Shown here: positions 1-64,000 of the stretch, in pieces
Numbering within the stretch: the first letter of the stretch is position 1
Layout: the number at the start of each line of letters is the position of its first letter
DNA from: Chloroflexota bacterium
GTDB lineage: Bacteria > Chloroflexota > Anaerolineae > Anaerolineales > Villigracilaceae
DNA length: 64,000 bases
Assembly (NCBI GenBank): GCA_016195815.1
Contig: JACPYX010000007.1
Location: forward strand, 186,001 to 250,000
Direction: 5' to 3'
Made by a program: the position numbers and the translations under genes
Notes under the pieces: model-generated
The model's database searches: none
What the model was told of the DNA's origin: nothing
The model's input: the letters and a program-made list of their open reading frames with translations, nothing else

Positions 1-222
1 GATCTCCCGGAGCATCGTTTCACTGCTCAACAAGCGGCCGTTTATGCCAGACCGGATGATGAGATGGATTTTGCACAAAAAATAGCCATGTTGATGGATA
101 ACCCTGAACAGTGTAAGATTTTGAGCAAGGCGGGTTATGACAGAATAGAGACGGAACTTGCCTGGCCTCATCAGGCAAGGAAACTTGTTGAAGCATACAA
201 TGATATTACTTTACGATTTTGA
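1..222 (+). CDS. Glycosyltransferase, C-terminal fragment (truncated by window start)
   Basis: Frame 1 open from base 1 to TGA at 220-222: DLPEHRFTAQQAAVYARPDDEMDFAQKIAMLMDNPEQCKILSKAGYDRIETELAWPHQARKLVEAYNDITLRF; resembles the C-terminal end of GT4-like glycosyltransferases. Confidence 0.65.
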   Translation, partial: DLPEHRFTAQQAAVYARPDDEMDFAQKIAMLMDNPEQCKILSKAGYDRIETELAWPHQARKLVEAYNDITLRF

Positions 223-283
223 GACAACGTGATTTATCGTTCAGTTTTGATGATTCTGATTAAGGCCTTGTTTGCGAAAGTAA

Positions 284-1303
284 GTGTTACTAATGGATAT
301 TAGAATAGTTCGAAGTCTATCGAAGGATGTTTGGCATCGTTTTGTCGAGCAACACCCCGCTGGCAATATCTTTCATACCCCTGAAATGTTTGAAGTGTTT
401 TCTCGCGCCCTGGGCCATAAGCCGCAATTCTGGGCTGCCATTGACCACGAAAACATACTTGCACTTTTTCTTCCTGTTGAGATAAGCCTTGCTGGCGGGC
501 TGTTGCGGCCGTTAACAACGAGAGCAGTTGTATACGGCAGTATTCTTTGTTCTTGTAATCAAAATATTGATATTGTGTTGAACGAATTGTTTCTGAACTA
601 TAAGCACGTAATAAAGCGTCGGATATTGTTTACCGAGATGCGTAATTTGACTGATGGGGGTGATCTTCAACCCATTTTTCAATCAGCCGGGTTTAAATTT
701 GAGGGGCATAATAATTATATTGTTGACTTGGCGTTACCAGAAGAAAAGGTATGGAATAATATTCACAAGTCAGCCCGTAAAAAGATATTGCAGGCGCAAA
801 GGAGGAGTTTGCTATCCATTCGGGAAATTGACGATAAATTGATGTTGCCCGCATGGTATAGCCTGATGCAAAAATCTTTTTTGTGGAATCATACCCCGCT
901 CCCGGATATTTCACTCTTTGAAGCTGCGTTTGATGTTTTGTATCCCAAGCATATGATTCAGTTCTTGATTGGCAGTTTAAATGATCGTCATGTTGCGGCT
1001 TCCGTTGCATTGTTATATAAAGACAAGATTTATGGCTGGTATCGCAGTTTTGATCGCGCTTATAGCGACTGCATGCCAAACGATCAAATGGTATGGCATG
1101 TTTTTAAGTGGGGCACAGAAAATGGTTTTAGCTCATTTGATTTCGGTGGGGCAGGGCGCCCGGATGAAAAATATGGTCCTCGCAACTTTAAAGCTAAATT
1201 TGGCGGCGCGCTGGTAAATTATGGCCGTAATACTTTTATTCATGCGCCTTTGCAATTAAAGCTGAGCACTTTGGGTTACAGACTTTTTAGGAGAATTCTT
1301 TAG
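284..1303 (+). CDS. FemAB-like GNAT-fold aminoacyltransferase (copy 1)
   Basis: 339 aa; WYRSFDRAYSDCMPNDQMVWHVFKWGTENGFSSFDFGGAG...KFGG pattern typical of FemAB-like proteins of polysaccharide loci. Start may be ATG at 293. Confidence 0.8.
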   Translation: MLLMDIRIVRSLSKDVWHRFVEQHPAGNIFHTPEMFEVFSRALGHKPQFWAAIDHENILALFLPVEISLAGGLLRPLTTRAVVYGSILCSCNQNIDIVLNELFLNYKHVIKRRILFTEMRNLTDGGDLQPIFQSAGFKFEGHNNYIVDLALPEEKVWNNIHKSARKKILQAQRRSLLSIREIDDKLMLPAWYSLMQKSFLWNHTPLPDISLFEAAFDVLYPKHMIQFLIGSLNDRHVAASVALLYKDKIYGWYRSFDRAYSDCMPNDQMVWHVFKWGTENGFSSFDFGGAGRPDEKYGPRNFKAKFGGALVNYGRNTFIHAPLQLKLSTLGYRLFRRIL

Positions 1304-2320
1304 ATGTCTGAATCTACAGTCGTTCGCTCTCTTCCAGATTCCGAATGGAGTAGTTTTATAGAAAAACATCCAAATGGCAATATTTTTCATACGCCCGAGA
1401 TGTTCGAAGTTTTCTCTAAAACCCAGGGATACCGACCGAGTCTGTGGGCGGTAATTGACCATAACCGCTGTCCTTTGGCGCTCTTATTGCCTGTAGAAAT
1501 ATTCCTAAGCAATGGGTTCCTGCGATATTTCACTACACGGACTGTTGTTTACGGTAGTGTTCTCTGGTCGCCAAGCGAGGAGGGCGGCAAAGCATTAGGG
1601 CTATTGCTACAATCTTATATCCGGGATGGAGGCGGTGCATCACTTTTTACTGAATTGCGCAACATCTCCAATCTCGAGGCTGTCCAACCTGTCTTGCATG
1701 AGAACAGCTTTGTTTACGAAGACCACTTGAATTATTTAATTGATCTAGGCCGATCTCCAGAGGCTATATTCCAAAATATTGGGCCGCGAACTCGGAAAAA
1801 TATTCGACGCGCGCTTACTCGAGGCGATGTTGTTATAGAGGAAGTAACCAGGCGCGAACAAATTCGAGAGTGGTATGGTTTATTGCAATTGACTTATAAG
1901 ACGGCAAAGGTTCCATTGGCAGATTGCTCATTGTTTGAGACTGCATTTGACATCTTGCTTCCCAAGGGTATGATCCGGTATACGCTGGCCCGCGTGGGAA
2001 AAGCTGTCGCTGCAATATCGGCGGAATTACTATATAAAGATGTGATCTATGGTTGGTATGGTGGCACGGATCGTGCGTATAGCAATTATGTGCCGAATGA
2101 CTTGTTGACATGGCACATTCTCGAATGGGGCGCTCAAAATGGCTATCGCATGTATGACTTTGGCGGCGCAGGTAAGCCCGACCAGGAGTATAAGGTCCGC
2201 GATTTCAAGGCAAAGTTCGGCGGAAGTTTGGTTTGTTTTGGGCGAAACAGTTATGTTCACCGGCCATTTTTAACGCGGATCGCCAAACAATGGTATCCGC
2301 TTGTGAGGCGATGGCTATAA
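1304..2320 (+). CDS. FemAB-like GNAT-fold aminoacyltransferase (copy 2, tandem paralog)
   Basis: 338 aa, collinear similarity to the preceding ORF (HPNGNIFHTPEMFEVFSKTQGYRPSLWAVIDH vs HPAGNIFHTPEMFEVFSRALGHKPQFWAAIDH). Confidence 0.8.
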   Translation: MSESTVVRSLPDSEWSSFIEKHPNGNIFHTPEMFEVFSKTQGYRPSLWAVIDHNRCPLALLLPVEIFLSNGFLRYFTTRTVVYGSVLWSPSEEGGKALGLLLQSYIRDGGGASLFTELRNISNLEAVQPVLHENSFVYEDHLNYLIDLGRSPEAIFQNIGPRTRKNIRRALTRGDVVIEEVTRREQIREWYGLLQLTYKTAKVPLADCSLFETAFDILLPKGMIRYTLARVGKAVAAISAELLYKDVIYGWYGGTDRAYSNYVPNDLLTWHILEWGAQNGYRMYDFGGAGKPDQEYKVRDFKAKFGGSLVCFGRNSYVHRPFLTRIAKQWYPLVRRWL

Positions 2321-2340
2321 TAACCTCCGGAGCAGAGACG

Positions 2341-3000
2341 TCATTTTGCTATTAAGTTGTTTATTTCTTGTTTTAAACTTGAAAATTCGCAAACTAGATC
2401 CGCGCCCGCATTGAGTAAAGCCTGCGAATCATGATTCGCAGGCAAACCAACTGCAATAAACTTAAATTGTTTTGCGATTTTCATATCTTCTAATCCATCC
2501 CCAATAAATATTCCCGGGGATGGAAGGTTGTTTTGAGTGACGATGTGGAAGTGGTCCGCTTTGGATTTAAAGTTTTGGCTGGTGCCTAAGATCAGATCAA
2601 AATATTTGTCGATCTTGAATTTGGACGCGATTGAATTGAGTTCGTCGTGCGGTATGCCGCTTGAAATGAACGACAAGTCGAATCTGTTGTTTAAATCCCT
2701 GGCGGCTTCAAAAGTCTCATTTATTAATTCTGCGCCTGGATAGTAATCGCGAATCAGTGTATCGCTAAACTCTTGTTCAATTTCTTGATAGATTTCCTCC
2801 TGCAATTTATTGTTGAAGTTATTTTGATACAGGAGATCAAATTTATATCTTCGTGATGTGCCCAGGTTCAACAGCCATAGGTTGGATGCCAGTATTGGAT
2901 CAATGCCCCAGTGTTTATAGAGAATGTCGCCGAATAATTTTGCTTTTTCGGTCTCTATGTTGATAAAAACCCCGTCAAAGTCAAATCCAATTATCTTCAT
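2341..3000 (-). CDS. HAD-superfamily hydrolase
   Basis: MKIIGFDFDGVFIN (HAD motif I), SFISSGIP motif II, IFIGDGLEDMKIAKQ motif IV; start chosen at internal ATG of ORF 2341..3009. Confidence 0.85.
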   Translation of the reverse strand: MKIIGFDFDGVFINIETEKAKLFGDILYKHWGIDPILASNLWLLNLGTSRRYKFDLLYQNNFNNKLQEEIYQEIEQEFSDTLIRDYYPGAELINETFEAARDLNNRFDLSFISSGIPHDELNSIASKFKIDKYFDLILGTSQNFKSKADHFHIVTQNNLPSPGIFIGDGLEDMKIAKQFKFIAVGLPANHDSQALLNAGADLVCEFSSLKQEINNLIAK

Positions 3001-3049
3001 ATCAATCAAGTTGCCTTTTGCAGTGGTCGGTTAGCTGGAATTGCTGATT

Positions 3050-3820
3050 TTAAATTGAATAGCCATCGCTCTTGGCGAGGAGCATATTTGCTTTTTTGTA
3101 ATCTTCCATTGAGCCAATATCCAACCGCCTGCCCGGTGAAGGGTAGGCGTATACATCCAGCATACTTACAAGATACTGGATAAAATGGCCTATCGCATCT
3201 TTTGAATTGGTCGTTTCCAAATATTGCCCGATTAACCGGGTGGCATCCGCTGTAAGAAAATAAAATGCCGGGCAAACCCAGTAAGATGTTGGGCGCTGTG
3301 GCTTTTCTTGAAAGCGAATTACTTTATTGTCATCGCCAATTTCCAAAACCCCCATTTGCTGTAACCTTTCCCGATCCATTTCCTTGATGGCCAAAAGCAG
3401 ATTTTGTGATGAACTGATAAATTTTTCCCAAACGGGCAAAAGGTCAAACAAAAAAATATTATCGCCGGCAATAATTAAGACATCCCGATTGTATAAGTTT
3501 CCGTTTCTTAGCACATATTCCAGATCTCCAATTGCGCCAAGCCTTGTTTCATTGTTTTCTACCCCATTGTTATGGATTTGTATTTCCATACCCATTTTTT
3601 GCATTTCGCCTTGCCACGTTGCTCCCCATTCGACAAAGTCTTGGTAATATTTTTTATTCGTAGCAATGTGTATGGATTTAAGTCCCTGCCACCCTAAAAG
3701 CTGGGAAAAAAGATAGTCTAATACTGGTTTGCCGGCTACTTTTAACAAAGGTTTCGGACACGTTTTGGTGAGCGGATACATTCTTGTGCCAAACCCGGCG
3801 CACAATATGATTGCGTCCAT
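3050..3820 (-). CDS. Sugar-phosphate nucleotidyltransferase
   Basis: MDAIILCAGFGTRMYPLTKTCPKPLLKVAGKPVLDY signature of the NTP_transferase family. Confidence 0.9.
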   Translation of the reverse strand: MDAIILCAGFGTRMYPLTKTCPKPLLKVAGKPVLDYLFSQLLGWQGLKSIHIATNKKYYQDFVEWGATWQGEMQKMGMEIQIHNNGVENNETRLGAIGDLEYVLRNGNLYNRDVLIIAGDNIFLFDLLPVWEKFISSSQNLLLAIKEMDRERLQQMGVLEIGDDNKVIRFQEKPQRPTSYWVCPAFYFLTADATRLIGQYLETTNSKDAIGHFIQYLVSMLDVYAYPSPGRRLDIGSMEDYKKANMLLAKSDGYSI

Positions 3821-4019
3821 GATAATGTTTCTCCTGATTGAATGATTGTTGCAGATAAAACATACCCTTGCATTAAGTGAAATTCTAAATTCATCTTTAG
3901 CAGGTGTTTTAAGTGTCGGTTGGCTTTACTGAATTCACCCAGCCTGGTCTGTTATCTTCGTAATTATACTTTACTGTTCAAAGTCATCCTCGAGGATTAT
4001 TGCCGGGAAAGTTTTTCCT

Positions 4020-4784
4020 TTATTTTTGCCACTGCCAACCGGAGAGACGGTAAGATGATGCTTCTGTTATGGCGAGAGTAGCGACATACTCAGGAGAAGG
4101 ATGTGATATATCGGGGGTGTGCTGCCGCAAATCTTCTCGAAAATCTTCTTGTATATTATATAGCTCTATGAAGCTTGCCGTAGAATCAAAAATATCGAAC
4201 TGATTAAGAGAAACTGACAGTCCGGCACCTATTGCCTTGATGTAGGCTTCCTTGTATGTCCAATAACGGAAAAATGTATCAAGTTTATGATCTGGGGAAA
4301 CTGAACGAATTGCATGTTTTTCGCGAAGAGAAAAGAATCTGTGGATCAGTTGATCGATTTCCAGTATTGGATGGATATATTCTATGTCAATGCCAATCTG
4401 TCGATTGCATGTTATTGCATAAAGCGCCAGGTCATGGGAGCGTGACATACTGAATTGCAGGTCAATTTGTGGGCCTCCGATGTCTACAAAAGGTTTGCCA
4501 AAAGAATTATTGCGGAATCTTATTTTTTCTGGAGGAATATTTAGGTAGAGACCAAGGATATCTTTAAGAATGCCGTGTGAGTTAATAAAACGTTCCCTCT
4601 CCTCGGGAAAATGGTATTGCTCGGCCCTTTGAATTTCATCTGGCGAGAGTATGTGTCTTAGGAACTGGGCATGGGAGTCCGGCTGCTGAAGAGCGGCGCG
4701 CCAAACATGCACTTCGTTACTCTCTAGCGCTATATCATCAGCGGGTTTCGGTAACCATAAAAGCTCCTGGGCCTTTATTGTCAT
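4020..4784 (-). CDS. 4'-phosphopantetheinyl transferase (Sfp-type)
   Basis: IGIDIEYI ... RFFSLREKHAI ... FFRYWTYKEAYIKAIGAGLS: canonical Sfp-type PPTase motifs. Confidence 0.93.
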   Translation of the reverse strand: MTIKAQELLWLPKPADDIALESNEVHVWRAALQQPDSHAQFLRHILSPDEIQRAEQYHFPEERERFINSHGILKDILGLYLNIPPEKIRFRNNSFGKPFVDIGGPQIDLQFSMSRSHDLALYAITCNRQIGIDIEYIHPILEIDQLIHRFFSLREKHAIRSVSPDHKLDTFFRYWTYKEAYIKAIGAGLSVSLNQFDIFDSTASFIELYNIQEDFREDLRQHTPDISHPSPEYVATLAITEASSYRLSGWQWQK

Positions 4785-4834
4785 GGCAAACCGGCCTTCC
4801 AGGGGATTTCAATCGCAAATTGTTTCTGGGTCAC

Positions 4835-7495
4835 TTATTTTAAAGGACTATCAATGAGCGGCCTGAGTTGTTCTGCAATGGCCTGCATAAGTGATTTTTC
4901 TATTTTCGTATCATAATCACCGGTAATCGCATTATGTGTGCCGGGAATTTCATGATACATGGCGCCGGCGTTTTCCAGGTCGTTCCAGGCTACCTGAAAA
5001 TTTTGTGGGGTCTTCTCAAGCGACTCGCGTGTCGAGAAGATATGAATAAGGCCGTGATATCCACGCGCAGAATAGCGTCTTAATGCCCACATGTTCGATA
5101 CTAGTTTCGTCTTCAGTTGAAAATATTTTCCCTGATCAACAATGCGTAATTGTGATACGCTACGCGTGTGATAATCAAAGCGTTTCGTAAACCGATAATA
5201 GACATGGGACGCAAAATCCATGTATGAGCGAATGCCGGATATCCATGGGTAAACTGGTTCGATCAGGGCAAGTAATGCTACTTTTTCTCCTTGAGCGGTG
5301 AGTTGCCTGGCTATTTCATAAGCTGTGAGAGCTCCTGAGCATACACCGCCAAGCAGATATGGACCGTGGGCCTGTATCTTACGGATTTCATAGCGAAAAT
5401 AAGTTGCTTTGCTCTCGATCTTTGCAGGAATTCCCAACCCGTCTTGAAGTCCATAGAATGGTTGGTCCGAGCCCAGGTTTTCAGATAAATCCCCAAGATC
5501 TGTGAAAACGTTTCCCATAATTCCTGGAATAAAAAAGATCGGCGGCTTGGAACCATTTGGATTAATTGGCAGGACGGCAGAAAATGGATTTTCGTGAAAT
5601 TCCGGGTTTTCACGAATAACTTTAGCCTGTTGTTCTATGGTTGGGAATTGAAGGAGAAATGTTTGAGGGAGTTTTAGATTGAAAATTCGTTCGGTTTTGA
5701 CCAGGAGGCGCATTGCGGATAACGAATGACCTCCTAGCGCAAAAAAGTTATCCATGATCCCAATGGGCTGTATATCTAAGACTTGTTCCCAAATGGTTGA
5801 TAGGCGGTATTCTGTCTCATCTCTTGGGGCTAAAAACGAAGCGTGGACATTGGAATCGAAAGTGGAAGGAGATGGGAGCGCGTTGTGATCTATCTTGCCT
5901 GTGGGCGTCAGCGGTAAAGTTTCTAGCGAAACGAAAACCGAGGGGATCATATAATCAGGTAGCCTCTGTGATAAAGCCGCCCGCAGTTCGCCGATATTAA
6001 GCGCCTGTTTTACAGGCACAATATAAGCTATAAGTTTTTCTTCCCCGTTTTCGCTTTTTCTCGACACGACAACCGTTTCTTTTATTCCTCCAAGTTCGAT
6101 CAATGCTGTCTCAACCTCGGAAATTTCAATTCGGTAGCCTCTTATCTTCACTTGAAAATCTTTGCGCCCCAGATGTTCGAGGCAACCGTCTGGTCGCATA
6201 GTACCCAGATCTCCAGTCAAATAGATTCGCTCATTTCCTCCTGTTGGATCCGGAAGAAATACTTTCTCGGTGAGTTCCGGCCTGCGCCAATAACCCAATG
6301 CCAAATACGGGGATTGGACGGCAATTTCACCCGCGCTGTTGCTATCTGCTAATTGGTTAGATTCGTTCAACAATAAAACATGCTTGTCTGAAACGCCATA
6401 TCCGACGGGTAAAAGGTTTCCGTTAATGTGGCTATCCCTATCAAGAAAATACAACCGAAAATTGTTTGTTTCTGTAGTCCCCATTCTGTTGACAAAAATA
6501 CAATTATTAGGGAAATGCTTCTTGTAAAGTTCAAATTCTCTTTTGGAGACCGGCTCGCCTCCCAGGGTAATCACGCGCAGCTCCGAAAAATTCTCCATGC
6601 CGGTTAATGTTTCAATGAGCTCGCGGAACGGTGTCGGCGACCAGCTAAATATAGTAATGCCCTCCTGGGCCAGCCATCCAGGCAAGTCGATGATGCCTTC
6701 TTGTTTAATCTGCCAGGGAAAAAGTGTGGCCCCGTTAAGTAGAGCACACCAAATATCAACCATGGCCGAGTTAAAACTGTAGGAATGCAGCAAGATAATC
6801 TTGTCTTCCGAACATAAGTGGAAGTTATTTGTGTAGTTCATTATGTTATGCAGCAAGTTTCGATGACTATGGACGATACCCTTTGGCTGCCCGGTTGAGC
6901 CGGAAGTGTACATAATGTTAGCAGGAGTCTCTGGCCGAATCGGCAGATTAAGGTTGTCTGATAAAGATTCGGATGAAACATCGTCTATATTTATCAACCG
7001 AAAAGCATTTTGGGCCAGAGGGGCGGTGGTGGCGAGGCTGTCTGTGTCGGTGATGATAAGGCCAGCTTGAGAATCTTCCAGCATATAATTAATTCTTGAA
7101 TTCGGGAACTCTGTATCAATTGGGACGCAAATTTTGCCTGCTTTCCAAACCGCAAGCATACTGGCGATCATCGAGATATCATTTTTTAGCAACAGGGCTA
7201 TTTGCTCCTCGCCCTTGCCCAGCGTGGACAGAAGAGTATTTGCTAAATGGTTGCTCATATTATTTAATGCGGCGTAGGAGATATTTTGACGCCTGCATTT
7301 GACCGCAAGCCGCTCAGGATATTTCCTGACCTGCTCTTCAAATCGGCTGGCAATCGCTTGTTCAATCTCTTCTTTCTTGAATTGGACGAAGGTGTTGCTT
7401 GGGTGAACGCACCGGTTTCTTATCGCAGCCTGTTGGGGAGGAAGTTCGGCGAGTTTCTCGGTTTGATTTATCAATGCTGCACCTCTAAGCGTCAT
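4835..7495 (-). CDS. Single-module NRPS, domain order A-T-TE (no condensation domain)
   Basis: A domain: NIMYTSGSTGQPKGIVHSHRN, YLTGDLGTMRPDGCLEHLGRKDFQVKIRGYRIE, PTGKIDHNALP; carrier DNFFALGGHSLSAMRL; alpha/beta-hydrolase TE PIFFIPGIMGN...LLGGVCSGALTAYEIA. Confidence 0.92.
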   Translation of the reverse strand: MTLRGAALINQTEKLAELPPQQAAIRNRCVHPSNTFVQFKKEEIEQAIASRFEEQVRKYPERLAVKCRRQNISYAALNNMSNHLANTLLSTLGKGEEQIALLLKNDISMIASMLAVWKAGKICVPIDTEFPNSRINYMLEDSQAGLIITDTDSLATTAPLAQNAFRLINIDDVSSESLSDNLNLPIRPETPANIMYTSGSTGQPKGIVHSHRNLLHNIMNYTNNFHLCSEDKIILLHSYSFNSAMVDIWCALLNGATLFPWQIKQEGIIDLPGWLAQEGITIFSWSPTPFRELIETLTGMENFSELRVITLGGEPVSKREFELYKKHFPNNCIFVNRMGTTETNNFRLYFLDRDSHINGNLLPVGYGVSDKHVLLLNESNQLADSNSAGEIAVQSPYLALGYWRRPELTEKVFLPDPTGGNERIYLTGDLGTMRPDGCLEHLGRKDFQVKIRGYRIEISEVETALIELGGIKETVVVSRKSENGEEKLIAYIVPVKQALNIGELRAALSQRLPDYMIPSVFVSLETLPLTPTGKIDHNALPSPSTFDSNVHASFLAPRDETEYRLSTIWEQVLDIQPIGIMDNFFALGGHSLSAMRLLVKTERIFNLKLPQTFLLQFPTIEQQAKVIRENPEFHENPFSAVLPINPNGSKPPIFFIPGIMGNVFTDLGDLSENLGSDQPFYGLQDGLGIPAKIESKATYFRYEIRKIQAHGPYLLGGVCSGALTAYEIARQLTAQGEKVALLALIEPVYPWISGIRSYMDFASHVYYRFTKRFDYHTRSVSQLRIVDQGKYFQLKTKLVSNMWALRRYSARGYHGLIHIFSTRESLEKTPQNFQVAWNDLENAGAMYHEIPGTHNAITGDYDTKIEKSLMQAIAEQLRPLIDSPLK

Positions 7496-7508
7496 AAATA
7501 GTTAATTC

Positions 7509-8708
7509 CTATGAATGGAGCTTCTCGACAGTCCAGAATTTCACGCAAACTGGTTTGGGAACATCAATGTGTTGCAGATAGCTCAAACGACCTGTGTGTG
7601 TATTGATTTGGAAATTGACCACTGTATTGCTGTTTTGGTTTGCCACCAGAAGGAATCTTCCGATTGGGTCGAGAACAAAATAGCGCGGTGTTTTGCCGCG
7701 GGTTGGTTCATGGCCTACAAGTCTAAGTCGTCCCGTTCCTGCTTCAATGGCAAAGATCGCAATGCTATCGTGACCCCGGTTGGACCCATATACAAACTTG
7801 CCGGAAGGATGTACCCATACCTCGGCGCAGGAATTAGGCCCCTCGTATCCTTCCGGTAATGTAGAGAGTGTCTGAATCTGGGTGGCTGTTCCTGTCTCGA
7901 TGTTGTAGGTTAACACGGTCATGGTCGAATTTAGTTCATTGATAAGGTATATATACCCTCCATTAGGGTGAAAATCCAGATGACGCGGCCCCGACCCCGG
8001 CGAAAGAACGGCTTCACCATTCGTCAACAGGCTACCGTTTACGGAGTCGAATTGGTAAACCAATACCTTATCAATCCCCAAATCGCAGCTCAGTGCAAAG
8101 CGATTGTCGGATGTGACAGTTACAAAATGAGCGTGCGGTCCTTCTTGTTCCTTGGCCACTCCCTGCCCATGATGCTGAACCACCTGGGATGCTATTTCCA
8201 ACCGGCCATCTGCATGAATTGGATAAACCGACAAAGTACCGCTTAGGTAGTTGGCCACCAGGAGAAACCGCCCCTGTCTGTCTGTAGTCAGGTGACAAGG
8301 TCCGCTTCCGTGTGAAGGTTGCTGATTTAGGAACGATAATTTACCTGAAATGGGATTAATGGCAAAAGCACTTACCGCACCGCCTGGCTGTCCCTGAAAT
8401 GTTGTTAATTGATTTACAGCATACAGAAATTGACCATTAGGGGTTAACGATAAGAAGGAAGGGTTGGCTCCTGCTTTATGACCATTATAAAATTCTAGCA
8501 TCCCGGTCACGGGATCCATAAGATAGATGTAAATACTGTCAGCATCCGCCCCTGAATATGTGCCGATGTAAAGTAGATATGTCGAGCCCGGATTTGTTAA
8601 CGAATGTGCAAATTGGGAAGTTTCATTAACTAATTCCGATGAAGGAATTGCGATAGGAGTTGGTGATATTTGTTGGCGAGAAACTAATTCCCGATTTGCA
8701 GCCATCAT
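7509..8708 (-). CDS. Lactonase-family seven-bladed beta-propeller (6-phosphogluconolactonase-like)
   Basis: YLLYIGTYSGADADSIYIYLMDP..., NPSFLSLTPNGQFLYAVNQ, GSGPRHLDFHPNGGYIYLINELNSTM repeats typical of the Lactonase (YbhE-like) family. ORF can extend to TTG at 8744; ATG at 8708 preferred. Confidence 0.85.
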   Translation of the reverse strand: MMAANRELVSRQQISPTPIAIPSSELVNETSQFAHSLTNPGSTYLLYIGTYSGADADSIYIYLMDPVTGMLEFYNGHKAGANPSFLSLTPNGQFLYAVNQLTTFQGQPGGAVSAFAINPISGKLSFLNQQPSHGSGPCHLTTDRQGRFLLVANYLSGTLSVYPIHADGRLEIASQVVQHHGQGVAKEQEGPHAHFVTVTSDNRFALSCDLGIDKVLVYQFDSVNGSLLTNGEAVLSPGSGPRHLDFHPNGGYIYLINELNSTMTVLTYNIETGTATQIQTLSTLPEGYEGPNSCAEVWVHPSGKFVYGSNRGHDSIAIFAIEAGTGRLRLVGHEPTRGKTPRYFVLDPIGRFLLVANQNSNTVVNFQINTHTGRLSYLQHIDVPKPVCVKFWTVEKLHS

Positions 8709-9088
8709 AGCGAAGCCCTTCAAAAAGTGCCTAAGATTGTTCAAGAGTCGCGCCGACCCGGTTCAGATCTACAGACTTTGACTTTTCTGCTTGGGCAGCT
8801 TCTGAAATAACAACGACACTGTTTTTATCCGGGCGCTTTGGGGCAAGTTGTAAGGTAAAATGACTTCCCGGGAAGACTCAAGCATACCTAATTTTACTCC
8901 ATAGTATTATATCTATAAGAAAATTCTATAACCAATAGGCGCAAAACGAGTGGAAGATAAACGCTATTTAAAAATATGTATCGAGGAGTTTGTGAAAGTG
9001 TGGGAGAAGAAAAAACTGTCGTGAAATCCTGGCTTATCTGATGCTGGTTTGTTACAATATTTTTTAGGATATTTTTGGAGGTCTCAGA

Positions 9089-10270
9089 ATGTCGAATCTT
9101 TGGAGCCGAAATACCCCCGAACAATTTTGGTTGTGCGACCAAACCTTTCCCGAGCATTATTGGTTGAATGCAATTCGAAAATCTGTGGCGCTTCTGGGCC
9201 TGAAGTGTACGGTAGAAAGCCCGGACGAACTGCTTGCATTAACTCTGGGGGAAGCGCAATTTGGCGCAGATCATTGGGAACTGGGTTTCTCCAAGCGTTT
9301 ATACTACTTATTAAAACCATTATTGCCACGCTCTTTTACGAGAATTTTGCGCCGGCATTATGGCAATCCGCTTGACGGGAAGTTGAGTGCCAACTGGCCT
9401 GTTGATTCGAGATACGCCCTTTTTCAACAGGAAGTGATGCGCCAGCTTTTGATAATTACCGGCAAACCGTCAATGCGCTACAAAAAATTCTGGCCCGAAG
9501 GTCATCAGTTTGGATTTGTCCTTACTCACGATATCGAAACGGCAGCGGGTCAGGCCTTTGTCCGTGAAGTTGCTGATATTGAAGAAAAATTGGGATTTAG
9601 GTCCTCTTTTAATTTTGTCCTGGAAAGATACGCTTTAGACTTTGAATTAATCGAAGATTTGAAGAAGCGCGGCTTTGAAATCGGCTGTCACGGTTTAAAG
9701 CATGATGGAAAGCTATACAATTCCAAAACTGAGTTTGCTAAAAGGGTCGCCAAAATAAATGCGAGGATAAAAGAATATGGAATGGTTGGATTTCGATCCC
9801 CATTAACGCATCGCAACCCCGAGTGGATGCAAATTCTCGATATTGAATACGATTCGTCTTTCTTTGATACCGATCCTTTTGAGCCTATTCCGGGAGGGGC
9901 AATGAGTATATGGCCTTACTTTTTGGGCCGCTTTGTGGAATTGCCATACACTCTTGTTCAAGATTATACGCTTACGGCCGTACTTGGCGAAACTACCCCT
10001 CGGCTTTGGCTGGATAAAGTTCAGTTCCTAAAAAAATATCATGGAATGGCATTGCTCAATACCCATCCGGATTACCTGAAAGAGCGTACTACATTAAATA
10101 TATATACGGAATTTTTGCAATCAATGAAAAATTCTGGCGGCTATTGGCATGCGCTCCCGCGCGATGCGGCTCGCTGGTGGAGGAAACGAGCCGGCATATC
10201 TTCCAATGATGTTATGCCGGCAATTGATTTTGGCATGGCGGCATTGGAGGGCGGGGAGATAATCATTTAA
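9089..10270 (+). CDS. Polysaccharide deacetylase family protein (NodB-like)
   Basis: FVLTHDIETAAGQAFVREVADIEEKLGFRSSFNFV ... GFEIGCHGLKHDGKL ... GFRSPLTHRNPEWM; SD-like ggagg upstream of ATG. Confidence 0.85.
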   Translation: MSNLWSRNTPEQFWLCDQTFPEHYWLNAIRKSVALLGLKCTVESPDELLALTLGEAQFGADHWELGFSKRLYYLLKPLLPRSFTRILRRHYGNPLDGKLSANWPVDSRYALFQQEVMRQLLIITGKPSMRYKKFWPEGHQFGFVLTHDIETAAGQAFVREVADIEEKLGFRSSFNFVLERYALDFELIEDLKKRGFEIGCHGLKHDGKLYNSKTEFAKRVAKINARIKEYGMVGFRSPLTHRNPEWMQILDIEYDSSFFDTDPFEPIPGGAMSIWPYFLGRFVELPYTLVQDYTLTAVLGETTPRLWLDKVQFLKKYHGMALLNTHPDYLKERTTLNIYTEFLQSMKNSGGYWHALPRDAARWWRKRAGISSNDVMPAIDFGMAALEGGEIII

Positions 10271-10278
10271 TTGCATCG

Positions 10279-11415
10279 TCATATATTCCTTGCAATCACC
10301 ATCCGCTGGACTTCACTCGTCCCTTCGCCGATGGTCATCAGGCGCGCGTCACGGTAAATTCGCTCTACGGGGTATTCGCTCGAATAGCCATATCCGCCGT
10401 GAATTTGAATGGCGTTGCGGCAGACACGCTCGGCTATTTCCGTGGCGAACAGTTTTGCCATAGCCGCTTCCTTCGTGAACGGACGGCCTTCCTGCTTAAG
10501 CCAGGCGGCGCGGTATATCATCAGGCGCGCGGCCTCGATTTCGGTGGCGGCGTCAGCCAACATCCATTGAATGGCCTGGAAATCCGCGATGGGATGACCA
10601 AAGGCCTGGCGTACTTTTGCATAAGCCAGCGCGTGTTCGAAAGCCGCCTGCGCCAACCCAACTGAGATGGCGCCGATGCTGATTCGTCCGCCGTCGAGCG
10701 TGGAGAGAGTCTGTGGCAGGCCGCGTCCTTCCTGGCCGATGAGATTGCTTAATGGCACCCGCACGTCTTGATATGTTACGGCGTGTGTGGGGGAGCCGTG
10801 CAGGCCCATCTTTTTCTCGGCAGGACCGATCGTCAGGCCGCGCGCATCGGTCGGGACGAGGATCATGCTCAATGAACGGGAGCCGTTACCGGCGCCGGTT
10901 TGAACGAGCGTGATGATATATTCGGCGATGGACGCATTGGTCGTCCACATTTTTGCGCCGTTGATGATCCAGGTGTCCCCGTCTTTGGCGGCTTTGGTTT
11001 TGATGCCCTGCAAGTCTGAACCTGTGCCGGGTTCGGTCAATGCCAGCGATGCGATCTTGCTTTTGCCGCTGGTGACCAGCGGAAGCCATTTCTTTTTTAG
11101 TTCTTCACTGCCATAATTTACGAGCGGAGATGTGCCGAGGCCGTTGTGCGCGGCGATGGCAAGCGCGGTGCTGCCGCAGGCCCAGCCGAGTTCTTCGATG
11201 GCGATTGCCGCGCTGACTGCGTCCATGTTTGCGCCGCCGTATTCTTCGGGAATGGTCAGGCCGAGCAGGCCAAGCGCCGCGCCCTTGCGCACGGCGTTCC
11301 AGTTGAACTCGCCGGTCACATCCACTTCATGGGCTTTGGGGCGCACTTCTTTTTCAACGAAATCGTGAATTGATTTTTTCCACAAACGCTGCTCATCGCT
11401 TAGATCAAAATTCAT
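10279..11415 (-). CDS. Acyl-CoA dehydrogenase
   Basis: LGLTIPEEYGG, ALTEPGTGSDLQGIKTKA, MWTTNASIAEYIITLV, IQIHGGYGYSSEYPVERIYRDARLMTIGEGTSEVQR. Confidence 0.97.
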   Translation of the reverse strand: MNFDLSDEQRLWKKSIHDFVEKEVRPKAHEVDVTGEFNWNAVRKGAALGLLGLTIPEEYGGANMDAVSAAIAIEELGWACGSTALAIAAHNGLGTSPLVNYGSEELKKKWLPLVTSGKSKIASLALTEPGTGSDLQGIKTKAAKDGDTWIINGAKMWTTNASIAEYIITLVQTGAGNGSRSLSMILVPTDARGLTIGPAEKKMGLHGSPTHAVTYQDVRVPLSNLIGQEGRGLPQTLSTLDGGRISIGAISVGLAQAAFEHALAYAKVRQAFGHPIADFQAIQWMLADAATEIEAARLMIYRAAWLKQEGRPFTKEAAMAKLFATEIAERVCRNAIQIHGGYGYSSEYPVERIYRDARLMTIGEGTSEVQRMVIARNI

Positions 11416-11511
11416 TCTTCTTCTCCGGTTGAGGGTGAAATAGCCTTTGTTCGAAATAATCCACAGATCGAGGAAAAATCGTCGAAATCTGTGTGATGTG
11501 AGGATGGGGAT

Positions 11512-11754
11512 TTATTCGTCGTTCCTGGCCTGGTTGTATTTAGCGAGAATTTCCCGTGCGGTCTGAAGTTGTTTTTTTGAAACGAAGATTTGCACGCGTC
11601 CCAGCCCGTTGATTGTGACGGGATAGATGTGATGGCCGACCGCTTCCTGGAACAATTCCACTTCGATGCCATCTGCTTCGAGATAACTCTTGAGCATGTC
11701 GGCCTCCATGCGGCCCTGGATTTCTGCGAGCAATTCCCATTTTAGTTCGTCCAT
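11512..11754 (-). CDS. DUF2007-like putative signal-transducing protein
   Basis: Internal start MDELKWELLAEIQGRMEADMLKSYLEADGIEVELFQEAVG...RVQIFVSKKQLQTAREIL; TAATG-type overlap with the upstream ywiC-like stop. Confidence 0.7.
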   Translation of the reverse strand: MDELKWELLAEIQGRMEADMLKSYLEADGIEVELFQEAVGHHIYPVTINGLGRVQIFVSKKQLQTAREILAKYNQARNDE

Positions 11755-12572
11755 TAAAACCTCCATGTGGCGACGAATAGGATCGTCCATAAAATGCTGA
11801 CGATCAATTGCCGGACGCCGATGGCGGCCGGCTTGAGTTTGACGGCAGGGTTGAAAACGCCCCACAGCGTTTCGAACCATTGAACCAGATACGGGACGAA
11901 GATCAAGCCCGGCAAAATGGATGACAGGCCCAACGCCAATGCGAGCACGAGATTGAAGGATGTGTACGCCAGGGCGCGGCGTCCCATCTTCCACTGTTCG
12001 CTTCTTTCCTGGACCTCAGCCCGCTCCCGTTGCTCGAGCCTTAGATAAGCATGGACGATGGAGGCGGCCGACTGAAGCCACGTCAACAGCCAGAGCCACC
12101 AGCCGAATACATCGTAATGCCCGATGCCGATCCAATACGCGGCGGGCGCGGCCAGCGACAGCGCGCCGGTCGCGATTATCTCGACTCCTGCCTGGCGACG
12201 TTCGGCGCGCCTGCTCACGAGCCATAAATGCCAGGCAAAGATGGGAATCCCCGGCACAGCCAGGTAGGCGATATATCCATCGCCAAACAGAAATAATTCT
12301 CCCAATCCCAGAAGAACGATTACACCATAGACCATAATCCAAAAGCGCGCCGCGGGCAGATCGGTGCGCGGACGGCGGCCCGAATAAGCTTTGACCGCCA
12401 TGGCGACAGGCTGACGCAATAAGAAAGCGGCCATGGCCGTGATCGCAAGACTCAGGGATGTGTATGAAAATGTTTTCCCGGCAAAGATGCCGACAATCAA
12501 CGGGCTGAGAATGAAAACCCACGAGCCGTGATCCTGTGGGATTGCGATCTGTTTTCGAAGAAAAGATTGCAT
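11754..12572 (-). CDS. YwiC-like membrane protein
   Basis: MQSFLRKQIAIPQDHGSWVFILSPLIVGIFAG: PQDHGSW motif and multiple TM segments typical of the YwiC-like family; start chosen at ATG 12572. Confidence 0.75.
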   Translation of the reverse strand: MQSFLRKQIAIPQDHGSWVFILSPLIVGIFAGKTFSYTSLSLAITAMAAFLLRQPVAMAVKAYSGRRPRTDLPAARFWIMVYGVIVLLGLGELFLFGDGYIAYLAVPGIPIFAWHLWLVSRRAERRQAGVEIIATGALSLAAPAAYWIGIGHYDVFGWWLWLLTWLQSAASIVHAYLRLEQRERAEVQERSEQWKMGRRALAYTSFNLVLALALGLSSILPGLIFVPYLVQWFETLWGVFNPAVKLKPAAIGVRQLIVSILWTILFVATWRF

Positions 12573-12777
12573 TAGGCGATTATAGCAAACTCCAGGTTTT
12601 ATCAGACCCGGAGTTTGCTCACTCAAACGATCCGCCATGAGCGGCGACTTTCCGCAAACTGCCTTTAAAAATTGCGTGCGCTCGCGGCGATTAACACACA
12701 TAGCTAAAGCCCTGAAAATAAAAAGTCGCTCGCCGAAAAGGCAAACGACTCTTTAAATTTGTAATTGGGCGCGCTTG

Positions 12778-13128
12778 TTACGCGTATAAGCCCCAGTCCA
12801 GCGCTGACGGGTCTTCCATCATGGAGAAGTCCCACATATCCATGCCCATTTCAATCGTGACGGGTTTATTCAAAGCTTCAACTGCCTTTGCTTTTGTCAT
12901 TTCAATCATGGCCGGGCCATAAGGACAGAACGGGGTGGTGAGGATCATCTTCAGCCGCGCAATATCGTTCTCAAGTTCCACATCTCTGATGAGGCCCAAT
13001 TGTATGATGTTCATTCCGATTTCAGGGTCTACCACTTCAGATAACCTTGCTCGGACGACTTCTACCAATTCCGGATTTGTTTCGTGAATTGTCCACTTGA
13101 TTTGATTGGGTGTTTGTTCTTCGGACAT
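12778..13128 (-). CDS. DUF59/MIP18-type metal-sulfur cluster assembly factor (SufT/PaaD-like)
   Basis: VVDPEIGMNIIQLGLIRDVELENDIARLKMILTTPFCPYGPAM: canonical DUF59 motif. Confidence 0.88.
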   Translation of the reverse strand: MSEEQTPNQIKWTIHETNPELVEVVRARLSEVVDPEIGMNIIQLGLIRDVELENDIARLKMILTTPFCPYGPAMIEMTKAKAVEALNKPVTIEMGMDMWDFSMMEDPSALDWGLYA

Positions 13129-13146
13129 TATTTAATTCCTTCGTTT

Positions 13147-13773
13147 TTATCGGGATGTGCTTTGCCCTGCTTGTACAACATAGGTGCAGTGGGTGCCGCC
13201 ACTTAAGATGCATTCGATTTTGCTGGCGGGCACCGCCAGCATTTTTGAGATCAGGGCCTGGTCTACGGTGCAGACTTCAGGATGCGCCACGCCGATTTGA
13301 TAGTATGGGCATGTGATCTCATGGATTTGATACTGATCGCCTTTCTTTTCCCATTCGACAGTAAAGCCTTCTTCGCCCAGCATTTCTTTGACAAAATCCA
13401 GCCGTTCTTCCATGCTCAATCCACTCATTCGCTCGGAATATTCGTTCGCCAGATCTTCCGCTATCTGGCTGAACAGTTGGCTGATCACCGGCCCAGGCAT
13501 GGACTCTTTCATTTGCGCCAACAGGCGCGTAGTCAGGCGCAGATAGCGCGTCGGGAATTTTTCCATCCCTTCCTCGGTCAGCGCGTAGACTAGGCGCGGG
13601 CGCCCAACCCCGTGACGTTCTTCCTCTGCTGAAACCAATCCCTCCATCTGCAAGTTCGTCAGGTGGTGGCGGACGGAAATAGGGTTAATGCTGACCGCCT
13701 CGGCCAATTCGTTAATTGTGCGGCGTGGCTGGCGTAAAATGGTTTGCAGAATCCGATCTCTCGTGCTTTTCAT
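13147..13773 (-). CDS. sufR: SufR-like winged-helix repressor with cysteine-rich C-terminal sensor
   Basis: MKSTRDRILQTILRQPRRTINELAEAVSINPISVRHHLTNLQMEGLVSAEEERHGVGRPRLVYALTEEG plus C-terminal ITCPYYQIGVAHPEVCTVDQ...IECILSGGTHCTYVV with four spaced Cys. ATG 13773 preferred over TTG 13809. Confidence 0.8.
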   Translation of the reverse strand: MKSTRDRILQTILRQPRRTINELAEAVSINPISVRHHLTNLQMEGLVSAEEERHGVGRPRLVYALTEEGMEKFPTRYLRLTTRLLAQMKESMPGPVISQLFSQIAEDLANEYSERMSGLSMEERLDFVKEMLGEEGFTVEWEKKGDQYQIHEITCPYYQIGVAHPEVCTVDQALISKMLAVPASKIECILSGGTHCTYVVQAGQSTSR

Positions 13774-13809
13774 GCCGAAGAGTATACCCACCGTGCCTGA
13801 ACTTGTCAA
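13770..13809 (-). promoter_or_regulatory. Putative sigma70-type promoter of sufR, apparently leaderless
   Basis: Minus strand: TTGACA (13809-13804), 17-nt spacer, TATACT (13786-13781), 7 nt, ATG (13773-13771). Confidence 0.65.
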
Positions 13810-13822
13810 TATTATAGATAAT

Positions 13823-13837
13823 TATGATAAATATTGA
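13823..13837. promoter_or_regulatory. Candidate SufR operator box (copy 1)
   Basis: TATGATAAATATTGA, identical 15-mer to 18136..18150 upstream of sufC; lies just upstream of the sufR -35. Confidence 0.45.
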
Positions 13838-13838
13838 A

Positions 13839-13879
13839 CAACCGAAACCCCGAACGATTTTCGCTTGGAGTTTCGGTTG
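13839..13879 (-). terminator. Stem-loop downstream of the UbiA gene
   Basis: caaccgaaac...gtttcggttg inverted repeat just past the UbiA stop; T-tract is weak. Confidence 0.45.
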
Positions 13880-13893
13880 TGTGAAAGTTTTGG

Positions 13894-14934
13894 TTAACGC
13901 CAGAAGCTGGGCAAGAGTGTGCGGATTACAGTCTCGATTACCAAAGCCAATACAAAGTAATTGCTGAAGACGCGGTTATGCACAAAGCAGACCGTGGAGA
14001 ACCAGCGCGGCCAAATTGGATATCCGGCGGGCGGCTCGGTTGGCCGCGGCTTTGACATGCGCTGAAGCGCCATCTGTGCGGGCTTGATGGCGATAAAGAT
14101 CAGCAACATCACTGGCGTGAAGAAATGCGACACGAAGATCAAATAGAGTGTGATGATGTACGACAACACAATTGCAGACATCGTAATATAGCGCGCCGCA
14201 GTTTCACCGACAAGTACGGGCAAAGTCCTGACCTTTTTGACTTTATCTTCCTTGAGTTTATCGGTGTGTTTGCCAAGATTGATCGTGACCACGTTCAAGC
14301 CAATTGGAATGCTTGCGAGAATCACCGCCCAGTCCCATAGACCGGTCAATACAAAATATACGCCTCCGATCATCATAGGTCCCCAGATGATGAAAATGGA
14401 CAACTCCCCAATGCCAATATACTTGAGGGGAAAAGTATAGAACAACAAAATGAAAGCGCCGATAGCAAAAAACCATACGACAATCGGCGCAAAGTTTGTA
14501 TAAAACAAAGCGTACACGCCTGCGAGTGTAGCCAGCAAGCCGCTGACGCCGAACCAGAGCAGGTGGGTGCGTTTGCCCCAGAAGCCTTGCGCCAGCGGGT
14601 GGACCCCGTACTGCGTGCGGAAGTAATTATCCTTGTCAATGCCGCGGCTGAAATCTGTGTAATCGTTGATCAGGTTGTTCGTGCCGTGCGCAATGAAGAG
14701 TCCCAGTGTGAGAATCGTCCACATCAGAAAGTTGAATGGCCTGCCGGCGGAATATAAATACTGCCAGGCAAATAGTCCGCCGATCAGCCCTGAATAAAGT
14801 GTGATTGTGCCGACCGCGGACCGCGTGGCAATGAACCACTTGGATAGCACATCCAGCGCGTCCCATTCCTTTTTGTCTTCCATCTTGATGAGCTGTGAAA
14901 GTGTTTTGCGCCACATGGCGAAGGTAGTGTTCAT
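13894..14934 (-). CDS. UbiA-family prenyltransferase
   Basis: NNLINDYTDFSRGIDKDN (NDxxD motif) and LGKHTDKLKEDKVKKVRTLPVLVG, multi-TM. Confidence 0.88.
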   Translation of the reverse strand: MNTTFAMWRKTLSQLIKMEDKKEWDALDVLSKWFIATRSAVGTITLYSGLIGGLFAWQYLYSAGRPFNFLMWTILTLGLFIAHGTNNLINDYTDFSRGIDKDNYFRTQYGVHPLAQGFWGKRTHLLWFGVSGLLATLAGVYALFYTNFAPIVVWFFAIGAFILLFYTFPLKYIGIGELSIFIIWGPMMIGGVYFVLTGLWDWAVILASIPIGLNVVTINLGKHTDKLKEDKVKKVRTLPVLVGETAARYITMSAIVLSYIITLYLIFVSHFFTPVMLLIFIAIKPAQMALQRMSKPRPTEPPAGYPIWPRWFSTVCFVHNRVFSNYFVLALVIETVIRTLLPSFWR

Positions 14935-15009
14935 AATATCTGCTCCTTTTTTGTTTTCTCTACAAATTCACCTGCTTTATAACGGGTTATTCTATCGCAG
15001 AATAATGTT

Positions 15010-15045
15010 CAAAAAATGAGCGATTCGCAAATTTGCGGATCGCTC
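15010..15045 (-). terminator. Rho-independent terminator of the flavin relay operon
   Basis: Palindrome gagcgattcgcaaatttgcggatcgctc (15018-15045) followed on the minus strand by ATTTTTT. Confidence 0.7.
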
Positions 15046-15137
15046 TTTGGGTTTTCTGCTGCGGCGATAATATTGAATGTTTGCTTATGGCGTGCCGCCG
15101 CGCCTGAATTGTCGTCAGTATTTGTCTCTTCGCTGGT

Positions 15138-16658
15138 TTACATTAATCCTGAAAACAGATCTGTCTTGATTCGGCGATTCGGAATCCCCATGCGTCTTAG
15201 AATATTCTTAAATCCCTTGACCATTCTCCGCGATCCAGAAATATAAAATATAGATTCTCTGTAGTCTGGAAGCATTGACCGAATCAATTCTGCGTTGAAG
15301 CGCCCGATTTTTCCCTTCCAGGCTGGCGGGATGTTCTTTTTGTCGGTAAGCGTAATGACGGTTTTGATTCCCAGATCCTGTTGGGCCCGATCAAAAACAT
15401 CCTTGTAAATGATATCGTCAATTGTTTTGGCCGTATAAAAGAGAGTGATGGCGCGGCGCTGGTGTGTATCCAGCAGGTTTTTGATCATGCTTCTAAACGG
15501 CGTGACGCCGATTCCGCCTGCGATCAAAACACATTTTTGGTTCGGATCCTGCGGCAGGACAAAATCTCCCGCCAATTGGGATGCGACGATTTCGGTATCT
15601 TTGTTCATCGCGAGCATGGCCTTTTTGAAAGAACTTGATTTTTCATAAAACTTGACGCCCAGCCTGAGTGTGCGTTCAGTGGGCGCGGATGCCAGTGTAA
15701 AGTAACGCCGGTTGCCGCGGCTGTCCGGCCAGTCATGGCTGAGTGTCCATTCCATATACTGGCCTGGCGTGAAAGAAAAGCTTCGAGGCGCGGAAAAGAC
15801 GAATTCGTACGTGTCGGGAGTGACGCGAGTCTTTTCCTTGAATTTGAGGGTGAGCTTTTCTTTGGGGCTGGTGGTATACGAGAATACGTTCCCAATCAGT
15901 ATCGCCAGTTCGGGCGTGACAAAGAATGAGCCAATGTGAAATTGCGGGACGAATAATAGACCCACCAATGCTCCGTAATAAACTTGTAGTTTCTGGGTTG
16001 GCGGGGTGGTCAATGGCTCGGTCAAAATGATGAAGGCAAAGAAAAAAGCCGGTGAGTAAACGGCGAGCTTTTGAATTGACGCAAAAAAGTCGTTTCCGCT
16101 TATGGAAGTGCCAATCAGTGTAACCGCCAGACTCGCGATAAAGAAACTCAGCACCATACGCATCCTGCCAATCTTGCGGACGATAAGCAGGCCTCCCAGC
16201 AAAACCGCAGGCAGCATAGGGCCGTTTCCCACCCACCAACTGGCGGATTGATTTGCGGTGTAATACGTCAGGGCAACGGCAATTGCAATTGGATTGAAAA
16301 AATGCTTTCCCTTATAGGCAAGGATATATTTTGATGCCATTGCCAGAACGGCTGCCCAACCGAGGAACCACAAATCATTAAGGGATTGGATGGGACTGAT
16401 GATCAATGCCAGTATCAAGGCTGTGATGTAAGCCGATTCCACGTTGGTTTGGACCTTGAACGATTTGGCGAAAATCTGATTTGCTGCCACGCTGACGGCC
16501 AGCAAAAATGCGGCCGAAAAAAGCAGGGCGTACGGGTCGTACGCCAGAAGGCCTGCAGCGCTGAAAATTACGGCAATACCAAGCAGGGCTATTAAATAAT
16601 AAAGCGCCAGCCGATACATGGTAATGCGGTTGAGTTGATTATCAATATAGTCAATCAT
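15138..16658 (-). CDS. RnfD/NqrB-like membrane domain fused to FAD/NAD(P)-binding ferredoxin reductase domain
   Basis: N-terminal ~9 TM region (ALILALIISPIQSLNDLWFLGWAAVLAMASKYILAYKGKHFFNPIAIAVAL) followed by FNR module (FTPGQYMEWTLSH, RYFTLASAPTE, CVLIAGGIGVTPFRSMIKNL, ISGSRRMVKGFK). Confidence 0.88.
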   Translation of the reverse strand: MIDYIDNQLNRITMYRLALYYLIALLGIAVIFSAAGLLAYDPYALLFSAAFLLAVSVAANQIFAKSFKVQTNVESAYITALILALIISPIQSLNDLWFLGWAAVLAMASKYILAYKGKHFFNPIAIAVALTYYTANQSASWWVGNGPMLPAVLLGGLLIVRKIGRMRMVLSFFIASLAVTLIGTSISGNDFFASIQKLAVYSPAFFFAFIILTEPLTTPPTQKLQVYYGALVGLLFVPQFHIGSFFVTPELAILIGNVFSYTTSPKEKLTLKFKEKTRVTPDTYEFVFSAPRSFSFTPGQYMEWTLSHDWPDSRGNRRYFTLASAPTERTLRLGVKFYEKSSSFKKAMLAMNKDTEIVASQLAGDFVLPQDPNQKCVLIAGGIGVTPFRSMIKNLLDTHQRRAITLFYTAKTIDDIIYKDVFDRAQQDLGIKTVITLTDKKNIPPAWKGKIGRFNAELIRSMLPDYRESIFYISGSRRMVKGFKNILRRMGIPNRRIKTDLFSGLM

Positions 16659-17397
16659 GGAATGTGTATCTTTCGAAGCCAGTGGTATAGGTTGCCATTT
16701 TATTTTGATCTATCATGTAGCCCTCGAAGCCTTGCAGGCTTTCTATAAACATGATGCCGCTTCGCCCCATGGCAAAGGCCGCAGTGGCAAAGCGATCCGC
16801 TTCATAGATGTCGGGGCCGATCACAGTCAGACTCAGAACATCGGTGATGATTTCATTGCAATTATTCGGGTTGTAAATATGTTGTCCGCGAATGTAAGTG
16901 CCGGATGTTGCGATTCCGCAATTGCTGATGGAGACGACCTTGACGATCTCATCGATGTTGAACGGATTCCGTATTCCCACGCGCCACTCTTGACCTCGGC
17001 TGTTCAACCCAAATGCCTGAATGTCGCCGCCTGCCTCAACATAGAAATTCTCGAAGCCTTTCTGACGGATTATTTCTGCGGCATTAAAAATCGCCCAGCC
17101 TTTGACAATGCCTGACGGATCGTAATAACCTTCGTGTTGGATGTCGAAAAAACCATTCGTGCTCAGGCGCGTCTCTTCCGCCAGTGCGAAAATCGTTTTC
17201 ATATCTTCGCTCGATTTTTCCAATTCCAGTTCATGTCTGTTAATGCGGGATATTTCGCTTTGTTCTTTGTATGTGCTGAACGTTTCATCAATGTATTCAA
17301 AATAGGAGAATACATTGTCGAGGATTAATTCCGTCGCTCTCGCATCGTTGATTTCCAGGGTGACAGGCATGCCCATCAAAATCCGGGTTTGCTTCAT
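16651..17397 (-). CDS. apbE: ApbE-family FAD:protein FMN transferase
   Basis: MGMPVTLEI, FSTYKEQSEISRIN, DPSGIVKGWAIFNAAEII, NFYVEAGGDIQAFG, SVTVIGPDIYEADRFATAAFAMG. Confidence 0.9.
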   Translation of the reverse strand: MKQTRILMGMPVTLEINDARATELILDNVFSYFEYIDETFSTYKEQSEISRINRHELELEKSSEDMKTIFALAEETRLSTNGFFDIQHEGYYDPSGIVKGWAIFNAAEIIRQKGFENFYVEAGGDIQAFGLNSRGQEWRVGIRNPFNIDEIVKVVSISNCGIATSGTYIRGQHIYNPNNCNEIITDVLSLTVIGPDIYEADRFATAAFAMGRSGIMFIESLQGFEGYMIDQNKMATYTTGFERYTFHD

Positions 17398-17398
17398 G

Positions 17399-17995
17399 TC
17401 AGTTCTTGGCGGAATTAAGCGCCGATTGCAGGGACATGATAAAAGCCTGGCTGGTTAAAGTCGCACCAGAGACCAGGTCCACGTTTGCGCTTTGGGCTTG
17501 GACAGCTTCCTGCTGAAGGTATGGCATCGCAATGGAATTAATGCGAACGGAAGTTTGGCGTTCGTTCGGATATTCCAGGAATTGAACGTCTGCAATTTTT
17601 CCATTTTGGACGATTGCTTCCACCTGGACAATGCCGTAATAAGCATCAACCTGCGGCCCGGTAAACGTCCCGTTTTTGTAGGTTGAGGATGATGTTTGAT
17701 TCGCTGCTGGTGCAGGATTCGATGATGATGCGGGTTGAGGGACAGTGTTTGCGCTTGAAGCAGATGTCTGCTGTTGCGAGGCCGGTAAACTTGAAGTCGA
17801 GGAAGATGAAGCGGTCGACGCGGCATTGGAGTTGGTCAGGCGCTGGTGAATCGCATAAGCGATAAAGGCTATGACGACAAATCCGGATAGGAGGAATTTG
17901 TTGATTGTCTGTTTCAGGTTGAACGATTGTTGTGGTTGATTTTTTGACACGGCTGTTTCCTCTGGCGGTTGAAGTGTTTCTGGTAATGTTAGCAT
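17399..17995 (-). CDS. FMN-binding domain protein, N-terminally membrane anchored
   Basis: Single TM, Ser/Thr/Ala/Pro-rich linker, FMN_bind domain ending in DLVSGATLTSQAF (SGATxT flavinylation motif). Confidence 0.88.
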   Translation of the reverse strand: MLTLPETLQPPEETAVSKNQPQQSFNLKQTINKFLLSGFVVIAFIAYAIHQRLTNSNAASTASSSSTSSLPASQQQTSASSANTVPQPASSSNPAPAANQTSSSTYKNGTFTGPQVDAYYGIVQVEAIVQNGKIADVQFLEYPNERQTSVRINSIAMPYLQQEAVQAQSANVDLVSGATLTSQAFIMSLQSALNSAKN

Positions 17996-18135
17996 TTTGG
18001 GATGACGGCCAGATGAAAGAATTGTGTATTAAATGTTGGCCAGCACGAACACCGATTTTGTATAAAAAATCTCTCGCCATTCAACCAAAAACAGATTCTG
18101 ACCGGGTGTTTTCCAGCGTGAATATACTAGAAAAA

Positions 18136-18150
18136 TATGATAAATATTGA
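18136..18150. promoter_or_regulatory. Candidate SufR operator box (copy 2), overlapping the suf -35
   Basis: TATGATAAATATTGA; last 4 nt are the first 4 nt of the TTGACT -35 element. Confidence 0.5.
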
Positions 18151-18175
18151 CTTTTCCCTCTGACCCTGCTATAAT
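18147..18175 (+). promoter_or_regulatory. Sigma70-type promoter of the suf operon
   Basis: TTGACT (18147-18152), 17-nt spacer, TATAAT (18170-18175). Confidence 0.8.
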
Positions 18176-18224
18176 GCCGTAATCTCGATATTTCACGCCC
18201 AAAAAGCGTTTTGCAGGAGCAATC

Positions 18225-18995
18225 ATGTCGGAACTGATTATCAAAAATCTCCACGTCAACATTGGAGATAAAGAAATTCTCAAAGGTCTCGATCTCACAA
18301 TCAAACAGGGCGAAATTCATGCCATCATGGGGCCGAACGGCACGGGCAAATCCACGCTGGCTTACACGTTGATGGGGCACCCCAATTACACTGTTACCCA
18401 GGGCGAAGTTCATTTTAAAGGCAGGAACATTCTCGAGTTGGAACCGGACGAACGTTCCCGCGAGGGAATTTTCCTCGCATTTCAGTATCCGGTCGCCATT
18501 CCGGGCGTGACGGTTGCCAACTTTTTACGAACTGCCTTGAATGCGCGTCGGCGCGCCGTGAACGCGGACGACAAAGGCATGCCCATTCCTGAGTTCCGCA
18601 AAATGCTCAAGGAAAAAATGGAACTGCTCAAAATGGATCAGGCTTTCGCCGGGCGCTATTTGAACGATGGATTTTCGGGTGGCGAAAAAAAGCGCGCCGA
18701 GATTTTGCAGATGGCCGCTCTCAGGCCGGAAATTGCTGTTTTGGACGAGACCGATTCAGGCCTGGATATTGACGCGTTGCGCATCGTCGCGGAAGGCGTC
18801 AACGCTCTTTCCGGACCCGAACTTGGCGTGCTCGTCATCACGCATTATCAACGCCTGTTGAATTACATCAAACCGCAATTTGTTCACATCATGCTCGATG
18901 GGCGCATCGTCGAATCTGGCGGCCCCGACCTGGCTCTGCATCTCGAAGAGCAGGGTTACGATTGGGTGCGCGAAAAATATGAAGAGATCGTTTAA
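18225..18995 (+). CDS. sufC: Fe-S cluster assembly ATPase SufC
   Basis: [18 protein letters not shown] Walker [45 protein letters not shown]. Confidence 0.98.
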
Positions 18996-19018
18996 CTGCA
19001 ACTTTATTGGAGTTTCAC

Positions 19019-20428
19019 ATGCCTGAAGACGCAAAAATACTTGACGATATTGGCGAATACAAATACGGTTTTCACGACCGCGATGATAATTATGTGTTCA
19101 AATCCCAGCGCGGACTTTCGCGCGAGGTGGTCGAAAATATTTCGCGCATGAAGAACGAGCCGCAATGGATGCTCGAATTCCGCCTCAAGGCACTCGAACA
19201 TTATTTAACTCGTCCCATGCCCGCCTGGGGACCTTCCCTCGACGAAATTCACTTTGACGAAATTTTTTATTACGTCAAGCCGACTGAGAAAAGCGAGAAA
19301 TCCTGGGACGACGTTCCCGACGACATCAAAAACACCTTCGATAAATTGGGCATCCCCGAAGCCGAGCGAAAATTTTTGGCTGGTGTCGGCGCGCAATATG
19401 AATCCGAAATGGTGTATCACTCCATTTTGGAACATCTTGAAAAACAAGGTGTGATCTTCCTATCCATCGAGGACGGCCTCAAACAGTACCCCGACTTGTT
19501 CCGCGAATATTTTGGCACGGTTATCCCGATTGAAGATAATAAATTTGCCGCGTTGAACTCCGCCGTTTGGTCGGGCGGATCGTTCGTGTATGTGCCGAAA
19601 AACGTCAAAGTTGATTTGCCTTTGCAGGCTTATTTCCGTCTTAATACCGCCAACGTTGGACAGTTCGAGCGCACGCTCATCATTGTTGATGAAGGCGCGT
19701 CGGTGCATTACGTCGAAGGTTGTACTGCGCCGCAATACACGACCAATTCGTTCCACTCCGGCGTGATCGAGATCGTCGTCAAGAAGGGCGCACGCTCGCG
19801 CTACTCGACCATTCAAAACTGGTCAACCAATGTGTTCAACCTTGTGACGCAGCGCGCCAAAGTTTTCGCGGACGCCTCGCACGAATGGGTGGACGCAAAT
19901 CTTGGCTCGAAGCTGACCATGAAATATCCTTCCTGCTATTTAATGGAACCAGGCGCGCATGGAGAAATGCTTTCGATGGCCTTTGCCGGCCCGGGTCAGA
20001 CGCAGGATGCGGGCAGTAAGATGATTCATTTTGCGCCGAATACATCCAGCAAGATCACCTCCAAGTCCATCAGCAAATCCGGCGGGCGCGCTTCTTATCG
20101 CGGCATGGTCAAAGTTTATAAAGGCGCAAAAGGCGTCAAGTCTAATGTGGTTTGCGACGCGCTTTTACTCGACCCGAAATCGCGCTCCGATACTTATCCC
20201 ACCATCGAAATTGACGAAGACGATGTGACCATCGGCCACGAGGCTTCGGTCAGCAAAGTGGGTGAGGAGCAGCTCTTCTATCTCATGTCGCGCGGCCTCA
20301 GCGAAGAGGAAGCCACCGGCATGGTGGTGGCCGGTTTCATCGAGCCGCTCGTCAAAGAATTGCCGATGGAATATGCTGTCGAAATGAACCGCCTCATCCA
20401 GCTCCAAATGGAAGGCTCCATTGGTTAG
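19019..20428 (+). CDS. sufB: Fe-S cluster assembly protein SufB
   Basis: [50 protein letters not shown]: SufB signature. Confidence 0.98.
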
Positions 20429-20460
20429 CAAGTCATCGCGTTTGCATGTTTAAACGGCTT

Positions 20461-20481
20461 GCCCTGAGCTTGTCGAAGGGC
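20461..20481. repeat. Dispersed palindromic repeat, copy 1 (GCCCTGAGCTTGTCGAAGGGC)
   Basis: 21-nt exact match to 58528..58548; intergenic between sufB and sufD. Confidence 0.85.
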
Positions 20482-20520
20482 TCAAACATTTCAACTTGCA
20501 AACTTTCAAACGGATAAAAC

Positions 20521-21861
20521 ATGCAAGAGAAACCAAAAGTCACTGTTTCAAGAACCCGACGGAGCGACTCTGCCGCAAAAGATTTTTCATTCACCCAGGC
20601 TGACATCCCCGCTGCGAGCGGACTCATCGCCTCTTACCGCGCCCGCGCCTGGGATGCGTTCAAGCGCCTTTCTCTTCCCTCGGCATCCGAGGAAGCCTGG
20701 CGACGCACGGATATTCATACTTTGCCCGCCGATAAATTTGTGTTTCCAAAAGACGGTTTATTCAAAGATTTTCCACCCGTGCCGGAGGATTTGCTCAAGC
20801 CCCTCGTGGCCGATGCTCACGGCGGACAGATCGTTTTGCTCCCCGGCGGCGTAGTGGTTGATCTCGATGAAAAGCTCGCCCGGAAAGGCGTCATCTTTAC
20901 CGACTTAAAAACCGCCCTCGAAAAACATCCCGATCTTGTCGCGAAGATGCTTGGGCAAACCGTAAATGTTGAAGAAGGAAAATTCTCCGCGTTGGCGGGC
21001 GCCTTCGCGCAAAATGGCGTGGTTTTATATGTGCCTAAAGGTGTGACGGTTGAAGAACCTTTCCACTCCGTTTTGTGGGGACCGGGCGCAAATCTCGCAT
21101 ACATTTCACATTTGCTCGTCCTCATCGAAGACGGCGCATCCGCGACTTATGTTCACGAATCTGCCTCACCGACCGAAGAAAAGACTCATACTATGCACGC
21201 CGGTTTGGTCGAGATCAAAGTCGGCGCGGATGCAAACTTCAAGTTCGTCGAACTTCAATCGTGGGGCAAGCACGTCTGGAATTTTTCCCACGAACGGATT
21301 CGTGTCGAACGCGGCGGCCGCCTCGATTGGATTTTCGGCGCGGTCGGTTCGCGGCTGACCAAAAACTTTTCCGAGCTCGATTTGGCCGGCGAAGGCGCAA
21401 CAGGCCGCATGTCCGGTTTTTATTTCACCGACGGCTCACAGCACCTCGACCATGACACCCAGCAGAATCATCTTGCCCCGCACACCACCAGCGATCTTTT
21501 ATTCAAAGGCGCACTGAAAGGCAGTAGCCGCTCTGTCTGGCAGGGCATGATCTACGTCGCGCCGTCAGCGCAGAAAACGGACGGGTATCAGGCAAACCGC
21601 AACCTGGTCCTGAGCGATGCGGCGCGCGCCGATTCGATTCCCGGCCTCGAGATCCTCGCCGATGATGTTCGCTGTACGCATGGCGCCACTGTTGGCAAGC
21701 TGGAAGCGGAGCCGCTCTTTTATCTGGAAAGCCGCGGCATCCCGCCCAAAGATGCCGAGCGAATTATGGTTGAGGGCTTCTTCGATCCGATCATGCAGCG
21801 CATTCCTTTCGAAGGTGTGCGCGAGAGATTCCATCAGGCCATTTTGCAAAAGACGGGATAG
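20521..21861 (+). CDS. sufD: Fe-S cluster assembly protein SufD
   Basis: DHDTQQNHLAPHTTSDLLFKGALKGSSRSVWQGMIYV, CTHGATVGKLEAEPLFYLESRGIPPKDAERIMVEGFF. Confidence 0.97.
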   Translation: MQEKPKVTVSRTRRSDSAAKDFSFTQADIPAASGLIASYRARAWDAFKRLSLPSASEEAWRRTDIHTLPADKFVFPKDGLFKDFPPVPEDLLKPLVADAHGGQIVLLPGGVVVDLDEKLARKGVIFTDLKTALEKHPDLVAKMLGQTVNVEEGKFSALAGAFAQNGVVLYVPKGVTVEEPFHSVLWGPGANLAYISHLLVLIEDGASATYVHESASPTEEKTHTMHAGLVEIKVGADANFKFVELQSWGKHVWNFSHERIRVERGGRLDWIFGAVGSRLTKNFSELDLAGEGATGRMSGFYFTDGSQHLDHDTQQNHLAPHTTSDLLFKGALKGSSRSVWQGMIYVAPSAQKTDGYQANRNLVLSDAARADSIPGLEILADDVRCTHGATVGKLEAEPLFYLESRGIPPKDAERIMVEGFFDPIMQRIPFEGVRERFHQAILQKTG

Positions 21862-21867
21862 TTAATT

Positions 21868-21890
21868 AAGGCAGATTCCAGATCTGCCTT
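21868..21890. repeat. Intercistronic stem-loop between sufD and orf 21925
   Basis: aaggcagat-tccag-atctgcctt, perfect 9-bp stem. Confidence 0.6.
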
Positions 21891-21924
21891 ATAAATATTT
21901 CATAACCAGAAAGACAGGAAAATA

Positions 21925-22305
21925 ATGCCAACCAAGACGAAATTAAAAGTCAAACAGCAGCCGCGCGTAATTACTGCCCCGGTGCGGGAACGCCGCGTTC
22001 GGGGCGGGCGCATGCAATTTGCATACATGAAAGCGCCCGGCGCGGCCTACGTCTTTGAAGTGGGCGACACGGTTGAAGTTTTTTGCGACCACGAAAAAAA
22101 CAGCGAGCGCGTGCGCGGTTGGGTCAAAGGCATTGTGGTTCAGGTGGACAATAAAATGGTCGCCGTGCAATTTCGCTCCAATGTTTTTCTCACCGACGGC
22201 TGGATGGTCCCAGACCGCATCCTGTGGTATCCGCTGAACTCGGATCAAATCCGCCCGGCGGGCACTCAGAAAAAATTGGGCAAGAAGGAACTTCCCGAAT
22301 ATTGA
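21925..22305 (+). CDS. Uncharacterised protein encoded within the suf operon
   Basis: 126 aa (MPTKTKLKVKQQPRVITAPVRERRVRGGRMQFAYMKAPGAAYVFEVGDTVEVFCDHEKNSERVRGWVKGIVVQVDNKMVAVQF...), tightly placed between sufD and sufS, same strand. Confidence 0.8.
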   Translation: MPTKTKLKVKQQPRVITAPVRERRVRGGRMQFAYMKAPGAAYVFEVGDTVEVFCDHEKNSERVRGWVKGIVVQVDNKMVAVQFRSNVFLTDGWMVPDRILWYPLNSDQIRPAGTQKKLGKKELPEY

Positions 22306-22320
22306 TCGGTTTGAGCCATT

Positions 22321-23547
22321 ATGTCTTTAGACGTTTCCCGCATCCGCCAGGATTTTCCAATCCTTAACCGCGAAGTCCGGCCCGGAGTCAAAGTTGTTTA
22401 TCTTGACTCTACGGCCACTTCGCAAAAGCCGCTATCCGTCATCGAAGCGATGAACGATTTTTATCGCCGCTCGAATGCCAACATCCATCGCGGCGTGCAT
22501 GTGCTGGCCGAAGAATCCACGGCAATGTATGAGCAGGCCCGCGAGAAGATTGCGAAATTCATCAACGCACCTTCCGCGCGGCAGGTTATTTATACGCGCA
22601 ACACCACCGAATCCATCAACCTGGTCGCGTACACGTGGGCGCGCGCCAATCTCAAACGTGGCGATCTCGTCATCCTGACAGAGATGGAACATCACAGCAA
22701 TCTCGTGCCGTGGCACATGCTCGCGGCCGAACGCGGGATTCAGCTCGAATTCATTCCCGTGACGGATGACGGCCTGCTCGATCTCGGAACGTATAAATCG
22801 CTTCTTGCCCGGACCCCGAAACTTGTCTCGTTTACGCACATGTCCAACGTGCTCGGCACGATCAACCCGGCCGCGGACATCATCCGCCGCGCGCACGACG
22901 CAGGCGCGGTAACTGTGCTCGACGCGGCTCAATCTGTCCCGCACCTGAAAGTGGATGTCCAGCAGCTCGACGTGGACTTCATGGCTTTCTCTGCACACAA
23001 GATGCTTGGCCCGACGGGTATTGGCGCGCTATACGGAAAGACTGCTTTGCTTGAAGCCATGCCGCCGTTTTTGGGCGGCGGCGATATGATCAAAGAAGTC
23101 AAACTGCGCTCCTTCCGCCCGAACGAACTGCCTTATAAATTCGAGGCCGGGACTCCGGCTATTGCAGAAGCGGTTGGTTTCGGAGCGGCCGTAGATTATT
23201 TGAATTCAATTGGCATGGAGACGATCGCGGCGCACGAACACGAAATCACGGAATATGCGCTGGAGCGGCTGGAAGAAATCCCCGGCCTGAAAGTCTTCGG
23301 CCCCACTGCGGATAAAAAAGGCGGCGTGGCCTCGTTCACTTTTGACGGCGTCCACCCGCATGATGTAGCGCAAATTTTAGACCAAGACGGTATTGCCATC
23401 CGCGCCGGCCATCACTGCGCCCAACCCCTGCACGAGAAATTCGGAATCCCTGCTACCTCCCGCGCCAGTTTCTATCTTTACTCCACCAAAGACGAGGTGG
23501 ATAAACTGATCGAAGGAATTTATAAGGTCAAGAAAGTGTTTGGATAA
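22321..23547 (+). CDS. sufS: Cysteine desulfurase SufS
   Basis: YLDSTATSQKPLSVIEAMNDFYRRSNANIHRGVHVLAEEST, DFMAFSAHKMLGPTGIGALYGK, AIRAGHHCAQPLHEKFG. Confidence 0.97.
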   Translation: MSLDVSRIRQDFPILNREVRPGVKVVYLDSTATSQKPLSVIEAMNDFYRRSNANIHRGVHVLAEESTAMYEQAREKIAKFINAPSARQVIYTRNTTESINLVAYTWARANLKRGDLVILTEMEHHSNLVPWHMLAAERGIQLEFIPVTDDGLLDLGTYKSLLARTPKLVSFTHMSNVLGTINPAADIIRRAHDAGAVTVLDAAQSVPHLKVDVQQLDVDFMAFSAHKMLGPTGIGALYGKTALLEAMPPFLGGGDMIKEVKLRSFRPNELPYKFEAGTPAIAEAVGFGAAVDYLNSIGMETIAAHEHEITEYALERLEEIPGLKVFGPTADKKGGVASFTFDGVHPHDVAQILDQDGIAIRAGHHCAQPLHEKFGIPATSRASFYLYSTKDEVDKLIEGIYKVKKVFG

Positions 23548-23556
23548 ATAACACAT

Positions 23557-23666
23557 GTCATTGCGAGCGCTGGTCGAGTAGGCGTGTTCTTCTGCCGTAG
23601 AGACCAAACGAAGTAATCCCTGGTTATTCGAGGAGATTGCTTCGCCAAAGAACGGCTCGCAATAAC
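23557..23666. repeat. MITE/BIME-like palindromic repeat element
   Basis: Ends GTCATTGCGAGC ... GCTCGCAATAAC (terminal inverted repeat) with internal cgaagtaatccc ... ggagattgcttcg; between sufS and sufU. Confidence 0.75.
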
Positions 23667-23678
23667 AGTCGGAGTTTT

Positions 23679-24071
23679 ATGGACGATCTCTATCGCGAAG
23701 TCATCATCGAGCATTACAAGAATCCATCCTACCGTGGCAAACTCGACCCGCACGATATTTCCTTTGCCGACAACAATCCGCTGTGCGGCGACCACATTCA
23801 AATTGACCTGCGCGTGGACGATGGCAAAGTGAGCGAAGCCCGCTTCGATGGTCATGGTTGTGCCATCTCGCAGGCCTCCGCAGATTTGTTGGTCGAGTCG
23901 GTAATCGGCAAATCTCTGGAAGATGTCAAGAAAATGAACCGGCAGGATATCCTCGACCTGCTTGGGATTGAACTTGGCCCCGTCCGCTTGAAATGTGCCT
24001 TGCTTTCACTGAAGGTTTTGAAGGCGGGTGTCTATGGCCTCGGCGAAGCCAGCGACGCGTTGGTGGAATAA
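23679..24071 (+). CDS. sufU: Fe-S cluster scaffold/sulfurtransferase SufU
   Basis: MDDLYREVIIEHYKNPSYRGKL, NPLCGDHI, DGHGCAISQASADLL, VRLKCALLSLKVL. Confidence 0.95.
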   Translation: MDDLYREVIIEHYKNPSYRGKLDPHDISFADNNPLCGDHIQIDLRVDDGKVSEARFDGHGCAISQASADLLVESVIGKSLEDVKKMNRQDILDLLGIELGPVRLKCALLSLKVLKAGVYGLGEASDALVE

Positions 24072-24076
24072 ATTTT

Positions 24077-24107
24077 CCTCTCCCTTTTGGAGAGGGTAGG
24101 GTGAGGG
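24077..24107. repeat. Dispersed intergenic repeat (CCTCTCCCTTTTGGAGAGGGTAGGGTGAGGG)
   Basis: Hairpin of the widespread type whose reverse-strand translation gives 'ALTLPSPKGRG'; between sufU and the Rieske gene. Confidence 0.75.
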
Positions 24108-24114
24108 CATAACC

Positions 24115-24462
24115 ATGTTCAATTACACTCAAGTGGATGAATCGAAAATCGAATACGTCGAGATCGCGCCCGTCAGTGAGCTCCCGAACGGTGAGCGGTT
24201 TTTCGTGGAAGTGTCAGACAAGCCGATTGTCATCTTCAACATTGCCGGGCAATTCTTTGCCATCGGTGATGTTTGCACGCACGATAACGGCCCGCTCGGC
24301 GATGGGACACTGGAGGGTTTCAATATTGTTTGCCCACGTCACGGCGCCGAGTTCGATGTCCGCACGGGGAAAGTTTTGGAATTGCCTGCAGTGGTGGACA
24401 TCCCGGCGTATCCGGTTCAGATACGGGACGGGAATATTTTCCTGGGAATTCCAAAAGAATGA
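24115..24462 (+). CDS. Rieske-type [2Fe-2S] ferredoxin
   Basis: DVCTHDNGPLGDGTLEGFNIVCPRHGAEFDVRTGKV: CxH...CxxH Rieske motif. Confidence 0.95.
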   Translation: MFNYTQVDESKIEYVEIAPVSELPNGERFFVEVSDKPIVIFNIAGQFFAIGDVCTHDNGPLGDGTLEGFNIVCPRHGAEFDVRTGKVLELPAVVDIPAYPVQIRDGNIFLGIPKE

Positions 24463-24473
24463 TTTGTTCAAAT

Positions 24474-24508
24474 AAAAACTGCGCAAAGAATTTCTTTGCG
24501 CAGTTTTT
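24474..24508. terminator. Bidirectional terminator between convergent genes
   Basis: Near-perfect inverted repeat aaaaactgcgcaaagaa / ttctttgcgcagttttt between the Rieske (+) and DinB (-) genes. Confidence 0.88.
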
Positions 24509-24510
24509 AT

Positions 24511-25020
24511 TTACCAGTCACCAGCGTATGCAATCGCGTAAGGCTGTGTAATGTTTTCAATTTTCGCCCGTCTTAGTTCAACGAGTTGGCGAATATGCAG
24601 GTTGTCGTGCGCGATCCACGCTGCGAACATTTCCCCGGCAGGCACGCTGCCGAATTCTGACGTGTAAGTTTTTTCCCAGTTCGCGCCGGATAAATCTTTC
24701 AACCACTCCAGCGATTTCTTCCTTTCAGCAAATAACTTTTCCTGCATCTCGCTGAAATCCTGCTCGTTATATTTTCGTTCAGTTACCCAAGCCTGTGGAT
24801 TGATTTGATGCCATTCTTCGTCCTGACGATTGAGAATGAAGTCCAGGTGTTCGCGGAAATCCTCGCGCTCTTCATCGTAAAGATGATAAACGACTTCGAG
24901 AATGGACCACGCATCCGGCGCCGGCTTAAATTGCGCTTCCTCCTGGCTGATTCCGGCCAGCAAGGCTTGGATCATTTCGGTGCTGTTGACGAGCTCCTCG
25001 TAGAGCATTTCAAATTTCAT
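24511..25020 (-). CDS. DinB-like domain protein
   Basis: DAWSILEVVYHLYDEEREDFREHLDFIL ... AWIAHDNLHIRQLVELRR. Confidence 0.85.
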   Translation of the reverse strand: MKFEMLYEELVNSTEMIQALLAGISQEEAQFKPAPDAWSILEVVYHLYDEEREDFREHLDFILNRQDEEWHQINPQAWVTERKYNEQDFSEMQEKLFAERKKSLEWLKDLSGANWEKTYTSEFGSVPAGEMFAAWIAHDNLHIRQLVELRRAKIENITQPYAIAYAGDW

Positions 25021-25029
25021 ATTGAGCCT

Positions 25030-25668
25030 CTATTTGCGAAACTCAAATTGACCGACAATTCGCAGAATATCAAAGCCTTCCGCAAACGGACATTCGGCCA
25101 GCGCGCCGTGACGCACCATGATGGAACGCGTCAGTTCGCCGTTGAAATAATATTTATCGCGATATGTTTCGTATCGAGACAATGCCTCGATCTTTGCGTT
25201 GACATCTTCTTCGGTGACCTCGGCCAGAAAGTGCGGGAAAAAACCGTGCGATGAGCGGACAACGTCAAAGCCTAAAACGGTGATGCCGCGAAACGCTCGC
25301 AAAGCCTCGTCGGTCATTGTGTTGTGGTCCTGGTGGACATCCTGCCTGCTGTGGGTGAAGATCAAGTCAGGGTTAAAGTCCCCCCGTAATTTGAGAAAAT
25401 ATTCAAGAATTTCCTGGCGCGAGTCCGGGAAGACGCGGGTCGTGAAAGGACCGAGCAGGATGTTTTCCTTTGGCACGCCCAACACAGCCATGGATTTATA
25501 GTGCTCGTCTTTTACATCCTTCAAATCGGGATTTCTCTGGTTGTCAGAGAGCGTAACGCATAATACATCCGTCTCTTTGACAACGTGGTGCAGCAAAGCG
25601 CCGCATCCCAATTCAATATCGTCGGGATGTGCGCCGAGAAAAAGGACTCGTTTGCCAAAAAAAAACAT
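25030..25668 (-). CDS. PIG-L/LmbE-family deacetylase
   Basis: VLFLGAHPDDIELGCGALL ... FTHSRQDVHQDHNTMTDEALRAFR. Confidence 0.92.
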   Translation of the reverse strand: MFFFGKRVLFLGAHPDDIELGCGALLHHVVKETDVLCVTLSDNQRNPDLKDVKDEHYKSMAVLGVPKENILLGPFTTRVFPDSRQEILEYFLKLRGDFNPDLIFTHSRQDVHQDHNTMTDEALRAFRGITVLGFDVVRSSHGFFPHFLAEVTEEDVNAKIEALSRYETYRDKYYFNGELTRSIMVRHGALAECPFAEGFDILRIVGQFEFRK

Positions 25669-25694
25669 CCGCTTCTCCGTTTCTCATCCGTTGG

Positions 25695-26519
25695 CTATTT
25701 TGTTGCCAGAATTCCGCCAACGACTTTGGTCATCACTAATTTTCCATCGCGGGCGAACCATTTCTTTGCCACTGCTTCAATCTTTCCGATCAATTCTTCG
25801 TATTCAGCGTGGCCGTTGAACATGGATGTCCACAATTTGCGGTCTTCGCTCAGCGATGCGCGCACATAGTCAATGAACGGCGCGACCTCGGGGAAGGTCA
25901 AATGATTTTCGAATTTGTGCAATTCGGTCTTGGCAAAAATTTTGCTGACCGTGTTGAAGATATCACCCTTGAAACGGCTCGATCCCGGCATCGGCGGGAT
26001 GGGCTTGTTGGTTGCCTCTTTGATGATGTCGTAGAACATTTTTTTATTCTCAGGCAAGGGGCCGGAGACGAAAAGCCGTCCGCCGGGTTTTCCCAAAACA
26101 GCATCGGGACTGCGCAGCACGCGGTGCGCCTCGCCAAATGTAAAGTCCAGGTTTGAGGCGTAATAAATGGCGAAGGCGCTCGTGCAAAGGTCAAAGGTAT
26201 TGTCCGCGAAGTTGAACGGCTTGTTGAAGTCCAAAAATTGAAAGTTAATACCGGCGCCGAGTTTTTTGTTTTTCTCTCGGGCCTTTGCCAGCAATTCTTC
26301 AGAAAAGTCGCCGCCAGTGATTTTTGCGCCACCTTTAGTATAATCATTGAATAAGAAACTCAATTTGCCTGCGCCGCAGCCGACATCGAGAATGCTCATG
26401 CCAGCTTGTGGCTTTAGCAGATCGTTTGTCCACTGATCAATATTTGCTGAGCCGTATTTCTCGTGGATGTCAATGCGTGCGAGCAAATCCTTGCTGGTTT
26501 CCTGATAATTGATTTCCAT
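25695..26519 (-). CDS. SAM-dependent class I methyltransferase
   Basis: GMSILDVGCGAGKLSFLFNDYTKGGAKITGGDFSEELLAKAREK. Confidence 0.9.
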   Translation of the reverse strand: MEINYQETSKDLLARIDIHEKYGSANIDQWTNDLLKPQAGMSILDVGCGAGKLSFLFNDYTKGGAKITGGDFSEELLAKAREKNKKLGAGINFQFLDFNKPFNFADNTFDLCTSAFAIYYASNLDFTFGEAHRVLRSPDAVLGKPGGRLFVSGPLPENKKMFYDIIKEATNKPIPPMPGSSRFKGDIFNTVSKIFAKTELHKFENHLTFPEVAPFIDYVRASLSEDRKLWTSMFNGHAEYEELIGKIEAVAKKWFARDGKLVMTKVVGGILATK

Positions 26520-26609
26520 CTTGTCTCCTTATTGTGTTGCGATAAAAACTTTTTTTCATTATACCAAACAGAGACTAAAATTCAATAAATGAATTTTGAA
26601 CGGAGTGCT

Positions 26610-27884
26610 ATGAGTAAAACACAAACTGTAAAAGGCACGCGCGAATTCTATCCTGAAGAGATGGCGCTTCGCAATTATCTTTATGAAAAAGTACGCGCCG
26701 CATCGCAGGCTTTTGGTTACCAGGAATGGGACGGGCCATTCATCGAAACCATTGATCTCTACGCGGCCAAGTCTGGCGAAGAGTTGGTGAAGAAGCAATC
26801 GTTCGTGTTTGAAGACCGCGGGGGAGACCTGGTCACGCTTCGCCCTGAACTCACGCCTTCCCTGGCGCGCATGATTGCGGCCAAACAAAACGAGCTGACG
26901 TATCCCGTTCGCTGGTGGTCGTTCGGTCCGTTCTGGCGATACGAACAGCCGCAAAAGGGACGCGCCCGTGAGTTCTTTCAGTGGAACATTGACATGCTTG
27001 GAGTTAACTCACCGGAGGCGGATGCGGAACTGATCGCGGTTGCGGCGGCGTTCCTGCGCTCGGTCAAACTTGACCCTCAGCGGGCCGTCATTTATGTAAA
27101 TAACCGCCGCTTGATGGATTCCCAGTTCGATGCGCTCGGCATTCCGGTAGAGAAGCGGCTCGAGGTATCCAATCTTGTTGACCGCCGCTCGAAAATGGAC
27201 TCCGCCAAATGGGACGCGTACGCGCTCGAATCCGGCCTTATGCAAAAGCAACTCGATGGCTTGAAAGCCTTGCTTGGCGATTTTGATTTATGGAAGAAGA
27301 GCGACGAACTGACGCGTCTCTTCGCCGCGCTGGAAGCTTTGGGCGTAAAAGAATATGTCAAGTTCGATCCCAACATCATGCGCGGGCTTTTGTATTACAC
27401 TGGCACGGTCTTTGAAGCTTTCGATACAAGCGGCTCGCTTAAACGCGCCATCCTCGGCGGCGGGCGCTACGATAATCTGCTGGCCGATGTTGGCGGGCAA
27501 CCGCTCTCAGGCGTTGGCTTTGCAATGGGCGATGTGGTGATCGGAATCATTCTTCAGGAAGCCGGGCTTCTGCCTGAATTCAAGCCGAGTCCTGCATCTG
27601 TGATGGTAACTGTGTTCGACGAATCTTTGTGGATGAAGTCTTATGCTCTCGCGAGCGAATTACGCCGGGCGGGCCTAAACACAGTGGTCTATCCTGAGCC
27701 AGCCAAATTGCCAAAGCAGTTCAAATTTGCAGATAAGATGAAGATGCGCGTGGCTTTGGTCATCGGGCCGGATGAGGCGGAAAAAGAGCAGGTGGTGGTG
27801 AAAGATTTGTCAAACGGCAGCCAGCAAACGGTCCAGAAAGAGAGGCTGTTGGATGTTATCCAAAAAATCCTTGCGAGCCTTTAG
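26610..27884 (+). CDS. hisS: Histidine--tRNA ligase
   Basis: VKGTREFYPEEMALRNYLYEK, LVTLRPELTPSLARMIA, GLLYYTGTVFEAFD, GGGRYDNLLADVGGQPLSGVGFAMG; class II HisRS motifs. Confidence 0.95.
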   Translation: MSKTQTVKGTREFYPEEMALRNYLYEKVRAASQAFGYQEWDGPFIETIDLYAAKSGEELVKKQSFVFEDRGGDLVTLRPELTPSLARMIAAKQNELTYPVRWWSFGPFWRYEQPQKGRAREFFQWNIDMLGVNSPEADAELIAVAAAFLRSVKLDPQRAVIYVNNRRLMDSQFDALGIPVEKRLEVSNLVDRRSKMDSAKWDAYALESGLMQKQLDGLKALLGDFDLWKKSDELTRLFAALEALGVKEYVKFDPNIMRGLLYYTGTVFEAFDTSGSLKRAILGGGRYDNLLADVGGQPLSGVGFAMGDVVIGIILQEAGLLPEFKPSPASVMVTVFDESLWMKSYALASELRRAGLNTVVYPEPAKLPKQFKFADKMKMRVALVIGPDEAEKEQVVVKDLSNGSQQTVQKERLLDVIQKILASL

Positions 27885-27899
27885 TCATGATGATATAAT
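27871..27899 (+). promoter_or_regulatory. Putative promoter of tRNA-His
   Basis: TTGCGA (27871-27876), 17-nt spacer, TATAAT (27894-27899); -35 lies within the 3' end of hisS. Confidence 0.6.
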
Positions 27900-27914
27900 C
27901 CCGCCCGCTAAACG

Positions 27915-27987
27915 GTGCCTGTAGCTCAACGGCAGAGCGCCACACTGTGGATGTGGATGTTGTGGGTTCGAAACCCATCAGGCACCC
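27915..27987 (+). tRNA. tRNA-His (anticodon GTG)
   Basis: Cloverleaf ggtgcctg...caggcacc with extra 5' G(-1) opposite C73; anticodon arm ccaca-ctGTGga-tgtgg; T arm gtggGTTCGAAaccca; CCA not encoded. Confidence 0.93.
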
Positions 27988-28046
27988 TAAACGCCCTCGT
28001 GTGAGGGCGTTTAAGTTTTAATCGGCTGTGTACCAGGCCGTCAGAT

Positions 28047-30098
28047 TTATAACTGAGTTCGCAGCTCTTCGGGTGTTGTTGCAGGCTGTTTGCAAACAAA
28101 ATGTTCGCAAACGTAAGCGGTGGCTTTCCCGTCTTTAACCGGACGCCCGGCTAAAAGCGCGGGAGCGTCGGTCGGCGGGGGGTAGGGGGATGCGGCTATC
28201 ACGACATTTGGCCTGTATGCCGATCGGATAACATCCAGCATCGCCTGGGCGTTTTCGATACCCGCATCAAACAGGATGGCGACCTGTTTGCCGTTATCTA
28301 AGGCGCGATGCGCGGCTGATAGCCAGCGCGCAAATGCCATCGGATAACGCATGGCAGAGTCGGCGATAAGCCTCAGCGCCTTCTCAGCCAGGTCGCGGTA
28401 TTCGGCTTTATCTGTGAATGAAGCAAGTTTGAGCAGGGCCTCGCAAGCCAGGGCATTGCCGGAAGGTGTGGCATTATCTTGAATATCTTTGGGGCGGATA
28501 AGTAAACTCTCTCCATTTTGCGGAGTGTCAAAAAAACTGCCCTCAGGATCGGAGAAATAAGCGATCATTTCATTTGCCAATTTCTGCGCGGCAACGAACC
28601 AGCGATTATTGAAATCGGTTTGATATAGTTCGATCAGGCCGATGATCAACGCGGCGTAATCTTCAAGAAAAACCTCATTTGTAACTTGTCCGTTTCGCCA
28701 CGAGCGGCGCAGACGTTCTTCGACGTAAAGGTTGGCCAGCAAAAAATCTGCGTTGCGCGCGGCCAGAATAAGATATTCAGTTGCTTTTTGTTTATCGTCT
28801 ACGAAACGGGCGGCCTCAGCGAAGGCGTGAAGCATGAGGCCGTTCCAGGCGGTAAGAACTTTATCGTCTGTACCGGGGCGGACGCGTGAAGCGCGTACTG
28901 TAAGAAGCCTGGAGTGGCAATCGGTTAATTTATCGGCGACCTGCTGTTCGTTAATATTGAAGCGGGCAGCGAGGGTTGCATCATCCATTGCGCGTTGTAA
29001 AACTGTCTTGCCTTCCCAATTCCCTTTTTCGGTGATCCCATAAGCCGCCGCGAAGAATTCAAAGTCTGAATCGTCGGCCAGTGTTTTTCCGATTTCTTCC
29101 TTCGTCCATACATAGAACTTGCCTTCTTCTCCTTCTGAATCTGCATCCAGTGAAGAATAAAAACCGCCATCGGGGTGGGTCATTTCGCGCGCTACGAAAT
29201 CGAGGGTTTCGATGGCGATGCGTTTGAAATAAGGTTCATCTGTGATCTGCCAGGCGTGGAGGTATGCGAGCGCAAGTTGGGCATTGTCGTAAAGCATTTT
29301 TTCGAAATGTGGAATGCGCCAGAATGAATCGGTGGAATAACGGGAGAAGCCTCCGCCGACCACATCGTACATTCCGCCGCGTGCCATGGACTTGAGCGCG
29401 TGTATAGCGGGAAGTTTTCCAAGTTCTTTGAATCTGCTGAAATCGATTTGCCGCAGCAAAAACTCTATCGTCATTGGCTGGGGGAATTTCGGCGCATCGC
29501 CCCAACCTCCATAGCCCCAATCGTACGCGCCGGTGATGGATGCAGTGACCCTTGTCAAGTCTTCCTGTGTAAGAGATGTATTGCTCTTGTCGGGCTGTGC
29601 GACCATTTGTTGCAGATGTTGTGATATTTGATTCCCCACGCGTTCGATCTCATCATGTTCATTTTGCCAGGCATTGACTAGTCCGCTTAATACGTCAGAA
29701 AAGGATGGCATGTTGTAGCGTTTTACAGGCGGAAAGTACGTGCCCGCATAAAACGGACGCAGATCGGGCGTGAGGAATACTGACATCGGCCAGCCGCCCG
29801 AACCGGTCATTGCGGTGGTGGCTTGCATGTAAATGTTGTCGAGGTCGGGGCGTTCCTCGCGGTCTACTTTAATGCAGATGAAGTGTTTGTTCATGTAAGC
29901 GGCAGTCTCTATGTTTTCAAATGACTCGTGTGCCATGACGTGACACCAATGACATGCCGCATAGCCAATCGAAAGAAAAATCGGCTTATTCTCGGTGCGG
30001 GCTTTTGCCAGCGCTTCTTCGCCCCAGGGATACCAGTCAACGGGGTTGTGGGCGTGTTGTAGAAGATAAGGGGATGTTGAATTTGCGAGCCTGTTCAT
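28047..30098 (-). CDS. Thioredoxin-fold/DUF255 protein (YyaL/SPATA20-like)
   Basis: [51 protein letters not shown]. Confidence 0.95.
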
Positions 30099-30133
30099 AA
30101 TAGAGCGATTATATCTGATGGCAACATCAGCCC

Positions 30134-31012
30134 TTATTTGATTTTTATGGCTAATGTGTAATTGACCACTTGCCCCGCCATTGGCACCACTTCAATGATG
30201 TAGTCCTGTGTCATGGGGAGTTTCAAATCGAAATCGGTCGCGCCCGTCACCGAGCGGACATAAGGCTGGCCGTCACTGAAGCCATAGATCGTCAGGGCCA
30301 CGTTGGTCCCGCTCAATGACACGCTCATTTTTTGATCTTTGATGGCAAATACGGTATAGGCTACGTTGTAGCCGCCAGCGGTCTTTCCGCTGACTTTTGC
30401 CGAATCTTCTCCCGCCGCGAATTTGACGCGGGCCGGGATGTCAACGGAAAGCGTAAAGTTCTCGGCGATTGCCCCGCCATACAGGCTGATGTAATAATCT
30501 TCGGTCGTTGGAAGCGTGCCCTGCCAGTTGGAGAGTTTGGACGCGGCATTCAGCATTGTTGTTCCTCCCTGTGTCTTGATGGACATGGTTACATCATTGT
30601 TGAAGGAACTGGCCATGACGATCATAGGCTGGCCCTGCAAGGCTGCGAGCACATAATTTTTTGTTTCACCAGGCTGGATCGTACCTGTTGCCTCGCCAGT
30701 TGTTGCGCCGGTCAGAAAGTTGATGCGCGTTGCCACAGGCAGGACTTGAGTGGGCTGAACTGGGGGAAAGGTGGGCAGGATCGGGGTGAGTAAGGAAGCC
30801 GTGGTCGGCGCGGAAGTTGGCGGGATGTTGGTCGGCACCGCTTGAGCGGTCAATGCCTGCAACGTAGCCGCCACAACAGTCGCTACTTCGTTTTGTGCGG
30901 ACGGCGCCGCAGGAGATGCGGTTCCTCCACACGCCACAACAAGTAAGGTGGCGATTACCAGTGCCGCAAGCGGCCTCCATGTTTTTGTGAGGGCAGTATA
31001 AGGTGTTTTCAT
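30134..31012 (-). CDS. Putative lipoprotein, low-complexity linker and C-terminal beta domains
   Basis: Signal peptide with lipobox-like VVACGG; Thr/Pro-rich region; repeated 'qDYIIEV'-type segments reminiscent of pre-peptidase C-terminal domains. Confidence 0.55.
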
Positions 31013-31087
31013 GCGAGTCTCCTTGAATTTCAAAAGTATATCCTAATTGGCTTAAGTCAAAATAAGATGATGCGGTAAAATCCAGCC

Positions 31088-31459
31088 ATGTCAAATTTCA
31101 GAGAACTGTTTTATCGCTGGGGGCCGGCGATCCTGGTCATGGCTGTGATATTTTTCTCTTCATCCAAACCCGGGAACGATTTGCCAAATTTCGGTACGAT
31201 TGATTTTGAAGTAAAGAAGTTTGGACACGTGATCGGCTATGGGTTGCTGGCGCTAAGCTATTGGCGAGGCCTGCGCTTTGATAAAAAATATATTTGGCTT
31301 GCGTGGGTTCTGGCGATTGCGTATGCGCTTACCGATGAATTCCACCAGTCATTCGTAGCCGGACGCCATCCTTCAATGGTTGATGTGTTTTTGTTTGACG
31401 GGGGCGGCGCGATGCTTGCTTTGTGGATTGGACGGCGTCGTTTGGAAAGTAAAATATAA
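31088..31459 (+). CDS. VanZ-like family protein
   Basis: KFGHVIGYGLLALSYWRGL ... AYALTDEFHQSFVAGRHPSMVDVFLFDGGGAMLAL. Confidence 0.88.
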   Translation: MSNFRELFYRWGPAILVMAVIFFSSSKPGNDLPNFGTIDFEVKKFGHVIGYGLLALSYWRGLRFDKKYIWLAWVLAIAYALTDEFHQSFVAGRHPSMVDVFLFDGGGAMLALWIGRRRLESKI

Positions 31460-31664
31460 CAGCAGGTTGATGCGTGAGTCTTTGATGATGCCCTGCAAAT
31501 ATGCAATAGCGCGTTGAGCAAGAGCGCCAGATGGCGCAAAGATAACAAAACGCTTTGGCGCTTTCAACAGATGCTTGAGTGCTGGTGATAAGTTTCGATG
31601 CGTAACGTTGGTTTGCCGCCGGCGCCTGCGGCGGTATTTCTTTAGTTCGTTTTTTGATACGGGC

Positions 31665-32174
31665 TTATTCTTTTATCCCCAACTCTTTGAAATTGGCATT
31701 TGATAAGAAGCGATTCACTTCTTGTTCGACGGCACGGCACGCTGATGGAATCGCCTCATTAACGGCCTGACTCAACCCGCTTCCCATCAATATTTGTTCG
31801 GCCTCGATCCCAATGATCCTGATTGGAATTTCGTCCAGCGCAGGGTTGAGCCTGCGTCCAAGTTGCAGTGTCTCGGCAACGCCCCATCCATGCGCGGATT
31901 GCGAATCGGGCGCGAACGCAGACAGTTCATTTGGACCGAGTTGATGCAGTCTGCCCGGCTTTTTCAAGCTCTGGACTGCATCAACCAAAACAGCCGCGTC
32001 CACGTCTTCAAGCAGATCCAACAAAGCGAGACCAGGCAGTTCGCTCGCCTCTATCTGGACCTCCGGCCGGGCCGCCGTTTCGGGATATTCCTCCTGCCAG
32101 CGCCGCACAGTTTCCAGCCCGGCGGCATCGTCCCCGCGCAAACTTTGACCGATGCCGATTACCGCAATCTTCAT
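31665..32174 (-). CDS. Hydrogenase maturation protease
   Basis: MKIAVIGIGQSLRGDDAAGLETVRRW ... DVDAAVLVDAVQS; immediately downstream of the hydrogenase large subunit. Confidence 0.9.
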   Translation of the reverse strand: MKIAVIGIGQSLRGDDAAGLETVRRWQEEYPETAARPEVQIEASELPGLALLDLLEDVDAAVLVDAVQSLKKPGRLHQLGPNELSAFAPDSQSAHGWGVAETLQLGRRLNPALDEIPIRIIGIEAEQILMGSGLSQAVNEAIPSACRAVEQEVNRFLSNANFKELGIKE

Positions 32175-33460
32175 TTTTCGATTTCTTCCACTTTTAATTT
32201 CAAGAAATGCGTTGCACAAGAGATGCACGGATCATAAGCGCGCACAAGATGTTCAGCCGTGAGAGTAGCGTCAGCATGTGACATGCTCACGATTTTCGGC
32301 GCCAACGCAAACAGGTCTGCTTCGATGCGGGGCAGGTTTTGCGCGGTGGGCGGGGTGATCTTTGCAAATTCGATCAGTCCGTTCCCGTCAATTTGATAGC
32401 GATGATAGAGTAGTCCGCGCGGCGCTTCAGTTGCTGCTGCGCCGTTACCCGCTTTGAGCTTCAACTCGAGATGTGCCGGCCCGTCGGGCTTATACGCCTT
32501 CACGAGTTGGATTGCTTCCTCGAAGAATTGCACCAATTCGATGGCGCGCGCTATCAACGACTTATACGGGTTTCTAAGCGGCAGTTTTATCTTTGAATCT
32601 TTCAGCGACTTTTGCGCAATCGGAAGCAATTGTGCGTGGTTCAGATTCAAGCGCGCCAAGGGGCCGACAAGATAAGTGTTGCCGTCCACTGTGCGGCCAT
32701 GCAGGGCGTTTGAATGTTCGATGTGTTCTTCGATGTAGGCGGTCTCATAATCCTGGACGGAAAGTTTTCGCCCTTTTGACGACCAGACTTCTCCCTCGAT
32801 TACGCCGTATTCGTCCGGGTGATGCAGGGCCACAAACTCGTAGTCAATTTCAAGTTCGGGGAAGGGCAGGGTCACAGCCCACTTGACGCAATCAATCGAA
32901 GCCTGCAATCCCCATTCGAGTTCGGGAAGCAGGGCTGTCAGCGAAGCGGCTTGCGGCCAGCTATAGAATCCGCCCACGCATACATTGACGGGGTGAATCG
33001 AGCGCCCACCGATGGCCTTCAATATCTGATTGCCGATCTTCTTGAGACGCAGTGCGTTCTTGACCACGTCGGGCGCAATAGCCGCGACTTCAAAAGCCGA
33101 CTGCTTGCCGAGCAAGTCAGGAGCTTGCAGCATGTAAATATGTAACGCGTGACTCTCAATATATTCGCCGCAGTACATCAGACGGCGCAGGGCGCGCGCC
33201 TGATGGCCGACCTTAATACCCAGGGCGTTTTCCAATGCAAACGCCGAGCTCATCTGATACGCGACCGGGCAAATCCCGCAAATGCGCGCGGTGATATCGG
33301 GAACTTCCTGCAGAAAACGATTACGGAGAAAGCCTTCGAAAAAGCGCGGCGGTTCATAAATATCCAAACGAATCTCAACAGCCTTGCCGTTTTTCAACCC
33401 GATGAACAAACCACCTTCACCTTCCACGCGCGCCAGGGCAGGAACTTCGATATTCTTCAT
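32171..33460 (-). CDS. [NiFe]-hydrogenase large subunit, group 3b-like
   Basis: RICGICPVAYQMSSAFALENALG (L1) and C-terminal DPCISCATHFLKLKVEEIEK (L2 plus cleavable tail). Confidence 0.95.
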   Translation of the reverse strand: MKNIEVPALARVEGEGGLFIGLKNGKAVEIRLDIYEPPRFFEGFLRNRFLQEVPDITARICGICPVAYQMSSAFALENALGIKVGHQARALRRLMYCGEYIESHALHIYMLQAPDLLGKQSAFEVAAIAPDVVKNALRLKKIGNQILKAIGGRSIHPVNVCVGGFYSWPQAASLTALLPELEWGLQASIDCVKWAVTLPFPELEIDYEFVALHHPDEYGVIEGEVWSSKGRKLSVQDYETAYIEEHIEHSNALHGRTVDGNTYLVGPLARLNLNHAQLLPIAQKSLKDSKIKLPLRNPYKSLIARAIELVQFFEEAIQLVKAYKPDGPAHLELKLKAGNGAAATEAPRGLLYHRYQIDGNGLIEFAKITPPTAQNLPRIEADLFALAPKIVSMSHADATLTAEHLVRAYDPCISCATHFLKLKVEEIEK

Positions 33461-34251
33461 TTTGTCTCCTTGTGGGCGGAAAGCAGGGCGTCGGCTGTTT
33501 TGCGGAACGAGGGCGCGTATCCACTGATGCCGCGGAAGAGGCGGGCGGTTGCCCCCGGATAGGGTTCCAATTTCTGCAGGATTGGCGATAAAGAATCAAG
33601 GTTGGCTTCGCGGACCGGCCCGAAACAGCCATAGCAGCCTCGTCCGTTGACAGGGCAAATTGCGCCGCACCCGGCTTGCGTCGCGGGACCGAGGCATTGA
33701 AATCCTTTATCCACCAGCACACAGATCGTGCCGCGCCGCTTGCATTCCAGGCAAACGGAGTAGGCGGGTAAACTCGGTTTGCGGTTATTGAGCAGGGCCG
33801 TGATAACTTCTAGCACCTGCTCTTTGTTGACGGGGCAGCCCCATAATTCCAGATCAACCTTGACGTGTTCTGCGATTGGCGTGGCTGTTTTCAAATAGTG
33901 CAGATATTCAGGATGAGCATAAACGACTTTGGCGTATTCGTCTGCGTTTGCGAAATTCCTCAACGCCTGAATGCCGCCGGCCGTCGCGCACGTTCCGAGT
34001 GCAATTAAGATTTTGGCCTGGCGGCGGACTTCCTTTATGCGCTCGATCTCGTGCGGAGTTGTTACCGAGCCTTCAACGATTGCAATATCATAAGGGCCGG
34101 GGCGTTCGGCGCGTGTGGCTTCAAGGAAGAAAGCGATGTCAATTGCTTCGGCTAAATCAAGTAAATCATCTTCCATGTTTAGGATGGAAAGCTGGCAGCC
34201 ATCACAGGACGAAAATTTGTAAACAGCGACTGTCGGTTTGGGATTACTCAT
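33457..34251 (-). CDS. [NiFe]-hydrogenase small subunit
   Basis: VYKFSSCDGCQLSILN ... ALGTCATAGGIQALRNF ... CAICPVNGRGCYGCFGP-like Cys clusters; 4-nt overlap with large subunit. Confidence 0.94.
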   Translation of the reverse strand: MSNPKPTVAVYKFSSCDGCQLSILNMEDDLLDLAEAIDIAFFLEATRAERPGPYDIAIVEGSVTTPHEIERIKEVRRQAKILIALGTCATAGGIQALRNFANADEYAKVVYAHPEYLHYLKTATPIAEHVKVDLELWGCPVNKEQVLEVITALLNNRKPSLPAYSVCLECKRRGTICVLVDKGFQCLGPATQAGCGAICPVNGRGCYGCFGPVREANLDSLSPILQKLEPYPGATARLFRGISGYAPSFRKTADALLSAHKETK

Positions 34252-35120
34252 TAGAACTCCTCCACGTTGAAGAAGGGTTGCAGCGCGTCAAACCGGAATA
34301 CGGGACCGTCTTTGCAGATGAAATATGGCCCAAGCTGACAGTGTCCGCACGAGCCCTGGCCGCACTTCATGTTGCGTTCAAGAGAGACATAGATGCTTTC
34401 GGGTGGAACGCGGCGGGCCAATGCTTCAAAAATCACAAAGCGGATCATGATCTCGGGGCCGCAGGTCAGGACGGCAGTCTTGCGCGGGTCGATCCTGAAA
34501 TTGTAAAACCACATGGGCACCACGCCGATCCGCCCATTCCAGCTTGAGTCGCCCCGGTCAACCGTTACTTGTACGTCAATATTTGCTTCACGCCACGAAT
34601 CATATTCGTTCGTGTACATCAAATCGCTGGCTGTGCGCGCGCCGTAAAGCAAGGTCACCTTGCCATATTTTTCGCGGTTACGGATGATGTGATAAAGCGC
34701 GGGGCGCAGCGGAGGCAAGCCTATGCCGCCGCAGGCAATGAAAACATCCTTGCCTTCCATTTGCTTCACGGGCCACGAAGTGCCGAATGGTCCGCGCAGG
34801 CCGACAACATCGCCAACCTTTAACCTGCTGATCGCGTGAGTTACGTTGCCGACGAATCGAATGCTATGACCAATGAGGCTGCGGTCTTGCGAGTCGGAAC
34901 AGATCGAGATGGCGGCTTCCCCGAAGCCCGGAACATATACCATATTGAACTGCCCCGGCTGGAAGGAATACGCGGCCTGCTCAAGAGGGTCTGTGAATTT
35001 TAACCAGTAGGTGGAAACTCCCTCGATCTCAGGCGTGATGGCAGTTATTTCTGCCCAGTGAGGTTCGAGCAGATGATTTGTATTCGTCTCTACGGATTGG
35101 TCGGTTGATGATGTGATCAT
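34251..35120 (-). CDS. Hydrogenase gamma subunit, FAD/NAD(P)-binding with [2Fe-2S] (HydG/HyhG-like)
   Basis: FQPGQFNMVYVPGFGEAAISI, VFIACGGIGLPPLRPALYHII, YVSLERNMKCGQGSCGHCQLGPYFICKDGPVF. Confidence 0.93.
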   Translation of the reverse strand: MITSSTDQSVETNTNHLLEPHWAEITAITPEIEGVSTYWLKFTDPLEQAAYSFQPGQFNMVYVPGFGEAAISICSDSQDRSLIGHSIRFVGNVTHAISRLKVGDVVGLRGPFGTSWPVKQMEGKDVFIACGGIGLPPLRPALYHIIRNREKYGKVTLLYGARTASDLMYTNEYDSWREANIDVQVTVDRGDSSWNGRIGVVPMWFYNFRIDPRKTAVLTCGPEIMIRFVIFEALARRVPPESIYVSLERNMKCGQGSCGHCQLGPYFICKDGPVFRFDALQPFFNVEEF

Positions 35121-36244
35121 TTGCTGGCCTCCTTTCGCAGAATTGAAATTTCTTTGGTCAGGTCAATCTCGGCTGGACACCACGTAATACAGCGTCCGCA
35201 TCCTACACAGCCAAGCGTACCGTTCTGTTGTTCCCATGTGCCGAGTTTGTGGGAAAGCCACTGGCGATAACGCGAGGAGATGGTGGGGCGTGTATTACCG
35301 CCTGCTTGGTATGAATAACCCGGATTGAAACATGAGTCCCAAACGCGTTCTCGCGAAGTTTCCAAACCATTCAAGCTCATGTGATCGAGCGCGTCCCAGC
35401 AAAAGCAGGTCGGACAGACTTGTGTGCAGTTGGCGCAACTTAGGCAGCGAGAGCCGATCTCTTGCCAGTACGGATCGTCGAGATTCTTCAAGATCAGTTC
35501 TGGAAGATCGCTGATGTCCAGACTGCGCCCCATTTTCTTGGCAGCATTATCCATGATCCGTTCGGCTGTACTGAGCATGAACGCGCTAGCGTCTTCAAAG
35601 GGAAGGTCTGACACTAGGCCGAGCGCTAGCTCTGAGCCGATTGTCAACAGGAAGACATCGTCAAGTTCGGTCAGGTTCAGATCGAAACCGCCTTTGACGC
35701 GCGGACCGGTTCCCATGGATACACAGAAGCAGGTCCCGGCAGGATTCGAGCAGTCTACTGATAGAATAAATGCACGCTTGCGGCGGTTGCGATAGATCGG
35801 GTCGTTAAAATCATCCCGCATGAATATCCGATCCTGAATCTGGATGGCCGCCAATTCGCACGCGCGGACCCCGATAAAAGCATAAGCCGGGGCATCCAAT
35901 GGGGGAGTAATTGTTTCCCAGCCTTTATCATTTTTGCGCAGAGCAAATAGATCCACACGCGGCGGGAAGAGGAATTGCTTCCAGGATTGCGCGCCAGGGA
36001 TCACGTCAAAGTAATTTTTGTGTCCGGCCTGGATAAGTCGGAAGTGCCCAGCGTTCTGCTCTGAAATATATCCGTAAGGCAACTCGTTGATGCTTTCAAT
36101 CGAGTCGTAGACAAGAGTATCGTTCTTTATGCATGGCCCTATAGTCTGATATCCGGCTTCTCTTAAACGCGCCAGCAGGGTGTTGAAGACAGGTTTTTGA
36201 ATGGCAATTGTGCTTCCAAGTTTGGGACGGTGGTCATTTGGCAT
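35117..36244 (-). CDS. Hydrogenase beta subunit, 4Fe-4S dicluster protein (HydB/HyhB-like)
   Basis: CLSCANCTQVCPTCFCW and GCVGCGRCITWCPAEIDLTKEI; RACELAAIQIQDR. Confidence 0.93.
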   Translation of the reverse strand: MPNDHRPKLGSTIAIQKPVFNTLLARLREAGYQTIGPCIKNDTLVYDSIESINELPYGYISEQNAGHFRLIQAGHKNYFDVIPGAQSWKQFLFPPRVDLFALRKNDKGWETITPPLDAPAYAFIGVRACELAAIQIQDRIFMRDDFNDPIYRNRRKRAFILSVDCSNPAGTCFCVSMGTGPRVKGGFDLNLTELDDVFLLTIGSELALGLVSDLPFEDASAFMLSTAERIMDNAAKKMGRSLDISDLPELILKNLDDPYWQEIGSRCLSCANCTQVCPTCFCWDALDHMSLNGLETSRERVWDSCFNPGYSYQAGGNTRPTISSRYRQWLSHKLGTWEQQNGTLGCVGCGRCITWCPAEIDLTKEISILRKEASK

Positions 36245-36722
36245 TTTGCGACTCCGGATTGGCGAACATATCAATTAACTGCAAGCGTGTCACTAATAGG
36301 CGGCTGGCGACAATGTTTGCAAGCCGGCGCATGACGAGATACCCCAAATCATGATCGTCATCGCATGCCTGATGCAGTTTCTCTGCATTTATGCAGGCAA
36401 TCAGGCCATCTATGACCGCCGTTGCGCCAGCAGTGCGTTGGTGAATGATGGGTGTCGCGCTCGACCACCCAAATACTTCCCATGGTTCGGCTGTGTAGAA
36501 GCGGATTTTGCCGCGGTGAGGAACAAGCATATCGAGCGCCACGCGGCCTTCAATCACAATGTAGATTTCATTTGCCTTGTCGCCCTGGCGAAACAGAACT
36601 TCGCCGGCCCTCACGCGGCGCAGATGCGTGATCGCGGCAATTGTCTGAAAGTGTTCCGGTGTAATCTCACGAAACCAGGGGATTTTTCGAAGTTCGGCGG
36701 CAGTTTCTTTAGCGGTATTCAC
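36234..36722 (-). CDS. Stand-alone cyclic-nucleotide-binding domain protein, first gene of the hydrogenase operon
   Basis: VRAGEVLFRQGDKANEIYIVIEGRVALD; no recognisable C-terminal HTH; GTG start preceded by aaaggaggt. Confidence 0.85.
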   Translation of the reverse strand: MNTAKETAAELRKIPWFREITPEHFQTIAAITHLRRVRAGEVLFRQGDKANEIYIVIEGRVALDMLVPHRGKIRFYTAEPWEVFGWSSATPIIHQRTAGATAVIDGLIACINAEKLHQACDDDHDLGYLVMRRLANIVASRLLVTRLQLIDMFANPESQNAK

Positions 36723-36759
36723 GATACCTCCTTTAGCGGCCTTATAGCCTTTGCTGCAT

Positions 36760-36781
36760 ATTTGTAATATTATTCACAAAT
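36760..36781. promoter_or_regulatory. CRP/FNR-family-like palindromic site upstream of hydrogenase operon
   Basis: ATTTGTAATATTATTCACAAAT; core TGTAA-N6-TCACA (36763-36778) vs CRP consensus TGTGA-N6-TCACA. Confidence 0.6.
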
Positions 36782-36992
36782 ATATGGTAGTGCGTTCTGT
36801 CTTAATCTTTCGAGTAAGTTGTCATACATCTGGCTTGTCAGATTTTTCGTAGATGACGGCTGATTCACATGCTTTGATCGTTGTTTCAATGCAAGAGAGC
36901 GTTGAGAGGGATGGTTTTTTTAATCAAATAGCTCTATTTCTTGTTTATATCAAACCGACTCTGTTGTTTTTGTTTGAGGGAATTAAGCGGAA

Positions 36993-39779
36993 TTATGTTC
37001 CCAGCCACTTCCCGGCCTCGCGCGCTAAATTGGCTGTTAATCCTTGACGCGCGGTGCATTGCGGCAGTGACTCTAAAAACAGGCGGCCATATTGCTTGGT
37101 CAACACGCGGCGATCCAAAATCGCGACCACGCCGCGGTCCGATGCGGTGCGGATCAATCGTCCGAAGCCTTGGCGGAATTTGAGAATGGCTTCGGGCAGG
37201 TAATATTCCTGGAATGAATCTTCATACGTTTCTGAACGCGCCGCGATGATCGGGTCGGACGGAACATCGAAGGGCAGTTTAGTCATCATTACCACCGACA
37301 ACGAATCGCCGGGCACGTCTACACCCTCCCAGAAGGACCGCGTGCCCAGCAACACGGCCCGGTCTGTTGACTTGAACGACTCGAGCAGGGCATTTGGCGA
37401 AGAACCGTCGCCTTGTTCGTACACGGCAATATCTTCATTCGCCAATTGAGCCGTGATAGCTTGCGACGTTTTTTTCAACGCGGCATAAGAAGTGAATAAC
37501 ACCAGCATTCGACCGCCGGTGGCTTTGGCCGTGGAGATAATTGCCCGATCAAGAGCTTGCTGATATCCTGGCTGATTCGGTTCGGGAATATCGTTGGCGA
37601 TATAAAGCAGGGTTGAGCTTTCATAATCATACGGCGAGCCGAGCTGCATCTCGTCTGCTTCGTCCGCGCCGAGCGTGTTGCGCAGATATTGGAACTCGCC
37701 GTGTGTGGTCAGTGTGGCGGATGTGAGAATCACGGATGTTTTTTCGTGCCACAAATATTCCTCGATCAACGGTCCGACGCGCAGAGGCGCGGCGTTTAGC
37801 GAGACGCGATTCCCGTTGGGCTGGACTTCGATCCAATAGATTTGTTCCGCGGATGGATCGCTGATCATGGCTGAGACATTCGCTTCGGCTTCGGACAAGC
37901 GGCGGTACACGTTACCGAGATCGCTGATCACATCCTCGAGATTTTCGTGCCCGTCCGAATATAGATCCGAAGCGGCTTTGTGAATCTCGGCCAGTTGATT
38001 GAGCAGAAACTTCAACGCTTGTCCGGTCGCATCCCACGCGATTTCGACTTCATCCCAACCTGGCAGAGTCCGCGTGGAGGGCAGGACGCGCGATTGCCAG
38101 GCATAATTGCTTTTTGCCTGCCCTTCGCGCTGGATGTCTGCGAAGTCTTTCAAGTTGTCGAAAAATTGCCGGTTGAGTTGTTCGAGACGGAAGGCGCTGT
38201 CGGTGGCGCGGCTGATCTTTTGCTGGAGCAGACCGAAGTCGGAAGGGCGCAGCGTTTCGTGAGTCTCGCCGAGCACGCGACCCAACGTCCCAGCGTTCGA
38301 TCCGCCGATTTCTTTCAGCATCCGTTCCAGGTCAATTTGAGTCAAACGAAATGAAAGCGCGTTGGTCGTGGCAGATTCCAAATGATGCGCTTCGTCTACG
38401 ATGAGATGCGAATATTCGGGCAGGACTTTGCTTCCGGTGGCGATGTCCGAAAGCAGCAGTGCATGATTGACAACCAGCACGTGCGCGGTTTGTGAGGCGG
38501 CCTTGGCGCGATGAAACGGGCACGCGCCGCCGGTGCGTTTGATGCAAGTTTCGGTTGTGCAGGCATCGTCTTCGGCCGAAAGCCGCACCCACACTTCGCG
38601 CTCGCTTGGGCCGTTGAGATTTAATTCGTTGCGGTCGCCGCTTTGATTGTTGAGTTGCCACACCATCACTTTTGCAAGCACGCGCATTTCTTCGCCGGTG
38701 CGCGGGCCAAAGTGTCGCAGGTTTTCAAGGCGGCGCGGGCAAAGATAATTGGCGCGTCCCTTCAAAACAGAAAAGCGAAAATCAAGATTGAGCGCCTGAC
38801 TCAAATTTGGCAGATCAATCTTGATAAGCTGGTCTTGCAGGTTGATGGTGTTGGTCGAGACGACGACGCGCATGTTGTTGCGGACTGCGAACAACGCGGC
38901 CGGAACAAGATAGGCGAACGATTTTCCAACGCCGGTTCCGGCCTCGACCATGAGATGCTGGCCGGTTGAAAGGGCATTGGCCACCGCTCGAAGCATTTCC
39001 ACCTGCTCCGGCCTTTGCTCGAAGGATTCGAAATATTGTGAGAACGGCCCGCCGTATTCCAGAATGGACGCGACTTCCTCGGTGTTTAGCGGGATGGTGG
39101 TCTCGGGATTTTCCAGCGGCGGGAAGCGATCCGAGTCTTCAAAAGCGCGCGTGTTACTTTTAACCTTTTTTGCATGGATGCCGTCTTGGGCCTTGGCTTT
39201 CAAAACTTGTTCAAAGATCCAACCGGCGTCCCAGCTGATCGGCTCGCTCAAGCGAACGATTTCCGCGATTAGCTCGAACGGCAATTCGTTTGCCATCTCG
39301 AACAGGCGGTTGAAGACGGCCTGCGTGACGCGCGCATCGTCGAGGGCGCGATGGGTGGCAGGCAGTAAAATGCCGAGTTCTTTTCCGAGCGAACCGAGAT
39401 TATATCGGCTGGCATTGGGGATTAGTACCGATGCCAATTCGTACGTGTCAATGACTTCGTTATATTGCAGAATTCCCGCTTGTTTTTGCAGGAAGCCAAG
39501 ATCAAAACGGACGCTGTGTCCGACGATGGGCGCGTTGCCTGCGAAGGCTTCCAGTTCGTGGATGACATCGCGCAGGCGCGGCGCTTGTCGCACCATGGCA
39601 TCGTCAATGCCTGTCAAGCCGGTGATGAATTCGGGAATGTGGCGGTTGGGATTAATGAGCGAAGACCATTCGGCTTCTACGCGATGTCCCTTGAATTTGA
39701 CCGCCGCGATTTCAAGGATGGTATCGCGGTCTTCGTCGAGGCCGGTGGTTTCAATGTCTATGGCAACAATGGAGTCCAT
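36993..39779 (-). CDS. DinG-family ATP-dependent helicase with N-terminal DnaQ-like exonuclease
   Basis: MDSIVAIDIETTGLDEDRDTILEIAAVKF (DEDD exonuclease), VEAGTGVGKSFAYLVPA (Walker A), LIVDEAHHLE (DEAH), four-Cys Fe-S region. Confidence 0.95.
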   Translation of the reverse strand: MDSIVAIDIETTGLDEDRDTILEIAAVKFKGHRVEAEWSSLINPNRHIPEFITGLTGIDDAMVRQAPRLRDVIHELEAFAGNAPIVGHSVRFDLGFLQKQAGILQYNEVIDTYELASVLIPNASRYNLGSLGKELGILLPATHRALDDARVTQAVFNRLFEMANELPFELIAEIVRLSEPISWDAGWIFEQVLKAKAQDGIHAKKVKSNTRAFEDSDRFPPLENPETTIPLNTEEVASILEYGGPFSQYFESFEQRPEQVEMLRAVANALSTGQHLMVEAGTGVGKSFAYLVPAALFAVRNNMRVVVSTNTINLQDQLIKIDLPNLSQALNLDFRFSVLKGRANYLCPRRLENLRHFGPRTGEEMRVLAKVMVWQLNNQSGDRNELNLNGPSEREVWVRLSAEDDACTTETCIKRTGGACPFHRAKAASQTAHVLVVNHALLLSDIATGSKVLPEYSHLIVDEAHHLESATTNALSFRLTQIDLERMLKEIGGSNAGTLGRVLGETHETLRPSDFGLLQQKISRATDSAFRLEQLNRQFFDNLKDFADIQREGQAKSNYAWQSRVLPSTRTLPGWDEVEIAWDATGQALKFLLNQLAEIHKAASDLYSDGHENLEDVISDLGNVYRRLSEAEANVSAMISDPSAEQIYWIEVQPNGNRVSLNAAPLRVGPLIEEYLWHEKTSVILTSATLTTHGEFQYLRNTLGADEADEMQLGSPYDYESSTLLYIANDIPEPNQPGYQQALDRAIISTAKATGGRMLVLFTSYAALKKTSQAITAQLANEDIAVYEQGDGSSPNALLESFKSTDRAVLLGTRSFWEGVDVPGDSLSVVMMTKLPFDVPSDPIIAARSETYEDSFQEYYLPEAILKFRQGFGRLIRTASDRGVVAILDRRVLTKQYGRLFLESLPQCTARQGLTANLAREAGKWLGT

Positions 39780-39961
39780 GCGAATAATTCGTTCCTATCT
39801 TTTTGATAGAACAAGTGTACCATAGGCGGGATGCAAGGGGGTAGACGGATTAAAAATTTCCACAGATTACCCAGATGACGCAGTGGGAGTCTTTCGTCTG
39901 CGAGATCGCGAGCAATCTGTGGAGTCGAGTTTTTGAACCGGAAAATATCTTTACAACTAAA

Positions 39962-40657
39962 TTATTCCTGCGGCAGGGCTGAGGTGATTTTTTGCAGCAT
40001 TAGCGAACCTAATGACGGTTCTTTTGTTTTTTGCCGCATGAACTCTTTCAGCTTTTTGATCTGCAAGACGGGGACGGGGGCATCCGTATCGTCAATTTCA
40101 ATCTGGTCGCTGGTGAACACCAATACCCCTTTTACTTCATGGATTTCGTCGCCATTCATTTTCTTGGCCAAATACTTCTTTAGGGCATTGATTTGATTTT
40201 CAAGCTCGAGGCTGGGATGACCGATGCCTTCCTGTCCGAAGATTGTCATATAGGTTTGCATGAACCCGCCTCCGGAAAGCCGCCAACGGTTTTTGTAGTA
40301 TGCTACTTTGCCGCGCTGATGAAGCGGCAGCAGTACCCAAATCCCTGCCGGGCCAACCAATAAGTGGGAAGCTGGCGTTATATAATGATAGAGTATGGTG
40401 TCTCCGGGCAGGCCTTTGAGGCTTGCATCCAGTTGTTCGTCCGGACGCGGGGTGCGTCCCCAGCGGTTGGTGAAGTACATCCCAACCTGGGTCATCATAA
40501 AGCCGATAATCAACGCGCCGATCGAATAAAAGAATAAATCGGGCTTTTGAAAAGAAATATACATACCGATGCCCAATACGGCCAGCGCTCCCAGGCTTGT
40601 ATATTGCCCGATCCTGCCATTTCGTTTGATTAGTTTTTCATTCCTGATGATTTTCAT
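39962..40657 (-). CDS. Membrane protein with NERD-like domain (tentative)
   Basis: Two TM segments, then ASHLLVGPAGIWVLLPLHQRGKVAYYKNRW ... EVKGVLVFTSDQIEIDD. Confidence 0.5.
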   Translation of the reverse strand: MKIIRNEKLIKRNGRIGQYTSLGALAVLGIGMYISFQKPDLFFYSIGALIIGFMMTQVGMYFTNRWGRTPRPDEQLDASLKGLPGDTILYHYITPASHLLVGPAGIWVLLPLHQRGKVAYYKNRWRLSGGGFMQTYMTIFGQEGIGHPSLELENQINALKKYLAKKMNGDEIHEVKGVLVFTSDQIEIDDTDAPVPVLQIKKLKEFMRQKTKEPSLGSLMLQKITSALPQE

Positions 40658-40704
40658 GGATTCCTTTTTGGAACGTGGATTGAATAAAGTGCAGTGTCAC
40701 AATC

Positions 40705-41721
40705 TTATTTCTTTAGGCTTTGCTCGATGCCGGCGCGAATGGAGTCCAGCATTCCGGATTCAAAAGTTTGTTTGGCCAAACGAATGGCGCTTTTGATTGC
40801 AAGTGCGTCCGAGCGTCCATGACCGATCAATACCAGGCCGTTGACGCCAAGCAGAATGGCCGCGCCTTGTTCGCTGGGATCGAGCATGGATTTTACGCCG
40901 CCCAGCGCAGGTCTGACGAGCGCACCGCCCAGCAGGGCCAGCGGACCTCCGTTCTTGATCTCGCTTTTGACTTTATCAAGGATCAATTTGCCGACCGCCT
41001 CGGCAGTTTTGAGCATTACATTTCCTGTAAAACCGTCGGTGACTGCTACATCCACTTTGCCGCCAATGACCTCCTTGCCTTCCACGTTGCCATAAAAATT
41101 CAATCCCGAAGATTTAAGCAGGGGGGTGGCGGCGCGCACGAGTTCGTTGCCTTTCCCTTCCTCTTCGCCATTGGAGACCAGGCCGACTTTTGGATTCTTC
41201 ACACCGCGTACTTTTTCGGCGTAGATTGCTCCCATGATCCCGAATTGGAGCAGGTTCTCTGGTTTGCAATCGGGGTTGGCTCCAATATCAAGCACGACGC
41301 ATGAGCCGCTAGCGGTTGGAAAAACGGGAGCCAGAGCCGGCTTATCCACGCCGCGCACGCGTCCAAGGCGGAAGAGGGCCGTCAGCCAGCCTGCGCCGGT
41401 GTTTCCAGCAGTGACAAAAGCATCCGCTTCGCCTTTCTTGACCAGGTCAATGCCAACCGCCATCGAGTTTTTCGCGTCCTTATGGCGCGCTTTGAACGCC
41501 AACTCTTCACCCTTGTCTTCCATCGTCAACATTTCTGGCGCGTGAACGATTCGGATGGGCAGACCGCCGGGGTTTTGCGCGGCCAGCACAGGTCTGATTT
41601 TAGATTCGTCGCCGACCAGGATGATTTCTACGCCGTACTCGCGCGCAGCCATCACTGAGCCGGTCACATCCGGCGTCGGAAATTCATCGCTGCCCATTGC
41701 ATCTATAACGATACGAGTCAC
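40705..41721 (-). CDS. plsX: Phosphate acyltransferase PlsX
   Basis: (V/M)TRIVIDAMGSDEFPTPDVTGSVMAAREYG ... ADAFVTAGNTGAGWLTALFRLGR ... TDGFTGNVMLKTAEAVGK. GTG start at 41721 preceded by gaggag. Confidence 0.95.
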   Translation of the reverse strand: MTRIVIDAMGSDEFPTPDVTGSVMAAREYGVEIILVGDESKIRPVLAAQNPGGLPIRIVHAPEMLTMEDKGEELAFKARHKDAKNSMAVGIDLVKKGEADAFVTAGNTGAGWLTALFRLGRVRGVDKPALAPVFPTASGSCVVLDIGANPDCKPENLLQFGIMGAIYAEKVRGVKNPKVGLVSNGEEEGKGNELVRAATPLLKSSGLNFYGNVEGKEVIGGKVDVAVTDGFTGNVMLKTAEAVGKLILDKVKSEIKNGGPLALLGGALVRPALGGVKSMLDPSEQGAAILLGVNGLVLIGHGRSDALAIKSAIRLAKQTFESGMLDSIRAGIEQSLKK

Positions 41722-41749
41722 TGTTTCGCTCCTCAAACGATTTCCCTGC

Positions 41750-41777
41750 TTGACAACAAAAGCAAGCCGATTATAAT
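41750..41777 (+). promoter_or_regulatory. Promoter of tRNA-Leu
   Basis: TTGACA (41750-41755), 16-nt spacer, TATAAT (41772-41777). Confidence 0.75.
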
Positions 41778-41790
41778 ACGCCCTGCTCTT

Positions 41791-41872
41791 GCGCTGGTGC
41801 TGGAATTGGCAGACAGGCATGGTTGAGGGCCATGTGCCGCAAGGCGTGAGGGTTCAAGTCCCTCCCAGCGCA
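41791..41872 (+). tRNA. tRNA-Leu (anticodon GAG)
   Basis: GCGCTGG...CCAGCGCA acceptor, anticodon arm catgg-ttGAGgg-ccatg, long variable arm, T arm agggTTCAAGTccct. Confidence 0.93.
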
Positions 41873-41894
41873 CAAAGAATGCAGTTTTTTTTGT

Positions 41895-41931
41895 AATAAA
41901 AATCCCCGATTTTATATCGGGAATTTTTATT
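41895..41931. terminator. Bidirectional terminator (tRNA-Leu / ABC operon)
   Basis: aataaaaatccccgat-tttat-atcgggaatttttatt. Confidence 0.85.
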
Positions 41932-42694
41932 ATTCGACTCCGCCTGATCGGTAGCGGTCAATCAATGCTTTTGTGCGCGGATCTTTTGGCGATTTGAAGA
42001 TCTCTTCGGGAGTGTTGTCTTCTATTATTTCGCCTTCGGCCATCACGACCACGCGGTCAGCGACTTCACGTGCGAAGCCCATTTCATGAGTCACGACCAG
42101 CATGGTCATACCTTCCTGCGCGACTTTCTTCATAACGTTCAAAACTTCGCCGATGAGTTCGGGATCAAGCGCGGAGGTCGGCTCGTCGAAGAGCATAACT
42201 TTCGGTTCCATGGCAAGGGCGCGGGCGATTGCAATACGCTGCTTTTGTCCGCCGGAGAGGCGCATTGGGTATTCGTCCTTCTTGAATAACATGCCCACAC
42301 GGTCGAGATTCATCTCGGCAATTTCATTCGCCTTGGATCTGTCCATTTTCTTGACAGTCACCGGCCCTTCGGTCACATTTTCAAGTACGCTCATATGTGG
42401 GAAGAGATTGAATTCCTGAAAAACCATTCCAGTCTTCAAGCGGACATCGTGCACGAGTTGACGGTGTTCCCTGCCTTTTCCGCCTGCCTCAACGATCAAT
42501 TTGTCAACTTCAATCGTTCCGGCAGATGGCTCTTCAAGAAAATTGATACATCGAAGCAGGGTGCTTTTGCCCGAACCGGATCGTCCAATAATACAGACCA
42601 CTTCCATGGGCTTGACTTCGAGGTTTATTTTTTTCAATACGTGAAGGCGGCCAAAGTATTTATCCAGGTTGGCGACTTTAACGATGGGAGCCAT
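41930..42694 (-). CDS. Polar amino-acid ABC transporter ATP-binding protein
   Basis: [65 protein letters not shown]. Confidence 0.96.
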
Positions 42695-42695
42695 G

Positions 42696-43547
42696 TTAGC
42701 GGTCTCCTTTGGCAAGGCGGCTTTCAAGCCAGCTTTGTGCATAAGTCAGAATGAGCGTCATGATCCAATAAAAGATGGCGGCCATGATCAGCGCCTCCAG
42801 GTTGCGGAATTGCGCCCGGCCTACTTTCGTGGAGCGCCACATGAGTTCATGGACGAAACCGGTCGCAGAGACGAGCGCTGAGTCTTTGGTCATGGCGATA
42901 AATTCGTTGCCCATGGGCGGAATGGCAAAGCGCATGGCCTGCGGGATGACGATCCGCTGCATGGTCTGACCGGGCGTCATACCGATTGCCAGGGCGGCCT
43001 CGCGTTGGCCTTTTCCAACAGACGCGATGCCGGCACGGAATATCTCGCTCATGTAGGCGCCGTAGTTAAGGCCGAGGGCGACGACCCCGGCCAGCGTCCC
43101 GGAAAGAACGATGCCGAGTTGCGGCAGGGCAAGAAAGAAGAAAAAAATCTGCAGGTAAAGCGGAGTCCCGCGTATCAATGAGACGTAGAATGTGCTGAGG
43201 GCGTAGATGGGCGGGTTGTTCGAAAGGCGTCCGAGTGCGGCAAGCAGGGCAAGGCCGGTTGCAAATGCTATCGAAAGGATTGAGATCTTGATCGTTTCCC
43301 ATAATCCTCCCGCGATAAAAAACATATTGTCTTTGATAAATTGCTGGTCGAGCTTAATTGTGTTGAAGGTGAAGTTCGCGATCGTTAATGAATTACCGCT
43401 GAATAAGAAAACCAGAATTAAAAGCAGGACACCCCAGGATAAGCCAACATTTGTGCGAAAAAGCTGTTCTTTTCGCCGTTGGGCCTGATAGAGCAATTCC
43501 GCCTGTGATTTTGAAGCACTGTCTTCTTGTTTTGTAAAAAGATTCAT
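42696..43547 (-). CDS. Amino-acid ABC transporter permease
   Basis: [68 protein letters not shown]. Confidence 0.95.
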
Positions 43548-43580
43548 TGAAAAATTCCCTTCAGCAATCAGGGTTTAAGA

Positions 43581-43613
43581 ATAAGGGAAGCGGCGCCAAG
43601 CCGCTTCCCTTAT
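43581..43613 (-). promoter_or_regulatory. Intercistronic stem-loop between substrate-binding protein and permease genes
   Basis: Perfect 14-bp stem ataagggaagcggc-gccaa-gccgcttcccttat; no strong T-tract. Confidence 0.75.
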
Positions 43614-43625
43614 ATTGCGTGAATA

Positions 43626-44534
43626 CTATTTTGGGGCTTTTGTAAGGTCGGAACCGAACCATTGAGTGGAAAGGGATGACAACGTGCCGTCTGCGTGCAT
43701 GGCGGTGATAGTGTCGTCAATTGCTTTCAGCAATGTGTCGGTGTTTTTAGTGGTGGCTTTGTCTACCGCTACGGCCAGGTCTTCAGAGTAGACCGGCGAG
43801 CCGAGTCGCATCACTGGCAGGCCAGCCTTGATATTTGCATCTACAACTGTCGCCGATGTAACATAGCCGACAAAATCCTTGCGGCCAGAGGCAATTGCCT
43901 GGGCGCATTCCTGGTCGGTTTCCAGCGTTACAACCTTTACGTTTGCCGGAGCCTTGGCGTAAATGGACGATTCGGGCAAACCGAGAGCAGTCATATCGTT
44001 GTTCAACCAGGATTCGTAGGTTGTAGATGTTCCGGCGCATAGTGCCTTGCCAGCAAGATCATCCAGCTTTGTGAATCCGGAATCCATGCCAACCGCTACA
44101 ACAGCGGGGGTGTAGTAGTACGGAACGCTGAAATTCAGAACTTTCTGGCGGTCAACAGTGATGGTCATTGAGCCGACGCTAATATCCCACTTATTAGCCC
44201 AGTTTCCGGCAGTGATGGCGTCCCAGGATGGGGTGGCGAAGCAGGTCTCGACTTTGAGCGCGTCGCCGATCTTGCGGGCTACATCTACATCGAAGCCTTT
44301 CATTTCGGCGGTGGTCAGGGCGTCAGATGGGCACTTTGTGCTGTCAGGGCGCTTGCCAGTGGTGTCAAGGAAGGATTGCGGTTCGTAGTTTGGGTCGGTC
44401 GAGACGAGGATATAGCCGCGTTGTTTGATGGCGTCCAAGAGGTTGTTGGACGAGGCACCGCTGTTTCCACCGCATGCAGTAAGTATGAATGCGGCCGCGA
44501 TAACCACGGCTAAAACAGTGTAAAGCTTCTTCAT
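43626..44534 (-). CDS. Amino-acid ABC transporter substrate-binding protein
   Basis: Lipoprotein signal ILTACGG; MKGFDVDVARKIGDALKVETCF; VGSMTITVDRQKVLNFSVPYYYTPAVV. Confidence 0.95.
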   Translation of the reverse strand: MKKLYTVLAVVIAAAFILTACGGNSGASSNNLLDAIKQRGYILVSTDPNYEPQSFLDTTGKRPDSTKCPSDALTTAEMKGFDVDVARKIGDALKVETCFATPSWDAITAGNWANKWDISVGSMTITVDRQKVLNFSVPYYYTPAVVAVGMDSGFTKLDDLAGKALCAGTSTTYESWLNNDMTALGLPESSIYAKAPANVKVVTLETDQECAQAIASGRKDFVGYVTSATVVDANIKAGLPVMRLGSPVYSEDLAVAVDKATTKNTDTLLKAIDDTITAMHADGTLSSLSTQWFGSDLTKAPK

Positions 44535-44761
44535 CAGATTTCTCCTCCAATATGAAAATTAGTTTGTTTTTTTTAAAGGCGAGGCGGTGGGATTAAGCGC
44601 AAAGACGAACCTCCTTTCCATTGGCGAAAATATCTTTGCAATAAGCATAGACCAACTTGCCGATTTGTGCAAGAGTAGAAGGGATTAAATTTTTTTAACC
44701 CCCTTTCAGCCTGTTGAAAACGGAAGTGGTACAATTCCGTTGCTATAAAAAGGAGTGTTGC

Positions 44762-45172
44762 ATGGCCGTCATTTTCCCGTCTCCAGAGTGGTTAAAATCT
44801 CTCGAAGAAAAACTCAATTCGGACGCGCGTTACAATCAGATCGCCAGGAATTGGGAAGGTGATTTGCTTTTTGATATTCTGCCCGAAGGCAGTCTTAAAG
44901 AATCTTTGACGATGTATCTCGATCTCTGGCATGGAAAATGCCGCGCTGTGGAATATGCGCCCGACTCGGCCAAACATGCGAAGCCGGCTTTTATTCTTCG
45001 CTCGCCTTACAACAATTTCACATCTATTCTTCTTGGCAAGCTCGATCCCATGACAGCCATGATGACCAGCAAACTTAAGGTGGAGGGCAGTCTCGGTTAC
45101 ATGATGCGTAACGTGCCGACCGTGCTGGACTTCGTTCGTTGCGCGCGCGAGGTCACAACCGACATTCTTTAG
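44762..45172 (+). CDS. SCP2 sterol-binding-like domain protein
   Basis: MAVIFPSPEWLKSLEEKLNSDARYNQIARNWEGDLLFDI ... KLDPMTAMMTSKLKVEGSLGYMMRNVPTVLDFV. Confidence 0.7.
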   Translation: MAVIFPSPEWLKSLEEKLNSDARYNQIARNWEGDLLFDILPEGSLKESLTMYLDLWHGKCRAVEYAPDSAKHAKPAFILRSPYNNFTSILLGKLDPMTAMMTSKLKVEGSLGYMMRNVPTVLDFVRCAREVTTDIL

Positions 45173-45175
45173 TTT

Positions 45176-46993
45176 ATGCAACCTATACTCAAAGTTGATC
45201 TATCCACCGGCAGGACAGAAGAATATAAAATTCCCGAAGAGTGGGAAAGGGCTTTTCTGGGAGGCGCGTCGCTGGCGGCGCGCTTGTTGTATCCATATCT
45301 GACGAAAGAACTTGATCCGTTCTCTCCCGAGGCGCCTTTACTTTTTATCAATGGCCCGCTGACCGGCACATCCGGTCCAACGGTCGGACGATTTGTTGTG
45401 TGCGGTAAAAGCCCGGCGACCATGCAATGGGCTGAGTCGCATTGCGGCGGATTTTGGGGACCTGAACTTCGTTTTGCCGGATACGATGGTTTATGGATCA
45501 CGGGAAAGGCCGAAGCGCCGGTGTATCTTTGGATCGAGAATGGCCGTTTCGAGGTCCGGCCTGCGGCGCACTTGTGGGGCAGGGATACTTACGAAACGCA
45601 GGAACTCGTCAGGCAGGAAATCAATCAGAAAGGAATCCACGTCGCGGTGATCGGGCCGGCCGCGGAGAATCGAATCTTGTTCGCGGGGATTTATTGCGAT
45701 CATGGACGAACGGCGGGACGCACCGGACTCGGTGCGGTCATGGCGTCGAAGAATCTAAAAGCGATTGCCGTGCATGGAAAGAATCAGTTGCCGCTTGTTC
45801 AGGCGGGACTTTATGCCGGGTTGCGCTCTGAATCCAACCGCGCGCTGAAAGTGGACAACGAAGCGCGCATCCTGCATGAGCTTGGCACCGCGGGTGTTGC
45901 AAACTATGCTGAATACCTCGGCTCGATGCCTGCAAAATATTATCATCAGGGCGGTTTTGATCCGGTTGACAAAGTTTCCGGCGCGAAAATGGCCGAGTCG
46001 ATTTTGTCGGGGCAAAGCGCATGTCACGCCTGCGTAATCGCGTGCGGGCGCGTTGTAAAGCTTGAAGACGGCAATAAACGCAAAGGCCCGGAATACGAAA
46101 CCATCGTTTCGTTCGGTCCGAACCTGCTGATTGATGATCTGGTCGAGATCGTTCGCCTCGGCGAATTGTGTGACCGTTACGGCATAGACACGATTAGCAC
46201 GGGCAACACCATTGGCCTGGCGTTTTATTTATTTGAACATGGCAGGATCACCACGCAAGATACCGGCGGACTTGAATTGAAATGGGGCGACGCTGTCGCT
46301 GTCCGCCAGTTGGTAAAGATGACCGTGCGGCGCGAAGGTATCGGAGAATGGATCGCGCAGGGTTCGCGGCGGTTTGGCAAGCATTTCAACGCGGAAGAAG
46401 AGGCGGTGCAGGTCAACGGACTGGAAGTGGCCTATCACGATCCGCGCGGCGTTTCTGGCATGGCGCTTTCGTATGCAACCTCACCGCGCGGCGCATGTCA
46501 TAATCAGTCCGATTATTTCTTCGTGGACTTCGGGCACACTTATCCGGAACTCGGCATTGAATATTTTTCGCGCCATGCCGAGGCAGAGAAGGCCGCCAAC
46601 GTGGCGCGTCATCAGAATTGGCGCACGGTTTACAACGCAATGGTGATGTGCATCTTCGGCAATGTTGCGCCGCAGACGCAAGTGGATTTGATCAACGCGG
46701 CCTGCGGTTATGATTGGACGATTGAAGAAATGATGAAAGCCGGCGAGCGTGGTTGGAATATGAAACGCGCCGTCAACAATCGCATGGGGCTGACTGCCGA
46801 TAACGATAAACTGCCGAAGGCCCTGCTCGAACCTTTGACGACAGGCGGGACGGAAGGCTATGTCCCGGATATTCAGGGAATGTTGCGCGCATATTATGAG
46901 GCACGCGGCTGGGATCGCGATACAGGCTATCCGACCAGGGAAAAACTTCTCGCCCTTGGGCTGGATGATGTCGCCTCGGATTTGTGGATTTAA
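45176..46993 (+). CDS. Aldehyde ferredoxin oxidoreductase family protein
   Basis: ILKVDLSTGRTEEYKIPEEWERAFLGGASLAARLLY, FVVCGKSPATMQWAESHCGGFWGPELRFAGYDGLWITGKA, GRTAGRTGLGAVMASKNLKAIAVHG, ACHACVIACGR. Confidence 0.95.
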   Translation: MQPILKVDLSTGRTEEYKIPEEWERAFLGGASLAARLLYPYLTKELDPFSPEAPLLFINGPLTGTSGPTVGRFVVCGKSPATMQWAESHCGGFWGPELRFAGYDGLWITGKAEAPVYLWIENGRFEVRPAAHLWGRDTYETQELVRQEINQKGIHVAVIGPAAENRILFAGIYCDHGRTAGRTGLGAVMASKNLKAIAVHGKNQLPLVQAGLYAGLRSESNRALKVDNEARILHELGTAGVANYAEYLGSMPAKYYHQGGFDPVDKVSGAKMAESILSGQSACHACVIACGRVVKLEDGNKRKGPEYETIVSFGPNLLIDDLVEIVRLGELCDRYGIDTISTGNTIGLAFYLFEHGRITTQDTGGLELKWGDAVAVRQLVKMTVRREGIGEWIAQGSRRFGKHFNAEEEAVQVNGLEVAYHDPRGVSGMALSYATSPRGACHNQSDYFFVDFGHTYPELGIEYFSRHAEAEKAANVARHQNWRTVYNAMVMCIFGNVAPQTQVDLINAACGYDWTIEEMMKAGERGWNMKRAVNNRMGLTADNDKLPKALLEPLTTGGTEGYVPDIQGMLRAYYEARGWDRDTGYPTREKLLALGLDDVASDLWI

Positions 46994-47047
46994 AATTTAT
47001 CACTGGGGCACAGCGACACTTTGCCTCTGCGTGTCATGGAGAGAAAA

Positions 47048-48670
47048 ATGAAACTCGTAACTGTTGAACAAATGAAATCCATCGAACAGGAAGCAGATGC
47101 CAACGGCCTGTCTTACGATGATATGATGGAAAATGCAGGCCTCGGCCTGGCGGACTTTATTCTGGATATGTTTGCAGACGAAATCGAACCTAAAGTTCTC
47201 GGGTTGGTTGGCCCCGGAAATAATGGCGGTGATACTCTGGTCGCGCTGACACATCTTGTCAAGGAAGGCTGGAAGGCAAAAGCGTATCTCGTCAAACGCA
47301 AATCGGATGAACTGGTCGGGCGATTTCAGGAAGCGGGCGGTGAAGTTGTGGCCGCATCGAAAGATAAAGAATTTGAATCGCTGGGATCAGCTTTGGAGAA
47401 CGTTGATCTTTTGTTGGACGGCGTATTGGGCACCGGCGTAAAACTGCCGCTCAAAGGCGACGTTGGCGATGTGCTCGCTGAAACAACTGCAATTCTTGAC
47501 GAATTGGATGAAGTGCCTTTTGTGATCGCGGTGGATTGTCCCTCCGGCATTGATTGCGATACAGGCGAAGCTGCCGATGAGTGCATTGCCGCGGATCTGA
47601 CTGTCACAATGGCCGCCGTCAAGCAAGGCCTGCTCAAATTGCCGGCCTTTGAGTTCGTTGGAAATTTGGAAGTTGTAGATATTGGCTTGCCCGATAACCT
47701 GCCTTCTTTGCGGACTTTGCAAATCGAAGTTGCAGTTGCCGATACGGTTGCGGAAATTTTGCCGGAGCGTCCGCTTGATTCTCACAAAGGCACGTTTGGC
47801 GCGGCACTGATCGCGGCGGGATCGGTCAATTACACCGGAGCCGCTTTATTGTCCGGGCAAGCCGCGTACCGCGTCGGCGCGGGGTTGGTCACGCTGGCTG
47901 TGCCTGCGCCGCTTCACACCGCGCTGGCCGGGCAACTTCCTGAAGCAACCTGGATACTGCTGCCTCATGAAGTTGGCGTAATTTCTGCAACTGCCGCGGA
48001 AGTTCTGGTTAAAAACTTAGAGCATGTCACCGCCTTGCTGATTGGTCCCGGTTTGGGCACGGAAGACAAGACAAAGGAATTTGTTCAAAACCTGCTGTCG
48101 GGAGAATCTGCGCCGAAGAAATCATCTTCGCGTATTGGGTTTCTGCCGAGCGAAGGCGAAAAAAAGGAAGAAGTAAATGGAAGCCTGCCGCCGGTGGTTG
48201 TGGATGCAGATGGACTGAAACTGCTTGCAAAGATTTCCGACTGGCATAAACTTTTGCCGGGCGGTTCAGTGCTTACTCCGCATCCCGGCGAGATGGCCGT
48301 GCTGACCGGTTTATCGAAAGAAGAAATCCAGGAAGATCGTCAAGCCATTGCAGGCAAGTTCGCAAAAAAATGGGGACACGTTGTCGTGCTGAAAGGCGCG
48401 TTTACAATTGTGGCTTCGCCTGATGGTCGAACGACGATCATTCCTGTCGCTTCGCCCGCTCTCGCTCGCGCTGGAACCGGCGACGTTCTCGCGGGACTGA
48501 TCGTCGGCTTGCGCGCCCAGGGCCTCGAGGCGTTTGACGCGGCCGTGGCGGGCGCATGGATCCACGCGCAGGCGGGTCTCTACGCAGCAGACGATTTGGG
48601 AACAAGCGCATCCGTGCTGGCGAGCGATGTGCTGAATTCGGTCAGCGATGTTTTGAGCGATCTAACTTGA
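47048..48670 (+). CDS. nnr: Bifunctional NAD(P)H-hydrate epimerase / ADP-dependent NAD(P)H-hydrate dehydratase
   Basis: GLVGPGNNGGDTLVALTHL (epimerase), SHKGTFGAALIAAGSVNYTGAALLSGQAAYRVGAGLVTLAVP and LTPHPGEMAVLTGLS, ARAGTGDVLAGLIVGLRAQGL (dehydratase). Confidence 0.95.
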   Translation: MKLVTVEQMKSIEQEADANGLSYDDMMENAGLGLADFILDMFADEIEPKVLGLVGPGNNGGDTLVALTHLVKEGWKAKAYLVKRKSDELVGRFQEAGGEVVAASKDKEFESLGSALENVDLLLDGVLGTGVKLPLKGDVGDVLAETTAILDELDEVPFVIAVDCPSGIDCDTGEAADECIAADLTVTMAAVKQGLLKLPAFEFVGNLEVVDIGLPDNLPSLRTLQIEVAVADTVAEILPERPLDSHKGTFGAALIAAGSVNYTGAALLSGQAAYRVGAGLVTLAVPAPLHTALAGQLPEATWILLPHEVGVISATAAEVLVKNLEHVTALLIGPGLGTEDKTKEFVQNLLSGESAPKKSSSRIGFLPSEGEKKEEVNGSLPPVVVDADGLKLLAKISDWHKLLPGGSVLTPHPGEMAVLTGLSKEEIQEDRQAIAGKFAKKWGHVVVLKGAFTIVASPDGRTTIIPVASPALARAGTGDVLAGLIVGLRAQGLEAFDAAVAGAWIHAQAGLYAADDLGTSASVLASDVLNSVSDVLSDLT

Positions 48671-48692
48671 AGGTCTGAAATTCTGAAACGAA

Positions 48693-48727
48693 AGACGCCC
48701 CTCAGTGGAGGAGCGTCTTGTTTTTTC
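48693..48727 (+). terminator. Rho-independent terminator after nnr
   Basis: agacgcccctc-agtg-gaggagcgtct followed by tgtttttt. Confidence 0.8.
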
Positions 48728-48750
48728 ATAAACCCGAAACTTGCAACCTG

Positions 48751-49791
48751 CTAACCTTTGAGGAATTCTTCCAGCACTTCCCTGCTGATGCGATAAGCCT
48801 TTCCAACTTTCTTGGCCTTCAAACTGCCATCCTGAATGGCAGACATCACGTCCTCTTCTGTGACCTTCATGGCGGCCGCGGCCTCTGAGGGAGTCATCAC
48901 GTCTGGAAGCGCGGCCTTCGTACCTCCGCCGCCCTGGCTGGTATTCTGCATTCCGCCTTGCAGAGCCTGCCCCATCAAATTGCCAATGCCCATTCCCGCG
49001 CCGATGCCGGCCGTGAGTCCCGCGCCGCCACTTGGATTGGATGCCGCGTCGCGCATGGCGTCCGCGGCCTGCAATTGAGTATAGGTTGACATGTCGAGCA
49101 TGCCCATGTCGCGCAGTTCCTGGGCGGATTTTTCGGACGGCTTCATGTTGCCGACATAGAATGTCTTGAGCGTGAGACCAAGAGCTGTGAAGTCATCCTG
49201 CGCTTTCGCCCGAACACCCGCGCCGATCTCCTCGGTCAGGCCGATGATTTCTGGAACGGAATATTTCGCGCCGGTCTCGCCCAGCACATCCTGCAGCTTG
49301 GAGAGCAACATGGTTCGCAGGCGTTCTTCGATGTCGGATGTACGATACGCGCCTTGTGTGCCGACGATTTGCGTTACGAACTGTTGCGGGTCTTTGACCT
49401 GGAATGAATAAGTTCCAAAACCTTGCAGAAGCGCCACGCCGAGTCCCATGCCTGGGTTGCGGACGATGATCGGCTGCGGCGTGCCCCATTTTTTGTTCGC
49501 AAATTCCTTCATCGAAACAAAATAGACTTCGGCGGGGAAGGGTGTGCGGTCGTTGAACGCCTTGCCGATGAAATCAATTACCCTCGGGATGTTGGCGGTC
49601 GCAATTGTGTGCCGGCCTGCCTTGAACACATCCAGCGCATTGCCATCGCGAAAGAAGACTGCGGCCTGCGCTTCGCGCACGATCACTTGCGAACCAATGC
49701 GATAATCGCCGATGCCCTCTTCGGGAAAGCGATGGACGATCTCGTCCGTCATCTCGCTTGGATATTCAATGACATCAAAAATTCTAGCCAT
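48751..49791 (-). CDS. SPFH-domain protein with C-terminal excisionase-like HTH
   Basis: SPFH core (FRDGNALDVFKAGRHTIATANIP ... EERLRTMLLSKLQDVLGETGAKYSVPEIIGLTEEI), Gly-rich linker, then DVMTPSEAAAAMKVTEEDVMSAIQDGSLKAKKVGKAYRISREVLEEFL. Confidence 0.88.
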   Translation of the reverse strand: MARIFDVIEYPSEMTDEIVHRFPEEGIGDYRIGSQVIVREAQAAVFFRDGNALDVFKAGRHTIATANIPRVIDFIGKAFNDRTPFPAEVYFVSMKEFANKKWGTPQPIIVRNPGMGLGVALLQGFGTYSFQVKDPQQFVTQIVGTQGAYRTSDIEERLRTMLLSKLQDVLGETGAKYSVPEIIGLTEEIGAGVRAKAQDDFTALGLTLKTFYVGNMKPSEKSAQELRDMGMLDMSTYTQLQAADAMRDAASNPSGGAGLTAGIGAGMGIGNLMGQALQGGMQNTSQGGGGTKAALPDVMTPSEAAAAMKVTEEDVMSAIQDGSLKAKKVGKAYRISREVLEEFLKG

Positions 49792-49892
49792 GTCTCACTC
49801 CTTATTTTTGAAATAGCAATCTAATTATAACCTTTTGTCTTATTTAAATACGCAAATTCAGCCCGAAAGTTTTTGAAACATCCCGTTTTAAA

Positions 49893-50684
49893 CTAACCTT
49901 TCATTGGCTTTCCGCTTCCCTTGTCTTTCAGCATCATAATCTCTGCCATGATGCTGACCGCGATCTCCTCCGGGGTTTCGGCCTGCAATTCGAGTCCCAT
50001 CGGCGAATGGACGCGGGCGATCTTTTCTTCAGAGACTCCCTTTTCTTTCAAGGCTTTAACCGTCGTGGCCCACCTGCGTTTGGATCCGATCACGCCGATG
50101 TAAGCCGCGCTTGACTCAAGCAGACTCGGCAAACCCGCCGCATCCACGCCGGACCCGCGGCTGGTTACCACCAAATAAGTCCGGCGCGTGACTTTGAGTT
50201 GCTCCGTTAATTTCTCCATCGGCGCGGGGTAGTACGCGTCCGCGTCTGGGATGGATTCCGGCGTGCAAAACTCCGGCCTGTCGTCCGAGACCGCGACGCG
50301 GAAACCGAGCCACTTTGCCAAGTGGACGACGGCCTTGCCCACGTGTCCCGCGCCGATGACTACTATCATGGGTGCTGGAAGGATCGGTTCCACAAACACC
50401 TCCACCTGGCCGCCGCACACGCCGGGGTCGCCGCGTGATGGGTCAGACATTGTGTATGAGAGCAGGCGCGGCTTGCCGTCTGCAATCGCCATCCATGCTT
50501 CATCGAGCACGCGGTGTTCCAAATCCCCGCCGCCGACCGTGCCGATAAATTTTCCGTCGGGGTAGACGAGCATCTTACTGCCCACATGCCGCGGCGTGGA
50601 GCCTTCGCTTTTGACCACCGTGCATAACGCGGCAGATCCGTTATTCTTTTCGATTTCAGAGAGGGCCTGATGAATGGAAATCAT
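49893..50684 (-). CDS. XdhC/CoxI-family protein
   Basis: SALCTVVKSEGSTPRHVGSKMLVYPDGKFIGTVGGGDLEHRVLDEA ... VIGAGHVGKAVVHLAKWLGFRVAVSDDRPEF. Confidence 0.93.
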   Translation of the reverse strand: MISIHQALSEIEKNNGSAALCTVVKSEGSTPRHVGSKMLVYPDGKFIGTVGGGDLEHRVLDEAWMAIADGKPRLLSYTMSDPSRGDPGVCGGQVEVFVEPILPAPMIVVIGAGHVGKAVVHLAKWLGFRVAVSDDRPEFCTPESIPDADAYYPAPMEKLTEQLKVTRRTYLVVTSRGSGVDAAGLPSLLESSAAYIGVIGSKRRWATTVKALKEKGVSEEKIARVHSPMGLELQAETPEEIAVSIMAEIMMLKDKGSGKPMKG

Positions 50685-50711
50685 AATGAAGTGATTTTAT
50701 CCGATTTTGGC

Positions 50712-51779
50712 TCACGGCCCCCAACGAGGCTGCCAGTCTGGTTCGGGGAAATTGGTGAGTTGGCGTGTGCTATGGCCGTTTGCAAGCATGATGTAGAGAT
50801 CGGCCTGATTGTTGTTTCGCAAAGAATTGTAGACGATATATTGTCCATCGGGGGAGTAAGCCGCGGCGGCGTTGTTTCCGCCAAAAGTCAATTGCGTGGC
50901 CGCGCCGGTTGCGATATCCAGCTTGTAGATTTCCCGGCCTGCAACCGGCCCGGCATAAATCAAAATATTCGAGCCGTCCGGCGACCAGCTCAGACTCCCG
51001 CCGATGTCTTCCATGCCTTGCGAAATCTGGCGCGGCGCTTGCGCAGGCTGGTTTGCATTGAGCACGAAAACCTGGTAGGAAAAATCATACTTAACTGACA
51101 TGGCAAAGGCAATCTGATTTCCGTCCGGCGACCAGGCCGCGCTGACGATGGAGTTTGCCTGCCCCGCGTTGTTTGGGGGACCAGTGTAGATGGCGCGCGG
51201 ATTTTCCCCGGCATTGCCCACAACCCACAACTCGAATTTTCCATCTGTCATTTTGTTGACGAATAGAATTTGTTTTCCATCCGGCGAAAAATCGGGCGAG
51301 AAGGCGTTTCCGATGTTGCTGGTGAGTTGGGTTGATTTTGAGTCGCCTAGATTTATCGAGTAAAGATCGAAATTATCGTACTGATTTACTGCATAGACGA
51401 TTGACTTGCCGTCGGGAGATATGGCTGGATAATAGGTATTGGTGCTGTTGTCTGTCAGTTGTTTGTAGCCGGAGCCATCCGCATTGATGATGCAAATCTG
51501 GTTGATGTCTTTGCGCGTGCAAGTGAAGACGATGTGTCCGCCGCGAATGTCTGTGGGAAACGGCAGGGGTGTGGCCGAGGGCGTGACGGTTGGTACTTTG
51601 ATTTTGTTTACATCTATTGGGTTTTCGAAATATTGTGATGGCCGGACAAGCGCAAAAAGTGTGATGATGATCGCCAGGATGACCAGGCTGACCGGTAATG
51701 AAGCGCGGCGGCGTGGCCGCCGAAATATAGAAGGACGCCGTTTGCTCGAAGTATATTTTCCGTCCAGGCCGGGAGACAT
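50712..51779 (-). CDS. TolB-like/PD40 beta-propeller protein with N-terminal TM
   Basis: Repeated YYPAISPDGKSIVYAVNQ, FSPDFSPDGKQILFVNK, AAAYSPDGQYIVYNS. Confidence 0.88.
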   Translation of the reverse strand: MSPGLDGKYTSSKRRPSIFRRPRRRASLPVSLVILAIIITLFALVRPSQYFENPIDVNKIKVPTVTPSATPLPFPTDIRGGHIVFTCTRKDINQICIINADGSGYKQLTDNSTNTYYPAISPDGKSIVYAVNQYDNFDLYSINLGDSKSTQLTSNIGNAFSPDFSPDGKQILFVNKMTDGKFELWVVGNAGENPRAIYTGPPNNAGQANSIVSAAWSPDGNQIAFAMSVKYDFSYQVFVLNANQPAQAPRQISQGMEDIGGSLSWSPDGSNILIYAGPVAGREIYKLDIATGAATQLTFGGNNAAAAYSPDGQYIVYNSLRNNNQADLYIMLANGHSTRQLTNFPEPDWQPRWGP

Positions 51780-51824
51780 ATAATTTAAATTGTAGAGGCA
51801 CAGCCACGCCATGCCCCTGCATAC

Positions 51825-53168
51825 TTATCTTTCCAACAGTCCCAATGCTACCGGCAGCAACTGCTTCTTTCTGGAAACCACGCCTGCCGCATCGCGTGTG
51901 CCATCAGCAAGAGGCGGGTAGGGCAGGTCGTCGAGAATTGGCGGCGCGCCGGATGAGACCAGCAGGCGGCTGGTACCGCGTACGACATCGGTGATGAGCA
52001 GCATGGCAAAGTCGAGGCCGCGTTTGTCGCGCAGATCGTTCAAGGATTTCAGAAGCGGGTCAAGATAATCTGCCAGTTGCATCAGGTCGGTGACTTCGGC
52101 CTGCGCGACTGCGAATTTGAATCCCCCCGCTTCGTAGGCCTTGATGTCGTTGCTGACAATATCTTTTGGGGCGCGATTCTCGAGCCCGGCGCCTGCGGAT
52201 AAAACGGCCTTGCCATACGATTCAATGGTCTCGCCTTTTAACGGCGAGCCGCCGACAAATGCCCAACGCGCAAGTCGTTCGGCGGCGTCTTTGTCGCGCG
52301 GTGTGGTGGTGGGAGAGGTCAAGATAAGGGTGTCCGCTAAAAGTCCCGCGAGAAGCGCACCGGCCAATGAGGGCGGCATGGAGAGTCCCGCGTCCGCAGT
52401 TAATTCGGAGACGAGAGTCGAAGTCGAGCCGACCACATCAACAGTAAATCGAATCGGTTGATGTGTCGAAGGATTGCCGAGGCGATGATGATCCAGAATT
52501 TCGAGCAGTTGCGCTTCTTCGAGCGCGGCGATGGCCTGGCGCGGTTCGTTGTGGTCCACGAGAATGATTTTCAAGCGCGGCGGGTTGAGAACTTCGCGCT
52601 GGCGCGCAATGCCAACGTATAAACCGTTTTCGTCCACGACCCAGTAATCGTTGTATTCATCGCGCAAAATTTTATTGAGCGAGTCGCGGATGTGCGCGTT
52701 GGCTGCGAACTTTGGAACCGACGTATCGGCCGCGTCTTTGCATTGCGCCGACATCATTTCGCGCACGGTGGTATCGCCGGGTCGCGGGCCGAGCGTCTCT
52801 GTAAAATATTTAAACAGGCTCATGCCATTGATGATTCCGAATGGTCTGCCATCTTCATTGACGACAGGCGCGATGCCGCCGGTTTTGCTGGCGAGCGACC
52901 AGGCCGCGCCGAGTTGAGCTTCTGGGCGGATGCTGTCGAGCCGCAGCATGACGGATTCAAAACGTGGAGATGCATCTGTGAGCAGGACGGGCGCTTCGAG
53001 TTCCAGCCGCTTCATGACCCACGCTGTTTGCGGGTTGACCGCGCCCGCGCGTGCGGCCACTGCCTCGGCCTGATCCCGTTCGCGCAAAAGCCAGGCGTAG
53101 CCCATGGCGGATGCGATGGAGTCTGTGTCGGGGTTGACGTGTCCAATGACGTAGATTTTGTTTGACAT
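51825..53168 (-). CDS. Manganese-dependent inorganic pyrophosphatase (family II) with CBS domains
   Basis: YVIGHVNPDTDSIASAMGYAWLL, inserted CBS pair, ILVDHNEPRQAI, LEILDHHRLGN, DHHA2-like C-terminus. Confidence 0.93.
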   Translation of the reverse strand: MSNKIYVIGHVNPDTDSIASAMGYAWLLRERDQAEAVAARAGAVNPQTAWVMKRLELEAPVLLTDASPRFESVMLRLDSIRPEAQLGAAWSLASKTGGIAPVVNEDGRPFGIINGMSLFKYFTETLGPRPGDTTVREMMSAQCKDAADTSVPKFAANAHIRDSLNKILRDEYNDYWVVDENGLYVGIARQREVLNPPRLKIILVDHNEPRQAIAALEEAQLLEILDHHRLGNPSTHQPIRFTVDVVGSTSTLVSELTADAGLSMPPSLAGALLAGLLADTLILTSPTTTPRDKDAAERLARWAFVGGSPLKGETIESYGKAVLSAGAGLENRAPKDIVSNDIKAYEAGGFKFAVAQAEVTDLMQLADYLDPLLKSLNDLRDKRGLDFAMLLITDVVRGTSRLLVSSGAPPILDDLPYPPLADGTRDAAGVVSRKKQLLPVALGLLER

Positions 53169-53215
53169 GGAAAATTATCTCAATTTATGAATTTGGGAAC
53201 TCGTATCAGCTCAAA

Positions 53216-54889
53216 TTATATCCCGCCTTGTTTGATTAACTCGAGGAAGATGTTGACGATGTCAGGGTCGAAATGTTTGCTTGATTGTTCCCGAATATAT
53301 TGTGTTGCTTTCTCTCGTGTCCAGCCTTGGTTGTAGGGCCGATCCGATTGAATTGCGTCCCATACATCTGCAACTGCGAAAATGCGGGCCGCCAGCGGAA
53401 TGTCGCTGCCTTGTAACCCGCGCGGATAACCTGTTCCATCCCATTTTTCGTGATGGCAATATGGAATCTCAAGTGCCTGACGAAGATAATGGATCGGAGC
53501 CAGCAATTCGTTGGCAATGATGGGGTGTTTCATGACGATCTTGCGCTCTTCGTGCGTTAGCGGCCCCGCCTTCCTTAGGATTTCATCAGGGATGGCCATT
53601 TTTCCGATGTCATGCAGGATCGCGCCGCGGCGGATGTCGTCAAGCGCTTGTCCCTGGACGCCAACCGCGCGCGCCAATTTCAAAGTTAGCTCCGTGACGC
53701 GGCGGCTGTGACCTTCAGTTTCCTTGTCGCGCAGTTCCAGCGCTTTGGCCCAGCCTTCGAGGGTGGTGTTATAGGCATCGGCTAGTTCTTCCGTCCGCTC
53801 GGTAACACGTTGTTCGAGCTCCTCAGATAACTGGCGGTAGCCATCTTCCAACATTTTTCTTTTGGTAATATTGTGCGCAACGAATATGCGCCCGATCAAT
53901 CGGTTTTTAGGATCGCGGATCGGCGAAATGCTCAACTCATAATAGTACTGATTGCCTCTAATTTGAGGAGCAATCTCCACGACAGTTTGATCTAGATCAA
54001 TGATCTGTTCGAACAAACCAAGCCACTCGACAAAAGCCATCTTAATGGGCTGGCCGATGACCTGTGAACTCTTCCGGCGAATGCTGGACAAGGCTGCTTG
54101 ATTGACATCCACCACGCGGTCAAGCGCGTCTGTGACCACCACCGGATCGGTCATATTGTCCATGATCCGCTCACGGGCGATCGGAACAATATCAAACAGA
54201 TGATAGCGGAAAAGCCCCCAGGCAACAATTAGGTTTCCAATAGCCAATGAGAATGGCGATATATCTCTCTGGGGCGTGATCTGTATGTTGAGTAATGCAA
54301 AAGCTGAAAAGGCTAAGGGAATCAGAAAGCCGATCGCAATTGTTGCCAATTGTGACCGATATAGGTTGTGTGGCCGAATGATGCGTCTGATCAATAACCC
54401 GATGCCAAAGAGGGATGCGGAATAAACATAAAGCGAAAACATATCGACGGCAATGGTGAAATTGTATTCAAGGTCGGGGAATGGATAATCGCTGGTTAGG
54501 TGCGGATTCGGGTAGATGAGATGATGTTTGCCGTCTGTTAAGACGAGGATATTGAAAACGATCGGGACGATCAGTGCCATTGTCCAAAATAATTTTGGGC
54601 GGCGAATCTTATATTCCGTAAATTGGATTGCGAATATCAGAAAGGCAAAGACGACGACCGTACCCTCTGTGAACCATTGGAATTTATCCCAGAAGATTTT
54701 GGTTTGCAGATTGGAGTTAACCAGTTCCATGATAAAACCAAAAATGGATAAAGTTTGCCCGCCTATAAACCATGTATAAGCGCCAGCGCCGCGTACTTTG
54801 CGGCGCTGCCAGGCATAAATTAATATCCCCACTGATAATGCCAGTGAGATCAGGTAAGGATATAGATACTCAAGTTCCTCACGATTCAT
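53216..54889 (-). CDS. 7TM sensor - PAS - HD-GYP phosphodiesterase
   Basis: N-terminal 7TM, PAS segment (VVVTDALDRVVDVNQAALSSI), HD-GYP motifs AILHDIGKMAIPDEILRK and YCHHEKWDGTGYPRGLQG. Confidence 0.93.
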   Translation of the reverse strand: MNREELEYLYPYLISLALSVGILIYAWQRRKVRGAGAYTWFIGGQTLSIFGFIMELVNSNLQTKIFWDKFQWFTEGTVVVFAFLIFAIQFTEYKIRRPKLFWTMALIVPIVFNILVLTDGKHHLIYPNPHLTSDYPFPDLEYNFTIAVDMFSLYVYSASLFGIGLLIRRIIRPHNLYRSQLATIAIGFLIPLAFSAFALLNIQITPQRDISPFSLAIGNLIVAWGLFRYHLFDIVPIARERIMDNMTDPVVVTDALDRVVDVNQAALSSIRRKSSQVIGQPIKMAFVEWLGLFEQIIDLDQTVVEIAPQIRGNQYYYELSISPIRDPKNRLIGRIFVAHNITKRKMLEDGYRQLSEELEQRVTERTEELADAYNTTLEGWAKALELRDKETEGHSRRVTELTLKLARAVGVQGQALDDIRRGAILHDIGKMAIPDEILRKAGPLTHEERKIVMKHPIIANELLAPIHYLRQALEIPYCHHEKWDGTGYPRGLQGSDIPLAARIFAVADVWDAIQSDRPYNQGWTREKATQYIREQSSKHFDPDIVNIFLELIKQGGI

Positions 54890-54895
54890 TCTTTT

Positions 54896-57880
54896 TCAGC
54901 GATGCTGTATTGCCTTCCAAACTTTTTCAGGCGTAATCGGATTTTCGTCAATGTTTACTCCGACGGCATCCAGCACGGCATTGCCCACCGCCGGCGCGAC
55001 GCCATCCATTGGAATCTCCGCCACTGCCTTGACGCCGAACGGATGTGATGGCTCGAATGTTTCTACAAAAATTGTTTCGAGTTCCGGCATTTCGTCCGCG
55101 CGGAAAATGTGATAACGGTCAAGATCATGTTCGACGGCATAGCCTTTATCGTCGAAACGCATTTCTTCGCAGACGGCGTAACCAAGCGCCTGAGTCATGC
55201 CGCCTTCGATCTGGCCGGAAGCGGTAAGCGGATTTACGATGACGCCCGAATCGACCGCCATCACAAGTTTATCAACCGTCACCTGGCCTGTTTCCACATC
55301 CACAGTGACTTCAGCAAACTGCGCGGCGAACGGCGGCGGCGATGACGGGGAAACATACGAACCGATGCCCATGATCTGTTCCTGCTCGCTGCGATGCAAA
55401 GTATCCAGCGCGACCTCGGCAAGTGAGACTGATTTGCCATTGGGCGCGATGGCCTGGCGATTTGACAATCGGATATTCGAATATTCGGCTTCGCCCAGCA
55501 TTTTTGCTGCGCGAATCTTTATTCTCTCCGCCGCCATTTCCGCGGCCTTGACAGCCGCCGCGCCGGAAATATAAGTTGTCGAAGATGCGTACGCGCCTTT
55601 GTCGAACGGCGTGAAGTCCGTGTCGGACGAGTAGGTTAGGATGTCTTCGAGCGGCACACCCAAAACTTCTGCGACCATCTGCGCGATGACCGTGTCTGAG
55701 CCGGTGCCCAAGTCTGTCGCGCCGACCAAAAGATTGAACGAGCCATCGTCGTTCATCTTGACCGACGCGCCGCCCATATCCAAATATGGAATCGCAGTTC
55801 CCTGCATAACCATCGCGACGCCAATGCCGTGCCGTAAGGGCGGCTTACCAAGCTGCCCTACACGCCATTCTTCATTCCCAAATTTGTCATCCCATCCGAT
55901 CGCGGCTTTGCCCTGCGCCACACATTGTTCGAGTCCAACAGTATGAATGATCTCCGGGCGCGGCTCGCGGCCTTCGTTCCAGGCTGTCGAAAATGGATGA
56001 TACTCTCCGGCGTGGATGGCGTTCTTTAAACGGAACTCGATCGGGTCGAGATTCAAGGCGCGGGCGATCTTTTCCATGTGACGTTCGACCGGCCAATAGC
56101 CTTGCGGCACGCCGTAGCCGCGGAACGCGCCGGCGGGCGGCGTGTTGGTGTAAACCACGTCTGCATAAAAACGAATGTTGGGCTGTTTGCGATATTCGCC
56201 GTCGCCAACATACAGCGCCATGGATTTATGTCCGGTGTTGCCGGTGACGGTCAACGCGTGACAGCCGTACGCGCCGGTATCGCTCAGCACTTTCATTTCA
56301 TTGGCTGTGATCGTGCCGTCTTTTTTGACGCCGGTCTTCATCCAGACTCTCATCGGATGACGCGAACGCGCCGCGCTGAATTCTTCCTCGCGCGTATATT
56401 CAAAAATAACCGGACGTTTGGTCGCAATGGTTAAATGCGCGGCCACGTCTTCGATCAACATTTCCTGCTTGCCGCCGAATCCGCCGCCGATGCGCGGCTT
56501 GATGACGCGTATACGTTTGATCGGCAATCCCAGCACGGGCGCGATCATGCGCCGCACATGAAACGGCACTTGCGTCGAAGTGCGGATGACCAGCCGGTCA
56601 TCTTCGTCCCAATACGTGACCACCACGTGCGGCTCGATGTGCGCCTGCTGAACTTTTGGCACGGCATACTCGCCTTCGAAAACCTGGTCGGCTTCGGCGA
56701 ATCCTTTGTCAAGGTTGCCGATGTCAATTCGGATTTCAGCGGCCAGGTTTCGGGTCGGGTCTGAATCGGCGAAGTTGACATATTCCGCTTCGTCATGGAT
56801 TCGGATCGCATCCGGTTTCATCGCGTCCGCCGGGTCCAAAATCGAATCCAGAATTTCGTATTCCACCTCGATCAATTTCAACGCCTGTTCTGCAATCGCT
56901 TCAGACTCCGCCGCGACGAACGCCACGCGGTCGCCGACGAATCGAACTTTGTTATCGAGCGAGAACATGTCGAGCGGGCCGGGAATCGGGTCTGATTGGC
57001 CGGCGGTTGAATACACTACGCGCGGAATATCCTGCCACGTCAGCACTGCCGCCACGCCTTCAAGCGCGCGCGCTTTGCTCGCGTCAATCTTTTTAATGCG
57101 CGCATGAGCATGAGGGCTATGTAAAACTTTTGCAATCAACATGCCGCGCATATCAATATCGGCGGTGAAAGCGGGCTTGCCCTGCACGAGTTTGACCGCG
57201 TCCACTTTTTTTTCCGGCTTGCCGACGACTGCATACGGATCTTTTTCGGGTGCGACGACGACTCTCGGCATGACTTTGGTCTGCACGCTGGTTGTTTCGC
57301 TCATGTCCGACCCTTCAGCGGGTCCCGTTGTTGGCGGCATGAACCACGCTGACGCATCGGACTCGCCTGCTGGAATATCTCCGCGCAAAACTGCCGCGGC
57401 GCGCAGAACGGCCTGCACCGGTTTGGCATATCCCGTGCAACGGCACAGCACACCGGAAATTGCTTCGCGTACTTCGGCTTCGGTCGGGTTTGGATTTTTT
57501 TCAAGCAGCGATTTTGCCGCCAGAATTTGAGCGGGTGTGCAATATCCGCATTGGATGGCGCCGGTCTCGACGAAAGCCTGTTGAAGCGGATGCAGGCCGC
57601 CGGTTTTTTTCCAGCCTTGGTCGGGATGCTCTCCGAGCGCTTCAATCGTGACGATGTTATGCCCTTCGGCATTCGCTGTACTCGCTGCACTCGCGGCGAG
57701 CATCGAACCTGCGTTGATGGGTTTGCCATCCAGCAGAACAGTATCCGCGCCGGTCAGGCCCTGTTCGTCGCCGAATTTGACTCCGTAAAACCCGAGACGC
57801 CGAACAACAGCCAGTAAAGTTTCAGAGGGCGCGCATTCGATTTCGTGTTTAATGGCATTTATGCTGAGTGTGATGTTCAT
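54896..57880 (-). CDS. Xanthine dehydrogenase/aldehyde oxidase family molybdenum hydroxylase: small and large subunits fused; N-terminal [2Fe-2S] domain degenerate
   Basis: IQCGYCTPAQILAAKSLL...GVLCRCTGYAKPVQAV ([2Fe-2S]-binding C-terminal half) and large-subunit motifs GGGFGGKQEMLIED, GAFRGYGVPQGYW; N-terminal half reads GVKFGDEQGLTGADTVLLDGKPINAGS. Confidence 0.93.
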   Translation of the reverse strand: MNITLSINAIKHEIECAPSETLLAVVRRLGFYGVKFGDEQGLTGADTVLLDGKPINAGSMLAASAASTANAEGHNIVTIEALGEHPDQGWKKTGGLHPLQQAFVETGAIQCGYCTPAQILAAKSLLEKNPNPTEAEVREAISGVLCRCTGYAKPVQAVLRAAAVLRGDIPAGESDASAWFMPPTTGPAEGSDMSETTSVQTKVMPRVVVAPEKDPYAVVGKPEKKVDAVKLVQGKPAFTADIDMRGMLIAKVLHSPHAHARIKKIDASKARALEGVAAVLTWQDIPRVVYSTAGQSDPIPGPLDMFSLDNKVRFVGDRVAFVAAESEAIAEQALKLIEVEYEILDSILDPADAMKPDAIRIHDEAEYVNFADSDPTRNLAAEIRIDIGNLDKGFAEADQVFEGEYAVPKVQQAHIEPHVVVTYWDEDDRLVIRTSTQVPFHVRRMIAPVLGLPIKRIRVIKPRIGGGFGGKQEMLIEDVAAHLTIATKRPVIFEYTREEEFSAARSRHPMRVWMKTGVKKDGTITANEMKVLSDTGAYGCHALTVTGNTGHKSMALYVGDGEYRKQPNIRFYADVVYTNTPPAGAFRGYGVPQGYWPVERHMEKIARALNLDPIEFRLKNAIHAGEYHPFSTAWNEGREPRPEIIHTVGLEQCVAQGKAAIGWDDKFGNEEWRVGQLGKPPLRHGIGVAMVMQGTAIPYLDMGGASVKMNDDGSFNLLVGATDLGTGSDTVIAQMVAEVLGVPLEDILTYSSDTDFTPFDKGAYASSTTYISGAAAVKAAEMAAERIKIRAAKMLGEAEYSNIRLSNRQAIAPNGKSVSLAEVALDTLHRSEQEQIMGIGSYVSPSSPPPFAAQFAEVTVDVETGQVTVDKLVMAVDSGVIVNPLTASGQIEGGMTQALGYAVCEEMRFDDKGYAVEHDLDRYHIFRADEMPELETIFVETFEPSHPFGVKAVAEIPMDGVAPAVGNAVLDAVGVNIDENPITPEKVWKAIQHR

Positions 57881-57928
57881 GTTCTCCTGACTTCTTCCCC
57901 GAGGGAAGTGGCGAAATCAAATTTGATT

Positions 57929-58723
57929 TTATTGGGTTGTATCCATGCATCTCTTCGCCAGCGTCGCGGCGATGTCCATGCGATACTCGGCGGAAGCCCA
58001 TTCGTCCCCGGCTTCGTGGAAGGCGTTGCGCGCCGCAGATTCGATTCCTTCGGCTTCGGTCCCGTCCATGGCGAGCATGGGAGATTTTCCGTAGCCGCCA
58101 AGCGCCAGGCGTGTGCGGCCTGAATTCCATCGCGCCAGCGCGGCACACACGATGGGTTTGTCCGCGGGCGTGCGCGAGACGTATTCAAATGCGAATTTGG
58201 TTTGGACGGGAATGGTAATGGAGGTGATGAGTCCGCGCGGGCGGAGGGGGATAAAGTCGCCGATGTTCGACGTTCGATATTCGATTTTCGAATTATCGAC
58301 ATCGTACCCGAAGGGTAATATCGCTTGCTCGAGCTTTGCGTCTAGCGCAAGCAGTGCAGTCACGAAGGTGGATCGTCCATCGCAGGCCGCAATTGCCCCG
58401 GCAACTGTGGCCGCGTTGCGGATGTTGAGCGGCGCTTCGAGTTTGATGGCCCGTTTCAACGCCTCGGGACAATTTTCGTTTTCCATCAATTGTTGAAGCG
58501 TGACGGTCGCGCCGATTTCAAGACGTTGCCCTGAGCTTGTCGAAGGGCTGTTCCCGTTTTTCTTGATCTGGTTGATGCCGAGGGCTTGAAGGTCAACTAC
58601 TTCAACGGAGTCCGCTTGCGGCCAGGAAAGAAGCGTCCCGCCGCCGAGGGGAACTGTATTGGGCTGTGCGAGGAGAGTCAGGGCTTCGTCTAACGTTTGA
58701 GGGCGATGATAGTCTGTGATCAT
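57929..58723 (-). CDS. FAD-binding subunit of the molybdenum hydroxylase (CoxM/XdhB-like)
   Basis: ITDYHRPQTLDEALTLLAQPNTVPLGGGTLLSWPQ ... LNIRNAATVAGAIAACDGRSTFVTALLALDAKLE. Confidence 0.9.
   Translation of the reverse strand: MITDYHRPQTLDEALTLLAQPNTVPLGGGTLLSWPQADSVEVVDLQALGINQIKKNGNSPSTSSGQRLEIGATVTLQQLMENENCPEALKRAIKLEAPLNIRNAATVAGAIAACDGRSTFVTALLALDAKLEQAILPFGYDVDNSKIEYRTSNIGDFIPLRPRGLITSITIPVQTKFAFEYVSRTPADKPIVCAALARWNSGRTRLALGGYGKSPMLAMDGTEAEGIESAARNAFHEAGDEWASAEYRMDIAATLAKRCMDTTQ
58528..58548. repeat. Dispersed palindromic repeat, copy 2 (GCCCTGAGCTTGTCGAAGGGC), inside a CDS
   Basis: Exact 21-nt match to 20461..20481; translated as PSTSSGQ in the FAD-subunit frame. Confidence 0.85.
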
Positions 58724-58773
58724 GCTCTTATTATACGGCAGGCCAATCACTTTGGCTGTTGAGATTGATCAGA

Positions 58774-59250
58774 CTATTCGGGATAAACCTTCCATCCCAA
58801 TTCGTCCAACCTTGATAAATCGAATTGATCTTCCGGCACGTTGATGTGCAGGGCATTGGCTTCGGCGAGTAGTTCGCCGCTTTCGTCATAAATGCCCGCC
58901 CAGCTTTCAGCCATTTTTGAGCGGACCTTTCCGGCTTTGCCGATGATTTTTAAAAGCTTTCCGACCGGCACATTCTTGCGATACTTCACTTCGAGTTTGC
59001 CGGTGAACATGAAGCGCGGATTGTCCGCGCCGCCCATGTGGGCGCGCCCGCTGATCTCATCCAGAAGCGCGGCGACGATGCCGCCATGCAGAACGCCGGG
59101 ATAGCCCTGGAAATGTTCGGGTGCGATGTATTTGCTTTCAATCACGCCAGGTTCGGTTTCGTACATGTGCAAATGCAAACCGATGGGATTCTCAAGTCCG
59201 CAAATGAAACACATCCTGGAATTGGGCTGCTTGATTGGATAATCGGACAT
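58774..59250 (-). CDS. PaaI-like hotdog-fold thioesterase
   Basis: MCFICGLENPIGLHLHMYETEPGVIESKYIAPEHFQGYPGVLHGGIVAALLDEISGRA. Confidence 0.88.
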   Translation of the reverse strand: MSDYPIKQPNSRMCFICGLENPIGLHLHMYETEPGVIESKYIAPEHFQGYPGVLHGGIVAALLDEISGRAHMGGADNPRFMFTGKLEVKYRKNVPVGKLLKIIGKAGKVRSKMAESWAGIYDESGELLAEANALHINVPEDQFDLSRLDELGWKVYPE

Positions 59251-59943
59251 TTACTTTTCTCCGTGGTGAATTGCGATGGTTCCAAACATCAGTTGTTTGA
59301 AGTTAACGTTTTTGAATCCGGCAGTGGACATGTGCGATGCCAATTCTTCGGCGGTTAAAAACCCTTCGGTTGAGTCGGGCAGGTAATTGTACGCGTCTTT
59401 GAAGCCCGAAAGCAGCCCGCCCAAAATCGGGATGATGACGTGCATGTGAATCCAAATGAACGGTGAAAGTAAATTTTTCTTCGGGCGCGTGGTGTCGAGA
59501 ATGACGATTCGTCCGCCGGGTTTGAGTAAACGATGTTGTTCATCGAGCGCGCGCTGCAGGTCTATGACGTTGCGCATGAGAAAGCCGGAGACGACTGCGT
59601 CGAAGGTGGAATCTTTGAAGGGCAGATTCAGCGCGTCTGCCGCGCACCACGACAGGCTCCCGTTATTTTGGCCGACTCTCATCATCTCGAGCGTGAAGTC
59701 TGCGGCCGTAACGCGCGCTTGCGGATTCTGTATCAGGGCCTCGCGTGCCAGGTCGCCGGTGCCCGTTCCCAGGTCGAGGAGCGATGCATTGGGTTTGAGT
59801 CCGGCCAGTTGGATAACAGTTTTGCGCCAGCGGAGGTCTTGTCCGCCCGTCATGAGTCGATTCATCAGATCGTAACGATGAGCGATGCGCGTGAACATGG
59901 ATTGAACATAGCGGGCGCGTTCCTGCCCTGAAAGATGGGTCAT
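59251..59943 (-). CDS. UbiE/MenG-type methyltransferase
   Basis: MFTRIAHRYDLMNRLMTGGQDLRWRKTVIQLAGLKPNASLLDLGTGTGDLA ... FLMRNVIDLQRALDEQHRLLKPGGRIVILDTTRPK. Start at ATG 59943 with SD aggag. Confidence 0.93.
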   Translation of the reverse strand: MTHLSGQERARYVQSMFTRIAHRYDLMNRLMTGGQDLRWRKTVIQLAGLKPNASLLDLGTGTGDLAREALIQNPQARVTAADFTLEMMRVGQNNGSLSWCAADALNLPFKDSTFDAVVSGFLMRNVIDLQRALDEQHRLLKPGGRIVILDTTRPKKNLLSPFIWIHMHVIIPILGGLLSGFKDAYNYLPDSTEGFLTAEELASHMSTAGFKNVNFKQLMFGTIAIHHGEK

Positions 59944-60018
59944 AAGGCTCCTGTGAATTTTGTCCATTATAAACGCTCAAATCGCCTGTTATACTGCGTT
60001 TTATTTTGTGGAGTTTGA

Positions 60019-60918
60019 ATGACATCACTTGAAAACAACGAAATGAATTCGATGCAAATCTGGCTGGCCGCTGTTCGTCCCCGCACATTGCCTGCTGCCG
60101 CATCGGGCGTGGCGATGGGCAGCGCGCTGGCCTGGCGTGATGGATCGTTTCATTGGCTGCCAGCGCTCGCGGCTTTGCTCATCGCGCTCCTGCTTCAAAT
60201 TGGAAGCAATCTCGCCAACGACGTCTACGACTTCGAGCGCGGCGCGGATACGTCCGCGCGGCACGGACCTTTGCGCGTCACACAGGCGGGCTTACTTTCG
60301 CCCGCGCAGGTCAAGCGCGGCATGTGGATCATCTTCGGGCTGGCCGCGTTACTTGGTTTGTATCTTGCTTTTCTGCGCGGCTGGATCGTGATCGCGCTCG
60401 GGCTGGCGGCCATTATTTCTGCCATCGCTTACACGGGCGGACCTTTTCCGCTCGGGTATTATGGACTCGGCGATTTGTTCGTGTTTATTTTCTTCGGACT
60501 GGCGGCTGTGGCGGGCACATATTTCGCGCAGGCCGGCTTTGTCAGCGCGGCGGCCTGGTGGATGTCTGCGCCGATTGGACTGATCGTCACCGCCATTTTA
60601 GTAGTGAACAATTTGCGCGATCTTGAAAATGACCGCGCGGCTGGCAAGCACACGCTGGCGGTGATGATGGGGGCAAGAGCCACGCGTGTTGAATATGTTT
60701 TGTGCATTGTTGTCGCCTATTTATTATTGCCCATCTTGATTTTCCTGCGAATCATCCCAGTCTTTGCTTTGAGCGCGTGGCTGTCTTTGCCGATTGCGAT
60801 CATGTCAACAAGAATCGTTTTCACACAACAAGGCCGTCGGCTCAACGCCGCGCTGGCAGGGACGGGTCAAACCGCGTTGGTTTATAGTCTGTTATTCTTT
60901 TTGGGGATTATCCTATAA
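60019..60918 (+). CDS. menA: 1,4-dihydroxy-2-naphthoate polyprenyltransferase-like (MenA)
   Basis: MQIWLAAVRPRTLPAAASGVAMGSALAW ... NLANDVYDFERGADTSARHGPLRVTQAGLLSP ... NNLRDLENDRAAGKHTLAVMMG. Confidence 0.9.
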   Translation: MTSLENNEMNSMQIWLAAVRPRTLPAAASGVAMGSALAWRDGSFHWLPALAALLIALLLQIGSNLANDVYDFERGADTSARHGPLRVTQAGLLSPAQVKRGMWIIFGLAALLGLYLAFLRGWIVIALGLAAIISAIAYTGGPFPLGYYGLGDLFVFIFFGLAAVAGTYFAQAGFVSAAAWWMSAPIGLIVTAILVVNNLRDLENDRAAGKHTLAVMMGARATRVEYVLCIVVAYLLLPILIFLRIIPVFALSAWLSLPIAIMSTRIVFTQQGRRLNAALAGTGQTALVYSLLFFLGIIL

Positions 60919-60944
60919 AAGATTTAACGCGAATTTTGCTCCCG

Positions 60945-61655
60945 TTAGTTAACAAACTTCCACCTGCATAATTTTCTTTCCAGCCAATCCACGCCAAAAT
61001 ACAACCCCAGCCCAAGCAGGCTCATGGCGATCACGCCCGCGTACATCGCCGGATAATCGAGCAGTGTGCTTCCGTTGTAATAAATATAGTAGCCCAGCCC
61101 ATATTTCGTCGCGAACAATTCGGTGATGTATAAAACTGCCACTGCCGTGCCGATGGATTGCCGCAGCGCGGTCAAAATCGCCGGCAGGCTGGCGGGCAGG
61201 TAAATAAAACGGAACAACGCTCTGCGTCCCGCGCCGAGGCTTTGCAGACTCTGTATCAGTTGCGGCGACAGACCCGCAGCCTGGTCGCGCACCAGCACGA
61301 GGATTTGAAAAAACAAAATCAAAAAGATGATGACGATCTTGGCCGCGTCGCCGATTCCCAGGAATAACAAAACAACAGGGACGAATACGACTTTTGGAAT
61401 CGGATACAGCAAATAGATGACGGGGGAAAAGATGCGGTTCATTGTCCGGGACCCGCCAACGGCCAGCCCCGCAGGAGCCGCCGCGGCGACTGACAGCAAC
61501 ATCCCCGCCGTGACGCGCCACAAGCTGACCGCGAAATGAATCAACAATCCTTTTCCCAGCTCACGGAAAAATACAACCAACACTTCCCACGGCGCGGGCA
61601 AGATCGGACGATTGATGATCATTGCCGCCATCTGCCAGACGACGACCAGCCCCAA
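60945..61655 (-). CDS. NitT/TauT-type ABC transporter permease
   Basis: LLIHFAVSLWRVTAGMLLSVAAAAPAGLAVG, YLLYPIPKVVFVPVVLLFLGIGDAAKIVIIFLILFFQIL. Confidence 0.93.
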   Translation of the reverse strand: MGLVVVWQMAAMIINRPILPAPWEVLVVFFRELGKGLLIHFAVSLWRVTAGMLLSVAAAAPAGLAVGGSRTMNRIFSPVIYLLYPIPKVVFVPVVLLFLGIGDAAKIVIIFLILFFQILVLVRDQAAGLSPQLIQSLQSLGAGRRALFRFIYLPASLPAILTALRQSIGTAVAVLYITELFATKYGLGYYIYYNGSTLLDYPAMYAGVIAMSLLGLGLYFGVDWLERKLCRWKFVN

Positions 61656-61680
61656 CGCCGCGAATAAAACGTCACGCCGT

Positions 61681-62469
61681 TTAATGGCGCATCTCTTTCC
61701 GCAACCGGTCGCATAGCGCGTTGTGCACCGCGCTGTTTCGCTGCGAACTTTGTCCTGCGTTTGGATTATCGAAAATCCTTGCCGTTCGATTTGTAGGCGC
61801 GCCGAGCAAGAGGATTTTATTTCCCAGCGCGGCGGCTTCTTCCACCGCGTGCGTCACGATGACCAGCGTCAAATTTTGTTCCACAGACAAAGCCAGAGTC
61901 AGATTTTGCAGATCTTCACGCGTGATGGCGTCCAGCGACGAGAATGGCTCATCCATCAAAAGCAGATCAGGCCTCAGCGCCAATGTGCGCGCGATGGCCG
62001 TGCGCTGGCGTTGTCCGCCGGAGATTTGCGCGGGGTATTGAGCGGCGATGTCTTCGATGCCAAGTCGTTTCAGCCAATGATTGACATTGCTCTCTGGCTC
62101 GTAATTATCCGGCGAATGTTTTCCGTCCGGCCCGTAAAAATCGCGGACGCGCAATCCAATCTCCGCGTTTTGTCGAACGGTGGCCCACGGCAGGAGACCA
62201 TAATCCTGCAAGATCAACCCGCTGCGCGGGCGCGGACGAGTCAACGGCTGGCCGTCAACCAGAATTTGTCCCGTGATTGGAAATTTCAGCCCGGCCAGCA
62301 GATATAGCAAGGTTGTTTTGCCGCAGCCCGACGGACCGAGAATCGCCCACGTCTCGCCGCGCGCGATGGACAGGTTGAATCCATCGAAGATCAGGGCGTT
62401 GGGAGAATAGCCAAAAGTGAGCGATTGGATTTGGATCATTGAGGTGATGGAGGCGTCGCGCCATTCCAA
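61681..62469 (-). CDS. NitT/TauT-type ABC transporter ATP-binding protein
   Basis: GPSGCGKTTLLYLLAGLKFPITGQI, ISGGQRQRTAIARTLALRPDLLLMDEPFSSLDAITREDL. Confidence 0.95.
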   Translation of the reverse strand: MEWRDASITSMIQIQSLTFGYSPNALIFDGFNLSIARGETWAILGPSGCGKTTLLYLLAGLKFPITGQILVDGQPLTRPRPRSGLILQDYGLLPWATVRQNAEIGLRVRDFYGPDGKHSPDNYEPESNVNHWLKRLGIEDIAAQYPAQISGGQRQRTAIARTLALRPDLLLMDEPFSSLDAITREDLQNLTLALSVEQNLTLVIVTHAVEEAAALGNKILLLGAPTNRTARIFDNPNAGQSSQRNSAVHNALCDRLRKEMRH

Positions 62470-62506
62470 TTTGGGTTTGGCGCGACGCTATTTAAACGGG
62501 AGCCGC

Positions 62507-63478
62507 TTACGGCTGAGGAAGAAGCGAGGAGTTCACTGAGTCCGCGTAAGAAACGTCGGCGCTCAACATTCCTTTTTCTTTCGCCCACGCCAGCGCGTCG
62601 GCCCATTCTGATTCGGTGGGGACGCCCGCGGCGGGGAAGGGCGGGGCTTTATAAGTCGCGAGCAGCGGCGGCGGGACAAGTTTATTGTCGCTCAAGAGTG
62701 TCGTGTATTTTGTCGGATCGTTGTTGAGCAAAGTCGTGGCTTCTTCGAGCGCGGCGAGGAAACTTTTGACGGCTTCGGGATTGGCGTCAATAATTTCCTT
62801 GCGGAACGAGATCACGCTGAAACCGTATTCGGGATATTTTGAATCATTGAGTATGACCACTGCGCCTTGTTGCACGGCCAGTGCGCTGAGCGGGTCGGGA
62901 AGCACGCCCGCCTTAAGTTCGCCCGACGCCAGCAACGACATGCGGTCCGGAATTTTTGGAACGGCAATCGTTTTGATTTCGTCTTTGGCGAAGCCTTCTT
63001 TTTCGAGCAGGCGATCTGTGACGTATTCGATCACCGTGCCTTGTGACACGCCGATCTCGACATTTTTCAATCCGCCCGGAGTCGTGATTCCGCTTTGAGC
63101 GGAAGCTAGAATAAAAAAGTGCGGCGCTTCGGCGGTTGGTCGAAGCGCGTAACGCACGACTTGCACTTGCGCTTTATCTTTGTTGAAGAGCATGGTCGAG
63201 ATCGTTTCGTTGATCATGCCGTCGGCCTGGCCTGCGGCGATGAGCTGGTCGCGTTCGGGCGCGGAGCCAACCGGAACGAATTCAACATTCAGGCCGCGCT
63301 TTGTAAAGAGTCCTTCCTGTTGCGCGACGTACATTGGCAATGTGTCAATGATCGGTAAAACCGCGATCTTGAGTGTGACCGGCTTGGCAATGGGCGCTTC
63401 AGTTGCGGCAGGCGCGCAACCCGCAAGTATCAAACTTAACAGGGCGGCGGTGAGAATTAATATTTTATAATGACGCAT
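62507..63478 (-). CDS. NitT/TauT-type ABC transporter substrate-binding lipoprotein
   Basis: MRHYKILILTAALLSLILAGCAPAATEAP lipobox; LKIAVLPIIDTLPMYVAQQEGLFTKRGLNVEFVPVGSAPERDQLIAAGQADGM. Confidence 0.92.
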   Translation of the reverse strand: MRHYKILILTAALLSLILAGCAPAATEAPIAKPVTLKIAVLPIIDTLPMYVAQQEGLFTKRGLNVEFVPVGSAPERDQLIAAGQADGMINETISTMLFNKDKAQVQVVRYALRPTAEAPHFFILASAQSGITTPGGLKNVEIGVSQGTVIEYVTDRLLEKEGFAKDEIKTIAVPKIPDRMSLLASGELKAGVLPDPLSALAVQQGAVVILNDSKYPEYGFSVISFRKEIIDANPEAVKSFLAALEEATTLLNNDPTKYTTLLSDNKLVPPPLLATYKAPPFPAAGVPTESEWADALAWAKEKGMLSADVSYADSVNSSLLPQP

Positions 63479-63586
63479 AATATCCATCCTTTGGAATGAT
63501 TTAACTGCTCTTGTGATTTTACAGGACGGACGCTTTGACTCGTCAGGACATATTGCCTCAAATTTGTTGAGAAATATCACATGGCT

Positions 63587-64000
63587 TCACAGCCCGATAA
63601 GCAGGATCAGGTCGTTGACGTTTGTGCCGGAATAACCCGGCTTCAATAAATCGCTGAGGGACTCGAAGAACGGGTACGCGTCATTGCGGGACAAATGATC
63701 GGCCGCGAACATCCCAAGCCTTTCCGCCCGCTGACGGCTTTCGCCGTTAGCCGCCGCGCCTGCCGCATCGGTGGGGCCGTCGTCGCCGTCGGTGGCGAGC
63801 GAGATCAGCAAAACGTTTTCGACGCCGCTCAATTCGTCCACGGCGGCCAGCGCCAATTCCTGGTTGCGCCCGCCTTTGCCATTGCCTTTTATTGTCACCG
63901 TTGTTTCTCCGCCGGCGATCAGGCAAAATGAATTCAGCCTCTTTCTTCTTTCTTCTTTCAATTGTTTCGCAAATTGCAGGCCGATTACCCTGGCTTCGCC
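63587..64000 (-). CDS. Glycerate 2-kinase, MOFRL domain (truncated by window end)
   Basis: FCLIAGGETTVTIKGNGKGGRNQELALAAVDEL ... LISLATDGDDGPTDAAGAAAN; frame stays open to base 64000 (GEARVIGLQFAKQLKEERRKRLNSF). Confidence 0.9.
   Translation of the reverse strand, partial: GEARVIGLQFAKQLKEERRKRLNSFCLIAGGETTVTIKGNGKGGRNQELALAAVDELSGVENVLLISLATDGDDGPTDAAGAAANGESRQRAERLGMFAADHLSRNDAYPFFESLSDLLKPGYSGTNVNDLILLIGL

Follow-up and report, generated by a model that had tools for sequence, protein, structure and literature searches.

A Chloroflexota molybdenum hydroxylase without N-terminal [2Fe-2S] ligands, and apparent repeated loss of Fe-S clusters in its XdhD-type family

The window analysed here, a stretch of 64,000 nucleotides from a Chloroflexota bacterium, carries on its reverse strand a gene for a fused iron-sulfur and molybdenum (Mo) protein, which adjoins a gene for a YgfM-like FAD-binding subunit (Table 1). 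A gene for an XdhC-type Mo-cofactor maturation protein lies on the same strand. A preliminary description of this DNA, made from the letters alone, had quoted several reverse-complement codons from the start of the Mo gene; our re-reading of the codons and of the translation of the ORF (M1...GVKFGDEQGLTGADTVLLDGKPINAG) agrees with them.

Table 1 Features of the Mo hydroxylase locus and of the related operons
Feature	Coordinates	Strand	Basis
Fused Fe-S/Mo protein, 994 aa	54896..57880	-	Pfam and NCBIfam matches
Former N-terminal cluster loop, residues 35-58 (KFGDEQGLTGADTVLLDGKPINAG)	57707..57778	-	Alignment with E. coli XdhC and 1SIJ
Codon at ligand position 1, D38	57767-57769	-	
Codon at ligand position 2, T43	57752-57754	-	
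Codon at ligand position 3, D46	57743-57745	-	
Codon at ligand position 4, G58	57707-57709	-	
Intact second (Mo-proximal) [2Fe-2S] motif, C111/C114 and C146/C148	57437..57550	-	Fer2_2 match; 76/76 homologues
Catalytic Glu955 (family Mo-site glutamate)	55016..55018	-	Alignment to solved structures; homologue columns
Glu636, aligned with E. coli XdhD Glu606, insertion loop	55973..55975	-	Alignment and column counts
FAD-binding subunit, YgfM-like, 273 aa from GTG (ATG 9 codons in)	57929..58750	-	FAD_binding_5 and TIGR03312
XdhC-type Mo-cofactor maturation protein	49893..50684	-	XdhC_C and XdhC_CoxI
Small hotdog/thioesterase-like ORF and UbiE-type methyltransferase	58774..59967	-	Positional neighbours of FAD gene
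Apparent SsnA-to-Mo operon	L249:5255-15393, L250:4461-16547, L252:6103-18010		

Pfam matches to the fused protein comprise Fer2_2, Ald_Xan_dh_C, MoCoBD_1 and MoCoBD_2, with E values of 2.3e-80 and 2.9e-68 for the two MoCoBD domains and 3.1e-27 for the a/b hammerhead domain, and the protein has no Pfam match to Fer2. As the preliminary description had it, the Mo domain motifs are intact (GGGFGGK is present alongside Glu955) and the second [2Fe-2S] domain is kept, with C111, C114, C146 and C148 all in place. The Mo domains, the Mo-site motifs and the second cluster identify the protein as a member of the xanthine oxidase (Mo hydroxylase) family, one in which the ligands of the N-terminal cluster are absent.

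The N-terminal plant-type [2Fe-2S] cluster of this family is held by a CxxxxCxxC...C motif. In an alignment with E. coli XdhC (QGCCVGECGACTVLVDG..DSC) and with D. gigas aldehyde oxidoreductase, 1SIJ (GCEQGQCGACSVILDG..RAC), the loop is ungapped and shows no shift, and the four ligand columns are occupied in the window protein by D38, T43, D46 and G58. This alignment, which the preliminary description had proposed, confirms its claim that all four cysteines are replaced. The sole remaining cysteine in residues 1-110 is C16, which lies outside the loop, and thus there is no shifted ligand set.

The loss is shared by an entire clade. When the Cys-less N-terminal segment was used to scan GTDB species, each represented by one genome, relatives were found in 142 places (species), all with Chloroflexi or Anaerolineae titles, and 80 of these were kept and read. 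All 80 are Cys-free, and their record titles name Anaerolineae, Anaerolineales, Anaerolinea, Brevefilum, Villigracilaceae or plain Chloroflexi. The motif K[FH]GDE is directly visible in 79 of them, and the remaining one (L107) reads D-S-D-G at the ligand positions. Across 76 full-length homologues that have lost the N cluster and kept the C cluster (one of which, L213, probably represents a separate loss event), D38, E39 and D46 are each identical in every sequence, as are the four cysteines of the second cluster, while Ser (58) or Thr (18) occupies position 43 and 69 sequences have Gly at position 58. The loop consensus in these window-type proteins is GDExG[LM][ST]G[AS]D.

Mean pairwise identity among the 76 homologues reaches 0.853 in the loop (residues 35-58), compared with 0.836 in the Mo domain and 0.585 in residues 1-34, which indicates that the loop is constrained at least as much as the catalytic domain. 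Many Cys-intact relatives (39/58) have E39 as well, and hence only D38 and D46 are new residues. Within its domain no part is more conserved than the loop, which bears out the earlier argument that the residues kept around the lost ligands speak against simple decay. The preliminary description had also regarded homologues with intact cysteines as a possible sign of error. Close sister lineages do keep all eight cysteines, but they do not indicate an error because the Cys-less subfamily spans well over a hundred species.

The top NCBIfam matches of the window protein are NF043082 and TIGR03313 (XdhD/YgfN, the 'selenate reductase' Mo subunit), both under cut-off, with TIGR03313 scoring 694.7 bits against a curated cut-off of 1101.9. 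Judged by its sequence, the protein belongs to the XdhD-type fused family, whose Mo subunit model TIGR03313 finds a strong match in 196 of 396 Anaerolineae genomes sampled, or about half. Glu636 of the window protein aligns with Glu606 of E. coli XdhD in an insertion loop that is absent from E. coli XdhA, and both this glutamate and Glu955 are invariant in homologues that have lost the N cluster (76), that are Cys-intact (58) or that have lost both clusters (29). Glu606 has been proposed to function in substrate orientation, and purified XdhD with a co-purifying protein of roughly 30 kDa is reported to convert urate and NADH to 2,8-dioxopurine (yanthine) in assays with 10 uM enzyme and 1 mM substrate (PMC12507026).

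Several known systems resemble the window protein in part. E. coli XdhD-YgfM (TIGR03313/TIGR03312) has the same fused small/large layout, a FAD subunit encoded nearby, the Glu606 loop and Asp at N-cluster ligand positions 1 and 3, but it is also missing the second cluster, which the window protein keeps. The Cetobacterium somerae XdhD homologue (L137), encoded in a plasmid cluster with ssnA, shares the fused layout and has a FAD subunit directly upstream within a purine gene cluster, yet all eight of its Fe-S cysteines are present. The D. gigas enzyme aligns over the full length as a fused two-cluster and Mo chain; it has both clusters and no FAD subunit (PMC3958847), whereas the window protein is without the N-terminal cluster and its gene adjoins a FAD gene. 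The best PDB sequence match of the Mo domain is 4-hydroxybenzoyl-CoA reductase (1RM6), a reductive dehydroxylase of the family that is distant in sequence and differs in having separate subunits and both [2Fe-2S] clusters.

Although the loss of ligands noted in the preliminary description is real, the enzyme is not an isolated case, given that E. coli XdhD and many Chloroflexota proteins also lack clusters. Among 177 fused proteins, 61 have both clusters, 78 lack only the N cluster, 4 lack only the C cluster and 34 lack both, with the window clade over-represented in these counts because its segment was the query of the species scan; members outside Chloroflexota come from three genomes only (E. 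coli, Cetobacterium and Shinella). Trees were computed by quick searches from the Mo domain only, with the Fe-S domains excluded. A tree of 117 rows implies at least six changes of N-cluster state and eight of C-cluster state, and a tree of 60 rows under a mixture model gives seven of each.

A clade of 29 rows without either cluster (support 100) has a Cys-intact sister, L011. The ligand columns of E. coli K-12 MG1655 XdhD read D-A-D-S and S-N-S-D, leaving none of the eight Fe-S cysteines, and this protein groups with the Cetobacterium XdhD that keeps them all. The C cluster alone is lost in L131/L210/L220 and in L019 (an ORF from base 70; sister to the intact L025). In these four the N-terminal motif is intact and the Mo-proximal region reads QSGYNTP..VRDTG or QSGYDAP..SRETG. 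In the 60-row tree, rows of the window clade and intact rows intermingle with low support, which, together with the quick searches, makes the exact number of events uncertain. On these trees the N cluster, the C cluster or both appear to have been lost several independent times, several per cluster being the safe statement. Parsimony cannot separate gain from loss, but repeated gain of complete four-Cys sets is implausible.

The residues that replace the cysteines recur. N-cluster ligand 1 becomes Asp or Ser, C-cluster ligand 1 is nearly always Ser, and C-cluster ligand 4 is Asp or Glu. Over 13 loss events, hand-listed from the tree with one majority state each, 22 of the 52 positions that lost a ligand carry Asp or Glu, compared with a frequency of 12.8% in these proteins overall (p about 1e-7); when the less securely placed rows are removed, the count is 13 of 32 (p about 8e-5). 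Four proteins outside the window clade (L219, L172, L213 and L187) have a GDE..SG.D loop like that of the clade, but the rest of their N-terminal domain is unlike it. This likeness, confined to the loop, suggests convergence rather than domain transfer, and spread of the Cys-less domain by recombination is not supported. Because an oxidised [2Fe-2S](Cys)4 cluster has a formal charge of 2-, a pair of carboxylates could plausibly replace the charge of the lost cluster.

Gene neighbourhoods point to a function in purine metabolism. In L249 (Cys-intact) and in L250 and L252 (window clade), genes on one strand run in the order SsnA, F420:NADP reductase-like, CofE-like, CofD-like, CofC-like, LLM-class F420-type oxidoreductase, FAD subunit and Mo protein, with XdhC immediately downstream in L249 and L250 and a few extra genes within the block in L250 and L252; the F420-synthesis names are our own reading of the sequences, whereas the LLM and SsnA names, like domain names in relatives generally, are profile matches. 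Chloroflexota SsnA genes near a putative F420-dependent dehydrogenase are also described in the XdhD report (PMC12507026). Hand-compiled counts for the 19 family genomes that contain both genes place SsnA within 45 kb of the Mo gene in 9, where random placement expects 3% per genome. The neighbours of the clade lacking both clusters, and of some intact members, include SsnA, YgeY, YqeB and YqeC types, which may likewise point to purines. Frequent neighbours that we judged to be positional are a DNA methyltransferase, an M16 peptidase and a DHH pyrophosphatase.

The XdhD-specific glutamate and the operon of SsnA, F420 genes, FAD subunit, Mo protein and XdhC together suggest that the substrate is probably a purine that undergoes urate-type reductive dehydroxylation. 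In the window genome, however, the block is split into two pieces (L248 and the window), with SsnA and the LLM gene on the same contig and 117 kb separating SsnA from the Mo gene. This genome does encode YgeY and a hydantoinase, but a search of 23 genomes found no 2,3-diaminopropionate ammonia-lyase. Both the distance to SsnA and the missing ammonia-lyase count against a complete urate pathway, and the purine assignment is therefore no more than likely.

As the preliminary description had noted, a separate FAD subunit is still encoded next to the Mo gene. It is syntenic in 43 relatives of the window clade (the XdhC-type gene is so in 45), and FAD subunits are also encoded beside many cluster-free members, from which it appears that a flavin and a Mo centre are present together where the relay is partly or wholly missing. 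The FAD subunit motifs are GGGT and VAGA, compared with (A/G)GG(T/S) and T.(G/A)G, and comparable motifs are found in Cys-intact relatives. We considered a loss of the FAD site along with FeS-II on the basis of GGGT/VAG[TA], but dropped it because the Cys-intact sister L231 has GGGS and DGRSP and ordinary FAD subunits have VAGN.

In this enzyme family the relay runs from Mo to FeS-I, FeS-II and FAD. Since FeS-II (N-terminal, distal, FAD-side) is absent, the textbook relay through it is impossible in the window protein. Our preferred reading, to which we give about an even chance, is that the protein is a working XdhD-type Mo (de)hydroxylase with a shortened electron relay (FeS-I kept, FeS-II gone), probably with a purine substrate. 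If this model is correct, the new carboxylates would substitute for the lost cluster in negative charge and packing, and the N-terminal domain would stay folded and able to dock the FAD subunit, as a scaffold that carries no electrons. FeS-I would be the site of electron exchange, whether directly with an external donor or acceptor or with the flavin through a slow, long hop, in an enzyme whose ancestral operon may have comprised SsnA, F420 genes, the F420-type oxidoreductase, FAD subunit, Mo protein and XdhC. The constraint on the loop, the 142 relatives, the repeated losses, the Glu636 loop, the SsnA operon and the activity of XdhD are consistent with the shortened relay. Retention of the FAD subunit counts against it, as such a relay would not obviously need one. 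A full-length structure model has a pLDDT of 44 and a model of 165 residues has 62.9; the top Foldseek matches of the latter are all family small subunits, with a TM of about 0.4, and its loop confidence is below 50. Given this low confidence and TM, neither model was used for geometry.

A different account dispenses with the relay. The Mo centre would be redox-neutral, hydroxylating one purine and dehydroxylating another (for example, xanthine at C8 to urate and urate at C6 to 2,8-dioxopurine), a net hydroxyl transfer or isomerisation without external electrons. For the cluster-free forms this would be the simplest chemistry that needs no relay, and it agrees with the conserved Mo-site residues of the 29-row clade and E. 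coli XdhD, which have no ligands at either site, as well as with repeated independent loss of either cluster, which is expected if neither is needed. However, the window clade strictly keeps FeS-I (with one exception, L097), FAD subunits persist beside cluster-free members, and E. coli XdhD is reported with NADH as the reductant, in a source whose available part shows no control without NADH (PMC12507026). We consider this account unlikely. Also rather improbable is its extension to a branch of the family that would perform Mo chemistry without an Fe-S relay by moving hydroxyl between two purines at one Mo site, with the window protein half-way and E. coli XdhD and the 29-row Anaerolineae clade as the end stage.

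The rebuilt loop might instead bind another partner, a mononuclear metal or a protein, through D38, E39 and D46. The invariance of these residues in the 76 homologues and the origin of the GDE..SG.D loop more than once in unrelated branches favour such binding, but with E39 common in Cys-intact relatives only two residues are new, and the loop is modelled with confidence below 50; we find the proposal doubtful. Ligand loss is the usual first step of decay, and the N-terminal domain could accordingly be a relic without function. A relic would not be expected to hold its loop more conserved than the rest of the domain, and sequencing or assembly error is rejected as the source of the loss by the same residues in 80 independent species records and an open frame without stops, which makes relic or error very improbable. 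A normal cluster formed by four cysteines that have simply moved elsewhere is hardly credible in view of the ungapped alignment with XdhC and 1SIJ and the solitary C16 in the N-terminal 110 residues.

Xanthine-oxidase-type enzymes are taken to contain two [2Fe-2S] clusters as a matter of course, an assumption that genome annotation shares. Repeated, convergent and conserved loss would mean that the relay can be dropped piece by piece within one functional family. XdhD itself is known, and its cluster loss is apparently new: the open-access literature that we searched yielded no report of missing Fe-S ligands in XdhD or its relatives. The family includes the urate-reducing XdhD of gut E. coli, which is of interest for gout, and the question arises of how electrons reach the Mo centre of that enzyme, if they are needed at all. 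RefSeq annotates E. coli xdhD (b2881, L028:15317-18187) as Mo-binding and Fe-S binding, although its ligand cysteines are all absent.

Other genes of the locus and genome may be recorded here. An aldehyde ferredoxin oxidoreductase (AFOR_N/AFOR_C; 45176-46993 on the forward strand of the window), a tungsten/molybdenum enzyme belonging to a different family, is encoded some 8 kb from the Mo hydroxylase. It is followed at 47021-48670 (forward strand) by an NAD(P)H-hydrate epimerase/dehydratase gene (YjeF_N and Carb_kinase), which neighbours the Mo gene in 29 relatives. The window genome has a YqeB gene at G000:C10:13287-14039. A SelD gene (G000:C5:18226-19158; L260) scores above cut-off and contains one in-frame TGA, as in selenocysteine-containing SelD.
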